Origin: Robiginitomaculum sp.
Lineage (GTDB): Bacteria > Pseudomonadota > Alphaproteobacteria > Caulobacterales > Maricaulaceae
DNA length: 64,000 nucleotides
Direction: 5' to 3'
Assembly (NCBI GenBank): GCA_021776565.1
Contig: JAJFFQ010000070.1
Span: forward strand, 1-64,000
Position 1 is the first letter of the stretch. Each line of letters begins with the position of its first letter. Below, in pieces: positions 1 to 64,000 of the stretch. The translations under genes were made by a program, and so were the position numbers. The notes beneath the pieces are model-generated. The model saw only the letters and a list, made by a program, of their open reading frames with translations, was not told the origin of the DNA and ran no database searches.

Positions 1-138
1 ATCAATCGCATCATACGCCTTGAACTCACCAAAATACTTGGTAATCGCCGCCGTCAACGTCGTCTTGCCATGGTCAACATGACCAATCGTACCAACATTA
101 ACGTGCGGCTTGTTCCGCTCAAACTTCTCTTTAGCCAT
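1..138 (-). CDS. tuf: Elongation factor Tu, N-terminal fragment (runs off the window)
   Basis: Only the first 46 codons are inside the window. EF-Tu is the GTPase that brings aminoacyl-tRNA to the ribosomal A site. The N-terminus is typical of the family, and the P-loop GHVDHGKT lies at residues 19-26. The start at 138 is preceded by a GGGAAG ribosome-binding site. The gene lies 52 bp downstream of, and in the same direction as, the DUF2807 gene at 191-1138. Identification is very secure; which tuf copy this is cannot be told. Confidence 0.97.
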
Positions 139-190
139 TTCAACTTCCCATATTGTGGAGCACCCGAGAGTCCCCCGGGCGCTTCATTTC

Positions 191-1138
191 TTAATCGTGT
201 CTTACATGCACACCGCGTTTGCTGGCGTGAAATTCGCCTTCATAAGAGGTCAGGGTGATATCACCCGAACCAATTACGCGCGCACTTACTCCATTTGCGT
301 GGCCTTGAAAAGCCACATCACCAGAACCGGCGATACGGGCGCTAAACGGCGTTGCTGTTCCACCGTTAATCACAATGTCGCCAGAGCCATTGATACCGGC
401 TTCAATTTTGCCATTGGCAGAGGTGATTTCAATGTCCCCAGAGCCATTAACCTGAACATCCAGCCCGGAGGAAACTTCGCCAACAATGATGTCGCCAGAG
501 CCATTGACTTGCGTTTTGGCACCACCGGCAACATCGCCGATAATCATGTCGCCAGAACCATTGATTTGCGCATCAAGATCGCCACCAACATTGCCAGCTT
601 CAAAATCGCCTGATCCATTAACCTGGGCATCCAGATCACCGACAACATCATCGATTGCAAACTTGCCGCAACCATTGATTTGCAAATCGGCCTCACCCAG
701 ATCACCCGCTTCGCCGAAAACCCGGCCACCACTGATTTCCAGGCTGGTGCCAATTGGTACTGTGACCGTAACCGTTGGAAAATCTTCCAGCGGATATTTT
801 TTACCAATTCCAATGCCAAAGCGACTGCGTCCAACGGACATTTTCACCTTGCCATTACGGGACGAGCAATTGGAATTGCGAAATCTTTGACCGCGCACCC
901 GAACCACACCATTTCGTATAGACACTTTAGGCGCATCTATAAGGTCTGCACCTTCATCTACATCAATCGTAATCTCAGAAACATCCCTAGTGCGAATATG
1001 CACATTACCGGTTACCCGTTCCAGCACTAATTCACGCGAGTCATAACGCTCTGCCGAGAGCGCAGAACCAGCAACAAGCGCAAGGCCCGCGATAATGGTT
1101 GTTCCAAAAAGTTTTCCAGATATTTTCATAGCATTCAT
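191..1138 (-). CDS. Secreted DUF2807 (head GIN domain) protein with GSGD repeats, paralogue 1
   Basis: 315 residues. A signal peptide ends near ALSA/ER (about residue 29), so the protein should be exported. From about residue 154 to the end it consists of eight units of 19-20 residues, most carrying NGSGD, which is the pattern of the DUF2807 family expected to fold as a repetitive beta structure. The first unit reads NGCGKF, and Cys157 and Cys91 are matched by Cys171 and Cys87 of the second paralogue, so a disulfide is possible. GGAG sits 7 bases before the chosen ATG. No enzymatic motif is visible and the function is unknown. The paralogue at 1685-2722 lies on the other side of the tRNA pair, which suggests a local duplication. 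Confidence 0.88.
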   Translation of the reverse strand: MNAMKISGKLFGTTIIAGLALVAGSALSAERYDSRELVLERVTGNVHIRTRDVSEITIDVDEGADLIDAPKVSIRNGVVRVRGQRFRNSNCSSRNGKVKMSVGRSRFGIGIGKKYPLEDFPTVTVTVPIGTSLEISGGRVFGEAGDLGEADLQINGCGKFAIDDVVGDLDAQVNGSGDFEAGNVGGDLDAQINGSGDMIIGDVAGGAKTQVNGSGDIIVGEVSSGLDVQVNGSGDIEITSANGKIEAGINGSGDIVINGGTATPFSARIAGSGDVAFQGHANGVSARVIGSGDITLTSYEGEFHASKRGVHVRHD

Positions 1139-1246
1139 AACACGTCTCCATTTTTGTGTTCTCTACACAATCCAGATGCAAGCGAACGTGCCAATGGATG
1201 CAAGATGAACAAAGTTTAAGAGACTTTACCGTAAGACAGGTGGCGC

Positions 1247-1320
1247 TGGAGCGGGTAGCGGGAATCGAACCCGCATCTTCAGCTTGGAAGGCTGTGACTC
1301 TACCATTGAGCTATACCCGC
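1247..1320 (-). tRNA. tRNA-Gly (anticodon TCC)
   Basis: Read on the minus strand, the 74 bases fold into a cloverleaf: acceptor stem GCGGGTA with TACCCGC, T stem GCGGG with CCCGC around TTCGATT, and anticodon loop CTTCCAA. The discriminator base is T, as usual for tRNA-Gly, and CCA is encoded. It follows tRNA-Tyr in the same direction and probably shares its promoter. Confidence 0.97.
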
Positions 1321-1356
1321 CGCGCCTGCGCCATTTGCCTTACCTGTCATATGAGA

Positions 1357-1442
1357 TGGTGGAGGGGGCTGGATTCGAACCAGCGTACGCTCACGCGGCC
1401 AGATTTACAGTCTGGTGCCTTTAACCACTCGACCACCCCTCC
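1357..1442 (-). tRNA. tRNA-Tyr (anticodon GTA)
   Basis: Class II tRNA of 86 bases including encoded CCA. On the minus strand it begins GGAGGGGTGGTCGAG, has anticodon GTA between paired CAGA and TCTG arms, a long variable arm, and ends with the complementary CCCCTCC followed by ACCA. It is the upstream member of a Tyr-Gly tRNA pair near tuf and rlmB, a neighbourhood common in alphaproteobacteria. Confidence 0.97.
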
Positions 1443-1583
1443 GCAATAAAATCCAGTGCAGAGGCCCGCCTCACATCACGGTAAAGATGTGCGTTATTCT
1501 CCCATCAAAAAAACAGCCTCCGCCCCCTGCCCGAAACAAAAGGACAGAAACAGCGAAGACTTAAACAGAATCCTGAACCGCGA

Positions 1584-1612
1584 TGTATACCCATAGTCTT
1601 CAAGGGTGGCAA
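1584..1612 (-). promoter_or_regulatory. Candidate sigma70 promoter of the tRNA-Tyr/tRNA-Gly unit
   Basis: On the minus strand TTGCCA (1607-1612) and TATACA (1584-1589) are separated by exactly 17 bases, about 140 bases before the tRNA-Tyr 5' end. The same TTGCCA-N17-TATAAN arrangement occurs before rpsB (42587-42615), which supports it as the housekeeping promoter of this genome. Confidence 0.55.
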
Positions 1613-1644
1613 CGTCCTTTTTGACAAATTTCATACATTAAGGC

Positions 1645-1670
1645 ACCCGGATAAGGCACCCGGGTTTTTT
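1645..1670 (+). terminator. Hairpin with T-run, possible terminator
   Basis: ACCCGG (1645-1650) and CCGGGT (1660-1665) form a 6-bp stem followed by a run of T to 1670. It has terminator shape on the plus strand, but no plus-strand gene lies upstream. It sits between the stop codon of the second DUF2807 gene and the tRNA promoter, so its role is unclear. Confidence 0.3.
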
Positions 1671-1684
1671 GGGCGCCATATCCG

Positions 1685-2722
1685 TTAATCGCGATCAGCG
1701 TGCTTGTTTTTCTTATGGTTTTTCCATTTGTTTTTATGACTATAACCACGTTTATTATGGTTCCTGATATTCATCTCGCCATCATAAGAGGCCACGGTAA
1801 CTTCGCCAGACCCCATAACCTGACCACTGACATCATTGGCATGCCCGTTAAAGGTCACATCGCCAGAGCCAATAATTTGCGCACGCAATGATGACGCTTT
1901 ACCGCTTTCAATATTTATATCGCCTGAACCATTGATTTGGGTAACAACCGCCCCGTTTATGGACTTCACCATTATATCGCCAGAGCCGTTCACCTGTGCG
2001 TTAAGGTTATTGCCCACTTTATCAACATTGAGATCACCAGAGCCATTGACCTGGGCTTTTGCTAAACCAGACACCTGCCCTACAATCATATCGCCAGAAC
2101 CATTCACCTGACCGTCCAGCTTGCCGCCAACATTGCCGATGAAAAAATCACCTGACCCATTGAGCTGTGCTTCCAGATCACCGGCAACATCACCCAGGGA
2201 AAATGCGCCGCAACCATTAAATTGCATATCGGCCTCACCTACATCACCGACTTCACCAAATACACGACCACCTGAAATTTCCAGGGTCGTATCTTTTGGC
2301 ACTGAAATAGTCAGGCTGGGATAATCTGCCAGCGGGCGCATGTTTTCACGATTATATTTCCGGGTTTTGCCATTACTCACGGCCAAAAGAATCTGCTCAT
2401 TCTGTTTTGCCACATCACGCGCATCAACGGTAGAATAGTCCTTGCTGTTGCGTTTATGTGTGCAATTACCGGAACGAAATTTTTCACCGGTGACTGTCAC
2501 CACATCATTGATAAGTGCAACACTAGGCGCATCAACAACGCCTGCCCCTTCATCAATATCAACCTTGATTTTTGACCCATTTATTGTGCGAATGTTCACA
2601 GTTCCCGTTACATTCTTTAGATACAGGCTGCGTGATGTAAATGTGTCTTCAGCCATAGCGGAACTTGCTGGCAGCATAATACCCGCCACAACAATTGCAC
2701 CCATTAGTGTCTTGATTTTCAT
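1685..2722 (-). CDS. Secreted DUF2807 (head GIN domain) protein with GSGD repeats, paralogue 2
   Basis: 345 residues, clearly related to the protein at 191-1138: signal peptide ending near SAMA/ED (residue 24), the same ISGGRVFGE motif, and the same series of eight 19-20-residue units from about residue 168. The first unit is NGCGAF and the following ones mostly NGSGD. It differs by an insertion of about 25 residues near 95-120 and by a C-terminal tail of about 20 residues rich in Lys and His. The ribosome-binding site is AAGGAGA, 6 bases before the ATG. Cys87 and Cys171 match the cysteines of the paralogue. Function unknown; an exported, surface or periplasmic protein is inferred. Confidence 0.88.
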   Translation of the reverse strand: MKIKTLMGAIVVAGIMLPASSAMAEDTFTSRSLYLKNVTGTVNIRTINGSKIKVDIDEGAGVVDAPSVALINDVVTVTGEKFRSGNCTHKRNSKDYSTVDARDVAKQNEQILLAVSNGKTRKYNRENMRPLADYPSLTISVPKDTTLEISGGRVFGEVGDVGEADMQFNGCGAFSLGDVAGDLEAQLNGSGDFFIGNVGGKLDGQVNGSGDMIVGQVSGLAKAQVNGSGDLNVDKVGNNLNAQVNGSGDIMVKSINGAVVTQINGSGDINIESGKASSLRAQIIGSGDVTFNGHANDVSGQVMGSGEVTVASYDGEMNIRNHNKRGYSHKNKWKNHKKNKHADRD

Positions 2723-2833
2723 AGCCCGTCTCCTTGGTTTAACATGGACACTGTATTGATGACCTGCTCTAACGCGCGAATGGATGCCTCATGAATAAAA
2801 AGTAAGGGGCCAGATTTCAGACAAGGCATACTC

Positions 2834-3586
2834 GTGAAGCGTAACCGAACCAGGCAAAACCCAGCACACAAAAATGATGGCACCAATGCCAGTGATAGCA
2901 CCGTATGGCTGTGGGGTACCCACGCCGTTTTGGCGGCACTGCGTAATCCGGCACGCAAATCCCTTAAACTTTATGCCAGTAAAAATGCTGCCTCTCATTT
3001 ACCCGTTGGCAGAGAGGCAATTCCTGTCAGTCCCCATGAAATTGACCAGCTTTTGCCCGAAGGCGCGGCGCATCAGGGGCTGGCCTTGCAGGCCTGGCCC
3101 CTGCCAGAGTCACGACTGGATGATGCCCTGAACAGCACAGAGGGCGTTTTTCTGATGCTGGACGGGGTGACTGACCCGCGCAATATCGGTGCAATCCTGC
3201 GCTCTGCTGCCGCTTTTGGCGCCAGGGGTGTTATCGTGCAGGATCGCAAAACCCCGCCCCTTGGCGGCGTATTGGCCAAGGCCGCCGCCGGGGCGCTGGA
3301 AACCGTGCCGCTTTTTCGTGTGGTCAATCTGGCCCGCACACTGGAACAACTTGGGCAGGCCGGCTGGCACAGTGTGGGACTGGCCGGGGACACCAGAACC
3401 TCGATCAGCGATGCGCTGGATACCAACCGCCTTTGTCTGGTCATGGGGTCAGAAGGCAAAGGCCTGCGCCCCAATGTGGCCAAACATTGCGATCAACTGG
3501 CGCGTATCCCTATTTCTACCGATATGGAAAGCCTGAACGTTTCCACCGCCGCCGCCATCGCACTTTATGAGTTAACTCGGGATTGA
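2834..3586 (+). CDS. rlmB: 23S rRNA (guanosine-2'-O-)-methyltransferase of the TrmH/SpoU family (RlmB type)
   Basis: 250 residues from a GTG start. An N-terminal substrate-binding domain (about residues 24-95, beginning WGTHAV) is followed by a SPOUT methyltransferase domain with all three family motifs: DPRNIGAILRSA (114-125), LVMGSEGKGL (202-211) and the NVSTAAA motif near 235-241. RlmB methylates the 2'-OH of G2251 in the P-loop of 23S rRNA; that exact target is inferred from the family. The location beside the tRNA-Tyr/Gly pair and tuf is the usual one. The first 20 residues are polar and variable. Confidence 0.9.
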   Translation: MKRNRTRQNPAHKNDGTNASDSTVWLWGTHAVLAALRNPARKSLKLYASKNAASHLPVGREAIPVSPHEIDQLLPEGAAHQGLALQAWPLPESRLDDALNSTEGVFLMLDGVTDPRNIGAILRSAAAFGARGVIVQDRKTPPLGGVLAKAAAGALETVPLFRVVNLARTLEQLGQAGWHSVGLAGDTRTSISDALDTNRLCLVMGSEGKGLRPNVAKHCDQLARIPISTDMESLNVSTAAAIALYELTRD

Positions 3587-3695
3587 TCGCAGTCAATCTT
3601 GCCTCTTCACTCAGCTGGAGTCTCACAGTATACACGACAGACTGGCTGCTGCGCATACGCCACCAGAACACAACACCGGCTAGGGGGCCGCAGGA

Positions 3696-5459
3696 ATGCG
3701 ACAGGAAGACAGGGATAAACTTATATCTGCTGTGTATACGGCCACCTTGGCCGCTGACGATCTTGACGAGATACTTGAGACCTTTGACGGGGTGATTTTT
3801 GGAAATCCTCCGTTGGATCAAACAAATGCACCGGTACATTCTTTGCCGGATACGGACGATGGAAATGCATCGCTGGATTTGGCATTTGCACCGAAACTGC
3901 TTGATCATCTGGCCCGGGCGCGAACCATTCAGTTGCGGATGGGCCGTAAAAAAAATGATACACCAGATTTACAAAAACTGTTGGATGCAACACCCAATCC
4001 GGCAATTATTTGTGACCAGACAGAGGCCATTTTGGCCGGGAACCAGTTGGCCAAAACCGACAAGAACTGCCTGCCCGGCACATTGTCCGCATTTTGCACC
4101 CACACCGCTAGCCTTGAAAGAGCACGCCGGTTCATGGTCAGAAATACCCAAGGCGATGTCTTGATTGAACCGGGGTATTTGAACCCGCAAGCAAGTATAA
4201 ACACTTGTGTTTTAGTCAAAAAAATCGACACCGATTCGGATATTGGCTCTGGAGACCAGTTCTTTTTCACCATTATTGATCTGGGATTTGATCCGGAAAA
4301 ATCCAATGTTTTTCAGAACATCTATGACATGACCGATACTGAAACCAAAATTGCAGTCCTGTTGGCCAGTGGCAGGCAAATTCCAGAGATTGCCAAAAGT
4401 CGAAAAACTTCGATTGCCACCATCCGGACCCACATCAAACGGATCAAGAAGAAAACCAACGCCCGCGATATTGCGGCCATTGTCCGCTTGCTATGCGGCG
4501 TTTCAGCTGGAATTCTGGTTTCTTCCCAGTTTTCACAATCGACAACCACTTCCGATGAGACATCCAACCTGCCCAGATCAGAACATCAAATCATTTTGAG
4601 AGATGGGCGCAAAATGGTCTATCTGGAACAGGGCAACCCAAATGGCCATCCCGTAATGCTGCTCCACAACATGCCGTATGGTTCGGTATTGCCGACAGCG
4701 GCCATTTGGGCCGCAAAGCGGATGAATTTGCGCTTTATCTGTCCGTACAGGCCCGGAATTGGTGAGTCTGATCCACTTCCCAACCTCAGCGGAAATGCCC
4801 TGCTGAACTCTGTTGCGGCTGATATGTATGAATTGCTGGATGAATTGAAAATTGCCAAAGCTAACCTTCTCGGTGTGGTCATTGGCTCAGTCTACGCGCT
4901 GCGGTTTGCCAGATTATATCCCAAACGTGTGTCCGGTCTGTTTGCCGTAACCCGCGCCCCGATCTGGCGTGATGAATGGCTGTCGCAAGTCCCCCGGCGG
5001 CAGCGACTGATCATGCGGATCACCAAACACGTTCCGCAATTACTGCCGCTGATCACCCGAACGCTGGTCATGTTGTATGATGATGACAAGGCCGAAGAGC
5101 TGACCCGATCCCTATGCCAAGAAGGCGAAGCCGAGATGTTGGCGCTGGAAAACCCGGAAACCATGAATTTACTGGTGGAGGGAAACCGGCTGGGCCTCAA
5201 ACAAGGCGCTGCCGCCTTTCGGCAGGATTGTTTTTTGACAATCACCGATTTTACCGAAGAAGCCCGGCAATCAAAACACAAGTTCCATATTCTGCATGGG
5301 GCTTCGGACGGGATCGTCAAAGTTGAACAATCCAAAGCCTTTGCCGATGAAGTGCCGGGCACTCATCTTGAAATGGTTGAAGGCGCCGGTCACTTTCTGA
5401 TCTACAGCCATTGGGAACGGGTGCTAAAAGCCATAAAAAACAGCCAAAAAGACAAATAA
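3696..5459 (+). CDS. LuxR-type DNA-binding regulator fused to an alpha/beta-hydrolase-fold domain that lacks the nucleophile
   Basis: 587 residues in three parts. Residues 1 to about 200 form a sensor-like region (PNPAIICD, PAS-like in feel). Residues about 212-270 are a LuxR/GerE helix-turn-helix (MTDTETKIAVLLASG, then IATIRTHIKRIKKKT). Residues about 300-585 are an alpha/beta-hydrolase domain with the RPGIGESD turn, Asp538 in HGASD and His566 in GAGHF. The nucleophile elbow, normally GxSxG, reads G393-V-V-I-G397, so the catalytic serine position is Val395. The acid and base residues remain but hydrolysis by the usual mechanism should be impossible, so the domain more likely binds a ligand. 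The gene precedes a secreted-protein gene in the same direction and may regulate it. Confidence 0.8.
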   Translation: MRQEDRDKLISAVYTATLAADDLDEILETFDGVIFGNPPLDQTNAPVHSLPDTDDGNASLDLAFAPKLLDHLARARTIQLRMGRKKNDTPDLQKLLDATPNPAIICDQTEAILAGNQLAKTDKNCLPGTLSAFCTHTASLERARRFMVRNTQGDVLIEPGYLNPQASINTCVLVKKIDTDSDIGSGDQFFFTIIDLGFDPEKSNVFQNIYDMTDTETKIAVLLASGRQIPEIAKSRKTSIATIRTHIKRIKKKTNARDIAAIVRLLCGVSAGILVSSQFSQSTTTSDETSNLPRSEHQIILRDGRKMVYLEQGNPNGHPVMLLHNMPYGSVLPTAAIWAAKRMNLRFICPYRPGIGESDPLPNLSGNALLNSVAADMYELLDELKIAKANLLGVVIGSVYALRFARLYPKRVSGLFAVTRAPIWRDEWLSQVPRRQRLIMRITKHVPQLLPLITRTLVMLYDDDKAEELTRSLCQEGEAEMLALENPETMNLLVEGNRLGLKQGAAAFRQDCFLTITDFTEEARQSKHKFHILHGASDGIVKVEQSKAFADEVPGTHLEMVEGAGHFLIYSHWERVLKAIKNSQKDK

Positions 5460-5469
5460 CCCGCTGATA

Positions 5470-5485
5470 TACCCAATAGTGGGTA
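5470..5485. promoter_or_regulatory. Perfect inverted repeat TACCCA-N4-TGGGTA, possible operator
   Basis: It lies 10 bases after the regulator stop codon and about 100 bases before the start of the secreted-protein gene. There is no following T-run, so it is not an obvious terminator. A regulator-binding site is a guess from position and symmetry. Confidence 0.35.
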
Positions 5486-5518
5486 CGACACGCAGTACTT
5501 GCATTGGTATTTCTTTGC

Positions 5519-5531
5519 TTTGGTAACCAAA
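5519..5531. promoter_or_regulatory. Inverted repeat TTTGGT-N1-ACCAAA, possible operator
   Basis: This is a second symmetric site in the same 122-bp spacer, 51 bases before the ATG at 5582. The two sites differ in sequence, so they need not bind the same protein. Confidence 0.3.
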
Positions 5532-5581
5532 CATCAAGCTCAGACCATGCCCAATCAAGTATCCATATCAAGGGGACACGT

Positions 5582-6694
5582 ATGATCATTTCACACACCT
5601 TCAAATCCTTGGCTTTGGCCAGCGCGGTCGCATTGACCCCGGCGGCAGCGCTTTTAACGGTTTCCGCACCGGCCATGGCCCAGCAAAGCCTGGATCTAAG
5701 CCAAGTCAATTTGGCAACTATTCGAGCGCGTCAGGCACTTTACAATGACGAAGCGAATACCGCCTTTCAAAAGGCGGTAGCAGATGGAACGGGTATAACA
5801 TTTGCTGAATTGGCAGAAATCCGGAATAAAGACCTGTCCGAGGCCGAGAAGAAAATTGTGCGGATCGCGGATCAAATGAATACGCTGATCCTCAAACTGA
5901 ATACAGTAGATGGTCAAAAATTTCTTGGAGTAATGGCGGGAATCAATGCCGGAGCTTCGAGCGCTTTGGTATGGAGTAGTTCTGTCGATGATTTCCAGAG
6001 CAGCTTGCAACAAATATTGAACAATTCTGACATATCCGACGATGCCATTGCCATGGTTATGCAATTTGCCTCCACGAATTACGAAAATGATGGCAATGCC
6101 GCAATCGCAATAAATAATCTGGTCAACAAATACCCGGTCAAAACGACAGAATCCAAGTCAAGTGGTGGCAATGTTCTCGAGCAGGAGGAACAGCAAGCTG
6201 ACCCTCTTCCGCCATTGGGGGAGGTCAATATTGACCTGACCAATGTAAATGTCGACACCATGTTCACCCGGCAGATCGCCAAGACGTTTGAAGGGGCGCA
6301 GGCGCTTAATCCAAATGCTCCAGTCCAGAATAATGAGCTGACCCCGGACGAGGATACAGTTGCACTGGTTTCGCAACATATCATCAATGCCTTGAACAAT
6401 TCAGGGTCCAGTGATTTTGAAGGTTCAGCAAAAGGCGTGCTAGACCAGATAAATGTGCCTGATGAGGTTGCGGCCAAAATCCTTGAATACCTGCTTTCCG
6501 GACCGGTCGAGCTTGAACGGAATGATACCGGCAAAAAGAGAACCGCGCTCGCCAATTTACTTGCCAGTTACAAGAAAAAAACCACCGATGCCGTCATACC
6601 GCCACCGGCACCACCAGCATCAGCACCACCGTTAGTGCCTGGCCCGCCCCCCTCATCAGGCGGTGGTGGCGGTGGCTCGGACTATGGCAATTAA
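5582..6694 (+). CDS. Secreted protein of unknown function with two diverged modules and a Pro/Gly-rich tail
   Basis: 370 residues. The start at 5582 is chosen because AAGGGG stands just before it and a signal peptide follows at once, with a cleavage site near PAMA/QQ (residue 33). Two related modules are visible: residues 37-51 align with 217-231 (7 of 15 identical, shared pattern DL..VN..T...RQ), and residues 137-157 (DFQSSLQQIL) align with 278-298 (DFEGSAKGVL). The C-terminus (about 340-370) is proline-rich, then six glycines and SDYGN, like a flexible linker or surface-exposed end. No known family was recognised. It follows the LuxR-hydrolase gene by 122 bp and could be its target. Confidence 0.72.
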   Translation: MIISHTFKSLALASAVALTPAAALLTVSAPAMAQQSLDLSQVNLATIRARQALYNDEANTAFQKAVADGTGITFAELAEIRNKDLSEAEKKIVRIADQMNTLILKLNTVDGQKFLGVMAGINAGASSALVWSSSVDDFQSSLQQILNNSDISDDAIAMVMQFASTNYENDGNAAIAINNLVNKYPVKTTESKSSGGNVLEQEEQQADPLPPLGEVNIDLTNVNVDTMFTRQIAKTFEGAQALNPNAPVQNNELTPDEDTVALVSQHIINALNNSGSSDFEGSAKGVLDQINVPDEVAAKILEYLLSGPVELERNDTGKKRTALANLLASYKKKTTDAVIPPPAPPASAPPLVPGPPPSSGGGGGGSDYGN

Positions 6695-7064
6695 GTAACA
6701 GCCATTGGCAAACAAACCCCCTCTCCTTGGGGAGGAGAAGGGCGAGGCTAATCCCTTCTCCCTAAGGGAGAAGGTTAGGATGAGGAACGGGTTGGTTGCT
6801 TTTGTCATCTCAGCTTGTCATTACCCGACTGGTTCGGGTAATCCAGAACGGTGTTATAAAGCAAGACTGGATTACCGGGACATGCCCGGTAATGACAATA
6901 CGAAGTTGTCTTTAATGCCAAAATCAGAGACCACATCGCGCAAAAATAAATGAGTTGATGAGGAACGGGGGAAGAGCCGGGCAGCACGCCCACGCTTTAT
7001 TACAGACCCCTCCCCTTGATCCCCTCCCAGCGGGAGGGGAAAAGTTCGCCGCAGCCATCGCGCT
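6695..7064. repeat. Repeat-rich spacer without a gene
   Basis: No convincing coding frame. It holds G/C-rich palindromes built on CCCTCTCC/GGAGAGGG-like arms (about 6718-6776 and 7010-7042), two direct copies of GATGAGGAACGGG (starting about 6779 and 6958), and between them the two-hairpin element listed at 6815-6898. This layering of dispersed palindromes suggests a site that collects small mobile or REP-like units. Confidence 0.6.
6815..6898. repeat. Two-hairpin palindromic (REP-like) element, copy 1
   Basis: TTGTCATTACCCGA...TTCGGGTAAT forms one hairpin, and ATTACCGGG-N5-CCCGGTAATGACAA forms a second in mirror order, so the whole unit is itself an inverted repeat ending in TTGTCATT/AATGACAA. 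Related copies lie at 8176-8258, 61853-61927 and, as a half unit, 46471-46500. Confidence 0.75.
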
Positions 7065-7484
7065 TTAGGTTTTCGGATATTTATCTTGCATAATTTGCAA
7101 ATCGTGAATAATCATTTCACGAAGAACGCTCAAGTCAATATCGGCCAGTTTATTGATATACAGGCATGATTTGCCGGTTTTGTACTTTCCCAGTTTTTCA
7201 AGAAAACGCTTATGCGCCTCGAAACCTGTTATAATATAAAGGGAAATTTTTTGTGCGCCGGGCAAAAACCCAATACGCATCATGTCGCCTTCCCGTCCGC
7301 TTTCATATTTATAATGGTAGGTTCCGAAACCTACGATAGACTTGCCCCACATTTTCGCCGGCTCACCGCTAAGTTCACCCATCATTGTGGCGATAGCTAT
7401 GCAATCGTCCCGTTTTTGATCCGGCGTTATGGTGTTCAGAAATACCCCAACATCATCGCTGTTTGCTACCGTTTTATTCGTCAT
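7065..7484 (-). CDS. DUF1801 domain protein
   Basis: 139 residues. The sequence fits DUF1801, a small soluble domain: an N-terminal helix, the central MWGKSIVGFGTYHYKY stretch, then the block around GFLPGAQKISLYI and a C-terminal LGKYKTGKSCLYINKL region. The biochemical role of the family is not established, though its fold is of a kind that could bind small ligands. It lies two bases beyond the rpe stop codon in the same direction, so it is probably cotranscribed with rpe. Confidence 0.82.
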   Translation of the reverse strand: MTNKTVANSDDVGVFLNTITPDQKRDDCIAIATMMGELSGEPAKMWGKSIVGFGTYHYKYESGREGDMMRIGFLPGAQKISLYIITGFEAHKRFLEKLGKYKTGKSCLYINKLADIDLSVLREMIIHDLQIMQDKYPKT

Positions 7485-7486
7485 TT

Positions 7487-8152
7487 CTACCTCACACTAT
7501 CCCGGATTGCCTTGATGTTTGCGGCGTAATGCGCAGGTGTACCGCCAGCGAAAACGGCTGAACCGGCAACCAGTGCACTGGCCCCTGCGGCCACCACCGC
7601 CGGGGCAGTTTCAGGATTGATACCACCATCAAGTTCTATGATAATGTCACGTTCGCCGATCATGGCCTTCAAATCACGAACTTTCTCTACCGATTGCGCA
7701 ATAAAGCTCTGCCCGCCAAAACCCGGATTGACGCTCATCACCAGAACCAAATCCAGCTTGTCCAGCACGTTCTCTATAACACTAACAGGTGTGGCCGGGT
7801 TGAGCGAAACCCCTGCCTTTTTGCCAAGGCCTTTGATGACCTGAAGGCCACGATCCAGATGCACTCCGGCCTCGGCATGTATGGTGATATAGTCCGCCCC
7901 GGCTTTGGCAAAAGCTTCCAGGTATGGCTCGAAAGGCTCTATCATTAAATGCACGTCAAAGATTTTTTTTGAGTGTGGGCGCAATGCCGCCACAACATCC
8001 GGGCCAATGGTGATGTTGGGGACAAAATGACCGTCCATCACATCAATATGAATCCAGTCCGCGCCCGCCGCGTCCACCGCCGCCACTTCTTCGCCGAGGC
8101 GGGCAAAATCAGCAGACAGGATGGACGGCGCGATGATGATGTCTTTGGTCAT
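7487..8152 (-). CDS. rpe: Ribulose-phosphate 3-epimerase
   Basis: 221 residues from the start at 8152. The enzyme interconverts ribulose 5-phosphate and xylulose 5-phosphate in the pentose phosphate pathway. The TIM-barrel motifs are present: [13 protein letters not shown] (residues 7-19), [12 protein letters not shown] with metal-binding His35 and Asp37, and ELDGGI near the C-terminal end. An in-frame start 30 bases upstream exists, but 8152 gives the usual family N-terminus and keeps the gene clear of the palindromic element at 8176-8258. Transketolase is encoded just upstream in the same direction, linking two steps of one pathway. Confidence 0.95.
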
Positions 8153-8175
8153 TTTTTTAGCTTTGTCTTCTCCCA

Positions 8176-8258
8176 TTGTCATTACCCGACTCGTTCGGGT
8201 AATCCAGTTTTAACTGGTATGCCTTTCTGGATTACCGGGACAAGCCCGGTAATACAAA
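8176..8258. repeat. Two-hairpin palindromic (REP-like) element, copy 2
   Basis: It has the same layout as 6815-6898: TTGTCATTACCCGA with TTCGGGTAAT, then ATTACCGGG with CCCGGTAAT. It lies in the 130-bp spacer between tkt and rpe, ending 23 bases before the rpe start, so it would be transcribed in the rpe leader if the two genes share a message. Confidence 0.75.
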
Positions 8259-8282
8259 ATGAATCTGTCTTAAACACAACAA

Positions 8283-10259
8283 TTATGCCCTACCAATCAT
8301 TTGTTTTGTAGCCGCCATAACGGCATCGGCGGTAATGCCAAAATGCTGGTATAAAGCCGGGGCCGGGGCCGAAGCACCAAAACCCTCCATACCAATAAAG
8401 ACGCCATTTTCGCCCAGCCAGCAATCCCAACCTTGCGATATTGCCGCCTCAATACCAATGCGGGGCGCACTGCCCAGCACCTCCGTTTGATAGACTTTGC
8501 TTTGGCGTTCAAACAACTCGAAACACGGCATGGACACCACTGCCGCACGCACACCTTCCAGGGCTAATACATCCGCAGCAGCCATAGCGATCTCTACTTC
8601 TGAGCCAGTCGCCAGCAAGGTTATATCACGCGCCCCCTCTGGCTCGCGCAACACATAAGCACCCTTGGCACAAAGGTTCTCGTCAGTGTGTTCACGGCGC
8701 ACCGGGGTTAGTCCCTGACGCGTCAGGCTGATGATTGAGGGCGTCTTATGAGCCTTTAGAGCCAACGCCCAGCACTCTGCCGTTTCCACACCATCCGCGG
8801 GGCGAAAAACATATGTGTTGGGAATGGCGCGCAAACTGGCCAGGGTTTCCACTGGCTGGTGCGTCGGGCCATCTTCACCAAGACCAATGGAATCGTGTGT
8901 CATCACATAAATAACCCGCAACCCCATTAGTGCTGAGAGCCGAATGGCCGGACGCATATAATCTGCAAAAACCAGAAATGTACCGCCATAGGGAACAAAC
9001 CCGCCATGCAGGGCAAAGCCATTCATCGCCGCCGCCATACCAAATTCGCGCACGCCGTATTCAATGTAATTGCCGGACGCATCATCTGGCGTCAGCAGTG
9101 TCATATCAACGGCCAGTGTACCGTTTGAGCCGGTCAGGTCTGCCGATCCCCCGACCATGTTCGGTACCGCTTTGGTCAGACCATCCAGCGTCATTTTAGA
9201 GGTGATCCGGGTGGCATTTTTTTTTGGCTCGTTGATAAAACCTTGCTTGATTGCATCTATCCTTGCGTCAAAATCATTCGGCAAAGCACCGGAAATATCA
9301 TGGGTAAAATGACTGGCCAGCTTGTTCCGACCCAACCGTTCCTGCCAGTCTTTACGGGCAACACCACCGCGCATACCGACCTCGCGCCAGGCATCCATAA
9401 TATCATCCGGGATTTCAAAGGGTGCGTGGGGCCAGCCCAGCGCCTCACGTGCCAGTGCAATTTCCTCATCGCCCAGCGGGGCGCCGTGCGCCCCGGATGT
9501 GCCCTGCTTGTTCGGCGCACCAAAGCCAATCACAGTTTTGCACGCAATCAGGGAGGGCTTGCCGGTTGAGCGTTCTGCAGCAATTGCTGCCTCGATGGCA
9601 TCCGCGTCATGACCATCAACCCGACGTACAGACCAGCCGCAAGCCTCAAAGCGTGCACAGGTATCCTCGCATGTTGAAATTTCAGTAGCACCATCAATGG
9701 TGATGTCATTATCATCCCACAGCACAATCAGTTTGGACAGATTATGCCGGGCCGCAAGGCCAGCCGCCTCGTGGCTGATGCCTTCCATCAGACAACCATC
9801 ACCGGCGATAACATAGGTGGCATGATCCACCAGATCATCACCATAACGGGCGTTTAACATACGCTCGGCAAAGGCCATGCCCACAGCGGTCGCCAGCCCC
9901 TGCCCCAATGGCCCGGTGGTCATTTCAATACCCGGTGCATGGCCATATTCGGGGTGACCAGCGGTTTTTGAACCAAGGGTGCGAAACGCCTTTATGTCAT
10001 CCAGTGACCAGTCTTTGTAACCGGTCAGATAGAGAAGCGAATAAAGCAGCATGGAGCCATGCCCCGCCGAAAGTACAAAGCGGTCACGATCAGCCCAGTC
10101 CGGGTTTTCAGGATCATATTTCAAAAATCTGGCAAACAATATGCTAGCCACATCGGCCATACCCATAGGCATGCCTGGATGGCCGGAATTGGCGCGTTGC
10201 ACCGCATCCATCGAAAGCGCGCGAATAGCATTTGCCATGTCCTTGATTGAGGCAGTCAT
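8283..10259 (-). CDS. tkt: Transketolase
   Basis: 658 residues from the start at 10259, a normal family length; GAGGGG lies 9 bases before it. The thiamine-diphosphate enzyme moves two-carbon units between sugar phosphates. Visible motifs include NSGHPGMPMGMAD near the N-terminus, the GDGCLMEGISHEAAGLA cofactor and metal motif, the AFGAPNKQG-type substrate loop (here GFGAPNKQG), and DSIGLGEDGPTHQPVE in the pyrimidine domain. An in-frame extension to 10376 is unlike the family and is rejected. Followed by rpe. Confidence 0.96.
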   Translation of the reverse strand: MTASIKDMANAIRALSMDAVQRANSGHPGMPMGMADVASILFARFLKYDPENPDWADRDRFVLSAGHGSMLLYSLLYLTGYKDWSLDDIKAFRTLGSKTAGHPEYGHAPGIEMTTGPLGQGLATAVGMAFAERMLNARYGDDLVDHATYVIAGDGCLMEGISHEAAGLAARHNLSKLIVLWDDNDITIDGATEISTCEDTCARFEACGWSVRRVDGHDADAIEAAIAAERSTGKPSLIACKTVIGFGAPNKQGTSGAHGAPLGDEEIALAREALGWPHAPFEIPDDIMDAWREVGMRGGVARKDWQERLGRNKLASHFTHDISGALPNDFDARIDAIKQGFINEPKKNATRITSKMTLDGLTKAVPNMVGGSADLTGSNGTLAVDMTLLTPDDASGNYIEYGVREFGMAAAMNGFALHGGFVPYGGTFLVFADYMRPAIRLSALMGLRVIYVMTHDSIGLGEDGPTHQPVETLASLRAIPNTYVFRPADGVETAECWALALKAHKTPSIISLTRQGLTPVRREHTDENLCAKGAYVLREPEGARDITLLATGSEVEIAMAAADVLALEGVRAAVVSMPCFELFERQSKVYQTEVLGSAPRIGIEAAISQGWDCWLGENGVFIGMEGFGASAPAPALYQHFGITADAVMAATKQMIGRA

Positions 10260-10496
10260 TGTTCCATTCCCCTCTTTTGAAGCAAACTCGCTCAACCCAC
10301 CCATAAACTCGGCAGAACTATCATCTGCCCGCGATCGCCCCAAAAGGCAATCCCAAAACCAATCCACCTGCGGCATGATTTATTAAAAACTGAATACGCC
10401 TCAATAACGGCAGAGTCTTCGATAAAATAATAGCTATACCTCATCCAATTCTCTGCTACACATCGCTCGCTTTAGAATCGCACTGGGACACTTACA

Positions 10497-11327
10497 ATGA
10501 ATACCGATGAACTGCTGAATGCTGAAACCATAACCGCGCTAACGGAACAGGCGATTGATGCCGGGACCAGCGTCATGCTAGCTGGCATCATTTTCATCAT
10601 CGGTCTCATAGTTGCTGGAACCGTCCGCCGGGCTATCCGCTCTACGGCGTTGAAAAGCGAGCGTATTGACGACACGTTGGGTAATTTTTTCGCCTCCATA
10701 ACCTATTACGGCATTATGGCGATTGTGCTGATTGCCGTGCTGGAACGCTTTGGTGTAGAAACGACCAGCTTGGTTGCCGCCCTGGGTGCGGCCACCCTGG
10801 CCATTGGTCTGGCCTTGCAAGGCACCCTGTCCAATCTGGCCGCCGGTGTGATGATTATCCTGTTTAGGCCCTACGCCCTTGGAGATTTTGTTGAAATTGC
10901 CGGACAAGCCGGGTCGGTCAAGGACATCACCTTGTTCACCACCGTTCTGGCCACCGGTGATAACAAAAAAATCATTGTTCCCAACGGCAGTGCCTGGGGC
11001 GATGTTATCACCAATTATTCGGCCAATGGTACACGCCGGGTGGATTTTACGTTCTCGATTGATTACAGCGATGATATTGGCAAAGCCATGGAACTTATCC
11101 AGCAAACCTTACGCGCCGATACTCGGGTTCACAAAAAACCGGATGTGTTCACCGGGGTCAGCGCCCATGGCGGCTCTTCGGTTGATATTGTCACCAAGGT
11201 CTGGTGCGCCAGCGGCAATTATTGGGGCATTTATCATGATGCCATGAAAAATGTGAAAGAAACCTTTGACGCCAACGGCATTTCCATCCCCTACCCGCAC
11301 CAGGTCAATATCACCCGTAAGGGATAG
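10497..11327 (+). CDS. mscS: Small-conductance mechanosensitive channel (MscS family)
   Basis: 276 residues. The protein should be a homo-heptameric inner-membrane channel that releases solutes on hypo-osmotic shock. Three membrane segments are seen (about residues 25-45, 65-85 and 90-120); the last contains the pore helix with the pattern GAATLAIGLALQGTLSNLAAG. The cytoplasmic beta domain follows (GDFVEIAGQAGSVKDI), then a C-terminal alpha/beta domain. This is the short MscS form without added N-terminal domains. It stands alone, divergent from tkt. Confidence 0.93.
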   Translation: MNTDELLNAETITALTEQAIDAGTSVMLAGIIFIIGLIVAGTVRRAIRSTALKSERIDDTLGNFFASITYYGIMAIVLIAVLERFGVETTSLVAALGAATLAIGLALQGTLSNLAAGVMIILFRPYALGDFVEIAGQAGSVKDITLFTTVLATGDNKKIIVPNGSAWGDVITNYSANGTRRVDFTFSIDYSDDIGKAMELIQQTLRADTRVHKKPDVFTGVSAHGGSSVDIVTKVWCASGNYWGIYHDAMKNVKETFDANGISIPYPHQVNITRKG

Positions 11328-11420
11328 GGCAAAAGCGTATTTTCTCCCTCTAGCCGCTGGGAGAGGGAGTACAAATTACAGATACGGCTTTCAAATAGTT
11401 TGTACTTTGAACCCAAAGCT

Positions 11421-13184
11421 TTACATCCGGTCAGGCGTGTCCAAACCCAACAGGCCAAGCCCGGTTTCCAGTTGGCGCAGGGTCAGTTCTGCCAGTGCAA
11501 GCCGTGAGGAGCGCCGGGCCTCGTCCTTTTCAGGCAAAATGGGACAGGCGGCATAGAAGCGCGAGAAATTTTGCGCCAGCTCGAATACATGCTCGCACAA
11601 AATGTGTGGTGCGCGTTTTTCCCAGGCATTGTTAAGTGCCATATCAAAGCCATCAAGGGCCAGAACAAGCATCTTTTCCTCGCCCTTTTGCGGAATGATC
11701 GCGCCGTTTTGTAAACCTTGATCCTGGGCCTTGCGCAATATGGATTTGATACGCACCGCCGCATACAGAAGGTATGGCCCGGTTTTGCCTTCAAAGGCGG
11801 TAAAACGATCCATATCAAAAACATAATTGGTCAGGCGTTGATTGCGCAGATCGGCAAACTTGATTGCCGCCAGCCCTATTTTGCGGGCAATATCAGCAAG
11901 GGTCTTTTCGTCCAGTCCCTCACCAATTCCGGCTTCATCCATACGGTTTCGCGCGGCCTTGTTAGCCATAGACAGCAGATCAGAAAGGCGCATCACCCCG
12001 CCTTCCCGGGTTTTGAACGGCTTGCCATCCTTGCCATTCACCGTGCCAAATCCGATATGCTCCAGCATATCCTCACCCATCAATCCGGCCTTGTCTGCGG
12101 CACGAAACACCTGCTCGAAATGCTGGCCCTGACGCTGATCGACCACATAAAGCGTAAGGTCGGGATTGATGTTGGTCTTGCGATCCAGAATGGTCGCCAG
12201 ATCTGTTGTGCCATAAAGTGCCGAACCTTCAGAAGAAAGCAGGATGAGCGGTGGTTGCTTTTTTTTGTCATCCTTGCGAGCGACCGAAATGATAAGCGCG
12301 CCTTCGCTGTCCTGGGTCACGCCGCGTGCCTTGAAATCCTCGATCATGGCCGGGATCAGGTCATTCACATCAGACTCGCCCTTCCACAGATCAAAATGCA
12401 CCCCCAGCGCATCAAAATCCGCCTCAAGGCCTGCCCTGGAAACAGCAATGAAATGCCGCAACAAAGCCCGATACCCAGGCTGCCCGGCTTGCAGCGCCTT
12501 GGTGGCCCTGCGTGAGCGATACATACGCATTTCATTAGCTTTGGCCTTGGCTGCCGCCTGCGGATATAATCGTGAAAGATCATTCAAGGATACCGGCGGC
12601 ACCTCGGGCCAATGGCCGGTATAGTCCTTGTCAAAATATGGAAGGTCAGGTTTTTCGTCCAGTAATTCGGTAATCAGATGGCCCATTTGCAGCCCCCAAT
12701 CACCCAAATGGATGTCACTGACTACATCATGGCCAGCAAAACGCGCCATGCGTTGCAGCGCATCCCCAATAACCGAGGAGCGCAAATGACCAACGTGCAT
12801 GGGCTTGGCTACATTTGGCCCGCCAAAATCAACAATGATTTTTTTCGGCGTATCGGTTTTTGTTGCCCCGCAACGGGTGTCACTGACCAGGGCATTGGCT
12901 TGCGCTTCATAAGCGGTATCAGAGGGCACAATGTTCAAAAACCCCGGCCCGGCAATACTGGTTTGGGCAATTAGCGGATCGCCCTTTATCGCTTCGGCTA
13001 TTTCTTTTGCAATATCGCGGGGAGATTGTTTGGCAAGCTTGGCAGCACCAAGCGCCCCATTACATTGAAAAGGCGCCAAATCTGGTCGGTCAGAAACCTG
13101 CACTTGCCCCAAAGATGCTGGCAAGCCTTTGTCGGCAAATTTGCCACCCAGAAGAATACTGAGTTGTTGGACAAGCGCGGTCAT
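11421..13184 (-). CDS. argS: Arginyl-tRNA synthetase
   Basis: 587 residues. Class I synthetase that charges tRNA-Arg. The Arg-S N-terminal additional domain occupies about residues 1-90, the HIGH-type motif is HVGH (130-133) inside GGPNVAKPMHVGHLRSS, and the DALR anticodon-binding domain forms the C-terminus. As in most ArgRS there is no clear KMSKS. The gene is followed at 11327 by the end of mscS on the other strand (convergent) and preceded 11 bp upstream by a lipoprotein gene in the same direction. Confidence 0.96.
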   Translation of the reverse strand: MTALVQQLSILLGGKFADKGLPASLGQVQVSDRPDLAPFQCNGALGAAKLAKQSPRDIAKEIAEAIKGDPLIAQTSIAGPGFLNIVPSDTAYEAQANALVSDTRCGATKTDTPKKIIVDFGGPNVAKPMHVGHLRSSVIGDALQRMARFAGHDVVSDIHLGDWGLQMGHLITELLDEKPDLPYFDKDYTGHWPEVPPVSLNDLSRLYPQAAAKAKANEMRMYRSRRATKALQAGQPGYRALLRHFIAVSRAGLEADFDALGVHFDLWKGESDVNDLIPAMIEDFKARGVTQDSEGALIISVARKDDKKKQPPLILLSSEGSALYGTTDLATILDRKTNINPDLTLYVVDQRQGQHFEQVFRAADKAGLMGEDMLEHIGFGTVNGKDGKPFKTREGGVMRLSDLLSMANKAARNRMDEAGIGEGLDEKTLADIARKIGLAAIKFADLRNQRLTNYVFDMDRFTAFEGKTGPYLLYAAVRIKSILRKAQDQGLQNGAIIPQKGEEKMLVLALDGFDMALNNAWEKRAPHILCEHVFELAQNFSRFYAACPILPEKDEARRSSRLALAELTLRQLETGLGLLGLDTPDRM

Positions 13185-13195
13185 CGCCTTTGCCC

Positions 13196-13750
13196 TTAAT
13201 TGATGCGAAAGCGTTTGCCAGAGCGGGCAAATGCCAGCTCTGCCGGTGTCAACTCAAAGCCAACAATAATTTCAAAATTGGTGCCTGATGTATTGTCCTT
13301 GGCCCGGGGAATGGTAATTTTTCCAAATTTTTCCGTGCGCTGCACAATTTGTTCGCCGCGCTTGAAACGAACTGTGGTTGTAAACACCTGCTTGTCGATA
13401 ACTGCCATGTCTTTACGAACTACGGAAATAAAATACTGATATTCTTTGGTATCTCCCTCGGCTGCAGGGCCACGCCCGAAAGCCATGTCAATTTTCAAAT
13501 CCGCAGTTAAAGGCCGGTCACCAAAATACTTGCATAGTGAACGAACACCCAAAAGCTCGCCGGTAAAGCCAACATTCTCATATTTTTCAGAGCCATGTAT
13601 CTCGACCTTGCGGGCGGCATCCCACAACACCAAAGCCGCCGGGCATGGCCCGATATTCTGCTTTTCTTCAAAAACATTACCTACTGTTTTACACCCCGCC
13701 AGAACAAGAGGGAGAACAGCAAGGACAAGAAAATTTCGCGATGGTGACAT
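13196..13750 (-). CDS. Conserved small lipoprotein of unknown function
   Basis: 184 residues. The N-terminus is a lipoprotein signal with lipobox LVLAGC, so Cys19 would be lipidated and the protein anchored in a membrane. The mature part shows no motif that I recognise; it contains alternating beta-like stretches (QYFISVVRKDMAVID, NFEIIVGFELTP) and ends in a basic segment. It precedes argS by 11 bp, a position that suggests cotranscription but does not indicate a function. Confidence 0.8.
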   Translation of the reverse strand: MSPSRNFLVLAVLPLVLAGCKTVGNVFEEKQNIGPCPAALVLWDAARKVEIHGSEKYENVGFTGELLGVRSLCKYFGDRPLTADLKIDMAFGRGPAAEGDTKEYQYFISVVRKDMAVIDKQVFTTTVRFKRGEQIVQRTEKFGKITIPRAKDNTSGTNFEIIVGFELTPAELAFARSGKRFRIN

Positions 13751-13880
13751 AAGGTTTTTTTATCCGATAGAGCAAGACACTGGCCGTTGACCAGCGCGCA
13801 TAGTTTGATAGACCCGCGTTGATGTATCGCCTTGCGCGGCAAACAGCAACGAAAGATGTCTGAAAAATATGTTTGAGACT

Positions 13881-14149
13881 AGGGTCAGGCCTCGTTAATT
13901 TAATGCAATTTTGTTTGTCAGGTCAGTATAAGATGCAAGCAAAGTGGACGAGGGACAGGTTTACCCCTATTTCAAGGACACTTTGCGATGCAGATTGTGC
14001 TGACCTGACAAACCCGAAGGGCAAGGCATATTTTGCACCTGAATACGTCGAAAGGCTTTGAAAATGAACCACATTTCCTGTATCCTTTCTCCTGTTCAGG
14101 CATAAAACCTGCACTTGCAGAATGGATGACATTAATGAGGCCTGACCCT
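13881..14149. mobile_element. Miniature inverted-repeat element (about 270 bp, non-coding)
   Basis: The ends are near-perfect inverted repeats: AGGGTCAGGCCTCGTTAAT (13881-13899) and ATTAATGAGGCCTGACCCT (14131-14149), one mismatch in 19. Inside are a perfect 14-bp inverted repeat (GTTTGTCAGGTCAG at 13912-13925 and its complement at 13998-14011) and a nested 8-bp one (GCAAAGTG with CACTTTGC, about 13936-13986). The nesting would give a long imperfect hairpin. No transposase is encoded. The right repeat holds the first codons of ispH. A MITE-like origin is inferred from structure only. Confidence 0.6.
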
Positions 14150-15115
14150 GGGAAATCGCTCACAATTTTGCTGGCTGCTCCACGCGGATTTTGCGCAGGC
14201 GTGGATCGGGCTATCCAGATCGTAGAGCGGGCCATCGAAAAATTCGGTGTTCCGGTATATGTCCGCCATGAGATCGTCCATAACCGGCATGTGGTCGAGC
14301 ATCTGGAACGCCTGGGTGCTGTGTTTGTTGATGAACTTGATGAATGTCCCGATGATCGTCCGGTGGTATTTTCGGCCCATGGCGTGCCGAAATCCGTCCC
14401 GCAGGAGGCAAGACGGCGAAACCTGATCTATGTGGACGCAACCTGCCCGCTGGTGTCAAAAGTGCATGTGGAGGCCGAGCGCCATTTTGCTGCCGGGCGG
14501 CATGTGTTGCTGATCGGTCATCGGGGGCACCCCGAAGTGGTGGGTACAATGGGGCAATTGCCCAATGAGGCGACAACACTGATCGAAACCTGCAAGGACG
14601 TAGAGCGATTTAACCCCGGTGACCCGGATAATCTGGCCTTTGTGACCCAAACCACCTTGAGCGTTGATGATACCGCCGACACCGTTAAGGCCTTAAAGGC
14701 AAGGTTCCCAGATATTGCCGAACCACACCGCGAAGATATTTGCTATGCGACCACCAACCGGCAGGCGGCGGTCAAAGCCATTGCCCCTGATTGTGAACTG
14801 GTGCTGGTAATTGGTGCGCCCAATTCATCCAATTCCATGCGCCTGGTAGAAGTGGCAAAGCGCGCCGGTGCGGGGCAGGCCCGTCTGATCGAAAGTGCCG
14901 ACGATATTGAGATAAACTGGCTGGATACGGTAAGCACGCTGGGTATATCTGCCGGGGCTTCAGCACCAGAGACATTGGTTTCTGACTTGCTGAGTGCGCT
15001 AAAATTACGCTTCAACATCACCGTAAACAATCTTGTCAGTGCAAAGGAGGACGTGGTGTTCAAGCTACCTTCCATGTTACGTTCAAAAGCAATCAAGGGA
15101 GACAATGTGCAATGA
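14126..15115 (+). CDS. ispH: 4-hydroxy-3-methylbut-2-enyl diphosphate reductase (IspH/LytB)
   Basis: 329 residues. Last enzyme of the MEP pathway, an iron-sulfur reductase making IPP and DMAPP. The three cluster ligands are seen: Cys23 in APRGFCAGV, Cys107 in DATCPLV and Cys206 in ICYATTNRQ; the substrate motif NSSNSMRL is also present. The family usually begins a few residues before [14 protein letters not shown], which points to the ATG at 14126 or 14135. Both are at or inside the right terminal repeat of the element at 13881-14149, so residues MRPDP come from repeat sequence. The stop overlaps the next start (ATGA). Confidence 0.95.
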
Positions 15116-15615
15116 TCTCTGATCCAAAATGGTTTATCAAAGTCAGGGAGGCTGTTTATGGCCCCTATACGCCCGAGCGGATGCAGGTCTTTGCTACTGA
15201 AGGACGTTTAAGCGCCCGCTCACAGGTCAGCATGGATGAAGGCGGTGAGTTTTTTGCCGCCAGTGACGATGAAACCCTGGCCGTATATTTTACACATTCC
15301 AACGCCGGGACGACAAATTTTACCGCACCATCCCCTTCGCGCCGCTTCGTTATTTTCGCCAAAGTTACCGATGAATCGCGCAGTGCCTTTGTAGACGTGT
15401 TAAGCGGGTTTGGCGTAGCCATTGAAGCCATGAGCAATGTCTGGCTGCTAACCGCCCCCGCACATGCAGACACATTACGCAACGCCATGTCGCAAGTACT
15501 GGGACACGATGATGTGCTTTTCATTGCCGATGCCAGCAAGGGCAATTCCGCCTGGTTCAACATCGGACAAGATGCCGATGGCCGTATCCGCCAGTTCTGG
15601 CAGGATAGCGAATAA
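15112..15615 (+). CDS. GYF_2-like domain protein of unknown function
   Basis: 167 residues. The N-terminal 55 residues ([27 protein letters not shown] begins this stretch and is given only in part: [14 protein letters not shown]) match the pattern of bacterial GYF_2 domains, thought to be protein-interaction modules. The rest has no recognised motif; it has no signal peptide or membrane segment. Translation is probably coupled to ispH through the ATGA overlap. Function unknown; a link to ispH is suggested only by the coupling. Confidence 0.7.
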
Positions 15616-15638
15616 AAAACAGGTTGGGAAAATTGTAA

Positions 15639-16166
15639 TTATTTTTGTTTCAGACCCGCCGCATAGCGTTTCCAGTTTTGCACATAATGCGCCGCTGATG
15701 CGCTTAGCATGGCTACTTCGTCCTCGCTTAATGTCCTGACCACTTTTGCTGGCGAACCTATGATGAGTGAATTGTCGGCAAACACCTTGCCTTCAGTAAC
15801 CAAAGCATGGGCACCGACCAGCGAGTTATTGCCAATTTGCGCCCCGTTTAATACCGTAGCACCGATACCGATCAGCGTATTGTTACCAATGGTGCAACCA
15901 TGAAGCATAGCCATATGGCCGATGGTCACATCGGCGCCTATGCTCAAGGGAAAACCCATATCGGTATGCAGAACACTGCCGTCCTGCACATTTGACCGTG
16001 CGCCAATGCTGATAAGTTCATTATCACCGCGTGCCACCACATTGAACCAGACAGAGGCTTCGGTCTTTAGTTCTATTTTGCCGATGAGGCTGGCATTAGG
16101 CGCAACCCAGTATTGCCCTTCTGGCGGCGTTTTAGCGGCCATTCCATCAAGTTCAAAAATTGCCAT
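15639..16166 (-). CDS. Gamma-carbonic anhydrase family protein (left-handed beta-helix)
   Basis: 175 residues. Hexapeptide repeats run through residues about 15-145 (for example [23 protein letters not shown]), forming the left-handed beta-helix of the YrdA/gamma-CA family. The three zinc-ligand histidine positions appear to be present in VLHTD, IGHMA and MLHGC. The family holds true carbonic anhydrases and many proteins of unproven activity, so catalysis is not certain. It lies 3 bp beyond folE in the same direction. Confidence 0.88.
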
Positions 16167-16169
16167 GGG

Positions 16170-16799
16170 TTACTGCTGTGCTCGCTCGGCCAGGCGTAGA
16201 AAACGCTCCCGCAATTCCGCACAATCCTTAAAGGCACCCTCAAAACGCGTGGTCACAGTATCAACACCAGCATGATGCACGCCACGTGTGGACATGCACT
16301 GGTGCTCGGCGGCAATCATGACCGCAACTCCGCGTGGTTTTAGCTGGTCTGTAATGGCTTTGGCGATCTGCGCGGTCAGGTTTTCCTGAGTTTGCAAGCG
16401 TTTTGAATACATTTCAACCACGCGGGCAATTTTGGACAGGCCAACCACCCGATCCACAGGCAGATAGGCCACATGGGCAGAGCCGATAAAGGGGGCCATA
16501 TGATGCTCGCAATGGCTTTGCACCTCAATATTGCGCAACATGACGATGTCATCATAGCCCGAAACTTCCTCGAATGTGCGTGATAAAACTTCTGCCGGAT
16601 CGCCATCATAACCGGCAAACCATTCACCAAAGGCGCGTGTTACACGCTTTGGTGTGTCCAAAAGTCCTTCGCGGGCCGGATCATCCCCGGCCCAGGCCAG
16701 CAAGGTGCGTACCGCTGCCTCGGCTTCACACCGTGATGGCCGGGCTGGTGTATCGTTTACGGCGATCAGTGCCGCACGTTTGGTATTGAAAGCATCCAT
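16170..16799 (-). CDS. folE: GTP cyclohydrolase I
   Basis: 209 residues from the start at 16799. The enzyme opens GTP to dihydroneopterin triphosphate, the first step of folate synthesis. Zinc ligands Cys97 and His100 ([10 protein letters not shown]) and Cys168 ([10 protein letters not shown]) show the same spacing as in the E. coli enzyme. An in-frame upstream extension to 16877 is Pro/Asp-rich, unlike the family, and is not preferred. The gene is divergent from cysS across a 239-bp spacer and followed by the gamma-CA gene. Confidence 0.95.
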
Positions 16800-17038
16800 G
16801 AGAAACCCCGTATGGTTCGGGGGAGGAGGTCGAGCCGGATCATCCGGTCTTAACGCCCACCCGTTGAGTGATGTCATATGACAATAACAAGTTAGGGAAT
16901 GAAACGAACACCTGCAACCCTAAAGCGTTCAGGGTTTCGTGATCGCGCATAATAATTACCCTGTTCTGCCCCATTGCACATTTGGCGCAAATGCGTATTG
17001 AGTGCGCCATATTCAAGATAATCGAGAAATCCCGAACC

Positions 17039-18427
17039 ATGGCCTTGCAACTTTACGATACATACAGCCGCCAAAAACGCGACTTCCATCCCGCCGATGA
17101 TAAGCGCGTGACCATGTATCTGTGTGGCCCTACCGTGTATTCCTATGCCCATATCGGCAATGCCCGCCCGGCTGTGGTATTTGATGTGCTCTATCGGTTA
17201 TTGCGCCAGACTTACGGTACCGAGCATGTGGCTTATGCACGCAATATCACCGATGTAGACGACAAAATAAATGCTGCCGCCAAAGAGGGTGGCGTTTCCA
17301 TCGGGGTTATCACCGATAAATTCACTAAAATTTACCGTGAAGACACGGCGGCACTGAATGTGCTTAAACCGGATTTTGAGCCAATGGCAACCGGCCATAT
17401 GGGGCATATGATTGCTCTGGTGGAGCGCCTTATCGAGGCCGGTCATGCCTATGAGGCAGAGGGCCATGTCCTGTTTGATGTCACCAGCTTTGATGGCTAT
17501 GGCCAACTGTCAAACCGCAAACTGAAAGACATGATCGCCGGTGCGCGTGTAGAAGTGGCCTCATACAAACATAACCCGGCAGATTTTGTGCTGTGGAAAC
17601 CAGCCGATGAGAATGATCCAGGCTGGAAAAGCCCCTGGGGTCGTGGTCGGCCCGGCTGGCATCTGGAATGTTCTGCCATGATCGAGGCCGTGCTTGGCAC
17701 CCGTATTGATATTCATGCGGGCGGGCAAGACCTGATCTTCCCGCACCATGAAAATGAACGTGCCCAGTCCATGTGCTCCCATGATGGCAAACGCCTGGCC
17801 AATTACTGGCTGCATAATGGTTTTCTTGACCTGGTTGGCGGAAAAATGTCCAAAAGTCTGGGTAATGTGAAACTGATCCATGATCTTATCAAGGAATGGC
17901 CCGGCGAAGTGCTGCGCTTCGCCCTGCTTAGTGCCCATTATCGTGCGCCGCTGGACTGGAGCACTGCATTGCTCGAGCAATCCAAAACCACACTGGATCG
18001 CTATTATGGCACCTTGCGTCGCCTGAGCGACGTGACGGCTGCCGATGTGCCTGTTCCGGAGAGTTTTTTGTCGGCGCTGCATGATGATCTGAATACACCA
18101 AAAGCGTTTGCCAAACTGTCCACCCTGGCGACCCAGGCCAATAAGGCCGACAAGACGGACGAGAAAGCAACGCTGAAAGGCGAGATGCTGGCTATTGGTG
18201 CATTGTTAGGCCTGTTTGAGGAAGACCCGGAGACCTGGTTCAAGAGCAATAAAGGCCTTGGCGACAAAGACCTTGATGCGGCCGCCATTGATGCGCTGGT
18301 TGCCGCCCGGGTGCAGGCACGGGCCGACAAGGACTGGGGCGAGGCCGATCGTATCCGCGATGTGTTGAGCGAAATGAATATCGTCATCGAAGACAAGAAT
18401 GAGGGCAGCATCTGGCGACGCAGCTAG
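17039..18427 (+). CDS. cysS: Cysteinyl-tRNA synthetase
   Basis: 462 residues from the start at 17039. Class I synthetase; the motifs HIGN (38-41) and KMSKS (269-273) frame the Rossmann domain, and Cys29 in MYLCGPTVY is the first zinc ligand, with GWHLECSAM and the HHENE region completing the site. The DALR-type C-terminal domain is present. An in-frame extension of 19 residues upstream is unlike the family. The NifU-like gene follows after 21 bp. Confidence 0.96.
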   Translation: MALQLYDTYSRQKRDFHPADDKRVTMYLCGPTVYSYAHIGNARPAVVFDVLYRLLRQTYGTEHVAYARNITDVDDKINAAAKEGGVSIGVITDKFTKIYREDTAALNVLKPDFEPMATGHMGHMIALVERLIEAGHAYEAEGHVLFDVTSFDGYGQLSNRKLKDMIAGARVEVASYKHNPADFVLWKPADENDPGWKSPWGRGRPGWHLECSAMIEAVLGTRIDIHAGGQDLIFPHHENERAQSMCSHDGKRLANYWLHNGFLDLVGGKMSKSLGNVKLIHDLIKEWPGEVLRFALLSAHYRAPLDWSTALLEQSKTTLDRYYGTLRRLSDVTAADVPVPESFLSALHDDLNTPKAFAKLSTLATQANKADKTDEKATLKGEMLAIGALLGLFEEDPETWFKSNKGLGDKDLDAAAIDALVAARVQARADKDWGEADRIRDVLSEMNIVIEDKNEGSIWRRS

Positions 18428-18448
18428 GCAGGGCTTATATCCTCATTC

Positions 18449-18880
18449 ATGGAACACGTGCTTTATAACACCGCCATACTCACGCTGGCCGCTGGCATCC
18501 CCCATCTTGGCACGCTGGAAAACCCGCACGGCAGTGCCGAAAAATCGGCAAGGCTATGTGGTTCCCGTGTCAGTGTGCAAGTCAAACTGGATGAGACCGG
18601 GCGCGTGGTTGAGTTTGCCCAGCAGGTCAAGGCCTGCGCTCTGGGTCAGGCTGCTTCGGCCATTTTAGGTAAGGATGTAATAGGTGCTGATCTGGCCGAA
18701 CTAACCCAGGCACGAGATGCGTTTCGTTCCATGGTCAAAGACGGCACACCGCCGCCAACGGGGCGATTTTCTGATCTGAATATCCTTGTCGCCGTCAAAG
18801 AGTATCCGCAACGGCATCAATCCTCATTATTACCGTTTGAAGCCGTAGTTGACGCGGTAACGGCTGCGTTGGCGGTATAG
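18449..18880 (+). CDS. NifU N-terminal-like iron-sulfur cluster scaffold protein
   Basis: 143 residues. The sequence fits the IscU/NifU-N family, on which iron-sulfur clusters are built. Two cluster cysteines are at Cys37 (ARLCGS) and Cys63 (KACALGQA). The third IscU cysteine position, near RHQSSLLP, appears to be Gln, so this is not a standard IscU and may be a carrier or divergent scaffold. It is 21 bp downstream of cysS, and its operon partnership with a cysteine-related gene may be incidental. Confidence 0.85.
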   Translation: MEHVLYNTAILTLAAGIPHLGTLENPHGSAEKSARLCGSRVSVQVKLDETGRVVEFAQQVKACALGQAASAILGKDVIGADLAELTQARDAFRSMVKDGTPPPTGRFSDLNILVAVKEYPQRHQSSLLPFEAVVDAVTAALAV

Positions 18881-19129
18881 TCATCTGAATCTAAAGTTTG
18901 GCACATAGAGCCTGCCCTAAGAACAAAGTATGGGGTCATTGCACTAGAAAAACGACACTGGCGGCATACTTATGCCCGTGGAGTTACCCTTATGGCCTTC
19001 GTGGTGCAAAAATTCTGATAAATGCTTTTACCCAGGTGAGATAGGCGATGGTGCGGTAACATCCGCGTCAAACCCATTGCCGGACGCTATGCCAGCCCGT
19101 AGATTGCAAAAAAACGGAACGACCACCCC

Positions 19130-19720
19130 ATGCTGCTTATCATCGATAATTATGACAGTTTCACCTATAATCTTGTGCATTATGTACAAGAACTGGGCGC
19201 GCAAACCAGGGTGCATCGTAATGATGCCCTTGGGGTAGACGAGGTTCTGTCGCTGGGGGCCGAAGGTATTATTCTCTCCCCTGGCCCCTGCGATCCGGAT
19301 CGCGCCGGTATCTGCCTTGAGCTTTTACGCCGCGCGCCGGGTACATTACCTATATTGGGCGTATGTCTAGGTCATCAGGCCATTGGCCAGGTATATGGCG
19401 GCAAGGTCGTCAGTGCCAAAAGCATCATGCATGGCAAGACCAGCCCGATCATCCATGATGGCAGCGGTGTTTTTGCCGGTATTCCAGACAAGTTTGAGGC
19501 GGCACGTTATCACAGCCTTGCGGTTGATCGAAACAGTGTTCCTTCATGCGTACGCATTACCGCGCAAACAGAGGATGGTGAGATTATGGGGCTAAGCCAT
19601 AAAACCCGCCCCGTACATGGGGTGCAATTTCACCCAGAATCCATTGCCTCTGCCCATGGTCATCAATTATTGCAAAACTTTATGAACCTTTGCACCACTT
19701 CATCGGCACGTGCCGCATGA
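19130..19720 (+). CDS. trpG: Anthranilate synthase component II (glutamine amidotransferase)
   Basis: 196 residues. Class I glutamine amidotransferase that supplies ammonia to TrpE for anthranilate synthesis. The catalytic triad is Cys79 (LGVCLGHQAIG), His168 and Glu170 (FHPES). The N-terminus IIDNYDSFTYNL is typical. In some bacteria the same protein also serves PabB. trpD overlaps its stop codon (ATGA at 19717-19720). trpE is not in this window; the 249-bp spacer before trpG shows no gene. Confidence 0.95.
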   Translation: MLLIIDNYDSFTYNLVHYVQELGAQTRVHRNDALGVDEVLSLGAEGIILSPGPCDPDRAGICLELLRRAPGTLPILGVCLGHQAIGQVYGGKVVSAKSIMHGKTSPIIHDGSGVFAGIPDKFEAARYHSLAVDRNSVPSCVRITAQTEDGEIMGLSHKTRPVHGVQFHPESIASAHGHQLLQNFMNLCTTSSARAA

Positions 19721-20739
19721 GCAAGTTTACGCCAATTTTGCAAAGACTGGCATCTGGCCAGGCACTGGACGCTGGCATGGCCCGCGAAGCATTTTCGCAA
19801 ATCATGGATGGTGAGGTTGATGATGCGCAAATCGGGGCTTTCCTGATGGGGTTGCGGGTCACCGGGCAAAGCATCCAGATCATCACCGAAGGCGCCCTTG
19901 CCCTGCGAACACGGCTTAGCCCGGTAAGCGCCCCAAAAGGTGCCATAGATACCTGTGGCACCGGCGGCGATGCCAAAGGCACCTATAATATCTCCACTGC
20001 CGCCGCCTTGATTGTCGCCGGTGCCGGTGTTTGTGTGGCCAAACATGGCAATAAAGCCCTAAGCTCCAAATCCGGCTCTGCCGAAGTGCTGGAAGAGCTG
20101 GGCGTTCGCATGCAAATCAGCCCCAAACAGGTTGAGGCCTGTATGGCCGGAGCCAATATCGGCTTCATGTTTGCCCCCTCCCTTCATGTTGCCATGCGTC
20201 ATGTGGCCCAAGCGCGCCGGGCGCTGGGCATACGCTCGATCTTTAATCTGGTCGGCCCCCTGTCCAACCCGGCGGGGGTTCGCCGTCAGTTATTGGGTGT
20301 CTTTGATGCACGCTGGACAGAGCCTATGGCCGGTGCCCTGGCAGAGCTTGGTGCAAAACGCGCCTGGGTGGTTCATGGTAGTGACGGGCTGGATGAAATT
20401 ACCACAACCGGCCCCACAAGAGTAAGCGCACTTGAAAATGGCAAGATAACCAGCTTTGAAATCACGCCCGAAGATTTTGGTATTGCCCGCGCAGTGCAAA
20501 GCGACCTGGTTGGCGGCGAGCCAGCGCAGAACGCCAACGCCATACGCGCATTGCTGGATGGCAAAAAAGGCCCGTTTCGCGATATTGCACTGCTCAATGC
20601 CGGGGCTGCGGTTTATGTTGCGGGGCGCGCACCAGATGTTTGCGGCGGCATCACACTTTGCGAAACTGCACTGGATAACGGCGCGGCAGCACAGGCGCTT
20701 GACGATCTGGTTTGTCTGTCCAATGAGGACGAGGCATGA
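19717..20739 (+). CDS. trpD: Anthranilate phosphoribosyltransferase
   Basis: 340 residues from the ATG that overlaps the trpG stop. It transfers phosphoribosyl from PRPP to anthranilate, the second step of tryptophan synthesis. The PRPP-binding motif GTGGDAKGTYNIST and the KHGNKALSSKSGSAE anthranilate region are present, and the NLVGPLSNP signature follows. An earlier in-frame start within trpG is rejected because the ATGA overlap and family N-terminus agree. The stop overlaps trpC in the same way. Confidence 0.96.
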   Translation: MSKFTPILQRLASGQALDAGMAREAFSQIMDGEVDDAQIGAFLMGLRVTGQSIQIITEGALALRTRLSPVSAPKGAIDTCGTGGDAKGTYNISTAAALIVAGAGVCVAKHGNKALSSKSGSAEVLEELGVRMQISPKQVEACMAGANIGFMFAPSLHVAMRHVAQARRALGIRSIFNLVGPLSNPAGVRRQLLGVFDARWTEPMAGALAELGAKRAWVVHGSDGLDEITTTGPTRVSALENGKITSFEITPEDFGIARAVQSDLVGGEPAQNANAIRALLDGKKGPFRDIALLNAGAAVYVAGRAPDVCGGITLCETALDNGAAAQALDDLVCLSNEDEA

Positions 20740-21530
20740 GCGTTCTAAACCGTATTCTGACCAGCAAGCGTGAGGAAATTGCCAAAGGTATTACAGAAAC
20801 ACCGCAACATGACCTTCTGGCCCGCGCACGAGACTGCGCCCCGGCCCGAGGCTTCTTGCGCACACTGAACAATCCACCAAAAGGCGTCAGCATTGCCCTG
20901 ATTGCCGAGATCAAGCGCGCCAGCCCGTCCAAAGGACTTATCCGCAAGGACTTTGTTCCCGCAGACCTTGCCAAAGCCTATGAAAACGGGGGAGCTGCCT
21001 GCCTGTCTGTGCTGACGGATCAGCAGTATTTCCAGGGGCAGAACAGCTTTTTGGACGAAGCGCGCACTGCGTCCACCCTGCCGGTTTTACGCAAGGATTT
21101 TATCATTGACCCATGGCAGGTGGCACAATCCCGGGTGATGGGAGCCGATTGCATATTGCTCATCATGGCGGCGCTACAAACCACCCAGGCCAGCGCATTG
21201 GCCGGGCAAGCCAAAGACCTTGGCATGGATGTACTTGTCGAGGTTCATAATGCCAAAGAAATGCACGCCGCACTGACCTTGCCCACTTCTCTTATTGGTA
21301 TCAATAACCGTAATCTTTCCACTTTTGAAACTTCACTTGGGATGACAGAAGTTCTTGCCGTTCATGCCCCGACAACATCGTTTCTGGTTTCTGAAAGCGG
21401 CATCGGCACCCCCGATGATATTGCCCGAGTGAAATCCGCCGGAGCGCGTGCCGTGCTGGTAGGGGAAAGCCTGATGCGTCAGGATGACGTAGAGGCCGCA
21501 ACGCGAAGACTGTTAGGTCAGCCTACTTGA
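20736..21530 (+). CDS. trpC: Indole-3-glycerol phosphate synthase
   Basis: 264 residues. TIM-barrel enzyme closing the indole ring in tryptophan synthesis. Family motifs are IAEIKRASPSKG, LRKDFIIDPWQV, LLIMAAL, GINNRNLSTFE and VSESGIGTPDDI. It overlaps trpD by 4 bp. The next gene is lexA, reached after 72 bp that contain the SOS box; moaC and moeA, which commonly stand between trpC and lexA in related alphaproteobacteria, are missing here. Confidence 0.96.
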   Translation: MSVLNRILTSKREEIAKGITETPQHDLLARARDCAPARGFLRTLNNPPKGVSIALIAEIKRASPSKGLIRKDFVPADLAKAYENGGAACLSVLTDQQYFQGQNSFLDEARTASTLPVLRKDFIIDPWQVAQSRVMGADCILLIMAALQTTQASALAGQAKDLGMDVLVEVHNAKEMHAALTLPTSLIGINNRNLSTFETSLGMTEVLAVHAPTTSFLVSESGIGTPDDIARVKSAGARAVLVGESLMRQDDVEAATRRLLGQPT

Positions 21531-21540
21531 CGGCACAAAA

Positions 21541-21555
21541 GAACATCTATAGAAC
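21541..21555. promoter_or_regulatory. LexA (SOS) box of lexA: GAAC-N7-GAAC
   Basis: GAAC at 21541-21544 and 21552-21555 are separated by exactly 7 bases. This is the complement of the GTTC-N7-GTTC operator known for alphaproteobacterial LexA. It lies 48 bases before the lexA start and implies autoregulation. Confidence 0.8.
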
Positions 21556-21602
21556 ATTCATCACAGATTCGTTTTTTGTTCCGCCACAACCCCGGTGATA
21601 CT

Positions 21603-22283
21603 ATGTTAACCGCAAAACAACACGACCTCTTGCTTTTTATAAATAAACGCCTGTCAGAGACCGGGATTTCCCCCTCTTTTGACGAAATGAAAGATGCCCT
21701 TGGTCTTGCCTCAAAATCCGGTATCCACCGCTTGATTACGGCACTGGAGGAGCGCGGGTTTATCCGCCGCCTTGCCCATCGTGCGCGGGCACTTGAGGTG
21801 GTCAAACTGCCCGAGGATATGCAGATCAAAGAACAAACCAGTGCTGAAATTACAAATTTTAAACCGGATTTTACCTCTAGCTTGCCTGAACCAGCCAACA
21901 GCGTTGATGTGCCGCTCTTGGGCAGCATTGCCGCGGGCACCCCTATTGAAGCCATATCGCACGAAACCGCCCGTGTGGCGGCCCCTGCGGACATGATCGG
22001 GCGCGGTGAGCACTTTGCACTTACCATCGCAGGTGATTCCATGATTGATGCGGGGATACTGGATGGCGATACAGTCATTATTCGCCGTGCCGACACCGCG
22101 CAAAACGGTGACATTATCGTGGCGCTTGTCGACGATGAAGAAGCTACACTAAAACGACTACGCAAGAAAAATGGCTCTGTTGCACTCGAAGCCGCAAATC
22201 CTGAATATGAGACGCGAATTTTCGGGCCGGATCGGGTCAAGGTGCAAGGCACATTGGTTGGACTGGTACGGCGTTACCATTAG
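21603..22283 (+). CDS. lexA: LexA repressor (SOS regulator)
   Basis: 226 residues from 21603. The N-terminal winged helix-turn-helix (about 1-65, with [20 protein letters not shown]) binds operators; the C-terminal S24 domain self-cleaves when RecA is activated. The cleavage bond is Ala111-Gly112 (SIAAGT), the nucleophile Ser146 (AGDSM), and the general base Lys184 (ATLKRL). A loop of about 25 residues separates the domains, longer than in E. coli, as usual in alphaproteobacteria. comEC lies tail-to-tail beyond it. Confidence 0.96.
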
Positions 22284-22294
22284 CTTTGACCTTA

Positions 22295-24490
22295 TCAGGG
22301 TTTTGACCATAGACGGGTGCGAATTGGCCCCGGGCGCATTTTCGTATGACCGTTCAAATATAATAGCGTCGTTTGCCCTTCTTTCTTTGTCAGAGCGATA
22401 AGCTTTCTACTCGGGCAATTTTGCGCGTTACGAACCGTCGGGATACGTTCAAGAAACACCAGATCGGCAAAACGGCAATCTTCGGACAATTGATCCAGTT
22501 CCCGATTGATAACCACAAGACGACCATCATTTAATCTGGCTGTGCAGCCACTTACATCACAAGGAATTTGTTTGGCTGCTTTTTTTAGGCGCACTGCATC
22601 GTCTGGATTTATAGCAAGAACGCTGGCGAATTGTTCTACTTCAAAACGGGAAAACGTACCAAAGCCAAGCACCTTTGTTGTTCCGTTCACTTGAATACGC
22701 AATGCACCGCCATCTTTGGTGATAATGCCATCCAGCTGTGGAGTATTGATCCATAATACCATACCAAAAATGATGGGTACTAACCCCCACGCTCGCCTGA
22801 ACTTTTGCAACAGACACACAGACAAAAGCCCCAAGGCAATGAGGCCCAAAACAATCGATGATGCCGCAGGTAGACGAACCAAAGCGCCGGGTAATTGAGC
22901 AATTCCATGAGCAATGTTCATAATGATGTCTAACCCCCAACCGGCAATGGTAAAGAATGGCGCACCGGCACCAATGGCATCAAGTAATGTCCCGGCCAGC
23001 AAAGACGGCATAACGATAAAGGTGAAAACAGGCATGGCGGCGATATTGGCGAGAAGGCCATAAGTTGCGGTTCTGTGGAAATAAAACGCTGCAAACGGCC
23101 CGGTCGCTAGCCCGGCAATAAAACTGGTCAGGGCCAGAGCCGCCAATATGGCCACAGCGCGCATGAGTAATGTCAGCGTCCACGACCTGGATACAAGAGG
23201 CAAAACCCGAAATCGCCCTCTGGCCCATTCATAAAATGCAATAAGCGAAAGAGCCGCAGCAAAGGACATTTGAAAACCGGGCGAAACCACGCTTTCCGGG
23301 GCCAGCGCCACAACCACAAGTGCCGATAATGAAATTGTGCGTATTGATAGCGCCCGGCGATTAAATAGTACGGCAATAAACACCACAGCCGTCATCACAA
23401 AAGCGCGCTGGGTTGGCGCACTACCGCCCGAGAGCAACAAATATCCAACCGCCGCAAAAAGCCCTATGATGGCCGCAGGTTTTCGTGCATCATATCGTCT
23501 GCCTATAGCAGGAATTGCGGCCAGAACCATGGTGCTGGCCGCAAAAACAAGCCCTGCAACAAGACCCATGTGAAGCCCGGAAATAGCCAGCATGTGAGCC
23601 AGCCCGGCAGCACGTAAATCCTCAGCTGTTTGCTCAGTTATGACGCTGCGGTCCCCGGTAACCAAAGCCGCCGCAACCGCGCCTTTTTGTCCTCCCAGAT
23701 CATCACGTATTCTAAGCGCCAAAGCGCGGCGAATTTTAGTCAGTCTGAGTTTTGTTTTGTCTGTAATACCGTTTTCATCTGCAGTGGGATGGATATGACC
23801 ATAAGAAAAGCCTGTGCCACCAATTTGCTGGAACCACGCGGCCCGGGAAAAATTATAAGCACCATTGAATTTTGGCGCAGGAGGTGCCTGTAAAGCCGCC
23901 GTAAAGCGCACTTGGTCGCCCGGCTCTGCATCTTTCAAAAACCCGCTTACCCGAATTCGTTTTGGTATTTGCTCAGGCTTTAATCGGCCCAAAATTTGCG
24001 GTGCGATCAAGTAACGCGCCCGGTGGCCGCGTTCCTTGTCCACTGCCAACACCAGCCCTTCACCTTTATACACCTTGCTTTGCGTGGTGAGCACAGGCGC
24101 AGCGCGTGCATGACCCCGCCATTGTGCCGTCCCCCACCCGGCAGCAAAAGATGCGGCAAGCCCCAGTGCAAAAACAAGCCAGACAGTGCGAATTCTGTTC
24201 TGGCGCAATAACAAGGCACCACACACAAGACACAAGACGATAATTGCAAATGGAAAAAATGCAGAAGGTTCGGTTAATGGGAAAAAATATGCCGCCGCAC
24301 CGGTACAGAAAAACCAGGGTGCCCACAGTGAAAAAGCGCCGCGTGTTGGTGTCACTGCGGCCAAATGCCAAAACCTTACCCACCCGGCCCGGTCAAACCT
24401 TTTGTGCCATACACCCGCCAGAACATTGGTGGTGATAGCACCTATGCCTGAAACCGCTTGTAGTGACTGTACTTCCTTGCTGTTTGTCAT
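22295..24490 (-). CDS. comEC: ComEC/Rec2 family DNA-uptake membrane protein
   Basis: 731 residues. Inner-membrane channel for single-stranded DNA in natural transformation, by family. An N-terminal hydrophobic pair (about 55-120), an OB-like soluble region, and the Competence domain with LAHMLAISGLHMGLVAG and many membrane segments (about 290-560) are seen. The C-terminal part (about 600-731) corresponds in position to the metallo-beta-lactamase-like domain but shows no HxHxDH, so a nuclease role for it is unlikely. Other competence genes are not in the window, so function in uptake is unproven. The neighbourhood lexA-comEC-gltX is usual in alphaproteobacteria. Confidence 0.9.
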   Translation of the reverse strand: MTNSKEVQSLQAVSGIGAITTNVLAGVWHKRFDRAGWVRFWHLAAVTPTRGAFSLWAPWFFCTGAAAYFFPLTEPSAFFPFAIIVLCLVCGALLLRQNRIRTVWLVFALGLAASFAAGWGTAQWRGHARAAPVLTTQSKVYKGEGLVLAVDKERGHRARYLIAPQILGRLKPEQIPKRIRVSGFLKDAEPGDQVRFTAALQAPPAPKFNGAYNFSRAAWFQQIGGTGFSYGHIHPTADENGITDKTKLRLTKIRRALALRIRDDLGGQKGAVAAALVTGDRSVITEQTAEDLRAAGLAHMLAISGLHMGLVAGLVFAASTMVLAAIPAIGRRYDARKPAAIIGLFAAVGYLLLSGGSAPTQRAFVMTAVVFIAVLFNRRALSIRTISLSALVVVALAPESVVSPGFQMSFAAALSLIAFYEWARGRFRVLPLVSRSWTLTLLMRAVAILAALALTSFIAGLATGPFAAFYFHRTATYGLLANIAAMPVFTFIVMPSLLAGTLLDAIGAGAPFFTIAGWGLDIIMNIAHGIAQLPGALVRLPAASSIVLGLIALGLLSVCLLQKFRRAWGLVPIIFGMVLWINTPQLDGIITKDGGALRIQVNGTTKVLGFGTFSRFEVEQFASVLAINPDDAVRLKKAAKQIPCDVSGCTARLNDGRLVVINRELDQLSEDCRFADLVFLERIPTVRNAQNCPSRKLIALTKKEGQTTLLYLNGHTKMRPGPIRTRLWSKP

Positions 24491-24549
24491 CTGGCGTGCA
24501 TGGTATCATGAGAATTGATTCCTGCCCGTTTTTCTTTACCGGTTCCGCC

Positions 24550-25959
24550 ATGCCTGATGTCATCACCCGTTTTGCCCCCTCTCCTACCGGTTATTTACAT
24601 ATTGGTGGTGCCCGCACCGCGCTTTTTAACTGGTTGTTTGCCCGTGCCAACAATGGCAAATTTTTGTTGCGCGTTGAGGATACAGACCGTGCTCGATCCA
24701 CGCCCGAAGCCACGGCAGCCATTCTGGACGGGCTGAATTGGCTGGGGTTAAATCACGATGACGATGTGGTTTATCAAAGCCAGCACGCCAAACACCATGC
24801 AAAAGTTGCACACCGGTTATTACAATCCAGTGGCGCTTATCGTTGTTATATGACCCCGGACGAAATTATTGTCGAACGCGATGCAGCGCGAAAGCAAGGC
24901 CGCGCATTTCACTCACCCTGGCGAGAACGCAAGCCTGATGTATCCCTCGAAAACAGCTCTTATGTAATCCGTCTTAAATCACCACAAAGCGGGCAAACCA
25001 TTATTGAAGATCGGGTACAAGGTAAGGTGGTGTTTGATAATGCAGAACTTGATGATCTGATTTTGCTTCGTGCTGATGGCTCACCCACCTATATGCTGGC
25101 GGTGGTCGTCGATGACCATGACATGCAGATCAGCCATATCATTCGCGGCGATGACCATTTGGTCAATGCAGCACGTCAGAGCCTGATTTACGCGGCGCTC
25201 GACTGGCCTTTACCGGATTTTGCCCATATCCCCCTGATTCATGGGCCAGACGGGAAAAAGCTTTCCAAACGCCATGGCGCATTGGGCGTAGAGGCCTATC
25301 GGGATATGGGATATTTGCCCGAGGCCATGCGCAACTATCTGGTGCGGCTGGGCTGGGCACATGGTGATATGGAAATTGCCTCAACGGATGAGCTGACCCA
25401 AGTGTTTGACCTTGGCGGCATCAACAAAGCCCCGGCACGGCTGGACTTTGATAAAATGGCCAGCATCAATGCCCATTATTTGCACAATGCTGATAATGAT
25501 CGTCTCGCAGACTTGGTTCTTGCCTATATACGCAAGGCCAAAACCTGGCCCATGGATACTCAGGCACAACAAAGAGTGCGCAAAGCCATGGAAATTATAA
25601 AAAAAAGAGCCAAAACCATTTCCGATCTTGCCGAACAGAGTTACTTTCTTGTGCGGGAGCGACCGATTCCTTTAAGCGGGAAGGTGGAAAAACCGCTCAA
25701 AGGTGATGCTCTGCCAAGATTGGCGCGATTGCGTGAAGTTTTGGAAAGCCAAGCAGACTGGCAGGTTGAAACACTTGAACGGGAACTGCAAGCGTTTGCA
25801 GGGGTTGAGGGTGTTGGCTTTGGTAAAGTAGGCCAACCCCTGCGGGCGGCACTGACCGGGGGAGCGTCCGCACCTGATTTGGGGGCCGTATGCGCCCTGT
25901 TGGGCAAGAAAGAAACCCTGGCCCGCCTGGATGACGTCCTTGCGGCAAACATTGCCTGA
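24550..25959 (+). CDS. gltX: Glutamyl-tRNA synthetase
   Basis: 469 residues from 24550. Class I synthetase; FAPSPTGYLHIGG carries the HIGH motif (17-20), and KLSKR is at 237-241. The alpha-helical anticodon-binding region forms the C-terminus. Whether it charges only tRNA-Glu or also tRNA-Gln cannot be decided from the sequence; no glnS or gatCAB is in view. It is divergent from comEC by 59 bp and followed after 61 bp by gltA. Confidence 0.96.
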   Translation: MPDVITRFAPSPTGYLHIGGARTALFNWLFARANNGKFLLRVEDTDRARSTPEATAAILDGLNWLGLNHDDDVVYQSQHAKHHAKVAHRLLQSSGAYRCYMTPDEIIVERDAARKQGRAFHSPWRERKPDVSLENSSYVIRLKSPQSGQTIIEDRVQGKVVFDNAELDDLILLRADGSPTYMLAVVVDDHDMQISHIIRGDDHLVNAARQSLIYAALDWPLPDFAHIPLIHGPDGKKLSKRHGALGVEAYRDMGYLPEAMRNYLVRLGWAHGDMEIASTDELTQVFDLGGINKAPARLDFDKMASINAHYLHNADNDRLADLVLAYIRKAKTWPMDTQAQQRVRKAMEIIKKRAKTISDLAEQSYFLVRERPIPLSGKVEKPLKGDALPRLARLREVLESQADWQVETLERELQAFAGVEGVGFGKVGQPLRAALTGGASAPDLGAVCALLGKKETLARLDDVLAANIA

Positions 25960-26020
25960 CACAAGGCGCAAAAAAATAATGGCGTATCCCATGCCAAACA
26001 ATGAGATGAGGTAAGAGACG

Positions 26021-27328
26021 ATGGATATTAAAATTAAAAAAACCAGCGACGCAAAACTAAGCACATCCACAGGTGAGGCCTTTGAACTACCCGTTTATTC
26101 CGGCACGGTTGGCCCAGACGTGATCGACATACGCGCCCTTTATAAACATTCCGGCATGTTCACATTTGATCCCGGTTTTACCTCTACGGCCAGTTGCGAA
26201 TCCCAGATTACCTACATAGACGGTGGTGAAGGCACCCTGCTCTATCGTGGTTATCCCATCAATCAATTGGCCGAACAGTCAAGCTTTCTCGAAGTGTCCT
26301 ATCTTTTGCTTTATGGCCATTTGCCCAACCCAACAGAAATGACGAATTTTACCCACTCCATCACCCACCATACCATGTTGCACACCCAGTTTGATACGTT
26401 TTTCAACGGCTTTCGCCATGATGCGCACCCCATGGCTATAGTTTGTGGTGCCGTCGGTGCCTTGTCAGCATTTTATCATGACTCCACCGATATAAATGAT
26501 CCCCATCAACGCACTGTGGCCAGCCATCGTATGGTCGCCAAAATGCCCACCATTGCCGCGCGAGCGTACAAGTATTCTATCGGTCAACCCTTTATCGGCC
26601 CACGTAATGATTACGGCTATGCAGAAAACTTCCTGCATATGTGCTTTGCCGTTCCCGCAGAAGATTATGTGGTAAACCCCGTTCTTGCCCGCGCTATGGA
26701 TCGCATTTTTATTCTTCATGCAGATCATGAACAAAACGCCTCAACCTCGACCGTGCGACTTGCCGGCTCATCAGGAGCTAATCCCTTTGCTTGTATCGCC
26801 GCAGGGGTTGCCTGTTTATGGGGGCCAGCCCATGGCGGGGCCAATGAGGCGGCATTGCGTATGCTCTATGAAATTGGCTCCGTTGATCGTATCCCTGAAT
26901 TTATCAAGCGCGCAAAAGATAAAAATGATCCGTTCCGCCTTATGGGCTTTGGCCACAGGGTGTATAAAAATTATGATCCACGGGCCAAAATCATGCAACG
27001 CACATGTCATGAAGTGCTTGATATCACGGGCCATCGTGATGACCCCATTCTTAAAATTGCCCTGGAACTTGAACGCATCGCCCTTAGTGATGAGTATTTT
27101 GTTGAAAGAAAACTCTATCCCAACATTGATTTTTATTCCGGCATCACATTGAAGGCCATGGGCTTCCCAAGCGATATGTTTACCGTTCTGTTTGCACTGG
27201 CCCGTACGGTTGGGTGGATCGCCCAATGGTCAGAAATGTTAAGTGACCCATCGCAGAAAATCGGACGCCCCCGTCAAATTTATACCGGTGCACCGCTGCG
27301 CAATTATACGTCGATGGACAAGCGTTAG
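26021..27328 (+). CDS. gltA: Citrate synthase (type II, hexameric form)
   Basis: 435 residues. It condenses acetyl-CoA and oxaloacetate in the first step of the TCA cycle. Visible are [17 protein letters not shown], the catalytic His motif [24 protein letters not shown] and the final Asp region near IDFYSG. Length and the N-terminal beta domain fit the NADH-sensitive type II proteobacterial enzymes. Its stop TAG overlaps the stop of lpxB on the other strand at 27325-27328, so the two messages run tail-to-tail with no spacer. Confidence 0.96.
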
Positions 27329-28515
27329 CGCGCACTATTTTGCCAAAGCGAATGTATTGCCAGGGCAACACGCTGTGATGTAGGCGGCCCGCCCGTACCC
27401 ATTTTTTGTACGGCGCTTGCGAGCGCGCTTGTTTGCGCCTCACGTTCCTCACTGCTCACAAGCAGATTTTCCAGCGCCGCGCATAACACATCCACCCGGC
27501 AATCATTTTGCAAAAATTCAGGTACAATCATTTTTTCTGATGCCACATTCACCAGACTAACAAAACGTGTTTTCAGGAAAAACGTTTTGAGCAACCACCA
27601 GGAAAATGCGCCAAACCGATAACCAACAACCATGGGGACACCCGCAGCCGCCAGTTCAGTAGTAACCGTACCGGAACAGGCAAGTGCCAGATCAGCAGCA
27701 TCAAATGCATCGGTATTTTTCTCTTCATCCAGAAAAACCATATCCTGCAGACGTGGATCATCTGCCGCTGCAGCACGCACCTGGGTGGCAATAGCGCGCG
27801 AGAGGGGGCACAACACCACCAGGTCTGGGTGACGTTGACGCAACGCCCTGACTGCCCCGGCAAATGATTCATGCAAACGCAAAAACTCCGAACTTCGGCT
27901 ACCAAAAAGAACTAACAAAACTTTTGCTTCCTCGGCAATGCCCAGGCTCTTTCGCAAACAGATACCGTCGCCTTTGACCCACTTTGAAAGCACCGGGTTG
28001 CCAACAAAGGTAACGTCCAAGCCTTCTTTTTCAAAATATGATGCATCAAACGAATGAATAGTCAGCAAATGATCCATAGCTTGGGCGAGTGTTTTTGCTC
28101 GCTCCGGCCTGGAGGCCCAAACCTGGGGGGCCACATATTTGACCAGTATCGCCTCTGGATGCATAGCACGAATTGCCCGGGCCACCCGCAATGTAAACCC
28201 CCAGCTATCAACCAGAACAATAATATCTGAATTCCAGTCATTGGCGTATCTGGCCGTGTGTTGGGCTAGTTTAACAATCCGCCGCCAGGCTAATAACCCT
28301 TCAATAAAGCCCAGCACTGAAAGTTTAGACATATGGATAGGGCTATCAATACCTCGCGCCGCCATTGCCGGGCCGCCAATGCCGGCAAATTCAACATTGC
28401 CGCCAAACTTTTCACGCAACGGCTCAATAATATCAGCCGCCAGCTGATCCCCGCTTGCTTCACCAGCAACCAGAAATATTCGCACAGGTGCGCACTGCCC
28501 GTTTTCCTTGCGCAT
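27325..28515 (-). CDS. lpxB: Lipid-A-disaccharide synthase
   Basis: 396 residues. It joins lipid X and UDP-2,3-diacylglucosamine into the lipid A disaccharide at the inner-membrane surface. GT-B fold family motifs are [46 protein letters not shown] and the C-terminal [21 protein letters not shown]. It is the last gene of the lpxD-fabZ-lpxA-lpxI-lpxB series, starting 6 bp beyond lpxI. Confidence 0.96.
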
Positions 28516-28521
28516 GATCGA

Positions 28522-29382
28522 TCAATCTGCCTCCACGCCAAGAATAAAAAGTCCTAACCGATCCGCAGCCTCCTTGATGGCCTCCACTTCCAGTAAAATA
28601 ACCGCGCCTGCCTCCAGAACAAGTCCGGCAAGGCCTGCGTGCGCCACATCCTCAATGGTGCTAACCCCCAGCACCGGCAGGTCAATGCGACGATCCTGCC
28701 CTGGTTTTGCAGTTTTTGCGAACACGCCGCGTCGGTGCTCTTTGGTGCCACGCAATTCAGTAGGCAATTCTGCACAACGGGCCAACATACGCGCTGTTCC
28801 CTCTTGCGCCTCAACGGCCAAAACTACTCCATCACATACCACAGCCCCCTGCCCTATATCCAGAGCACCAATTTTTTGTGCTATTTCACTGGCAAATCTG
28901 GCATCATCCAGTGCGTATTCTGGTACTTTGCAATTACTGATGTATCCCATTGGCATCATGTGTTTTGGGGCAATATCTGCCGTACCAAGAACCGTAAAGC
29001 CCGAACCTTCAAACAAGGTAATAATGCTCCGCAAAAGAGGGTCATCTCCCTGACGCGCCGCAGCAAGTAGCCCTGAGCGATCCAACGGTTTCAGCCCTTC
29101 AGGGTTATAAACTCCAAAATCTGGCCGCGACACTTGCCCGCCAAACACAACCGTATCAACACCGGTTTCCTGAAAATATGAAAGTATTGGTGCAATTTCC
29201 TCCGGGGTGAAATTCCGTGTTTGAAAACCATCCCAGTTCTGATCGGTAAATTCATGAAAACAGGCAACGTTAACGGCTTTACCATTCGTGCTGGCTTCCC
29301 GGGCAAGAATAAGGGGCAAAAGACCACCACCGGCAACAATACCCAGATGCTCCCATATTGGCACTTTACGATCCACCTGCAT
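28522..29382 (-). CDS. lpxI: UDP-2,3-diacylglucosamine pyrophosphatase LpxI
   Basis: 286 residues. LpxI (formerly DUF1009) replaces LpxH in alphaproteobacteria and makes lipid X. The GIVAGGGLLPLILAREA N-terminus, the PEG.KPLDRSG region and the C-terminal AHAGLAGLVLEAGAVILLE stretch fit the family. It overlaps the end of lpxA by 17 bp and sits between lpxA and lpxB, the order expected for the pathway. Confidence 0.94.
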   Translation of the reverse strand: MQVDRKVPIWEHLGIVAGGGLLPLILAREASTNGKAVNVACFHEFTDQNWDGFQTRNFTPEEIAPILSYFQETGVDTVVFGGQVSRPDFGVYNPEGLKPLDRSGLLAAARQGDDPLLRSIITLFEGSGFTVLGTADIAPKHMMPMGYISNCKVPEYALDDARFASEIAQKIGALDIGQGAVVCDGVVLAVEAQEGTARMLARCAELPTELRGTKEHRRGVFAKTAKPGQDRRIDLPVLGVSTIEDVAHAGLAGLVLEAGAVILLEVEAIKEAADRLGLFILGVEAD

Positions 29383-30172
29383 CTGGCAAACACAATGCGC
29401 GCTTTGAACCGGTTTTTATAAATGTAACCATATCCATGACCTGCGCACTATCCTGATAGCTGGCTTCAACAATGTTGAGCCGTTCTTCAAATAACCCGGC
29501 TCCCTCTTCAAACAACACTTTATAGGCAGCCCGGGCGCAATGAATATTCGCACGCGACACACCTGCGCGCTGCATCCCGATAACGTTTAGTCCGTTCAAA
29601 CGGGCCGGGTTTTCCACCACCATGCCATAAGGAATGACATCGCGAGATACATAGGACAGCGCCCCGATAAAGGCATTGTGTCCGATGCGGGTAAATTGAT
29701 GCACACCGACCATACCACCGAGATTGGCGGCATCTCCCACCTCAACAAATCCACCAATGGCCACGGCATTGGCAAACACCACATGGCTACCCACAACACA
29801 GTCATGGGCAATATGCGACCCCACCATAAAATATCCCTCATCTCCGATACGGGTAACACCATCCCCCGTCACAGTGCCGATATGCATTGTAACATGCTCG
29901 CGTATTGTGTTTCGCCTACCAATGACCAGCCTGGTTTTCTCGCCCCTGTATTTTGTATCCTGCGGTGCCAGTCCCAGCACGCATTGGGGGAACACTTCAC
30001 ATTCATTACCCAACGTGACGCCAGCACCAATATGAACCTGTCCATGCACTTGAACACCGTCATGCAAGATTGCTCCGGATTTGATAATGCTGAACGGGCC
30101 AACATGAACGCCAATACCCAACTCAGCACCCTGTTCGACAATTGCACTGGAATGGACAAGTGTTTCGCTCAT
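29366..30172 (-). CDS. lpxA: UDP-N-acetylglucosamine acyltransferase
   Basis: 268 residues from 30172. First enzyme of lipid A synthesis, moving a 3-hydroxyacyl chain from ACP to UDP-GlcNAc. Many hexapeptide units form a left-handed beta-helix, and the catalytic His lies in SHIAHDCVVG. The C-terminal helical region (VSRANIHCARAAYKVLF) is typical. The start overlaps the fabZ stop as ATGA; an in-frame start 45 bases upstream lies within fabZ and is rejected. Confidence 0.96.
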   Translation of the reverse strand: MSETLVHSSAIVEQGAELGIGVHVGPFSIIKSGAILHDGVQVHGQVHIGAGVTLGNECEVFPQCVLGLAPQDTKYRGEKTRLVIGRRNTIREHVTMHIGTVTGDGVTRIGDEGYFMVGSHIAHDCVVGSHVVFANAVAIGGFVEVGDAANLGGMVGVHQFTRIGHNAFIGALSYVSRDVIPYGMVVENPARLNGLNVIGMQRAGVSRANIHCARAAYKVLFEEGAGLFEERLNIVEASYQDSAQVMDMVTFIKTGSKRALCLPDAGGS

Positions 30173-30642
30173 GTATTGCTCGGTATGGCTATGGCGCTGA
30201 ATGTACACTGGGCGCAAAGCTCACCATCGACATGAACCTCGCCTTGGTAGAAATGAATGTTCCTGCGTACTTTGAGAAGTTTCACAGGAATATGCAATAT
30301 ATTCCCCGGCACCACGGGGCGACGAAACCGTCCTTTTTCAACGCCCAGAAACATAATGGTTTGCTTACCCGGTTTCAGATCAAGCATCTTGGCAGACAAC
30401 AAAGCCCCGGTTTGGCCCATTGCTTCAATCAACAAGACACCCGGCATGATCGGGTTACCAGGAAAATGTCCTTCAAAATACGGCTCATCAATTGTAACAG
30501 TCTTTAGCCCGGTAAGGCTCTTGCCCTCAATATAGTTACAAGCACTATCGATCATCAAAAAGGGAAAACGGTGCGGAAGATAATGATATACTTCGTCCAT
30601 GGCGATACTATTACCAGAGATGATGCGTTCATCATTTGCCAT
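30169..30642 (-). CDS. fabZ: 3-hydroxyacyl-ACP dehydratase FabZ
   Basis: 157 residues. Hot-dog-fold dehydratase of fatty acid elongation. The catalytic His is in HFPGNPIMPGVLLIEAM, with the Glu in the same helix; LPHRFPFLMID is the N-terminal signature. It overlaps lpxD by 11 bp and lpxA by 4 bp, the usual arrangement that balances hydroxyacyl-ACP use between membrane lipids and lipid A. Confidence 0.95.
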   Translation of the reverse strand: MANDERIISGNSIAMDEVYHYLPHRFPFLMIDSACNYIEGKSLTGLKTVTIDEPYFEGHFPGNPIMPGVLLIEAMGQTGALLSAKMLDLKPGKQTIMFLGVEKGRFRRPVVPGNILHIPVKLLKVRRNIHFYQGEVHVDGELCAQCTFSAIAIPSNT

Positions 30643-31666
30643 TTTGTTTATTGCCTTTAGCAGCAGCCAGTTTCTCTAACGAAACCTGCTCTCTTAAGAA
30701 TTGGCGCAAGGGGCGGGCCGGATACCCACTCCATATTTCCCCGGCACCAATATCCTTTGTTACCAAAGCCCCGGCGCCAATACGCACCTCGTCTCCAATT
30801 CTGATATGGTCAATGATTGTGGCGCGCCCGCCCATCATAATGCCTTTACCAAGGGTTGTACTGCCAGACACACCGGCAAAGGCCGCCAACACACAGTCTG
30901 AGCCTATTGTCACATTATGGGCAACTTGTACCTGGTTATCAATTTTGGTTCGCTCGCCGATAAAGGTTTCCCCAAAAACAGCACGGTCAATCGTCGTAAT
31001 AGAGCCAACCCTGACATCATCGGCAATTCTTACATGGCCAAAATGAGTGACTTCCAACATGCCTTGTTCACTCATGACAATTCCAAGGCCTGCTTCACCC
31101 AAAACTGCACCAGGACGTATATCAACCCTGTCCCCGATAATTGAGAAGCCGATCACCGCGTTAGCGCCGATGTGGCAATGATGCCCAATGATACATCCGG
31201 TACCAATAACAGCCCCAGGGCCAATAATGGTATTCTTGCCGACCTGCACCCCGTCACCAATGCAGGCGCCGGGGCCGATCAGCACCCCCTCGGCCAGTAT
31301 TGCATCGGACGAAATTGCCTCATCATGAAAATTGTTTTGTCGTGGCTGTACAAGTAGACTTGCTGCCATGTTAAAGGCAGCAACAGGACAATCACACACG
31401 GCAATTGCCAGAACCCCTAGGGATTTTAGCGGCTCGACCATATCTGGTGAGCAAAAACACAAACCTGCATCAAGCTGTGATATTTCTTTCAGAACTTTTG
31501 AACTGCGCGCAAATGTTATATCTGCCCGGGTGGCAGACCCAAGCGCGGCTACACCCTCCAACTGGTGATCCGGACTGCCGTGAGCCAATTTTGCATTTAC
31601 CGCGCCTACAAGTTCGCCAAGGATAACAGGCGCATGTAATTGGTAAAAGCGTGGATCACTCACCAC
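30632..31666 (-). CDS. lpxD: UDP-3-O-acylglucosamine N-acyltransferase
   Basis: 344 residues from the GTG at 31666. Third step of lipid A synthesis. An N-terminal uridine-binding domain (about 1-100) is followed by hexapeptide repeats (about 105-300), with the catalytic His in QVAHNVTIGSDC, and a C-terminal helix. GGAGG stands 9 bases before GTG-GTG, so a start 63 bases further upstream is not preferred. ompH precedes it by 22 bp. Confidence 0.94.
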   Translation of the reverse strand: MVSDPRFYQLHAPVILGELVGAVNAKLAHGSPDHQLEGVAALGSATRADITFARSSKVLKEISQLDAGLCFCSPDMVEPLKSLGVLAIAVCDCPVAAFNMAASLLVQPRQNNFHDEAISSDAILAEGVLIGPGACIGDGVQVGKNTIIGPGAVIGTGCIIGHHCHIGANAVIGFSIIGDRVDIRPGAVLGEAGLGIVMSEQGMLEVTHFGHVRIADDVRVGSITTIDRAVFGETFIGERTKIDNQVQVAHNVTIGSDCVLAAFAGVSGSTTLGKGIMMGGRATIIDHIRIGDEVRIGAGALVTKDIGAGEIWSGYPARPLRQFLREQVSLEKLAAAKGNKQNGK

Positions 31667-31688
31667 GGGTACGTACCTCCAGGTTTGA

Positions 31689-32297
31689 TTATCTGCCGGG
31701 AGCCTGGCCTTGTTGCTGTGGAGGCGCAATGCGTGGCACCCGAACCCGATTAACCGGTGTGGATGTCATTGCAGCGTCAATTTTGGCGACAACGGCTTCG
31801 GTAACATCCACGGCGCTGGTGCGAAACAACGTTGCCTCGCCCGGAAGCAGTATCTGGATATTGCCTTCCTTGATAACGGTATTAACCGCCGATTCGTAGG
31901 CCTTAAGGGCGGGCGCGATAGCCTGTTGGCGGGTTGCCTCCATCTGGCGCTGTTTCCAGTCACCAAGCACAGCCAGTTTTTGGCGAATTTCCTGACCACG
32001 GCGTTGCAGGTCAGTACGGGTGCGCAGCGTTTCCGGAGACAAGGCAGACACTTCAGCGTTAAGTTGCTGCGCTTGTGTACGCAGCGGAGCCAACTCTGCT
32101 TCAAACTCGGTATCGATTTGTTTGTCCAACGCCAAAAGCTGGTCAGCGACATAAATGCCTACTTTGGATTTGGCCAAAGAAAGTTCCTGGCTAATAACAG
32201 CAACTTTTGTCCCACCAGAGGGCGTTTGTGCAATCGCGGGTGTCATTAAAAACATGCCCAAAAATGCAAGTGATAGGCTAGTGGATAGAATTTTCAT
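31689..32297 (-). CDS. OmpH/Skp-family periplasmic chaperone
   Basis: 202 residues. Signal peptide ends near PAIA/QT (about residue 23). The mature protein is mostly a long helical, charged segment (about 60-150) with a hydrophobic core at either end, as in Skp, which holds unfolded outer-membrane proteins on the way to BamA. The tail is Pro/Gln-rich. Position between bamA and lpxD is the standard one. Confidence 0.9.
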   Translation of the reverse strand: MKILSTSLSLAFLGMFLMTPAIAQTPSGGTKVAVISQELSLAKSKVGIYVADQLLALDKQIDTEFEAELAPLRTQAQQLNAEVSALSPETLRTRTDLQRRGQEIRQKLAVLGDWKQRQMEATRQQAIAPALKAYESAVNTVIKEGNIQILLPGEATLFRTSAVDVTEAVVAKIDAAMTSTPVNRVRVPRIAPPQQQGQAPGR

Positions 32298-32299
32298 GA

Positions 32300-34747
32300 T
32301 TAAAACCTTGTTACCTGACTAAATCTGAATTTTGTAATGTCATCATAGACTTCGCTTTTTATTATACGTGAGAAGTCAAACCGTACAGGGCCAAACGGAG
32401 AATCCCAAAAAACGGAAACCCCGGCAGTCCCGCGAATGGCAAGATTATCTCGAACAGCAAACCGTGTCGCATCGGTGACCAGTTTATCCGCTGTATCGAG
32501 TAATCCCAGTGTTCCCCATTCGGTAAATAGTGCCCCTTTAATTCCGTATTGCTCTGGCAAGCCAGTCGGCAAAGATAATTCCAAAGCGCCAATAACAAAG
32601 GCCTTGCCGCCCAATGCATCACGTGGGAAATCCGTTGTGCCGCCATTGCCATCGTCAACAAGCTCGACAATACGTGGCCCTATCCCGGCAATATCAAACC
32701 CGCGGAACGATAAACCACCTTTGAAGAAACGGTCATTGATCCGTACATCCTTGCCACCCCAACCGGTAATATAGCCAGCATTTACATGGGCGCTAAGAAC
32801 AAAGTTCTTGATAATCCCGTGATAGGCATCCCCAACCAGCGAGGAACGTACATAGCGCACATCACCACCAACACCGGCGAATTCCTGATCGAAAGAAACG
32901 TTAAAGCCGCGTGTCGGATCAATTGGGTCATTACGCTTGTCCCAAACCATCGTAAAGCCAACCAGAGAGGTTAACCGCCGTCCGATCTGTGAACAGATTT
33001 GCAAAGAAGCGGTACAGGTTCGGACTAAATTACCATTGGCATCCCGCAGGGGGTTACCAAAGACATCAATTGCCGAAACTTCCGGGGCGGTAATTTTGTC
33101 ACTACGGGCGGTATAACGCAAAAACAGGCGTGAGTTTGACGTTGTTGGAAAACCAATTCGCACGCTACCACCCAGAGAATTGGTTCTGAAACTGGCTTCA
33201 CGAAGAAAATCAGATCTGATATTAAATGCTTCCAGCCCCGCCGAAAGATTGCGCCCCAAAAACCGCGGTTCGGTAAAGCGCATATCGATACTCTGCTGGC
33301 GTGAACTGGCCGAAACAGCAAAGCGCAAAAACTGCCCACGGCCACGAAAATTGCGCTGGGTAACCGAAATATCAATCAGGAACGAATTAACTGAAGAAAA
33401 GCCAAGCCCAAAAGAAAGCTCCCCCGTTGGTTGCTCTTCTATCTTGACTTCAACAATGGCCCGGTCTGGTTTTGAGCCTGGTTTTTCGGTAATTTCAACT
33501 TCTTTGAAAAACCCCAAACTGCGGATCAAATTGCGAGACCGGTCAAGCAAAACCCGGTTAAATGCATCGCCTTCAACAAGTTGGACTTCCCGGCGGATAA
33601 CACGATCCAGGGTTTGTGTATTGCCCACCACATCAATGCGCTCCACATAAACACGCGGGCCTTCATTAACAACAAAATTGATGTCTACGGTTCGGGTATC
33701 TCGATTACGTTTTCGCTGGGGGCGCACATCAACAAACGCATACCCCGAAGCGCCCGAAGCAAAAGTCAGGGCATCTACAGCGTCATCAATACGTTGGTTT
33801 TTATACAATGAACCTTCTTTAATGCTGACAAAAGCTTCCAGCAAATCTGCATCCAGCGCATCCAGCTCGGACTCAACTGTCATCTCGCCAAATTTATATT
33901 TGATCCCTTCATCCACCGTAAATGTGATGAAAAAATCTTTCTGATCCGGCGTCAATTCCGCCACCGACGAAATTACCCGAAAGTCGGCATAGCCTTTGTC
34001 CCCATAATATTTACGTAATTGTTCACGATCAAACTCAAGCCGGTCAGGGTCATAATTATCATTTGAGGTCAGGAACTTGTACCAGCGAGATTCTTTTGTT
34101 GCGACGATGCGCCTCAACTCAGAATCTGAATAAACCAGGTTACCAACAAAATTTATCCGTCTGACATTAGTTACCGGGCCTTCAGACATCTCAAATATAA
34201 GATCAACTCGGTTTTGGGGCTGCTCAGCAACTTTTGGTGTAACCGTTGCCGCAAAATGCCCCGCCTGACGATAGAGGGCGATGATGCGTTGCACGTCCGC
34301 CTGCACCCGGGCGCGCGTAAAAATCGCCCGTGGCTGTGCTTCAACTTCATCGCGCAGCTTGTCTTCTTTCAAGGCCCGGTTGTTCTCGAATATCACCCGG
34401 TTGATGATGGGGTTTTCCACCACGGAAACAATCAGGGTTCCACGTTCCAGGCGAATTGTTACATCGGCAAAAAGTCCCGTTGCAAAAAGCGTTTTTATGG
34501 AAAGATCAACCCGTACCGGATCATAAATATCGCCTGGCCCCAAAAGCAAATAGGATTGCACAGTCCCTGGCTCAAGGCGCTGGTTACCCTCAATCATGAT
34601 TTGGGTTATGCGCGAGGCAACAGCAGCCGGGGCGGCTCCTGAAGGGGCGACAGGCGTTTGTGCTTGTGCGGAAATATGCACAAAACAAAGCCCTGTAACA
34701 AACAGGGCTGCTAACAAGCGTGGGCCAATATGCGGCAAATACATCAT
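32300..34747 (-). CDS. bamA: Outer membrane protein assembly factor BamA
   Basis: 815 residues. Signal peptide to about residue 29 (SAQAQ), then POTRA domains across about 48-430 and a C-terminal 16-strand barrel (about 450-815) ending in Phe, the usual last-strand signature. BamA is the core of the machine that inserts outer-membrane beta-barrels. AAGG is 6 bases before the first ATG. ompH begins 2 bp beyond its stop and rseP ends 8 bp before its start, so these envelope genes are one transcriptional unit. Confidence 0.96.
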   Translation of the reverse strand: MMYLPHIGPRLLAALFVTGLCFVHISAQAQTPVAPSGAAPAAVASRITQIMIEGNQRLEPGTVQSYLLLGPGDIYDPVRVDLSIKTLFATGLFADVTIRLERGTLIVSVVENPIINRVIFENNRALKEDKLRDEVEAQPRAIFTRARVQADVQRIIALYRQAGHFAATVTPKVAEQPQNRVDLIFEMSEGPVTNVRRINFVGNLVYSDSELRRIVATKESRWYKFLTSNDNYDPDRLEFDREQLRKYYGDKGYADFRVISSVAELTPDQKDFFITFTVDEGIKYKFGEMTVESELDALDADLLEAFVSIKEGSLYKNQRIDDAVDALTFASGASGYAFVDVRPQRKRNRDTRTVDINFVVNEGPRVYVERIDVVGNTQTLDRVIRREVQLVEGDAFNRVLLDRSRNLIRSLGFFKEVEITEKPGSKPDRAIVEVKIEEQPTGELSFGLGFSSVNSFLIDISVTQRNFRGRGQFLRFAVSASSRQQSIDMRFTEPRFLGRNLSAGLEAFNIRSDFLREASFRTNSLGGSVRIGFPTTSNSRLFLRYTARSDKITAPEVSAIDVFGNPLRDANGNLVRTCTASLQICSQIGRRLTSLVGFTMVWDKRNDPIDPTRGFNVSFDQEFAGVGGDVRYVRSSLVGDAYHGIIKNFVLSAHVNAGYITGWGGKDVRINDRFFKGGLSFRGFDIAGIGPRIVELVDDGNGGTTDFPRDALGGKAFVIGALELSLPTGLPEQYGIKGALFTEWGTLGLLDTADKLVTDATRFAVRDNLAIRGTAGVSVFWDSPFGPVRFDFSRIIKSEVYDDITKFRFSQVTRF

Positions 34748-34755
34748 AAAAAACC

Positions 34756-35952
34756 TTAGAAAAATAGCCGACCGATACTCTCAAACAGGCCGAAATATCG
34801 CAAATCATTGAGTGTGGCAAATACCATCAGGCTTAAAATCAGTGCCAACCCAACCTTAAACCCGACAAGTTGCATGTTTTCACTCAACGGCTTGCCTACT
34901 ACGGCTTCAAATGCGTAGTACAACAAGTGCCCGCCATCAAGTACAGGAACGGGTAATAAATTCACCAAACCGATGGCCACAGACAATAAAGCAGCCAGAT
35001 TGATAAGATTGACCACGCGCATGGCAAAAGAAACCGGCGCACTTTGCACATCGGCCGCTGGTGCAGGGGCAGTACCCACAGCACCCGTATAGGCAAAAAT
35101 ACGCAAAGGCCCGCCAAGCATATCCACAGACCCGCGCCCCCGGATCAGCCGACCCATAAATTTAAGCTGATCGGTTATACTGTTCCATGTTTTGGTCGTA
35201 CCCGCCGCCGTTGCGGCGAAAAGGCCATATCGGTTCTGGTTGACGATATCGGTTGCCGCCCTGATCCCCAGATAGCCAATGCGGATAGTATTCCCAAGCG
35301 GGTCTGTTTGCTCCACCAACCCCGGAATCGCCAACAAATTCACGAATTGGCCGTTACGCTCCACCACAAATTTAACTGGCTCGTTGGCGGCAATAGACAC
35401 AATGGCCGCAACATCGGTGAAGGTTTTGACCTTGCGTCCATCGGCCTCAACAATCAGATCATTAGCCAAAAACCCTGCCCGAGCCGCCGGAGACTCAAGT
35501 TCAACACTGGCAATGCGTGCAGGAATAGTCGTGCTGCCAAATGACATGAGCAGTATGGCAAAAATAACGATTGCAAAAAAGAAATTCATCAATGGCCCTG
35601 CGGCAACGATAATCGCCCTGCGCCAAAGAGGAAGAAGGTGAAATACATCACCATGACCACCGGACTGTGCCGCTGCTACCTCGATAGCCTCAGCATCCGG
35701 GGCGCTAGCGGCACCCGCATCACCAGCAAACTTCACAAACCCGCCAATAGGAAACAGAGAGAGCTGCCAGATCGTGCCATAACGGTCACGCCGTTGAAAA
35801 ATTCGTTTCCCGAACCCTATGGAAAATACATCCACTCTGGCACCCAGTATGCGCGCCGCAAGAAAATGCCCCATTTCATGCACAAACACGATTAACGTGA
35901 AAACAAATACAAAGGAGAGAATAAACCCTGGTGTCTGAAGAATGGCCTGCAT
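34756..35952 (-). CDS. rseP: Site-2 protease RseP (intramembrane zinc metalloprotease)
   Basis: 398 residues. M50 family protease that cleaves transmembrane anti-sigma factors and signal-peptide remnants. HEMGH is at 25-29 in the first membrane segment; a PDZ domain follows (about 155-235), and the second zinc motif is NLLPVPVLDGGH in a later segment. One PDZ domain is clear; E. coli RseP has two. Placement before bamA is typical. Confidence 0.94.
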   Translation of the reverse strand: MQAILQTPGFILSFVFVFTLIVFVHEMGHFLAARILGARVDVFSIGFGKRIFQRRDRYGTIWQLSLFPIGGFVKFAGDAGAASAPDAEAIEVAAAQSGGHGDVFHLLPLWRRAIIVAAGPLMNFFFAIVIFAILLMSFGSTTIPARIASVELESPAARAGFLANDLIVEADGRKVKTFTDVAAIVSIAANEPVKFVVERNGQFVNLLAIPGLVEQTDPLGNTIRIGYLGIRAATDIVNQNRYGLFAATAAGTTKTWNSITDQLKFMGRLIRGRGSVDMLGGPLRIFAYTGAVGTAPAPAADVQSAPVSFAMRVVNLINLAALLSVAIGLVNLLPVPVLDGGHLLYYAFEAVVGKPLSENMQLVGFKVGLALILSLMVFATLNDLRYFGLFESIGRLFF

Positions 35953-35984
35953 AAATAAAACCTTTTAGTTCAAAGTGTTGTGTG

Positions 35985-37193
35985 TTATTGATACGTTCTC
36001 GTCAAGTGTTCTTTGGCTTTGTCACGCGCCAAATTGTCCAGTGCAAACACGTCTTCATATGTCTCTGGTGCCCCGTTCCAATGACCGTTATCAGGATGTC
36101 CGTCATCCAGAACATTGGCGACCAATGCGGCAATATCCAGAAAACCGATCTTTCCTGCCAAAAAGGCCTCAACCGCAACTTCATTAGCGGCATTCAATGC
36201 CGTGCAGGCAATATCACCTGTTTCCATGGCGTTTCTGGCCAGCGCAAGCGCAGGAAAACGGTTTGTATCCGGGGCTTCAAAATCAAGGCGGGACAGGTTC
36301 GCAATGTCCAGGCGTTCGCATGGCGTTGCGATACGATCTGGCCAGGCAAATGCAGAGGCAATAGGGACTCTCATATCTGCTGGCCCCATTTGCGCCAATA
36401 AAGATCCATCAATATATTCCACAAGACCATGCACCACTGATTGCGGGTGAATAAGAACCTCAAGTTGACTTGGACTTGCGTCAAAAAGATGGCGAGCCTC
36501 TATTAATTCCAGCCCCTTGTTCATCAGGGTTGCTGAATCTACTGATATTTTTGCACCCATAGACCAAACGGGATGGGCAATGGCTTGCGCGGGTGTCGCT
36601 GTCTTCATTTGATCCAGTGTCCATGTACGAAACGGGCCACCAGATGCGGTAAGCACAATTCGTACCAAAGCATCACGCTGGTTTGTGTCCAACACCTGAA
36701 AAATTGCGTTATGCTCAGAATCCACCGGCAATAATGTCGCACCGGCACGTTTGCAGGTTTTCATAAGCAGAGCACCCGCGCAGACCAGCGATTCCTTATT
36801 GGCAATGGCAATCGCGCCGCCCCGACTGGCCACTTGCAATGTTGAACGCAACCCTGCCGCACCCATAATTGCGGCCATAGTCCAGTCTGCCTCTCTGGCT
36901 GCGGCGTCTTCTACCGCCGTCTGCCCAGCACCACATTCTATGCCGGTTCCTGCAAGAGCATCACGTAAGTCAGCACCCAAATGCTCATCAGCAATGGCAA
37001 CAAAGTCCGGGCGAAATTCACGAGCCATATCGGCCAGATCACTCACGTTACGCCGGGCAGCAAGGGCAATTATTTGCAGGCTGTCTTCGCCATGACGCGC
37101 CCGCTGATCGGCAATAATATCCAGGGTAGAGCGGCCAACTGATCCCGTAGCACCCAGGACACTGATGCGGCGCGCTTTGCTAATCTGCGCCAT
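35985..37193 (-). CDS. dxr: 1-deoxy-D-xylulose 5-phosphate reductoisomerase
   Basis: 402 residues. NADPH enzyme that forms MEP in the isoprenoid pathway; ispH in this window catalyses its last step. The cofactor loop GATGSVGRSTLDII is at the N-terminus, and ANKESLV, the VDSEHNAIFQ metal site and LTASGGPFR are all present. cdsA precedes it by 1 bp, so the two are cotranscribed. Confidence 0.96.
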   Translation of the reverse strand: MAQISKARRISVLGATGSVGRSTLDIIADQRARHGEDSLQIIALAARRNVSDLADMAREFRPDFVAIADEHLGADLRDALAGTGIECGAGQTAVEDAAAREADWTMAAIMGAAGLRSTLQVASRGGAIAIANKESLVCAGALLMKTCKRAGATLLPVDSEHNAIFQVLDTNQRDALVRIVLTASGGPFRTWTLDQMKTATPAQAIAHPVWSMGAKISVDSATLMNKGLELIEARHLFDASPSQLEVLIHPQSVVHGLVEYIDGSLLAQMGPADMRVPIASAFAWPDRIATPCERLDIANLSRLDFEAPDTNRFPALALARNAMETGDIACTALNAANEVAVEAFLAGKIGFLDIAALVANVLDDGHPDNGHWNGAPETYEDVFALDNLARDKAKEHLTRTYQ

Positions 37194-37194
37194 A

Positions 37195-38016
37195 TTAAAA
37201 TATCACACCTGGAAAAACCAAAACAAAGACTGCCAATGCCATTGCCGCTGCCAACATGGCGTCCAACCGATCAAGCACGCCGCCATGTCCGGGAATGGAT
37301 GTACCGGTGTCTTTTACCCCAAAGCGACGTTTTAACCATGAACTTAGCAAATCTCCACCTACTGAAATAATGGCTAAAACAGCTGACAAAACCTCAAGCC
37401 CAAGCCCGCCATCAAAACCACCTAAACGCGCTGTCACACTACCCGCCAATGTTCCGGCCACCAACCCCGCAGCAAAGCCTGACCAGGTTTTATTGGGACT
37501 AATGGCGGGCCAAAGTTTGGGGCCACGCACCTGCGAGCCAAAAAGATAGGCCGCAGAATCTGCCGCCCAGACCACAGCGAACAGATAAAGAAGTTGGGAC
37601 AAGCCATCCGACCCGGATCGTAGATATAGCACAGCCAGCACAGCCAACCCAATATAGAGAAATCCACCGACAGCCCGCCAGGGTTTTCCACGTCCGGCAC
37701 GTTCCAGTGCCGAAATCAAGGTGACAACAACAAGGGCCAATACTGCCCAGCCCCAGTTTTCTGCCCAAGCAAAAAATATCGGCACCATCAACCCCAGCAT
37801 GACAAATGCATAAGAGCCAATTTTTGCATTTTGATCCGACATTCTGACCCATTCACGAGCCATCGCCGCCATCAGTACAGCGGCCAACAAGGTGAACAAC
37901 ACCCCACCTTTAATGGCACACACCAGAACAATGGGGATCAGGATCAGGGCCGAAATTACACGAACCCAAAAATCACGTCCTCTAAACCTAATGTTTTTTT
38001 GGCGTCCGGCAGTCAT
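37195..38016 (-). CDS. cdsA: Phosphatidate cytidylyltransferase (CDP-diacylglycerol synthase)
   Basis: 273 residues. Inner-membrane enzyme making CDP-diacylglycerol for phospholipids. Seven or eight hydrophobic segments are seen, and the signature SSWLKRRFGVKDTGTSIPGHGG with the following DRLD is at the C-terminal end; NKTWSGF is also typical. The start overlaps the uppS stop as ATGA. Confidence 0.95.
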   Translation of the reverse strand: MTAGRQKNIRFRGRDFWVRVISALILIPIVLVCAIKGGVLFTLLAAVLMAAMAREWVRMSDQNAKIGSYAFVMLGLMVPIFFAWAENWGWAVLALVVVTLISALERAGRGKPWRAVGGFLYIGLAVLAVLYLRSGSDGLSQLLYLFAVVWAADSAAYLFGSQVRGPKLWPAISPNKTWSGFAAGLVAGTLAGSVTARLGGFDGGLGLEVLSAVLAIISVGGDLLSSWLKRRFGVKDTGTSIPGHGGVLDRLDAMLAAAMALAVFVLVFPGVIF

Positions 38017-38744
38017 ACGTCTGCTCCCCCCTGGCGACGCTCTCGACGCGCATATATCTGCAATGCCTCTTCAAAATGCTCTTGTGTAAAATCAGGCCAC
38101 AAAACATCCAGTACCACAAATTCGGAATAAGCACTCTGCCAAAGGAGAAAATTGCTTAACCTCTGTTCCCCACTGGTACGCAGAACAATATCCGGGTCAG
38201 GCATAAAGGCTGTGTCCAGCTGGCTTGAAATATCCGACTCTGATATTTTTTCCAACGCCAGAGCGCCTGATTTGACCTTCGCGGCCAATCCCGCAAAGGC
38301 GCGGGTCAGTTCATCACGCCCACCATAGTTAAACGCTATATTCAAAAACAGGCGTTCATTGTCCTGTGTCTGACGCTCCACATCCTCGATTAATTTAATC
38401 ATATCTGCTGCAAGATTTGCCCGTTCGCCAAGAATACGAACCCGCACCCCGTTGTTCCGAAGCCGTTCGACATCTTTTTCTACAAAATTGCGCATAAGAT
38501 CAAATAAGGCCTTGATCTCACTCTTTGGGCGCCTCCAGTTCTCGGTTGAAAAACTGTAAATCGTTAAATAGCGGATACCCAGATTACCGGCCGCCTCAAC
38601 ACATCGACGAACGGCCATAACGCCTTGACGATGACCAAAGCTGCGCGGCTTTCGCCGGGCGGCCGCCCAACGTCCGTTACCATCCATTATGATAGCAACA
38701 TGCTCTGGTGGCTTGGGTATTGCCTGGGCAGTCTGAACTGACAT
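38013..38744 (-). CDS. uppS: Undecaprenyl diphosphate synthase
   Basis: 243 residues. cis-Prenyltransferase making the C55 carrier lipid for peptidoglycan and LPS. The motifs IIMDGNGRWAAAR with the catalytic Asp, HRQG, YSFSTENWRRP and the C-terminal RTSGEQRLSNF and W..F are present. It heads the uppS-cdsA-dxr-rseP group. A small frame ends 3 bp before it (38748-38981). Confidence 0.96.
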   Translation of the reverse strand: MSVQTAQAIPKPPEHVAIIMDGNGRWAAARRKPRSFGHRQGVMAVRRCVEAAGNLGIRYLTIYSFSTENWRRPKSEIKALFDLMRNFVEKDVERLRNNGVRVRILGERANLAADMIKLIEDVERQTQDNERLFLNIAFNYGGRDELTRAFAGLAAKVKSGALALEKISESDISSQLDTAFMPDPDIVLRTSGEQRLSNFLLWQSAYSEFVVLDVLWPDFTQEHFEEALQIYARRERRQGGADV

Positions 38745-38747
38745 GCC

Positions 38748-38981
38748 CTAGGTCATAGACTCATAAACAGGGTCGGTATGGTGCGCTAAACCGTTAGAAT
38801 ATGCCAGAAGAAGGATGAAAAGCGTGCTGGTAGCACGGTTAAAGCCTTCGCCGTAGCAGATTGACGCGGGTTGCGCGTGGGTTGCCATATGGTCAATTTC
38901 CCCAGCTAATACGTCGCAATACCTTGAAAACCATGGGGTTTCCAGCGGCCTTGTTCCTGTTATCTGGATAAATTTCCTCAT
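38748..38981 (-). CDS. Possible small protein between frr and uppS
   Basis: 77 codons, start at 38981. The frame lies wholly in the 268-bp gap between frr and uppS, reads in the operon direction, and stops 3 bp before the uppS ATG, which would suit translational coupling. The N-terminus is basic (MRKFIQITGTRP) and the last third has a hydrophobic run (STLFILLLAYSNGLA). No family was recognised and the ribosome-binding site is poor, so it may be a chance frame. Confidence 0.35.
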   Translation of the reverse strand: MRKFIQITGTRPLETPWFSRYCDVLAGEIDHMATHAQPASICYGEGFNRATSTLFILLLAYSNGLAHHTDPVYESMT

Positions 38982-39012
38982 ACCATATTGATCCTGTTTA
39001 TGAGTTTATGCC

Positions 39013-39570
39013 TTATACCTGCATGATTTCTTCTTCTTTGGCCGCAAGCACCTGGTCTATATTGGCAATTGCTTCATCGGTGGCCGATTGCACCAATGCA
39101 CCGTCCCTTTTGTGTTCATCCTCGCTTAATTCATTGTTTTTTTCCAATACTTTAAGCGTATCCATACCATCGCGCCGCACATTACGCACAGCAATCCGGG
39201 CCTGTTCAGAATATCGCCCGGCAAGCTTGGTTAGTTCCACCCGGCGCTCCTCATTCAGGGGAGGGATAGGAATGCGCAGGTTTTGCCCATCCATAACTGG
39301 ATTTACCCCCAAACCGGCATTGCGGATGGCCTTGTCTGCTGCCTGCACCAGAGTTTTATCCCATATCTGAACAGAAATCATCCGCGATTCTGGTACAGAA
39401 ACCGTGCCGATCTGGTTTAATGGTGTTAACGCACCATACGCCTCTACCTGAACAGAATCCAACAACCCTGCACTAGCTCTACCTGTACGCAAACCACCAA
39501 ACTCATGTTTCAGGGCCGCCAACGCACCATCCATACGGCGTTTCAAATCTTTTAGTTCAAACTCTGCCAT
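39013..39570 (-). CDS. frr: Ribosome recycling factor
   Basis: 185 residues. It splits post-termination ribosomes together with EF-G. The tRNA-shaped two-domain protein is recognised by [14 protein letters not shown], the PLNQIG hinge, [11 protein letters not shown] and the long C-terminal helices ([23 protein letters not shown]). pyrH precedes it by 15 bp. The order rpsB-tsf-pyrH-frr is one of the most conserved in bacteria. Confidence 0.97.
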
Positions 39571-39585
39571 AGCCCATTACCTTTA

Positions 39586-40341
39586 TTATTCTGTATCGCT
39601 GATTTTTGTACAAACACCGGTGCCGGCAAGCACCTCACGCAATCTGCCCGGTTCCTGTATAGAAAAAACTATAACAGGAATTTGATTATCCCGCATCATG
39701 CTAACCGCCGCAGCATCCATCACCCGCAAATCCTGCGCCAGTACATCATGATAACTCAATTGCTCATACCGGGTTGCATCAGGGTCTTTTTTGGGGTCAG
39801 CACTATAAACCCCGTCAACCTGCGTACCTTTAAGAAGTGCATCGCAGCCCATTTCCGCCGCACGCAAGGCCGCGCCTGTGTCTGTGGTAAAGAATGGATT
39901 ACCAGTTCCGGCAGCAAAAATAACCGTACGGTTGCGTTCAAGATGGCGGATAGCCCGGCGGCGAATATAAGGCTCACACACAGACATCATTGGAATTGCA
40001 GACTGAACCCTGGTTTCCACACCAATGTTTTCAAGTGCATTTTGCATGGCAAGAGCGTTCATGACCGTAGCCAACATGCCCATATAATCGGCGGTAGCCC
40101 GCTCCATGCCTTGCTCTGCAGCGGAAAGGCCACGAAAAATATTACCGCCGCCAATGACCAGGCACATCTGCACCCCGGCACTGGCTGCATCTGCAACTTC
40201 GCTAGCAATGCGCAGAACTGCTTTTTGATCTATGCCATAGGCCAAATCCCCCATCAGCGCCTCACCAGAGACTTTGAGCAAAACCCGCGTGTAGGACACG
40301 GGTTTTCCTTTTTTTGGGGCTACTGATTTTGTTTCAGGCAC
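39586..40341 (-). CDS. pyrH: Uridylate kinase
   Basis: 251 residues from the GTG at 40341, chosen because AGGAG stands 7 bases before it; an ATG at 40362 is possible but has no clear site. The amino-acid-kinase-fold enzyme turns UMP to [26 protein letters not shown], the [18 protein letters not shown] stretch (given here as separate family signatures) and the C-terminal MMRDNQIPV identify it. Lies between tsf and frr. Confidence 0.93.
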
Positions 40342-40468
40342 AAGCACGCTCCTGCGACTCATATTTCAGGCACACTAGAGCAATTCTCTTGATTTAGAAA
40401 TCGCTCAAATTGCCCTGAATGTATTGACCAGGAACATTTGTGAATTACAGGGCTGCTGGAGGCAACGC

Positions 40469-41395
40469 TCAGGTCCCGCCAGCAACTGCAGCAACTTCTG
40501 CTGCAAAGTCTTCTGTCTTTTTTTCAATGCCTTCACCCAGACCCATGCGGGCAAATCCGGTCAAGGTAACAGATGTCTCAAAATCTTCAGCCGCAGCCTC
40601 AATCAATTGTGACACTGTCTGGTCTGGGTTCATTACAAATGCCTGATTGAGAAGCACAACTTCAGCGTAAAACTTGCGAAGGCGCCCTTCGACCATTTTC
40701 TCAATGATGTTATCAGGCTTACCCGACGCACGGGCCTGTTCAGTGAATACATCGCGTTCGCGGGCAATAACACCCTGATCCAGTTCCACAATCGATAGAG
40801 CCAGAGGAGAGGTTGCGGCCACGTGCATGGCAATTTTTCGCCCCAGTTCCGTCAATTTTTCTTTATCGCCAGAAGATTCTAGTGCGATCAGCACACCAAT
40901 ACGCCCAATATCCGTTGCCACAGCGTTATGAACATAACGGGCAACAACACCGTTTGATACAGACAGGGCAATTGCACGGCGCAAATTCATATTTTCGCCA
41001 ATTGTCGCAATCATAGTGGTCAAGGCCGTCTCGACGTTGTCTCCACTATCAAGTTTTGTTGCCAATATGGCATCAACCTTACCATTTTCGTTAATGGCAA
41101 AATCTGCAAGCAATTTGGCAAACGCCTGAAAATCTCCATTACGCGAGACAAAGTCTGTTTCAGAGTTCAATTCGATCATGGCACCAGCATTAACGCCAGC
41201 AGAAACCGCTACCACACCTTCCGAGGCGACGCGGCTTGCCTTTTTTGCTGCTTTTGAAAGTCCCTTTTTACGCAACCAGTCCGTAGCAGCGGCAACATCC
41301 CCGCCGGTTTCGGTCAACGCTTTTTTACAATCCATCATACCTACGCCCGTTGCTTCACGAAGCTCACGGACGAGTGCTGCGGTAATTTCAGCCAT
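40469..41395 (-). CDS. tsf: Elongation factor Ts
   Basis: 308 residues from 41395, where GAGGAG is 7 bases upstream. EF-Ts recycles EF-Tu-GDP to EF-Tu-GTP. The N-terminal UBA-like domain has [16 protein letters not shown] and TGGD, followed by two core subdomains ([22 protein letters not shown]). Cotranscribed with rpsB across an 65-bp gap that contains a possible attenuator hairpin. Confidence 0.97.
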
Positions 41396-41414
41396 TGCTG
41401 AACTCCTCATATTA

Positions 41415-41455
41415 TTGCTGTTTCATTGGCCAGATCCAGGCCAGTGAATGACGAC
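41415..41455 (-). promoter_or_regulatory. Hairpin in the rpsB-tsf gap, possible attenuator
   Basis: CATTGGCC and GGCCAGTG pair over about 8 bp around a 7-base loop. No T-run follows on the minus strand, so full termination is unlikely; reduced read-through into tsf or an mRNA processing site is inferred from the position. Confidence 0.3.
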
Positions 41456-41460
41456 ACAAT

Positions 41461-42477
41461 TTATTTCTTTTTACTGCTGTCTTTAGCTGCCTTGGCTTTA
41501 GGCTCTGCCTTGGCTTTAGGTTCTGCCTTGGCTTTAGGCTCTGCCTTGGCTTTGGGTTCTGCCTTGGCTTTAGGTTCTGCCTTGGCTTTAGGTTCTGCCT
41601 TGGCTTTAGGTTCTGCCTTGGCTTTAGGTTCTGCCTTGGCTTTGGGTTCTGCCTTGGCTTTGGGTTCTGCCTTGGCTTTGGGTTCTGCCTTGGCTTTAGG
41701 CTCTGCCTTGGCTTTGGGTTCCGCAGTTTTCAATGCAAGCTCTACAGGGTCTTCAGCAGCGCCAAGATCAACGCCCAGACCAGCCTGCGCATCGGCCATA
41801 CCATCCAAAATAGCGTCAGCGATTAAATCACAATAAAGCGCGATAGCGCGCGTCGCATCATCATTACCAGGAATGGGAAAATCCGCATCTTCAGGATCAG
41901 AGTTAGTGTCAATAACGGCAACCACAGGAATATGTAGTTTGCGCGCTTCACAAAGCGCAATAACCTCCTTGGTCGTATCAATGACAAACATCAGATCTGG
42001 AACACTGCCCATATCCTTAATGCCACCAAGCGAGCGTTCAAGCTTGTCCTGCTCTCTGGTGAGCTTCATCAATTCTTTCTTGGTCAGACCTGTTTGGGCA
42101 TCTTCGGCCAGTAGACCTTCCAGATCCCGCAATCGCTTGATCGAACGGGAGATGGTCGTCCAGTTGGTCAACGTACCACCTAACCAGCGATGGTTGATGT
42201 AATACTGGGCACACCGTTTGGCCGATGCCGCCACAACATCACTGGCCTGACGTTTTGTGCCAACAAACAAAATGCGTCCACCCTTTGCAGCAACCTCACG
42301 CACTTTAACAAGTGCCTGATGCAAAAGAGGTACGGTTTGCGATAAATCCAGAATATGGATGTTGGAACGAACCCCGAATATATAGGGTTCCATGCGTGGA
42401 TTCCAGCGATGTTTCTGGTGTCCAAAATGCACGCCAGCTTCCAATAGCTGACGCATGCTCACCTCGGGTAGAGCCAT
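41461..42477 (-). CDS. rpsB: 30S ribosomal protein S2 with a repetitive Ala/Lys/Glu/Pro tail
   Basis: 338 residues from 42477. The S2 core (about 1-235) is standard: [32 protein letters not shown], and the PDLMFVIDT and GNDDATRAI regions. The C-terminal roughly 85 residues are 13 tandem EPKAKA units encoded by an 18-bp repeat (41489-41722), then AKDSSKKK. Many alphaproteobacterial S2 proteins have a low-complexity Ala/Lys tail, but such a regular repeat is unusual. The tail is probably disordered and basic, close to rRNA. Confidence 0.96.
41489..41722. repeat. Minisatellite: 13 tandem copies of an 18-bp unit inside rpsB
   Basis: The plus-strand unit is GCCTTGGCTTTAGGTTCT or a variant with A/G and T/C changes at two or three third-codon positions. 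Copies are exactly 18 bp apart from 41489 to 41722. All differences are synonymous, giving EPKAKA each time, so the repeat is under protein-level constraint while able to gain or lose units in frame. Confidence 0.95.
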
Positions 42478-42586
42478 ATCTTTTCCTTTTCCGGTTCGCC
42501 TCCACAAGGGCAGTCCGCAAAAGCGGCACCGGATGGATGAGTGCGGATGCGTCCGCGCTCCCCGCCCCTGTGTGCGTGGTGCGCGC

Positions 42587-42615
42587 CTTATAGGCACAGC
42601 GTAGAGTCTTGGCAA
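42587..42615 (-). promoter_or_regulatory. Candidate promoter of the rpsB operon
   Basis: TTGCCA (42610-42615) and TATAAG (42587-42592) are 17 bases apart on the minus strand. The expected message would start about 100 bases before rpsB, and its leader contains paired segments (GCCGC-TTTT-GCGG, CCGGT with ACCGG) that could serve S2 autoregulation, inferred only. Confidence 0.6.
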
Positions 42616-42659
42616 GTGCGCCTCTCAGGCAATTTGCACTCAAAAAAAGGGAATAAACG

Positions 42660-45600
42660 TTACACAGAAATTTCCTGCGCATCACGAACACCAGCCAATG
42701 ATTTTAGCGCCCGTCTGGCCGCCATATCCGCCGGCCACTGCCCCTCTGCCTGCACCTCTACCTCACAACCGGTTTTTGTTTCAAAAACCAAACTCAAGCG
42801 CCGCAGGGGTATATTTTCGCGTGACCTTAATGCCTCAAGGCAAGCCTTCACAGATGCGACCTGATCGCTGTCCTCTAAAATTACGCGTAAATTTCCGGTC
42901 TTTGCCGCGACCACAGTCTCCAGAGGCTCTATCTTTACAACTTTATACCGTGCATCCCCACCCGCTTGATCGGCACGGATCGTGGCAAGCACCACTGATC
43001 CGGGTTTTAACGCCATTCCAGCTTCATTCAAAACTTCTGCCGGCGCCATAACTTCACACTCACCACTGGCGTCAGAAAATGTTACAAAGGCAAAACGCCC
43101 ACCACGTTGATTGGTACGTTCGCGCTTAGCCCGCACAACCACTGCCAAGCGCAGATTAGTGCCAGAGCGGCCCGTTTTTACGGCAATGTTGCTCACAGAT
43201 GTAACGCCCAGAGGTTTTACACTCTGTGCGTAGGCATCAACAGGATGTCCAGAAAAGTAAAACCCGATGGCCGTCAACTCTTCTCGCAAAACCTCCTCTA
43301 CCTCCCAGTTTTCCGGGTCAGGCAGATCCGCACGGCCAATATCAGGTGCACCGTCCCCAAACAGGGATACTTGTGCTGACTCGCGCTCACGTGCCGCGTG
43401 TGCAGCATGAGCCAGAAGAAAACTTGCAGACTGAAAGGCCTTGTGACGATTTGGCTCAAACTCGTCAAAAGCACCTGCCCTTGCCAGATTTTCAAGCGCA
43501 CGTTTATTCAAGGCCTGTGGATCAACCCGCATGGCAAAGTCAAAAAGATCACGGAATGCCCCGTTTGTCTGGCGCTCCTGCACAACATGCGCCATCGCAC
43601 TGCTGCCAACATTGCGTATCGCCCCCAGCGCATAGTAAATTTTGCCATCCTGCACACTAAAGTCTGATGAGCTTTGATTTATGTCCGGGCCACACACTTC
43701 AATGCCCTGACGGCGTGCATCCGCAACAAAAACTGCCAGTTTATCGGTATTAGCAATATCCAGACTCATAAGGGCGGCCAGCAATTCAACCGGATAATGA
43801 GATTTAAGCCATGCCGTCTGGTAGGAAACCAGCGCATAAGCTGCTGAATGTGATTTATTGAAGCCATAACCTGCAAACTTGTCCACCAGATCAAAAATGT
43901 GATCCGCCTTGGCTTCTTCAACGTTGTTTTTTATCGCTCCGGCAACAAATCGCTTGCGTTGGGCGCTCATCTCGCTCTTGATTTTCTTACCCATAGCTCG
44001 ACGCAGAAGATCTGCCTCACCAAGAGAATACCCCGCCAACACCTGGGCGATCTGCATAACCTGTTCCTGGTAGATAATAACGCCATAGGTTTCTGCGGTA
44101 ATCGGCGTTACCATATCATGCAAAAACATTGGTTCTTCGCGTCCGTGTTTGCACGCCACATATTTTGGAATATTTTCCATAGGGCCAGGACGGTACAGAG
44201 CAACAATAGCAACAATATCTTCAAAGCAATCCGGGCGAGCCTTGCGCAATACATCGCGCATACCGGGGCTTTCCAATTGGAAAATACCAACGGTTTCAGC
44301 CTCAGACAGCATAGCATAGGTTTTTTCATCATCCAGAGGCAAGCGGTCAATCTCGACCTCTATGTCTCGTTTTGCAAGATATGTTACGGCGCGGTCAATC
44401 ACAGTAAGGGTTTTCAGGCCAAGAAAATCAAATTTGACCAGCCCGCCTTTTTCAGCCCATTTCATGTTGAACTGTGTTGCCGGAACGTCCGACCTGGGAT
44501 CACGGTAAAGCGGCGTAAGCTGAACCAGTGGGCGATCCCCGATCACCACCCCCGCCGCATGAGTGGAGGTGTTCCGATAAAGCCCTTCCAGCTCAAGGGC
44601 GGTGCCAAGCAATTGCGCGACATCCTCATCTTCATCACGGGCGCTTTGTATATCCGGCTCTGAGGCAATGGCCTCTTTCAAAGTGACCGGGTTTGCCGGA
44701 TTGCTTGGCACCATTTTTGCCAAACGGTCAACCAGACCCAATGGCAATTGCATAACCCGGCCAACATCGCGCAAAACAGCGCGCGCTTGCAGCGTGCCAA
44801 AGGTGATGATTTGCGCAACCCTGTCCTTGCCGTATTTTTGGCGCACATAGTCTATGACTTCACCGCGCCGCTCCTGACAAAAATCGATGTCAAAGTCAGG
44901 CATTGAAACCCGTTCAGGGTTGAGGAACCGTTCAAACAAAAGCCCGAAACGCAATGGATCAAGACCGGTAATGGTCAGCGCCCAGGCCACCACTGAACCT
45001 GCGCCTGAGCCACGCCCCGGCCCCACGGGAATATCTTGCTGATTGGCCCATTTTATAAAATCGGCCACGATCAGAAAATATCCCGGAAAGCCCATCTGGT
45101 TGATGATACCAAGTTCATGTTCAAGGCGTTGCCAATACTCGTCTTCTGGTGCGGCCAGCTCGATATTGGCAAGACGTTGCTTGAGACCATTGCGTGCCTG
45201 GTTGGCCAGTTCCTCCGCCTCATCCTTGGCATCACCGCTGGTGAAATTGGGTAAAATGGGGTCATGAAGAAGCGGGCGATAATGACAACGCATCGCCACC
45301 AGTGCCGTATTACTAACCAGCTCAGGCAAATCACTGAACAGTTCCGCCATTTGCTTGCCAGTTTTGAAATAATGCTCCGGAGTGACACGCACCCGGTCAG
45401 GAACAGATAAATAGGTGCTTTGCGATATACACATCAGCGCATCATGCGCCTTGTGCATCTCGGGGTTGGCAAAATATGGCTCATTGCTGGCGACCATAGC
45501 CATTCCATGACGGTCGGCCCAGTCAAGCAAGACCGGCTCGCTTAAGGCTTCTTCGTCACGGCCATGACGCTGAATTTCTACGAATAAATTATCGCCAAAA

Positions 45601-46103
45601 GCGGCGGCCATATCATCAAGGCGTTGGGTAGCCCGATTAACCTGCCCATTATGAAGCAAGCGGTTGACCATCCCGTCAAACCCGCCGGTGAGCGCCATCA
45701 ACCCTTGTGCATGTTTGCACACATTTTCCCAGGACACATGCGGTAATTCCGACGGATCAACATCAAGAAACGCCATGGAACTTAACGCCATCAAATTTTG
45801 ATAACCTTCTGCGCTTTGGGCAATCAGGGCAATTGTCCCGGCGATGGTGCTGCCGCTTGCATTTTGCCCATCGGCCTCGCCCAATGCCAGGGTTACACCG
45901 ATAAGCGGTTGCACCCCGGCCTCAGCAAGGGTTTGCGAAAATTCCAAAGCACCAAAAAGATTGTTTATGTCCGTCAGGGCAAGGGCTGGCATCTGATAAC
46001 GAAGTGCCAAATCACGCAAACCCGCCACCTCGATAGCACCTTCAAGCAGTGAATACGCCGAACGGCAGCGCAAATGCACAAAAGGCAATGTATCTGCACC
46101 CAT
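42660..46103 (-). CDS. dnaE: DNA polymerase III alpha subunit
   Basis: 1147 residues. Replicative polymerase of the DnaE1 type. The PHP domain (1-280), polymerase domain with catalytic PDFDIDF, helix-hairpin-helix region, OB fold (about 975-1060) and tau-binding C-terminus are in normal order and length. The first PHP motif, HLRVHSAYS in most relatives, reads HLRCRSAYS here, so one metal-binding His is replaced by Arg and PHP activity is doubtful, as in many DnaE proteins. rpsB follows after 182 bp but has its own promoter. Confidence 0.96.
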   Translation of the reverse strand: MGADTLPFVHLRCRSAYSLLEGAIEVAGLRDLALRYQMPALALTDINNLFGALEFSQTLAEAGVQPLIGVTLALGEADGQNASGSTIAGTIALIAQSAEGYQNLMALSSMAFLDVDPSELPHVSWENVCKHAQGLMALTGGFDGMVNRLLHNGQVNRATQRLDDMAAAFGDNLFVEIQRHGRDEEALSEPVLLDWADRHGMAMVASNEPYFANPEMHKAHDALMCISQSTYLSVPDRVRVTPEHYFKTGKQMAELFSDLPELVSNTALVAMRCHYRPLLHDPILPNFTSGDAKDEAEELANQARNGLKQRLANIELAAPEDEYWQRLEHELGIINQMGFPGYFLIVADFIKWANQQDIPVGPGRGSGAGSVVAWALTITGLDPLRFGLLFERFLNPERVSMPDFDIDFCQERRGEVIDYVRQKYGKDRVAQIITFGTLQARAVLRDVGRVMQLPLGLVDRLAKMVPSNPANPVTLKEAIASEPDIQSARDEDEDVAQLLGTALELEGLYRNTSTHAAGVVIGDRPLVQLTPLYRDPRSDVPATQFNMKWAEKGGLVKFDFLGLKTLTVIDRAVTYLAKRDIEVEIDRLPLDDEKTYAMLSEAETVGIFQLESPGMRDVLRKARPDCFEDIVAIVALYRPGPMENIPKYVACKHGREEPMFLHDMVTPITAETYGVIIYQEQVMQIAQVLAGYSLGEADLLRRAMGKKIKSEMSAQRKRFVAGAIKNNVEEAKADHIFDLVDKFAGYGFNKSHSAAYALVSYQTAWLKSHYPVELLAALMSLDIANTDKLAVFVADARRQGIEVCGPDINQSSSDFSVQDGKIYYALGAIRNVGSSAMAHVVQERQTNGAFRDLFDFAMRVDPQALNKRALENLARAGAFDEFEPNRHKAFQSASFLLAHAAHAARERESAQVSLFGDGAPDIGRADLPDPENWEVEEVLREELTAIGFYFSGHPVDAYAQSVKPLGVTSVSNIAVKTGRSGTNLRLAVVVRAKRERTNQRGGRFAFVTFSDASGECEVMAPAEVLNEAGMALKPGSVVLATIRADQAGGDARYKVVKIEPLETVVAAKTGNLRVILEDSDQVASVKACLEALRSRENIPLRRLSLVFETKTGCEVEVQAEGQWPADMAARRALKSLAGVRDAQEISV

Positions 46104-46167
46104 GCTGTATCACCCTCTTAAGCCCTGTTAGCCCTGTCGCGATTCTGTCCAAAGCCTAGAGCATTTC

Positions 46168-46260
46168 CTAACCGCCGAGAACCATAGACCATGCACCAAC
46201 CAGCAATGTCAGACTTACCAGCACAGACAAAGCCGCAGCTTCCCTTAAAATATCACGCAT
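46168..46260 (-). CDS. 30-residue membrane protein under LexA control (new small gene)
   Basis: This frame is too short for routine calling. It starts at the ATG of 46258-46260, with GGAGAG 5 bases upstream, and ends with TAG. The protein begins MRDILREAAALSV and then has a hydrophobic stretch (about residues 8-28) ending WSMVLGG: a charged N-terminus and one membrane helix, N-in. A perfect LexA box lies 20 bases upstream, and a TTGACA -35 element precedes it. Size, topology and SOS control resemble the Caulobacter cell-division inhibitor SidA (29 residues), though I cannot show homology. It lies between the dnaE start and lolD. Confidence 0.75.
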   Translation of the reverse strand: MRDILREAAALSVLVSLTLLVGAWSMVLGG

Positions 46261-46279
46261 TTTATCTCTCCATATTTAT

Positions 46280-46294
46280 GTTCCTATTTTGTTC
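46280..46294. promoter_or_regulatory. LexA (SOS) box: GTTC-N7-GTTC
   Basis: GTTC at 46280-46283 and 46291-46294 with exactly 7 bases between. It matches the alphaproteobacterial operator and the box found before lexA. It lies just downstream of a TTGACA (46314-46319, minus strand), so LexA bound here would block the -10/start region of the small gene at 46168-46260. Confidence 0.75.
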
Positions 46295-46697
46295 TTTCAT
46301 GCTTTGTTCTCATTGTCAAGTGCCCGAGTGCTCGCCCAGCACCATGTTGTTATAACTATCAAAGCGATAATCGCACCTGATCCGCGTCCCCGGGTGGATA
46401 CGTTCGGGGAGTAGAGCTATTCAACACGGCGGAACCCCGATGCAAATCGGTATCCAGTTGCGCCTCTGCTCTGGATGCCGGGTCAAGCCCGGCATGACAC
46501 GAGGATGGTTGGCGTGAGAGGCTTATAAAACGATAACAGTAAATAAGTGTATTTTGTAAACTGTCATCTATGGACGCCCCGCTAGTTTTTTCTCCTTCAC
46601 AAAAAACGGAGGAGGAAAATAAAAGAGATCGCTAAACCGGACAGTAGTGGCCTTCGCTCAAGCCAGAGGGTAGACCATAAACAATGACCCAGACGCG
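46295..46697. other. Spacer between the SOS small gene and lolD
   Basis: No coding frame is convincing. From 46390 to 46460 several segments could pair in nested fashion: GGATAC with GTATCC, TCGGGG with CCCCGA, GAGTAG with CTATTC, and CCGAT-GCAA-ATCGG. This could be a structured RNA or chance G/C pairing. A palindromic half-element follows at 46471-46500. The last 150 bases show nothing definite. Confidence 0.4.
46471..46500. repeat. Palindromic (REP-like) half-element, copy 3
   Basis: CTGGATGCCGGG-N4-AAGCCCGGCATGACAC is a single strong hairpin related to one arm of the elements at 6815-6898, 8176-8258 and 61853-61927, with TGCC replacing TTACC. Confidence 0.6.
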
Positions 46698-47420
46698 TTA
46701 TGCGTGCCTGTGTTGCGGAACAGCCTTGCCCTCTGACATAACCAGCACCCGATCCATATAGGATTGCAGAGCGTCGTTATGAGTGGCCACCAGCGCCGCC
46801 ACGCGCTCTATACGAACCAGATCGAACAGGCTTTGAAACACCGCCGCCGAGGTATTGGGGTCAAGGTTTCCCGTGGGTTCATCGGCCAGCAAAATGCGTG
46901 GTTTGTTGACCAGCGCCCGGGCAATGGCCACGCGCTGTTGTTCACCGCCTGAAAGTTGTGAGGGCTGGTGTGTTAACCGGTCAGCCAACCCCATAATGAC
47001 CAAAAGCCGTTCAGCTTCACGCCGGGCATAGCGTTGACCCTCGCCCGCAATACGCAAAGGCATGGCAACATTATCCAGAGCGGTAAATTCCGGTAGCAGA
47101 TGGTGAAATTGATAGACAAAGCCAATGGCATTACGCCGCACCGCCGTGCGTTCACTATCACCTAATGATAGACAATCCTGCCCGTCAATCCACACCTTGC
47201 CAGCATCGGGTTTTTCCAAAAGCCCGGCGGCATGCAAGAGCGTTGACTTGCCAGAACCGGACGGCCCGATGAGACCAACAAACTCCCCGGCATTAACCTC
47301 AAGATCAACGCCAGAAAGAACATTCAAAACACCATCGCCCGACGGATATTGACGGGTGATGTTTTCAAGACGCAACACGGCCCCTGCCCCGCCATTGGTC
47401 TCACCCGGGTGCTCACTCAT
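46698..47420 (-). CDS. lolD: Lipoprotein-releasing ABC transporter, ATP-binding protein LolD
   Basis: 240 residues. ATPase of the complex that frees lipoproteins from the inner membrane for LolA. Walker [12 protein letters not shown], signature [15 protein letters not shown] and Walker [13 protein letters not shown] are intact. It overlaps the end of the lolC gene by 8 bp, so the two are translated together. MacB-type transporters have similar ATPases, but the adjoining LolC/E-like permease favours Lol. Confidence 0.93.
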
Positions 47421-48732
47421 AGCGAAGCGCCTCCACCGGATCCAGGCGTGAGGCGCGCCATGATGGCGGCAAGGTCACCAGAATGGACATCACAAAACCA
47501 AACCCGGCAATGACCAGAACCTCACCCCATTCAACCTTGGCCGGCAGACGCGCCAGATCGTACACTTGCGCATCAAACAGACGTTCACCGGGATTAAAGA
47601 TGGCAAACACCCACTGAATAACATCCTGTATGGGATCAATATAAACAGAGAACACAATACCCAGGATTAGTCCGGCAAGGGTGCCAAAACCGCCAATCGC
47701 CGCTCCGGCCATAATGAAAATACGCATGGCGGCACCCCGGCTGGCCCCCATGGTGCGTAAAATTGCAATATCACGCCCCTTGTTTTTGACCAGCATCACC
47801 AGCCCTGAAATAATGTTCATCACTGCAATGGCAATAATCAGCATCAGGATCATGCGCATCAATGTGCGCTCGACCTTTAGCGCGGTGACATAGGCCTTGT
47901 TCTTGTCTTTCCAGTCATCAATCAGTACCGGCACTGCCGCTGCTTCGGCAATGTCCAGACGAATGGGCAGCGTGTTAAACGGATCATCAACACGTATTTC
48001 TATGTAATCCGGGCGATCCCCCCGACTGAAAAAAAGCTGCGCCTGTTCCAATGGCATATAAATAAAGGCACCATCATAGTCTGCCAGACCCATCTCGAAT
48101 ATGGCACCAACACGATAGAGCTTGGAGCGCGGCGTTGAGCCAAACGGCGTTATATTGCTAGAGCTGAAAGACAACAGTTTCAGATCATCGCCAACGCTGA
48201 TCTCAAACTTGCGGGCCATCTGTGCACCAATGGCAATCTCATTACCGCCATTGCGCCCTTCCCCAAACGTATCAAAGCCTCCCTCGACCAGTTTTTCGGC
48301 AACCAGTGGAATTTCCCGAATGGCTTCGGGCTTTATCCCGAACACAATTGCAAGGCTGGCATCCCCGCCCCGGTTCGATAGCGCCGCCGCCTGCCCCACC
48401 ACCATGGAACGCGCAGAACGCACATGAGGCACCCTGGCCAGTCGTTGGCGCATGGGTTCAACCTGATCTGGCTCCAACTGGGATGTATAGACAAAAATAT
48501 GCCCCTGCGTGCCCATCATGATTTCAAAGATTTTGTTGCGATAACCATTCATCACAGACATCACAATAATCATGACGGCAACCGCCAGCATAATGCCCAA
48601 AAAAGAAATGGTTGTAATCAGCGACACGCCACCTTCGGCTTTTTTGGCCCGTAAATATCGCCAGGCTATTGTCCGCTCGAAGGCAGAAAACGGGGCGGCA
48701 CCACGCCGGGAAAGGGATACCTGCCCTCTCAT
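47413..48732 (-). CDS. lolC: Lipoprotein-releasing permease LolC/E type
   Basis: 439 residues from 48732. One membrane segment near the N-terminus ([20 protein letters not shown] is part of it), a large periplasmic domain (about 70-280), then three membrane segments in the FtsX-like domain, and the C-terminal [17 protein letters not shown]. Alphaproteobacteria usually have a single permease (LolF-like) acting as a homodimer instead of LolC plus LolE; only one is seen here. The start overlaps the proS stop as ATGA. Confidence 0.9.
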
Positions 48733-50063
48733 GCAGAACTCGCGCATTTACTGCGCAGAAGATTTAATCCCGCATCAAGAGACAGGCTCTGGCGTTGGCC
48801 ACTGGCACGCTCTTTTAACTCGACCGTTCCTTCCTTCAAGCCACGAGGGCCAATGATAAGCTGCCAGGGCAGGCCGATCAAATCCATGCGTGAAAACTTG
48901 GCTCCGGCGCGGCTTTCACTATCGTCATATAGCGGCTCCAGCCCGGCTGCCTCCAGTTCATGATGGGCACGCTCACAGGCCGCATCCGTGGCCTCATCGC
49001 CCTGTCGCAAATTAATGATACCCATTTTGAACGGAGCCACAGCCAGAGGCCAGACAATGCCGTTTTCATCATGACTGGCCTCAATAATAGCCCCAGCAAT
49101 GCGCGAAACACCCACACCATAAGACCCCATATGCACAGGATGATCGCTACCATCGGGGTGCGTAACACTGGCGCGCATGGCCTCGGAATACTTGGTGCCA
49201 AAATAAAAAACCTGGCCGACCTCGATACCGCGCGCGCTAAGACGTTTATCTTCGGGAACAGCCATAAAGGCATCTTTATCATGCACGTCTTCGGTGGCGG
49301 CATAGAGCGCCGTGCGCTCATCTACCAAAGACTGCAGATCGCCCTCAAAGTCCATATCAAGCCCCGGCGGCGGCATGTCCACCAGATCCTTGTGGCAATA
49401 AACGGCTGACTCGCCGGTTTCCGCCAAAATGATAAATTCGTGCGACAGATCGCCGCCAATAGGCCCGGTTTCAGCCCGCATTGGCACCGCCTGCAACCCC
49501 ATGCGTGCAAAGGTGTTCAGATAGGCAATGAACATACGGTTATAGGAACGGCGCGCGGACCGCTCATCAATGTCAAAAGAATAGCAATCTTTCATCAAAA
49601 ATTCACGCCCGCGCATGACCCCGAAACGTGGCCGCACTTCATCGCGAAACTTCCATTGAATATGATAAAGCAGCTTGGGCAATTCCTTGTAAGACTTGCA
49701 AAAGTTGCGAAAAATTGCTGTCAGCATTTCTTCATTTGTCGGCCCATAGAGCATTTCGCGCTTGTGCCGGTCGGTAATGCGTAGCATTTCCTTGCCATAG
49801 GCATCATAACGATCGCTTTGCCGCCATAACTCGGCGGGTTGAATGGTCGGCATCAGCATTTCCACCGCACCGGCACGGTTTTGTTCTTCGCGCACGATCT
49901 GTTCAATGTTCTTCAAAACCTTGAAACCCAGCGGCAACCAGGAATATATCCCCGCCGCTTCCTGATGAACCATACCAGCACGCAGCATAAGGCGATGCGA
50001 GGCGATTTGCGCCTCTGATGGTGTTTCTTTCAAGGTCGGTAAAAAATAACGGGTAACGCGCAT
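48729..50063 (-). CDS. proS: Prolyl-tRNA synthetase (short type without editing insertion)
   Basis: 444 residues. Class II synthetase; the length and the direct step from the motif 2 region ([18 protein letters not shown] in part) to motif 3 show it lacks the INS editing domain, as usual in alphaproteobacteria, so mischarged Ala-tRNA-Pro must be cleared by a separate protein. The N-terminus [15 protein letters not shown] is typical. It begins the proS-lolC-lolD unit; a 17-bp inverted repeat lies in its leader. Confidence 0.95.
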
Positions 50064-50083
50064 CAGGACATCCAGTCAGAAAA

Positions 50084-50100
50084 TATCACCTTTGGTGATA
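50084..50100. promoter_or_regulatory. Perfect inverted repeat TATCACC-N3-GGTGATA in the proS leader
   Basis: Two 7-bp arms around TTT, 21 bases before the proS start. It could be a repressor operator or an RNA hairpin that affects translation. No T-run follows. Confidence 0.4.
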
Positions 50101-50148
50101 GACTGACCCGCCTTGCCCTGTCCACTGCATGCTCTGTCATACACCCAT

Positions 50149-50178
50149 AAAAAAATCGACCAGAGCTGAAGGCTCTGG
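50149..50178 (-). terminator. Rho-independent terminator of the nuo-to-DUF1467 series
   Basis: On the minus strand CCAGAGC-N5-GCTCTGG (7-bp stem) is followed, after 4 bases, by seven T. It is placed between the DUF1467 gene and proS and would end the leftward message that comes from the rnj-mce-DUF1467 group. Confidence 0.75.
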
Positions 50179-50367
50179 CCGAATAGGTAAGGAAACGCCA
50201 TCAAAGCATTATCGGTGATCGAGCAATCGTCCCCGACACACGCATAATGACTGACCACACGGACATGCGCAACCGCAAAAGCAAAAATAATTCTATTTTA
50301 CCGTATTATTTCACTATTACGTGCAAATTCTATTGTCATTATCCAAAATTACGCAAATTATTTCCAT

Positions 50368-50643
50368 TTATGGCGTTTCTGGTGCGCCAAATAACCAGTC
50401 AAAAGAGATCACTCCCACTGCATTTGTAACGATAATAATATAAACAATGACCCACAAAACCATTGCGATTCCCGTGGTGATGGCAAATTTTCGTAAAATG
50501 TATGGCTTTACCGGCGCACCAGGTTCTGAACCATCCTTGACCTCACCCTCTTCCCATTGGCCTTTCACCCCGAATGGCAAGACCAGAAACAAAGATGTCC
50601 ACCAGACGATAATAAAGGTCACAATACCTGTTGTGATGCTCAT
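50368..50643 (-). CDS. DUF1467 family small membrane protein
   Basis: 91 residues with two membrane segments (about 4-24 and 54-75). The WWTSLFLVLPFGVKGQWEEG stretch followed by EPGAPVKP fits DUF1467, a conserved alphaproteobacterial family found beside mce and proS. Its function is unknown. The start overlaps the mce stop as ATGA. Confidence 0.88.
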   Translation of the reverse strand: MSITTGIVTFIIVWWTSLFLVLPFGVKGQWEEGEVKDGSEPGAPVKPYILRKFAITTGIAMVLWVIVYIIIVTNAVGVISFDWLFGAPETP

Positions 50644-51065
50644 AAACTTTCCTCCATGGGCGTTTGCATCAATTCCACCAATACGCCGCCACTATCCTTT
50701 GGGTGGACAAAAATTACCGGTGTACCGTGGGCGCCTATGCGCGGCTCACCCGTACCCAGCACCCGTGCGCCTTTGGCGCGCATATCATCCCGTGCAACCA
50801 ATATATCCTCAACTTCAAAGCAGATATGATGCTGCCCGCCGGCCGGGCTTTTGGCAAGAAATGCTGTTAATGGTGAATGATCGCCCAACGGTTCAATCAA
50901 TTCAATCTGGCTATTGGGCAGATCAACAAATTTTACCCGCACGCCCTGTTCCGGCATATCAAAGGCTTCATGAACCTGAGTGGCACCATAAAATGTCTGC
51001 CAGAGCAGCGCCGCCTTTTCCACGTCCTGAGTGGCAATGCCAACATGGTTTAATCTGCCAATCAT
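50640..51065 (-). CDS. mce: Methylmalonyl-CoA epimerase
   Basis: 141 residues (start 51065; another ATG lies directly upstream). Glyoxalase-fold metal enzyme that interconverts the two methylmalonyl-CoA epimers in propionyl-CoA use. The metal ligands are suggested by LNHVGIAT, GQHHICFEV and the C-terminal GVLVELMQ. Other propionate genes are not in view, so the assignment relies on sequence and on the usual place beside rnj. Confidence 0.9.
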   Translation of the reverse strand: MIGRLNHVGIATQDVEKAALLWQTFYGATQVHEAFDMPEQGVRVKFVDLPNSQIELIEPLGDHSPLTAFLAKSPAGGQHHICFEVEDILVARDDMRAKGARVLGTGEPRIGAHGTPVIFVHPKDSGGVLVELMQTPMEESL

Positions 51066-51081
51066 CATCTATCTCCTGGCT

Positions 51082-52758
51082 TTACAGCGGCAATACGATC
51101 ACTTCTACATGAGGTCGTTTACCCCAAATTTTAGGAGCCAGCCGCCGCACCGCCTGCAACACCGCATTTTCTATTGCTCGCTCATCACCACGGTTCCGTT
51201 TGGGCATATTTTCAACCGCGTTTTGCGCTGTATCACATAAGGCATCAATGACCTGGTCAAACCCTTCTTTTGGCTCGGCAAGCCCAAAAAGGTTGGCTTC
51301 CGGCCCGGATCGCAAATGACCCGCACCATCCACGGCCAGGGCCACGCTGATAACCCCGCTATGGCCAAGTTTCTTACGCTCACGCAGTGCGCCATGATCT
51401 GCAGGGGTCAATATATTGCCATCCCGGTGAAGGCGACCGGATGGCACTTCGTCCACCAGTTCGGCCCCGGCATCGCAGAGCAAAATCATATCACCGTTAC
51501 GCGGGGCAAAGCCGTGAGGCACCTGTAATTCTCTCGCCAGTTTGGCATGTTCGATTAAATGCCGCCGCTCCCCATGCACAGGAATAGCAATACGGGGCCG
51601 CGCCCAGGCATACATCTGGCGCAGCTCATCCCGGCAAGGATGGCCGGAAACGTGGATATGGCGATCTTTTTCGCCAATAACGCTCACGCCCGCACTGACC
51701 AGCGCATTTTGCAAGGCAAAAATTGATTTCTCATTGCCTGGTATTACCCGCGAAGAAAATAAAACACTGTCGCCATTACTCAGCTTCACATGACGATGTG
51801 ATCCACTGGCAATACGCGACAAGGCTGCACGCGGCTCACCCTGACTGCCAGTGCATAGGTATAGCACCTTGTTTTTAGGCAATGCAGCGGCCTCTTCTTC
51901 GTCAATAAAAGGCTTGGCCCATTCAAACAGTCCCACATGGCGGGCGGCACCCATCATCCGGTGCATGGAACGACCCACAAGACAAACCGTGCGGTCATTA
52001 TGCTCCGCCGCTTCAACCGCACTTTGCAAACGCGCCACATTTGAGGCAAAGGCAGCCACGGCCACACGACCGTTCTGTTCACCCACCAGTTTGATAAGCT
52101 CGCTACGCACCCCGGCTTCCGAGCCAGCTTCGCCTTCGGTTAAAACATTAGTGGAATCACAGACCATGGCGAGAATCCCTTCCTCGCCCGCCGCGATTAA
52201 CGCATCCACATCCGTTGGTGTTCCGATCAGAGGCTCAGGGTCAATTTTCCAGTCCCCGGTATGCAGCACCATACCCGCCGGTGTGCGGATCAGCAATCCG
52301 TTAGGCTCAGGGATGGAATGGGTCAGCGTCACCAGTTCAATATCAAACGAACCAAGCTTGATGCGCCCGCCAAGCGGCACTTCATGCAAGGAAACCTGAT
52401 CCAGCAAACCGGCCTCGGCCAAACGATCACGCACCAGATAAGCGGTAAACGGTGTCGCATAAACCGGCGCTTGCAATTGCGGCCATAGCGACGCCACCGC
52501 CCCCATATGATCCTCATGGGCATGGGTCAGCACAATGCCCAGCAGATCATCTGCACGCGCGGCGATAAAGGTTGGGTCGGGCATGATAACCTCAACGCCC
52601 GGCGTATTTGCATCGCCGAAGGTAACGCCCAGATCAACAATGATCCACTGCTCGCGCCCCTCTGGCCCGAACCCGTATAAATTCAAATTCATACCGATCT
52701 CGCCAGAGCCGCCAAGCGGCACAAAAACAAGTCGATTTTTAGTTTTTGAAGAACTCAA
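51082..52758 (-). CDS. rnj: Ribonuclease J
   Basis: 558 residues. Metallo-beta-lactamase/beta-CASP nuclease with 5'-3' exonuclease and endonuclease activity in RNA decay and rRNA maturation. The zinc motif HAHEDH is at 79-84, and the beta-CASP motifs include HVSGHPCRDELRQMY and PVHGERRHL. As in other alphaproteobacteria it would coexist with RNase E. It starts 3 bp beyond coaX. Confidence 0.94.
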   Translation of the reverse strand: MSSSKTKNRLVFVPLGGSGEIGMNLNLYGFGPEGREQWIIVDLGVTFGDANTPGVEVIMPDPTFIAARADDLLGIVLTHAHEDHMGAVASLWPQLQAPVYATPFTAYLVRDRLAEAGLLDQVSLHEVPLGGRIKLGSFDIELVTLTHSIPEPNGLLIRTPAGMVLHTGDWKIDPEPLIGTPTDVDALIAAGEEGILAMVCDSTNVLTEGEAGSEAGVRSELIKLVGEQNGRVAVAAFASNVARLQSAVEAAEHNDRTVCLVGRSMHRMMGAARHVGLFEWAKPFIDEEEAAALPKNKVLYLCTGSQGEPRAALSRIASGSHRHVKLSNGDSVLFSSRVIPGNEKSIFALQNALVSAGVSVIGEKDRHIHVSGHPCRDELRQMYAWARPRIAIPVHGERRHLIEHAKLARELQVPHGFAPRNGDMILLCDAGAELVDEVPSGRLHRDGNILTPADHGALRERKKLGHSGVISVALAVDGAGHLRSGPEANLFGLAEPKEGFDQVIDALCDTAQNAVENMPKRNRGDERAIENAVLQAVRRLAPKIWGKRPHVEVIVLPL

Positions 52759-52761
52759 AAC

Positions 52762-53532
52762 TTAACCCCGATTACGTTCAAAAATTTCCAACAATCCACG
52801 AATGGTCAAGTCAGAATCAAAACGGTCTATGGTTTCTGATGACCCGGAAAACAGTGGCGATACACCGCCAGTGCCAACCACCGTCAAGACTTCTGTGTAT
52901 TCACTTTTAATCCGGCGAACCAGACCATCAATCAGACCTACATAACCCCAGAAAATGCCCGATTGCATGGCATTCACTGTATTGGTACCAATGGTGGTTT
53001 TGGGCTTGACGATGGCCACACGAGGCAATTTTGCCGCCGCATCATGCAAGGCCTGTAATGCCAGATACATTCCCGGCGCAATAGCCCCACCCAGAAACTC
53101 GCCCGTGGACGAGACAAGGTCAAATGTGGTCGCCGTGCCCGAATCCACCAGCAAAAGCGCGCCCTTGATAAAGCTTCTGGCCCCCACAGCATTAACCAGC
53201 CGGTCGGCCCCGACCTCTCGCGGGTTGTCAATCACGGGAACAACGCCAAGATCAAGATCATCCTCGCCTACCACCATAGGCTCACATTTCAAATACCGTC
53301 GTGAAAGATTGCGAAAATGGAACAGCGATTGTGGCACCACCGTTGAGATGACGCACGCATCCATATCGGCCAGGGTCAGATTTTCCATGCCCAGTAACTG
53401 GTGCAACCAGACGGCATATTCATCCGCCGTGCGTGATGTTGCCGTTGCTGTGCGCCATTGCGCCCGCCAGCCCTTGCCATCATGAACAGCAAATAATGCA
53501 TTGGTATTGCCGCAATCAATCGCCAGCAACAT
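52762..53532 (-). CDS. coaX: Type III pantothenate kinase
   Basis: 256 residues. First step of coenzyme A synthesis, by the actin-like-fold CoaX that is unrelated to CoaA. Motifs are [14 protein letters not shown] (6-19), [11 protein letters not shown] and [12 protein letters not shown]. Its operon order birA-coaX-rnj is standard in alphaproteobacteria. Confidence 0.95.
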
Positions 53533-53577
53533 GGGTTATCCCTTCCTTGGGTTCAAACTCATTCAGATGATTGAACC

Positions 53578-54315
53578 CTAACCAGCAAAAAAAACTTCAC
53601 CTGCGCTGATCTCAATGGACTGCCCCGTTACCGGACGCAAGACCAATGCGCCATTTGTAGACAGGTCTTCAAATACGCCCGCCCGACCAGAACTGGTGCG
53701 CATGGGCTGGCCAAGGCCGTGCGCACGCGCCAGCCAGGCAAGCCGGAGCGGAGCAAAACCTTCATCGCGCAATTGTATGCGCCAGCTCTCAAAAGCGGTG
53801 ATGACACTTTCAAATATCTCTTGCAATGAAGGCGCTGGCTTTGCATTTGTCAGATGATCGCCAAGGCAGGTCGCGGGATAAGGCAAATCCACCGGCGCAT
53901 TTTTGAGGTTGATACCAATGCCCACCGCCAGCCAGTGACCGCCGCCCGGTGCCGCACCGGATTCGAGTAAAATGCCGGCAATTTTTGCCCCGCCCAGTAA
54001 GACATCATTGGGCCATTTTATACTAAGTTTTTGCGCACCGCCAATCCACGGATCAAGGGTTTCAGACACTGATAACGCTGCCGCAAAGCCAAGCTGTGCC
54101 GAGCCAGTCAACGGCCCGGGCCAATGATAAAGGCCCGTGCAGGCAAGATTGCCCACCGGACTTTGCCAGTGCCGCCCGCGCCGCCCGCGCCCGGCTGTTT
54201 GTTGATCTGTGATAATCCACAGCGGCCCTTGCTCTCCAGCAAGGCCTAACCGCTTGGCTTCTTCATTGGTGCTATCCAGAACCGGATAGTGTTTTGTCGG
54301 AATGGATAATGACAC
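53578..54315 (-). CDS. birA: Biotin-[acetyl-CoA-carboxylase] ligase
   Basis: 245 residues. Attaches biotin to carboxylase carrier proteins. The biotin loop GRGRRGR is at 42-48 and KWPNDVLL follows. There is no N-terminal helix-turn-helix, so unlike E. coli BirA it should not repress transcription. It begins directly at the end of nuoN and ends 45 bp before coaX. Confidence 0.94.
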   Translation of the reverse strand: MSLSIPTKHYPVLDSTNEEAKRLGLAGEQGPLWIITDQQTAGRGRRGRHWQSPVGNLACTGLYHWPGPLTGSAQLGFAAALSVSETLDPWIGGAQKLSIKWPNDVLLGGAKIAGILLESGAAPGGGHWLAVGIGINLKNAPVDLPYPATCLGDHLTNAKPAPSLQEIFESVITAFESWRIQLRDEGFAPLRLAWLARAHGLGQPMRTSSGRAGVFEDLSTNGALVLRPVTGQSIEISAGEVFFAG

Positions 54316-55755
54316 TTAGAAAAGGCTGGACGCAGCGGCTTGTGACCATCGTTCCAGTGCCGGCAGCAACCACAATGCGCCGGGCAGCATCATAAACGCG
54401 GCAATGCCGGCAGTAAGCGGCAAGACAATGGACGAGGAGACAAATGCCGGTGCAGGTTCATCAAACCACATGATTTTGACAATACGCAAATAGTAAAACG
54501 CACCAACCACGCTTAACACCGCGCCATAAATGGCCAGCCATAAAAGACCACCCTCGACGGCGGCCAGAAAAATATACAACTTGCCAAAAAAACCAGCCAG
54601 TGGCGGCAGCCCGGCAATGGAAAATAATAATAGGCTGAAACTCAACGCCAGCCCTGGCCGCGATTGTGACAATCCCGCCAGGTCATCAATATTTTCAACC
54701 ATGCCCTCGCTTTGGCGCATAGCCAAAATACAGGCAAACATGCCCAAAGTGGTGATGAGATACAGGCCCATATAAAATAGCAAAGCTTCCAGCCCGCGCT
54801 GGCTGCCCGCCGCCAGAGCAATCATCGCATAACCCATATTGGCAATGGAGGAATAGGCCATCAGGCGCTTGATATTGCGCTGCATAATCGCGCCAAAATA
54901 TCCCACTGTCATGGAAAGCACGCTGAGCGCCACAACGACCTGTTGCCATTGATCCGCCATATCAGCAAACGGCCCCATGAGAAGTCGGGCAATAAGAGCA
55001 ATAGCAGCAAACTTGGGCGCGGAGGCAAAAAATGCCGTCACCGGCGTCGGTGCGCCCTGATACACATCGGGCGTCCACATATGAAACGGCACCGCAGAAA
55101 TTTTGAAGGCCAGACCGCTCAAAACAAAAACAACGCCTATGACCAACCCCACAGACGCATCCATATGCGCGGCCTCAGCAATACCTTCAAAGCGGGTGGT
55201 GCCGACAAACCCATAAACCAGAGATATGCCATAAAGCAAAAGCCCCGAGGACAGCGCGCCCAGGACAAAGTATTTCAGTCCCGCTTCCGAGGCCCGTAAA
55301 GAGCTACGGTTAAAGGCGGCCAGCACATAAAGCGACAGGCTTTGTAATTCCAGCCCCACATAAAGCGACAAGAGATCATTGGCCGAAACCATGACCATCA
55401 TCCCCAGTGTGGCCAGCAATACCAGGATGGCATATTCGTATTTTACTATTTTTTCGAGCTTCAAAAACCCGGTGCCAATAGCCAGCACCAGTGCCGCCGA
55501 CAGCAAAATGCCGGTTTTGGCAAACAAAGCCAGACGATCCAGAACAAGCGCACCACCGAAAGCTTCAGCCGGTGCAGCACCCGCAGATTTTAACCCCCAA
55601 ATTGCCGCAAAAAGCAGCACAGCAATGCTAATGGTATTGATAAAACTGCCCGCCCGTTCACCGCGAACAGCACCGCCAACAAGCAAGGCAAGGGCAGCAA
55701 AGGTCAGGGCGATTTCCGGGCCAATAAGGAAAAGACTGGACATAAAAGGTGTCAT
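54316..55755 (-). CDS. nuoN: NADH-quinone oxidoreductase subunit N
   Basis: 479 residues, about 14 membrane segments. Antiporter-like subunit of the proton-pumping arm of complex [20 protein letters not shown] is the typical region with the conserved Lys and Glu of the channel; [11 protein letters not shown] is the second. The start overlaps the nuoM stop as ATGA. Confidence 0.95.
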
Positions 55756-57266
55756 TTCATGCTCTCCACCTGATCCGCTGCCATGGTGATCTGCTCGACA
55801 AGCACCTCCACAGCCGGGCCGGTCAGATCAGTAACAAGTGAGGGCCATATCCCGAAAATAATGGTGGCCAGAACAAGCGGTGAAAAGGTAATTACCTCGC
55901 GCCTTACCATATCAGTGATGTCAACCAGTTTCGGATTGGTAATGTCGCCGTAGATCACCCGTTTATAGAGCGTCAGGGCATAAACTGCAGACAGGATCAC
56001 CCCCGTGGCCGCACCAAAGGCAATCCAGGTGCTAACCTGATACCCACCCATCATGGTCAAAAACTCACCAATAAAACCCGATGTGCCGGGAAGGCCAACA
56101 TTAGCCATGGTGAACAGCATAAAGACAGTGGCGTATACAGGCATACGTTGCGCCAGCCCGCCATAGGCGGCAATTTCCCGCGTGTGCATCCGGTCATATA
56201 TAACACCAACAACCAAAAATAATGCGCCAGAGACAATACCATGGCTAATCATCTGAAACATGGCACCCTGCACGCCGATAACATTCATCGAGAAAATGCC
56301 TATGGTGACAAACCCCATATGGGCAACAGAGGAATAGGCGATCAGCTTTTTCATATCCGTCTGCCGGAACGCCACCAGTGAGGTATAGATAATGGCAATA
56401 ACCGAAAGCGTGAAAACAAACGGTGCAAAATACTGCGAGGCATCGGGAAACATGGGCAATGAAAAACGGATAAACCCGTAGCCGCCCATTTTCAACAACA
56501 CTCCGGCCAATATGACCGACCCCGCCGTCGGTGCCTGAACGTGCGCATCGGGCAGCCATGTATGCACCGGCCACATGGGCATTTTTACCGCAAATGAGGC
56601 AAAGAAACCCAGCCATAACCAGGTTTGCATCCCCACTGGAAAATCAAAGTCCAACAAGGCCACCATGTCGGTTGTACCTGCGGTAAGGATCATCGCCACC
56701 ACCGCAACCAGCATCAATACCGAGCCAAGCAAGGTGTAGAGGAAAAACTTGAAGGCCGCATAGACACGATCCACCCCGCCCCAGACCCCGATGATGAGGA
56801 ACATGGGGATCAGGCCAGCCTCAAAGAAAATATAAAAGAGAACAATGTCGAGGGATGAAAACACCCCGATCATCAGCGTTTCCAGGATCAGGAAGGCCAC
56901 CATGTATTCGGTGACACGTTTTTTCACCACGCCCCAGCTGGCAATAAAGCAAAGCGGCATCAGGAAGGTGGTCAATATAATCAGCGACAGGGAAATCCCG
57001 TCCACACCCAGATGGTAGGACATACCGCCGAACCAGTCTGCCTTTTCAACAAATTGAAATCCGGGATTGGCTCTGTCAAAATCCAACAGCGCCCAGATGG
57101 ACAGGCCAAAAGTGATAAGGCTGGTGGCCAGCGCAACACTGGGGGCATTGCGGTCAATAATATCAGCGTCCTCGCCCCGGGCACTGGCCCGAAAAATCAA
57201 CAAAATAAGCGCGCCGAGCAAGGGCAAAAACGTAATCAGCGATAAAATGTGCGGTAGTGCGTTCAT
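55752..57266 (-). CDS. nuoM: NADH-quinone oxidoreductase subunit M
   Basis: 504 residues from 57266, about 14 membrane segments. Antiporter-like complex I subunit. [22 protein letters not shown] carries the conserved region (listed in two parts: [11 protein letters not shown] and [11 protein letters not shown]), with [15 protein letters not shown] following. An in-frame extension upstream lies in nuoL and is rejected. One base separates it from nuoL. Confidence 0.95.
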
Positions 57267-57267
57267 G

Positions 57268-59310
57268 TCAGTGCCCCCCTGCCCCGCCGGATACCAGTAT
57301 CCAGGTGACAAAGCCCACAAGACCAAGCAGCATTACAAAGGCATAATGGTATAGATATCCGGTTTGCAGTTTGGCGATACGTTTTGCACTGGCCAAAGTT
57401 GTTGCTGCAAAACCGTCAGGGCCAAACCCATCGATAAGGCGCTGATCGCCGCCTTTCCAGAACAGATCGCCAAGTTTGCGTGCACCTCGAACCAGCAGGA
57501 CGTCATAAATTTCGTCAAAATACCATTTGTTATAAAGGAACGGGTGCACGAAGCGGCTTTTGGCCGCCATCCGGGCACCAAGACCTTCGCGGGTAATATA
57601 CATGAACCAGGCAATGGCAAAGCCAATCAGCGTCACCACGAAAGGTGACCAGGCCACCCAGGTCGGCACATAATGACCACCGCTGGCATGGTCTTCCTGG
57701 GCAGTGGCCTCTTCATGGGCAATTGGGGCTGCGTGTTCGGGTGCCTCATGGGAAGTAACATCAGCCAGAACCTCAGCCTCAATCACGGTTGAACCGCGCC
57801 AGAACGCTCCTTGTTTATCGCCAATGAAATCACCGGTAAACAGCACGCCCGCAAAAATGGCACCGGCAGAGAGAAGCGCCAAAGGCACCAGCATGGAACG
57901 CGGAGATTCGTGCGCATGGTCAAACGTATGTTGATCCCCGCGATAGGTGCCGTGAAACGTCATGAAAATCACCCGCCATGAATAAAACGACGTCATCAAA
58001 GCGGCGACAATACCAACCCAGAAGGCCTCAAAGCCAAATGCGGTTCCCGCAGTTCCAGCTTCCCACGCGCCCTCGATAATGGCATCTTTGGAAAAGAACC
58101 CGGCAAAGCCAATATCCGTACCCGGGATACCCAATCCGGTCAGCGCAATGGTGCCTATAATCATGAAAACCCAGGTCAGCGGCATCTTTTTGGCAAGACC
58201 GCCCATTTTGCGCATGTCCTGCTCATGATGCAGACCGATAATCACCGAACCAGCGCCGAGGAACAGCAGCGCCTTGAAGAACGCATGGGTGAACAGATGA
58301 AACATAGCCGCGTCATAAAGACCAAGCCCACCTGCCATGAACATATAGCCAAGCTGTGAACAGGTGGAATAGGCGATCACCCGCTTGATATCGTTTTGCA
58401 CCAGACCGACGGTGGCGGCAAAAAATGCAGTCATGGCCCCGATGACGGTAACGAACAGACTGGCATGAGGGGCCAGGTCAAAGAGCGGCGCGCAGCGGGC
58501 CACCAGAAATACCCCGGCGGTAACCATGGTCGCCGCATGGATCAGCGCCGAAACCGGCGTCGGGCCTTCCATGGCGTCCGGTAGCCAGACATGCAGGAAG
58601 AACTGTGCCGATTTGCCCATGGCACCGATGAACAGCAGGAAGGCGATCAATTCTATCGCGTTAATCTTCATCCATAAAAAAGGAATGACCAGTTCGGCCT
58701 TGTCATGGGCAGCGCCAAATACGGTGTCAAAATCCAGCGCGCCAAAAACCGCAAAAACCGTTAAAATACCAAGGGCAAAGCCAAAGTCGCCAACCCGGTT
58801 GGTTACAAACGCCTTGATCGCTGCTGCATTGGCCGTGGGCTTTTTATACCAGAACCCGATCAACAGATAAGACGCAAGCCCCACCCCTTCCCAGCCAAAA
58901 AACATTTGCAGGAAGTTATTGGCGGTGACCAGCATCAACATAGCAAAAGTGAAAAACGACAGATAGGCAAAAAAGCGCGCCTTGTGCGGATCGTCGGCCA
59001 TATAACCCCAGGAATACACATGCACGAGGCTGGACACAAAGGTCACCACGACCAACATCACAGCGGTAAGCGTATCAATACGCAACGCCCAGGCGGCTTG
59101 AAAATCCCCGACCTCAAACCAGTTCATCACGTGAATCAATTGCTCATGGCCATCATAGGCCACCAGCTTGAAGGCAAAAATGGAAAGCGCCGCCGACAGG
59201 ATCAAAAACCCGGTGGTGACCAATTGCGCCAGCCGGTCGCCAATGAGGCGCCCAAAAAGTCCGGCAATCAGTGCGCCAAACAACGGCCCGAATACGATGA
59301 GAAGATACAT
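57268..59310 (-). CDS. nuoL: NADH-quinone oxidoreductase subunit L
   Basis: 680 residues, about 16 membrane segments. Largest antiporter-like subunit of complex I, with the long lateral helix near the C-terminus. The [23 protein letters not shown] region ([14 protein letters not shown]) and [15 protein letters not shown] are diagnostic. A cytoplasmic or periplasmic loop near residues 535-570 is rich in Glu, Ala and His. It is 7 bp beyond nuoK. Confidence 0.95.
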
Positions 59311-59317
59311 GGCCAGC

Positions 59318-59626
59318 TCAACCCTTCATCAGATTGATGTCTTCAACGGCGATCGTGCCGCGATTACGAAAATAAACTACCAGAATGGCCAGCCCGACGG
59401 CGGCCTCTGCGGCGGCAACGGTCAACACAAAGAGTGCAAAAACCTGCCCGCCAAGGTCATGCAGGGCTACGGAAAATGCCACAAAATTGATATTAACCGA
59501 CAGCAGGATCAACTCGATTGACATCAGGATGATGATAACATTTTTCCGATTCACAAAAATACCGAAAACCCCGATGGAAAACATGATAGCCGCAACGGCC
59601 AGATAATGTCCCAGTCCAATATCCAT
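59318..59626 (-). CDS. nuoK: NADH-quinone oxidoreductase subunit K
   Basis: 102 residues, three membrane segments. Start at 59626 is preferred because AGGAGG is 5 bases before it; an ATG directly upstream is also possible. [20 protein letters not shown] holds the conserved membrane Glu needed for proton movement. Confidence 0.94.
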
Positions 59627-59635
59627 CATATCCTC

Positions 59636-60256
59636 CTAAAGCCCCTGGCCAGGTTTGATGTCAACAAGTTCCACGCCGTCCTCGGCCTTGCGGGCAATTT
59701 GCGCAGGAATGTTTTGTCGTTTAATGCCTTTTTTGTGAAAATTGGTCAGCACTATCGCGCCGATCATAGCCACCAGAAGCACCAGACCCGCCGCCTCCAA
59801 AAAGAACGCATAATCGGTGTAGAGCACCTGGGCAAACGCACTCAGATTATCCTGGTCGCCGCTGATTGGCGCTTGCCTTAACCCCTCTGCCTTGCTGCTG
59901 ACGCTCCAGCTTGCTCCCAGCACAATCAGTTCGACCGTCAGGATAAACGCCAGCAAGCCGCCAAGGGGCAGGTAGTCGGCAAAACCCTGCCTCATTTCCA
60001 CAAAATCAATGTCGAGCATCATCACCACAAACAGGAACAGCACCGCAACCGCGCCCACATAAACCATGACCAGGATCATCGCCAAAAACTCTGCCCCCAG
60101 AAGCACAAACAACCCGGCAGCTGAGAAAAATGTCATGATGAGAAACAATACCGAGCGCACCGGATTGCGCGCGGCAACAACACCAAACGCAAACGCAATT
60201 GCCGCACCAGCAAAGACGTAAAACGCCATAGCGGGTAGAAGAACTGACAGTTCCAT
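59636..60256 (-). CDS. nuoJ: NADH-quinone oxidoreductase subunit J
   Basis: 206 residues with five membrane segments and a hydrophilic C-terminus. Complex I membrane subunit next to NuoK and NuoA. VYVGAVAVLFLFVVMML is the typical region. It is 31 bp beyond nuoI; GGAGAG precedes the ATG. Confidence 0.94.
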   Translation of the reverse strand: MELSVLLPAMAFYVFAGAAIAFAFGVVAARNPVRSVLFLIMTFFSAAGLFVLLGAEFLAMILVMVYVGAVAVLFLFVVMMLDIDFVEMRQGFADYLPLGGLLAFILTVELIVLGASWSVSSKAEGLRQAPISGDQDNLSAFAQVLYTDYAFFLEAAGLVLLVAMIGAIVLTNFHKKGIKRQNIPAQIARKAEDGVELVDIKPGQGL

Positions 60257-60287
60257 TATGCTCTCCTATGCCTCAACACTGGCCCCA

Positions 60288-60776
60288 TCACCGATACGGC
60301 TCATCAAGTTTCAGGTTTTGTGCGATTTCACGCTCCCACCGGTCACCATTATCCAAAAGCCGATCCTTGTCGTAGAACAGCTCTTCGCGGGTTTCGGTGG
60401 CAAATTCAAAATTTGGCCCCTCGACAATGGCATCAACCGGGCAGGCTTCCTGACAGAACCCGCAATAAATACACTTGGTCATGTCGATGTCATAGCGCGT
60501 GGTGCGGCGCGAGCCATCGGAGCGCGGTTCGGCCTCAATGGTGATCGCCTGAGCCGGGCAAATGGCCTCGCACAACTTACAGGCAATGCAGCGTTCCTCA
60601 CCGCTGTCATAGCGGCGAAGCACGTGCTGGCCACGAAACCTCGGACTAAGCGGGCCTTTTTCAAAGGGATAATTCAGCGTCGGTTTGGGGCGGAAGAAAT
60701 ACCGCATGGCCAACGCAAACGCGCCAAGAAAATCCAGTAAAAATGCACTGCGAACAAAGCGAATAATTGCGCTCAT
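60288..60776 (-). CDS. nuoI: NADH-quinone oxidoreductase subunit I (two [4Fe-4S] clusters)
   Basis: 162 residues from 60776. Carries clusters N6a and N6b between NuoG and NuoB. Two CxxCxxCxxxCP sets are seen: Cys63, 66, 69, 73 and Cys102, 105, 108, 112. A longer in-frame start within nuoH is rejected because the family begins near this point. It lies one base after the nuoH stop. Confidence 0.96.
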
Positions 60777-60777
60777 C

Positions 60778-61833
60778 TCATGCCCCTCCCTGCGCAAAGA
60801 CAACCCAGGCGGAAACCAGCACAACCGCGCCCATGGATAGCGGCAAAAACACTTTCCAGCCCAGTCGCATCAACTGGTCATAGCGATAACGCGGCACAAT
60901 GGCCTTCACCATGGCAAACAGGAAGAAAATGAACAGCAGCTTGATAGAGAACCATATAAATGGCGGCACCCAGGTAAACGGGGCAAAATCAAACGGGGCG
61001 TGCCAGCCACCCAAAAATAAAATGGTGACCATGGCGCACATCAGCACAATATTCAGATACTCGCCGATCATAAAGAGAAGGTAGAGCGTCGATGAGTATT
61101 CAACCTGATAGCCGGCCACCAACTCGGATTCGGCCTCGGGCAGGTCAAACGGCGGGCGATTTGTTTCAGCCAGGCCTGAGATAAAAAACACCACCATCAT
61201 CGGCAACATCACCAGCGTAATCGGCGATAAGGCAAGGCCATACCAGTGCCAGAAACCGCCCGCCTGTGCCTCGACAATTTCACTTAAATTCATTGATCCA
61301 GCCAGCAGCAGCACAGTAACGATTACAAAGCCAAGGGAGACCTCATAAGACACCATTTGCGCCGTCGAGCGCAACGCGCCCAAAAAGGAATACTTTGAGT
61401 TTGACGCCCAGCCGCCAAGAATAATACCGTAAACGCCAAGGGATGAAATCGCCAGCAAATACAATATGCCAACATTCATATCCGAGATGACCCAGCCCGG
61501 AGCCACCGGCACCACCGACCAGGCGATAAAGGCCATAACCAGCGACAAAAATGGCGCCAGAATGAAAATAGCCTTGTCAGTCCCGGCGGGAATAATGACT
61601 TCCTTGAAGGCAAATTTCAAAAAATCGGCAAAGGATTGCAACAAGCCAAACGCGCCCACCACGTTGGGGCCTTTGCGCATTTGTACCGCCGCCCAGATTT
61701 TGCGATCTGCCAGCAGAATAAAGGCCAGAGACACCAATAGCACAACCACAAACCCAAGGACTTTGAGGAGGGTCACAACAAACCATCCCAGCGCGGTGGA
61801 GGTATCAAAAAGCATGGAGAAAAACTCAGCCAT
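60778..61833 (-). CDS. nuoH: NADH-quinone oxidoreductase subunit H
   Basis: 351 residues, eight or nine membrane segments. Membrane subunit forming the quinone site with NuoB and Nuo[21 protein letters not shown], the [22 protein letters not shown]-type motif (here [16 protein letters not shown]) and [15 protein letters not shown]-type end (here [11 protein letters not shown]) are characteristic. A palindromic element separates it from nuoG. Confidence 0.95.
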
Positions 61834-61852
61834 CAGGCAAACACTCCATCAG

Positions 61853-61927
61853 TGTCATTACCGGGCTTGTTCCGGTAATCCAGATTGAAAAAGAACTGGA
61901 TTGCCCGGATAAACCGGGCAATGACAA
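61853..61927. repeat. Two-hairpin palindromic (REP-like) element, copy 4, inside the nuo operon
   Basis: TGTCATTACCGGG-N-CCGGTAAT and ATTGCCCGG-N-CCGGGCAATGACA form two mirrored hairpins in the 130-bp gap between nuoG and nuoH. Same plan as 6815-6898 and 8176-8258. If nuoG and nuoH are cotranscribed the mRNA carries both hairpins. Confidence 0.75.
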
Positions 61928-61963
61928 TGATGTGAGATTTTGACACTGATTTTCTCATATCCA

Positions 61964-64000
61964 TCACTCCGCCGCCTCTCGCATACCGACCGCACCCATC
62001 GCACATTCGGCCATAATGGCGCTGGCACGGGCAATCGGGTTGGTCAGGTAATAGTCGGTAATGGGCGAGACAAAGGGTGCATCACTAACCTTGCCAGCCT
62101 TGCCCAGCCTGGCCGGGTCAAACGCCACTGCATCAGGCCGCTGTAGCGTGCCGCGTAAACCTTCCAGATTATCATACGGCAAGGTGCGCCCTATCTGGTC
62201 AGACAAGGCACGAATGATGGCCCAGTCCTCGCGGGCATCGCCCTTGGGAAATACCGCGCGAAACCCGTCCTGCATCCGTCCTTCGGTGTTGGTATAAAGT
62301 GCGTTCTTTTCCGTATAGGCGGCGCCCGGCAGAACGACATCGGCGCGGTGCGCCCCGGCATCCCCATGACTGCCCTGATAAATCACAAAAGCCTCGCCCA
62401 GAGCCTTCATGTCAATTTCATCGGCTCCCAGTAAATAAACCGTGTCCACCTCGCCTTTTGCTGCGCCGTCCACAATACCGGCCAGATCGCGGCCCCCATT
62501 GTGGGGAATAAAGCCTATATCCAGGCCACCTACACGCGACGCCGCATTGTGCAGCACGTTAAAACCGTTCCAGTCTTCACGAACAATGTTCAATTTTGCC
62601 GCCAGTTCACCGACCTCACGCAGCACCTGCGCCCCGTCGGGCCGGGCCAAAGCGCCCATACCGACAATCAGCATGGGTCGTTTGGCATCGCGCAGAATTT
62701 TGGCAAAACCACCGCGTTTTTTTGCCAAGGCCACCAGCGCCGCCGGATCATCGCCCAAATGCTCATATGGGTAGGTCAGATCAGTCGCTTCGCCGATCAC
62801 GGCAATTTTGGCATCATCATGCAGCCAGGCACCTCTTATGCGCGCATTGATGATCGGTGCCTCCATGCGCGGATTGGTGCCGATGAGCAAAATCGCGTCT
62901 GCCTCATCTATCCCGGCAATGCCAGAATTAAACAGATAGCCTTCGCGGCCCTGTCCGTCCCCTTGGCCGCCAATTGCTGCGCCATCCTGGCGGCAATCCA
63001 GTGATGAAACCCCCAAAGACCCCATCAGGTCTTTAAGCGCCTTCATGCTTTCCATGTCGCACAGATCGCCGGCAATGGCGGCGATGCGCTGCGGGTCACC
63101 CTTTAGCTTTTGCGCCACCAGTTCCAGGGCTTCGGCCCAACTGGCCTCGCGCAGTTTGCCATTCTCACGCACAAAGGGTTTATCCAGACGCTGGCGTTTC
63201 AGACCATCCCAGACAAAACGTGTTTTGTCGGAAATCCATTCCTCGTTCACGTCATCATTATTGCGCGGCAGTATGCGCATTACCTCTGCGCCGCGCGCAT
63301 CTATGCGAATATTGCTGCCCACCGCGTCCATCACATCCACGCTCTCGGTTTTGCGCAGCTCCCAGGGCCGCGCATTAAACGCATATGGCCGGGAGGTCAG
63401 CGCCCCAACCGGGCATAAATCAATCACATTACCGGATAATTCCGATGTTAAATTTGCCTGCAAATATGTTGTTATTTCTGCACTTTCACCACGGTTCACC
63501 AGGCCAAGTTCTTCAACACCGGCAACTTCGGATATAAAACGCACACAGCGCGTACACTGGATACACCGGGTCATATTGGTCTTGACCAATGGCCCCATAT
63601 TTTTCTCTTCTACCGCGCGCTTGCCTTCGTCATAACGGGTGCGCGAACGCCCATAGGCAACCGCTTGATCCTGCAAATCACACTCGCCGCCCTGATCGCA
63701 AATAGGGCAATCCAGCGGATGATTTATCAGCAAAAATTCCATCACCCCTTCGCGGGCGCGCTTGACCACGGCACTGTCTGTGCGGATATTTGCGGGCGTA
63801 CCATCGCGGTTGGGGCGCAGATCATTGATCGACATGGCGCACGACGCCATGGGCTTGGGCGCCCCCACCCATTCGACCAGACACATGCGACAATTGCCGG
63901 CAACCGACAGGCGCTCGTGATAGCAAAAGCGTGGAATTTCCGCACCGGCTTCCTCACACGCCTGCATTAACGTGTAATGACCCGGAACCTCAATTTCCTT
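61964..64000 (-). CDS. nuoG: NADH-quinone oxidoreductase subunit G, 5' end beyond the window
   Basis: 678 residues visible; the reading frame stays open to the window edge, so the first residues (including the first ferredoxin-like cysteine) are missing. NuoG holds a [2Fe-2S] and [4Fe-4S] clusters of the peripheral arm. Seen are MCLVEW, the [18 protein letters not shown] region (as [14 protein letters not shown]), [10 protein letters not shown] and the molybdopterin-like C-terminal domain. The visible ATG at 63967 is internal, since the upstream codons continue the family's sequence. Confidence 0.96.

Follow-up and report, generated by a model that had tools for sequence, protein, structure and literature searches.

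Caulobacter SidA is described as an SOS-induced inner-membrane protein of 29 residues that binds FtsW (PMC4211646), an account with which the first-pass annotation of the locus studied here agrees. The sidA locus is given as CCNA_02004 (PMC10769358), and a 2026 paper models the peptide, without high confidence, on TM7 of FtsW (PMC13396833). The LexA operator of Caulobacter is listed as GTTC-N7-GTTC (Table 1 of PMC9578287). Among the open-access papers listed by our searches, none reports the adjacency of sidA and dnaE or SidA orthologs.

The DNA analysed here is a stretch of 64,000 nucleotides from Robiginitomaculum sp. (the window), whose minus strand carries the gene order proS-lolC/E-lolD-(peptide)-dnaE-rpsB-tsf. 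Analysis of the region between lolD and dnaE revealed, in minus-strand order, TTGACA, an imperfect LexA operator, a perfect LexA operator, GGAGAG and a 30-codon frame (Table 1). The perfect box, the TTGACA element, the GGAGAG site and the frame had been reported in this order by the first-pass annotation, and all of them were present; the imperfect operator O1 and the adjacency to dnaE are additions to it. The lolD-like neighbour recurs upstream in one further locus (L023) and, about 1.1 kb upstream, in Caulobacter vibrioides (L201, where the lolD-like piece is cut by the end of the locus), with both matches below the cut-off.

Table 1. Coordinates of the features of the locus and of lexA within the window.
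Feature	Position	Strand	Basis
dnaE, DNA polymerase III alpha subunit, 1147 aa	42660..46103	-	NCBIfam NF004226, 1420.6 bits
30-codon gene, SidA-like predicted membrane peptide MRDILREAAALSVLVSLTLLVGAWSMVLGG (ATG at 46260, stop ends at 46168, product of 30 aa)	46168..46260	-	translation, conservation, selection
Ribosome-binding site GGAGAG	46266..46271	-	sequence
LexA operator O2 GAACAAAATAGGAAC, perfect GAAC-N7-GAAC	46280..46294	-	sequence, genus comparison
LexA operator O1 GAACAAAGCATGAAA, imperfect, abuts O2, just 3' of -35	46295..46309	-	genus comparison
-35 element TTGACA	46314..46319	-	genus comparison
lolD, upstream neighbour	46698..47420	-	best NCBIfam match TIGR02211, below cut-off
lexA	21603-22283	+	LexA box at 21541-21555 just upstream; same window

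The product of the frame, MRDILREAAALSVLVSLTLLVGAWSMVLGG, starts with the short charged N-terminus MRDILRE and reaches a hydropathy of 2.09 in its best 17-residue stretch. AlphaFold2, run on the single sequence, predicted one helix over residues 2-29 with a mean pLDDT of 95.1. These values bear out the earlier description of a charged N-terminus followed by one hydrophobic helix, and the peptide is predicted to form a single membrane helix. Pfam, NCBIfam and the PDB gave no match to MRDILREAAALSVLVSLTLLVGAWSMVLGG; the peptide of C. vibrioides and 7 others of the family were also without a Pfam match. The search of positions 46050-46750 against Rfam, by which only described RNA families are detectable, was also negative. 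A near-palindrome, TCATGCCGGGCTTGACCCGGCATCC, lies at 46473-46497 on the minus strand between lolD and the peptide gene; it is present as a single copy in the window and may be a dispersed intergenic repeat.

A scan for consensus promoters found no full promoter on the minus strand at the locus. Comparison of 10 sequences from the genus revealed TTGAC(A/G) just before O1 in all of them, and at the corresponding site each of the 10 has O1 in the form GAAC-N7-GAA(A/T), with the starts of O1 and O2 separated by 15 to 26 nt. The perfect box pattern occurred 4 times in the window, where 1.38 occurrences are expected over 64 kb, and 52 times in the genome, where its reversed control was counted 105 times, so bare box counts, in window or genome, are weak proof of an operator. 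The neighbours of 13 boxes were examined (12 of the 52 genome boxes and the lexA box), and five of these boxes precede recA, uvrA/ssb, radA, dinB (pol IV) and lexA. The reading of the box before the peptide gene as a LexA operator, made in the first-pass annotation, is a sound prediction, since boxes of the same type precede these SOS genes in the genome. In six others of the 12, no recognised SOS gene, as judged by eye, adjoined the box.

The two remaining boxes among the 12 lie beside mraZ and tcmP. One, GAACGTTACATGAAC (L314; G000:C2:82918-82932), is a LexA-type box close to the regulator gene mraZ, which belongs to the cluster for division and the cell wall; the FtsW candidate is found at G000:C2:72748-73788, about 9 kb from the box on the same contig. 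The genome contains 2 genes of the FtsW/RodA family, the better of which scored 331.6 bits, the cut-off being 337.5. The other box, GAACATAATAAGAAC (L333), is also of LexA type, and a frame for TcmP, the three-Cys-motif partner protein, starts 22 nt from its first base.

The first-pass annotation had proposed conservation in relatives as a check of the gene, and such conservation was found at the level of both the genus and the order. Within the genus, dnaE was located in 13 genomes, and in 12 of these, all except L012, a perfect box followed by the peptide was observed before it; the dnaE search was negative in 2 further genomes of the genus (G001 and G004). Among the 10 genus sequences (45 pairs), mean pS was 0.505 and mean pN 0.133, and the variable sites were distributed over the three codon positions as 18/7/23, of 30 each. 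These values indicate that the amino-acid sequence of the peptide is under purifying selection.

For the order, a strict test was applied: a perfect GAAC-N7-GAAC box had to be followed, at a distance of 10-130 nt, by a start codon that has a ribosome-binding site and opens a frame of 24-48 residues with a hydrophobic stretch, the frame ending before dnaE. The unit was found in 71 of 117 genomes (from a sample of 120, three genomes of family f2 being left out), whereas in 20 dinucleotide-shuffled sets the passes averaged 0.05, with a maximum of 1; on the antisense strand of the order genomes there were 0 passes. By family, the test was passed by 18/24 genomes in the window's family (f1), 20/24 in Caulobacteraceae (f3), 10/24 in f4 and 23/24 in f5. 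The figure of 71/117 is an undercount, since five of the 6 genomes without a strict pass in the window's family were inspected (L346, L301, L304, L340, L343) and all carry the peptide: four have two imperfect boxes, and L346 has a perfect box without a passing ribosome-binding site. In family f2 the test was passed by 0/21 genomes, with one GAAC box before dnaE among the 21. In these f2 loci (L398-L416, L019, L020) the peptide gene may have been lost, moved or changed.

The coincidence of a chance frame with a chance box was ruled out by the shuffle and antisense nulls together with the variation by codon position.

The bacterial order to which the window belongs is also that of Caulobacter, since a genome of this order (G413) has a DnaE stretch 100% identical to that of C. 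vibrioides DSM 9893. In C. vibrioides (L201) a perfect LexA box, GGAGG and a 29-residue peptide stand directly before dnaE. This peptide matches the NCBIfam model NF033228, 'cell division inhibitor SidA', with 72.4 bits against a cut-off of 35, which settles its identity as SidA. The SidA-like reading of the first-pass annotation is supported by this shared place before dnaE and by the intermediates described below. Of the 97 boxes in G413, 30 others were checked, and no frame passed the strict test at any of them. In a wider set of 79 named-record loci near the C. vibrioides DnaE, for the most part from Caulobacter, Phenylobacterium and Brevundimonas with a few others (L211, with 60 nt upstream, was excluded), a wider filter detected the peptide in 77; of the two misses, L246 shows the peptide under another filter and L275 has 223 nt. 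The boxes at the 77 loci were perfect in 48 cases, loosely defined near boxes, without a null, in 25, and none in 4 (L236, L245, L258, L267). In several Caulobacteraceae the peptide is preceded by a pair of perfect LexA boxes with an exact spacing of 18 bp (L016, L250, L271, L272, L290-L293, L296, L298, L300; two are titled Brevundimonas).

Over 120 genomes of the order, NF033228 exceeded its cut-off in 14, all of them Caulobacteraceae and all 14 with the match directly before dnaE; weaker matches in this family (e.g. G378, G373, G403, G018) also sit before dnaE. In the window's family 0/24 genomes exceeded the cut-off, and the best match in the window's genome lies elsewhere and is insignificant (E 0.63). 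When 16 distinct peptides were compared with NCBIfam, 3 lay above the NF033228 cut-off, 3 below it and 10 were unmatched. MRDILREAAALSVLVSLTLLVGAWSMVLGG gave no match to the model at E up to 10 and, by this comparison, lies outside the curated SidA family; in its alignment with the C. vibrioides peptide, 5 of 29 residues are identical.

When the two groups were compared directly, neither the profile of Caulobacteraceae nor that of the window's genus recovered the peptide of the other side. With the former, MRDILREAAALSVLVSLTLLVGAWSMVLGG ranked 9 of 977 (E 3.1), and 96 and 181 of 2000 shuffles scored as high; the genus profile gave E 5.8 for the C. vibrioides peptide, with 170 and 275 of 2000 shuffles as high. 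By contrast, when the profile was built from 73 family peptides, none of them from the window's genus, MRDILREAAALSVLVSLTLLVGAWSMVLGG came first of 977 window frames (E 1.4e-6), and with the profile of the window's family the C. vibrioides peptide headed a list of 1016 frames (E 0.001 in its longest frame, 4.2e-4 as a 29-mer). None of 4000 shuffled peptides reached the score of either of these two profiles, whereas 1 to 11 of 4000 did so with smaller mixed profiles. The peptides in the profiles had been picked by position, size and hydrophobicity (four from Caulobacteraceae by motif), and the sets are chosen representatives, from which some peptides, among them L025, L161 and L162 from the 27 genomes beyond the order, were omitted as duplicates, as near-duplicates or without further reason. 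In a joint alignment, D or E occupies the E7 column, just before the helix, in 80 of 82 rows (exceptions L125 and L139), and K, R or Q stands ahead of it in 65; of the peptides outside the 82 rows, L162 has KN and would add a third exception, and L161 is ambiguous.

Since the direct tests fail while intermediates link MRDILREAAALSVLVSLTLLVGAWSMVLGG and SidA, the kinship is transitive, and the profiles point clearly to homology through intermediates. These data support the view of the gene as a putative positional ortholog of sidA that has diverged beyond the curated family; its likeness to SidA lies in its place, its wiring and its family. It has the features of a broader SidA-like family, namely about 29 residues, a predicted single membrane helix with a short charged N-terminus, a LexA operator, a place before dnaE and linking intermediates; direct similarity to Caulobacteraceae peptides, which is poor here, does not define that family.

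Outside the order, a GAAC box was found before dnaE in 27 of 147 genomes, belonging to 11 families; this is a raw count, the shuffle nulls covering the order only. Frames were sought solely at loci with a box, and all 27 genomes have a candidate peptide frame. The other 120 of the 147 loci showed no GAAC box before dnaE. Eight further loci have a box in the GTTC orientation alone, seven of them without a qualifying frame; weak frames at L107 and L134, both with such a box, were not counted.

Given the gene, its operators, the conservation of its protein, its position and its kinship through intermediates, all observed here, the best overall explanation is probably that Caulobacter sidA has here a diverged positional ortholog, which encodes a LexA-controlled peptide that blocks the divisome. 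The induction, membrane insertion, target and effect that we infer would be as follows. In the undamaged cell, LexA would sit on the adjoining operators O1 and O2, immediately after the -35 element, and repress the peptide gene. Upon DNA damage, RecA would trigger the self-cleavage of LexA and the 30-residue peptide would be made. It would insert into the inner membrane as one helix with its N-terminus, MRDILRE, in the cytoplasm, an orientation based on the positive-inside rule. The peptide would then bind the late divisome, at FtsW and perhaps also at FtsN, and the FtsW/FtsI/FtsN complex would be held inactive, so that septal wall synthesis would wait for repair while the divisome stays assembled. 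The binding and the arrest of septal synthesis with an assembled divisome are taken from the description of SidA (PMC4211646), and the functional knowledge of the family used in this analysis is that of the Caulobacter member.

The peptide gene may possibly be co-transcribed with dnaE. The gap between the two genes is 64 nt and no terminator-like site was found on the minus strand in 46000-46750, so damage might also raise the expression of dnaE. The link with dnaE, present in other families too, suggests a possible joint transcript.

The same wiring could serve a different partner, the peptide being a relative of SidA with another divisome or envelope target in this lineage. The low identity with the C. 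vibrioides peptide, the absence from the window's genus of the FVWMM-like core of Caulobacteraceae and the lack of an NF033228 match would agree with such a change of target; the place of the gene, its operators and the acidic residue ahead of the helix are nevertheless all shared, and we regard this as unlikely, with a small but appreciable chance. A peptide of the TisB/DinQ type, which would depolarise the inner membrane and slow growth without binding the divisome, would be of similar size, with one helix and LexA control, and SOS peptides of this kind are described in E. coli (PMC3567139, PMC8145889). However, position, operators and the sequence series tie MRDILREAAALSVLVSLTLLVGAWSMVLGG to SidA, the retention of an acidic residue before the helix in all but two of the 82 aligned peptides fits a specific contact, and the locus holds no Rfam family, a statement that covers described RNAs only; we consider this explanation quite improbable.

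It would be more surprising still if the frame were a leader that tunes dnaE expression by its translation and if the peptide acted on no target of its own. Caulobacter does have leader frames (PMC4117421), and the closeness to dnaE without a terminator-like site between them would suit one. Against it, purifying selection acts on the amino-acid sequence, the distance from the peptide stop to the FVHL codon of dnaE varies from 73 to 374 nt in the 10 genus sequences, the gene has its own LexA-type promoter, and SidA, the Caulobacter counterpart, acts in trans (PMC4211646). The preferred reading remains the diverged SidA ortholog.

The part worth following is the wider family of dnaE-linked SOS peptides, which lies mostly beyond the SidA model. 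SOS division inhibitors are tiny and fast-changing and thus escape similarity-based annotation: in the 120 genomes searched, NF033228 reaches Caulobacteraceae alone, whereas the position before dnaE combined with a LexA box revealed apparent SidA counterparts in 4 of the 5 sampled families of the order and candidates in 11 more. This offers a positional route to the division checkpoint of uncultured Alphaproteobacteria, and the family supplies many natural variants for mapping the contact with FtsW. It also raises the idea of division arrest and polymerase supply in one transcription unit. We put forward tentatively, with slightly more doubt than belief, that SidA may be one branch of an old alphaproteobacterial checkpoint, in which a LexA-controlled peptide became fixed before dnaE and one damage-induced transcript would both stop the septum and supply the polymerase alpha subunit; the acidic residue would be the divisome contact, and the helix would have drifted beyond the curated model.

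Among the known systems, TisB and DinQ of E. coli are likewise SOS-induced short membrane peptides; they differ in acting on the membrane and in their control by antisense RNA, and we know of no link between them and dnaE. YneA, SosA and ChiZ are not known to be related in sequence to SidA-like peptides. They resemble them in being small membrane proteins that SOS or damage induces and whose action on FtsW has been modelled or shown (PMC13396833). The three come from other lineages, YneA and ChiZ carry an outside LysM domain, and the low-confidence model of SidA puts it on the opposite side of FtsW TM7. Caulobacter DidA is also a small damage-induced membrane protein that inhibits division; unlike the window peptide, it has 71 residues, is SOS-independent (DriD) and binds FtsN (PMC4211646). 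Caulobacter SidA (CCNA_02004; NF033228) differs from the window peptide in having 29 residues instead of 30, of which five are shared, in its match to the curated model and in its FVWMM core, where the window peptide ends in GAWSMVLGG. Both belong to the same bacterial order and have about 30 residues, one helix (predicted for the window peptide), a charged N-terminus, LexA operators and a gene directly before dnaE.
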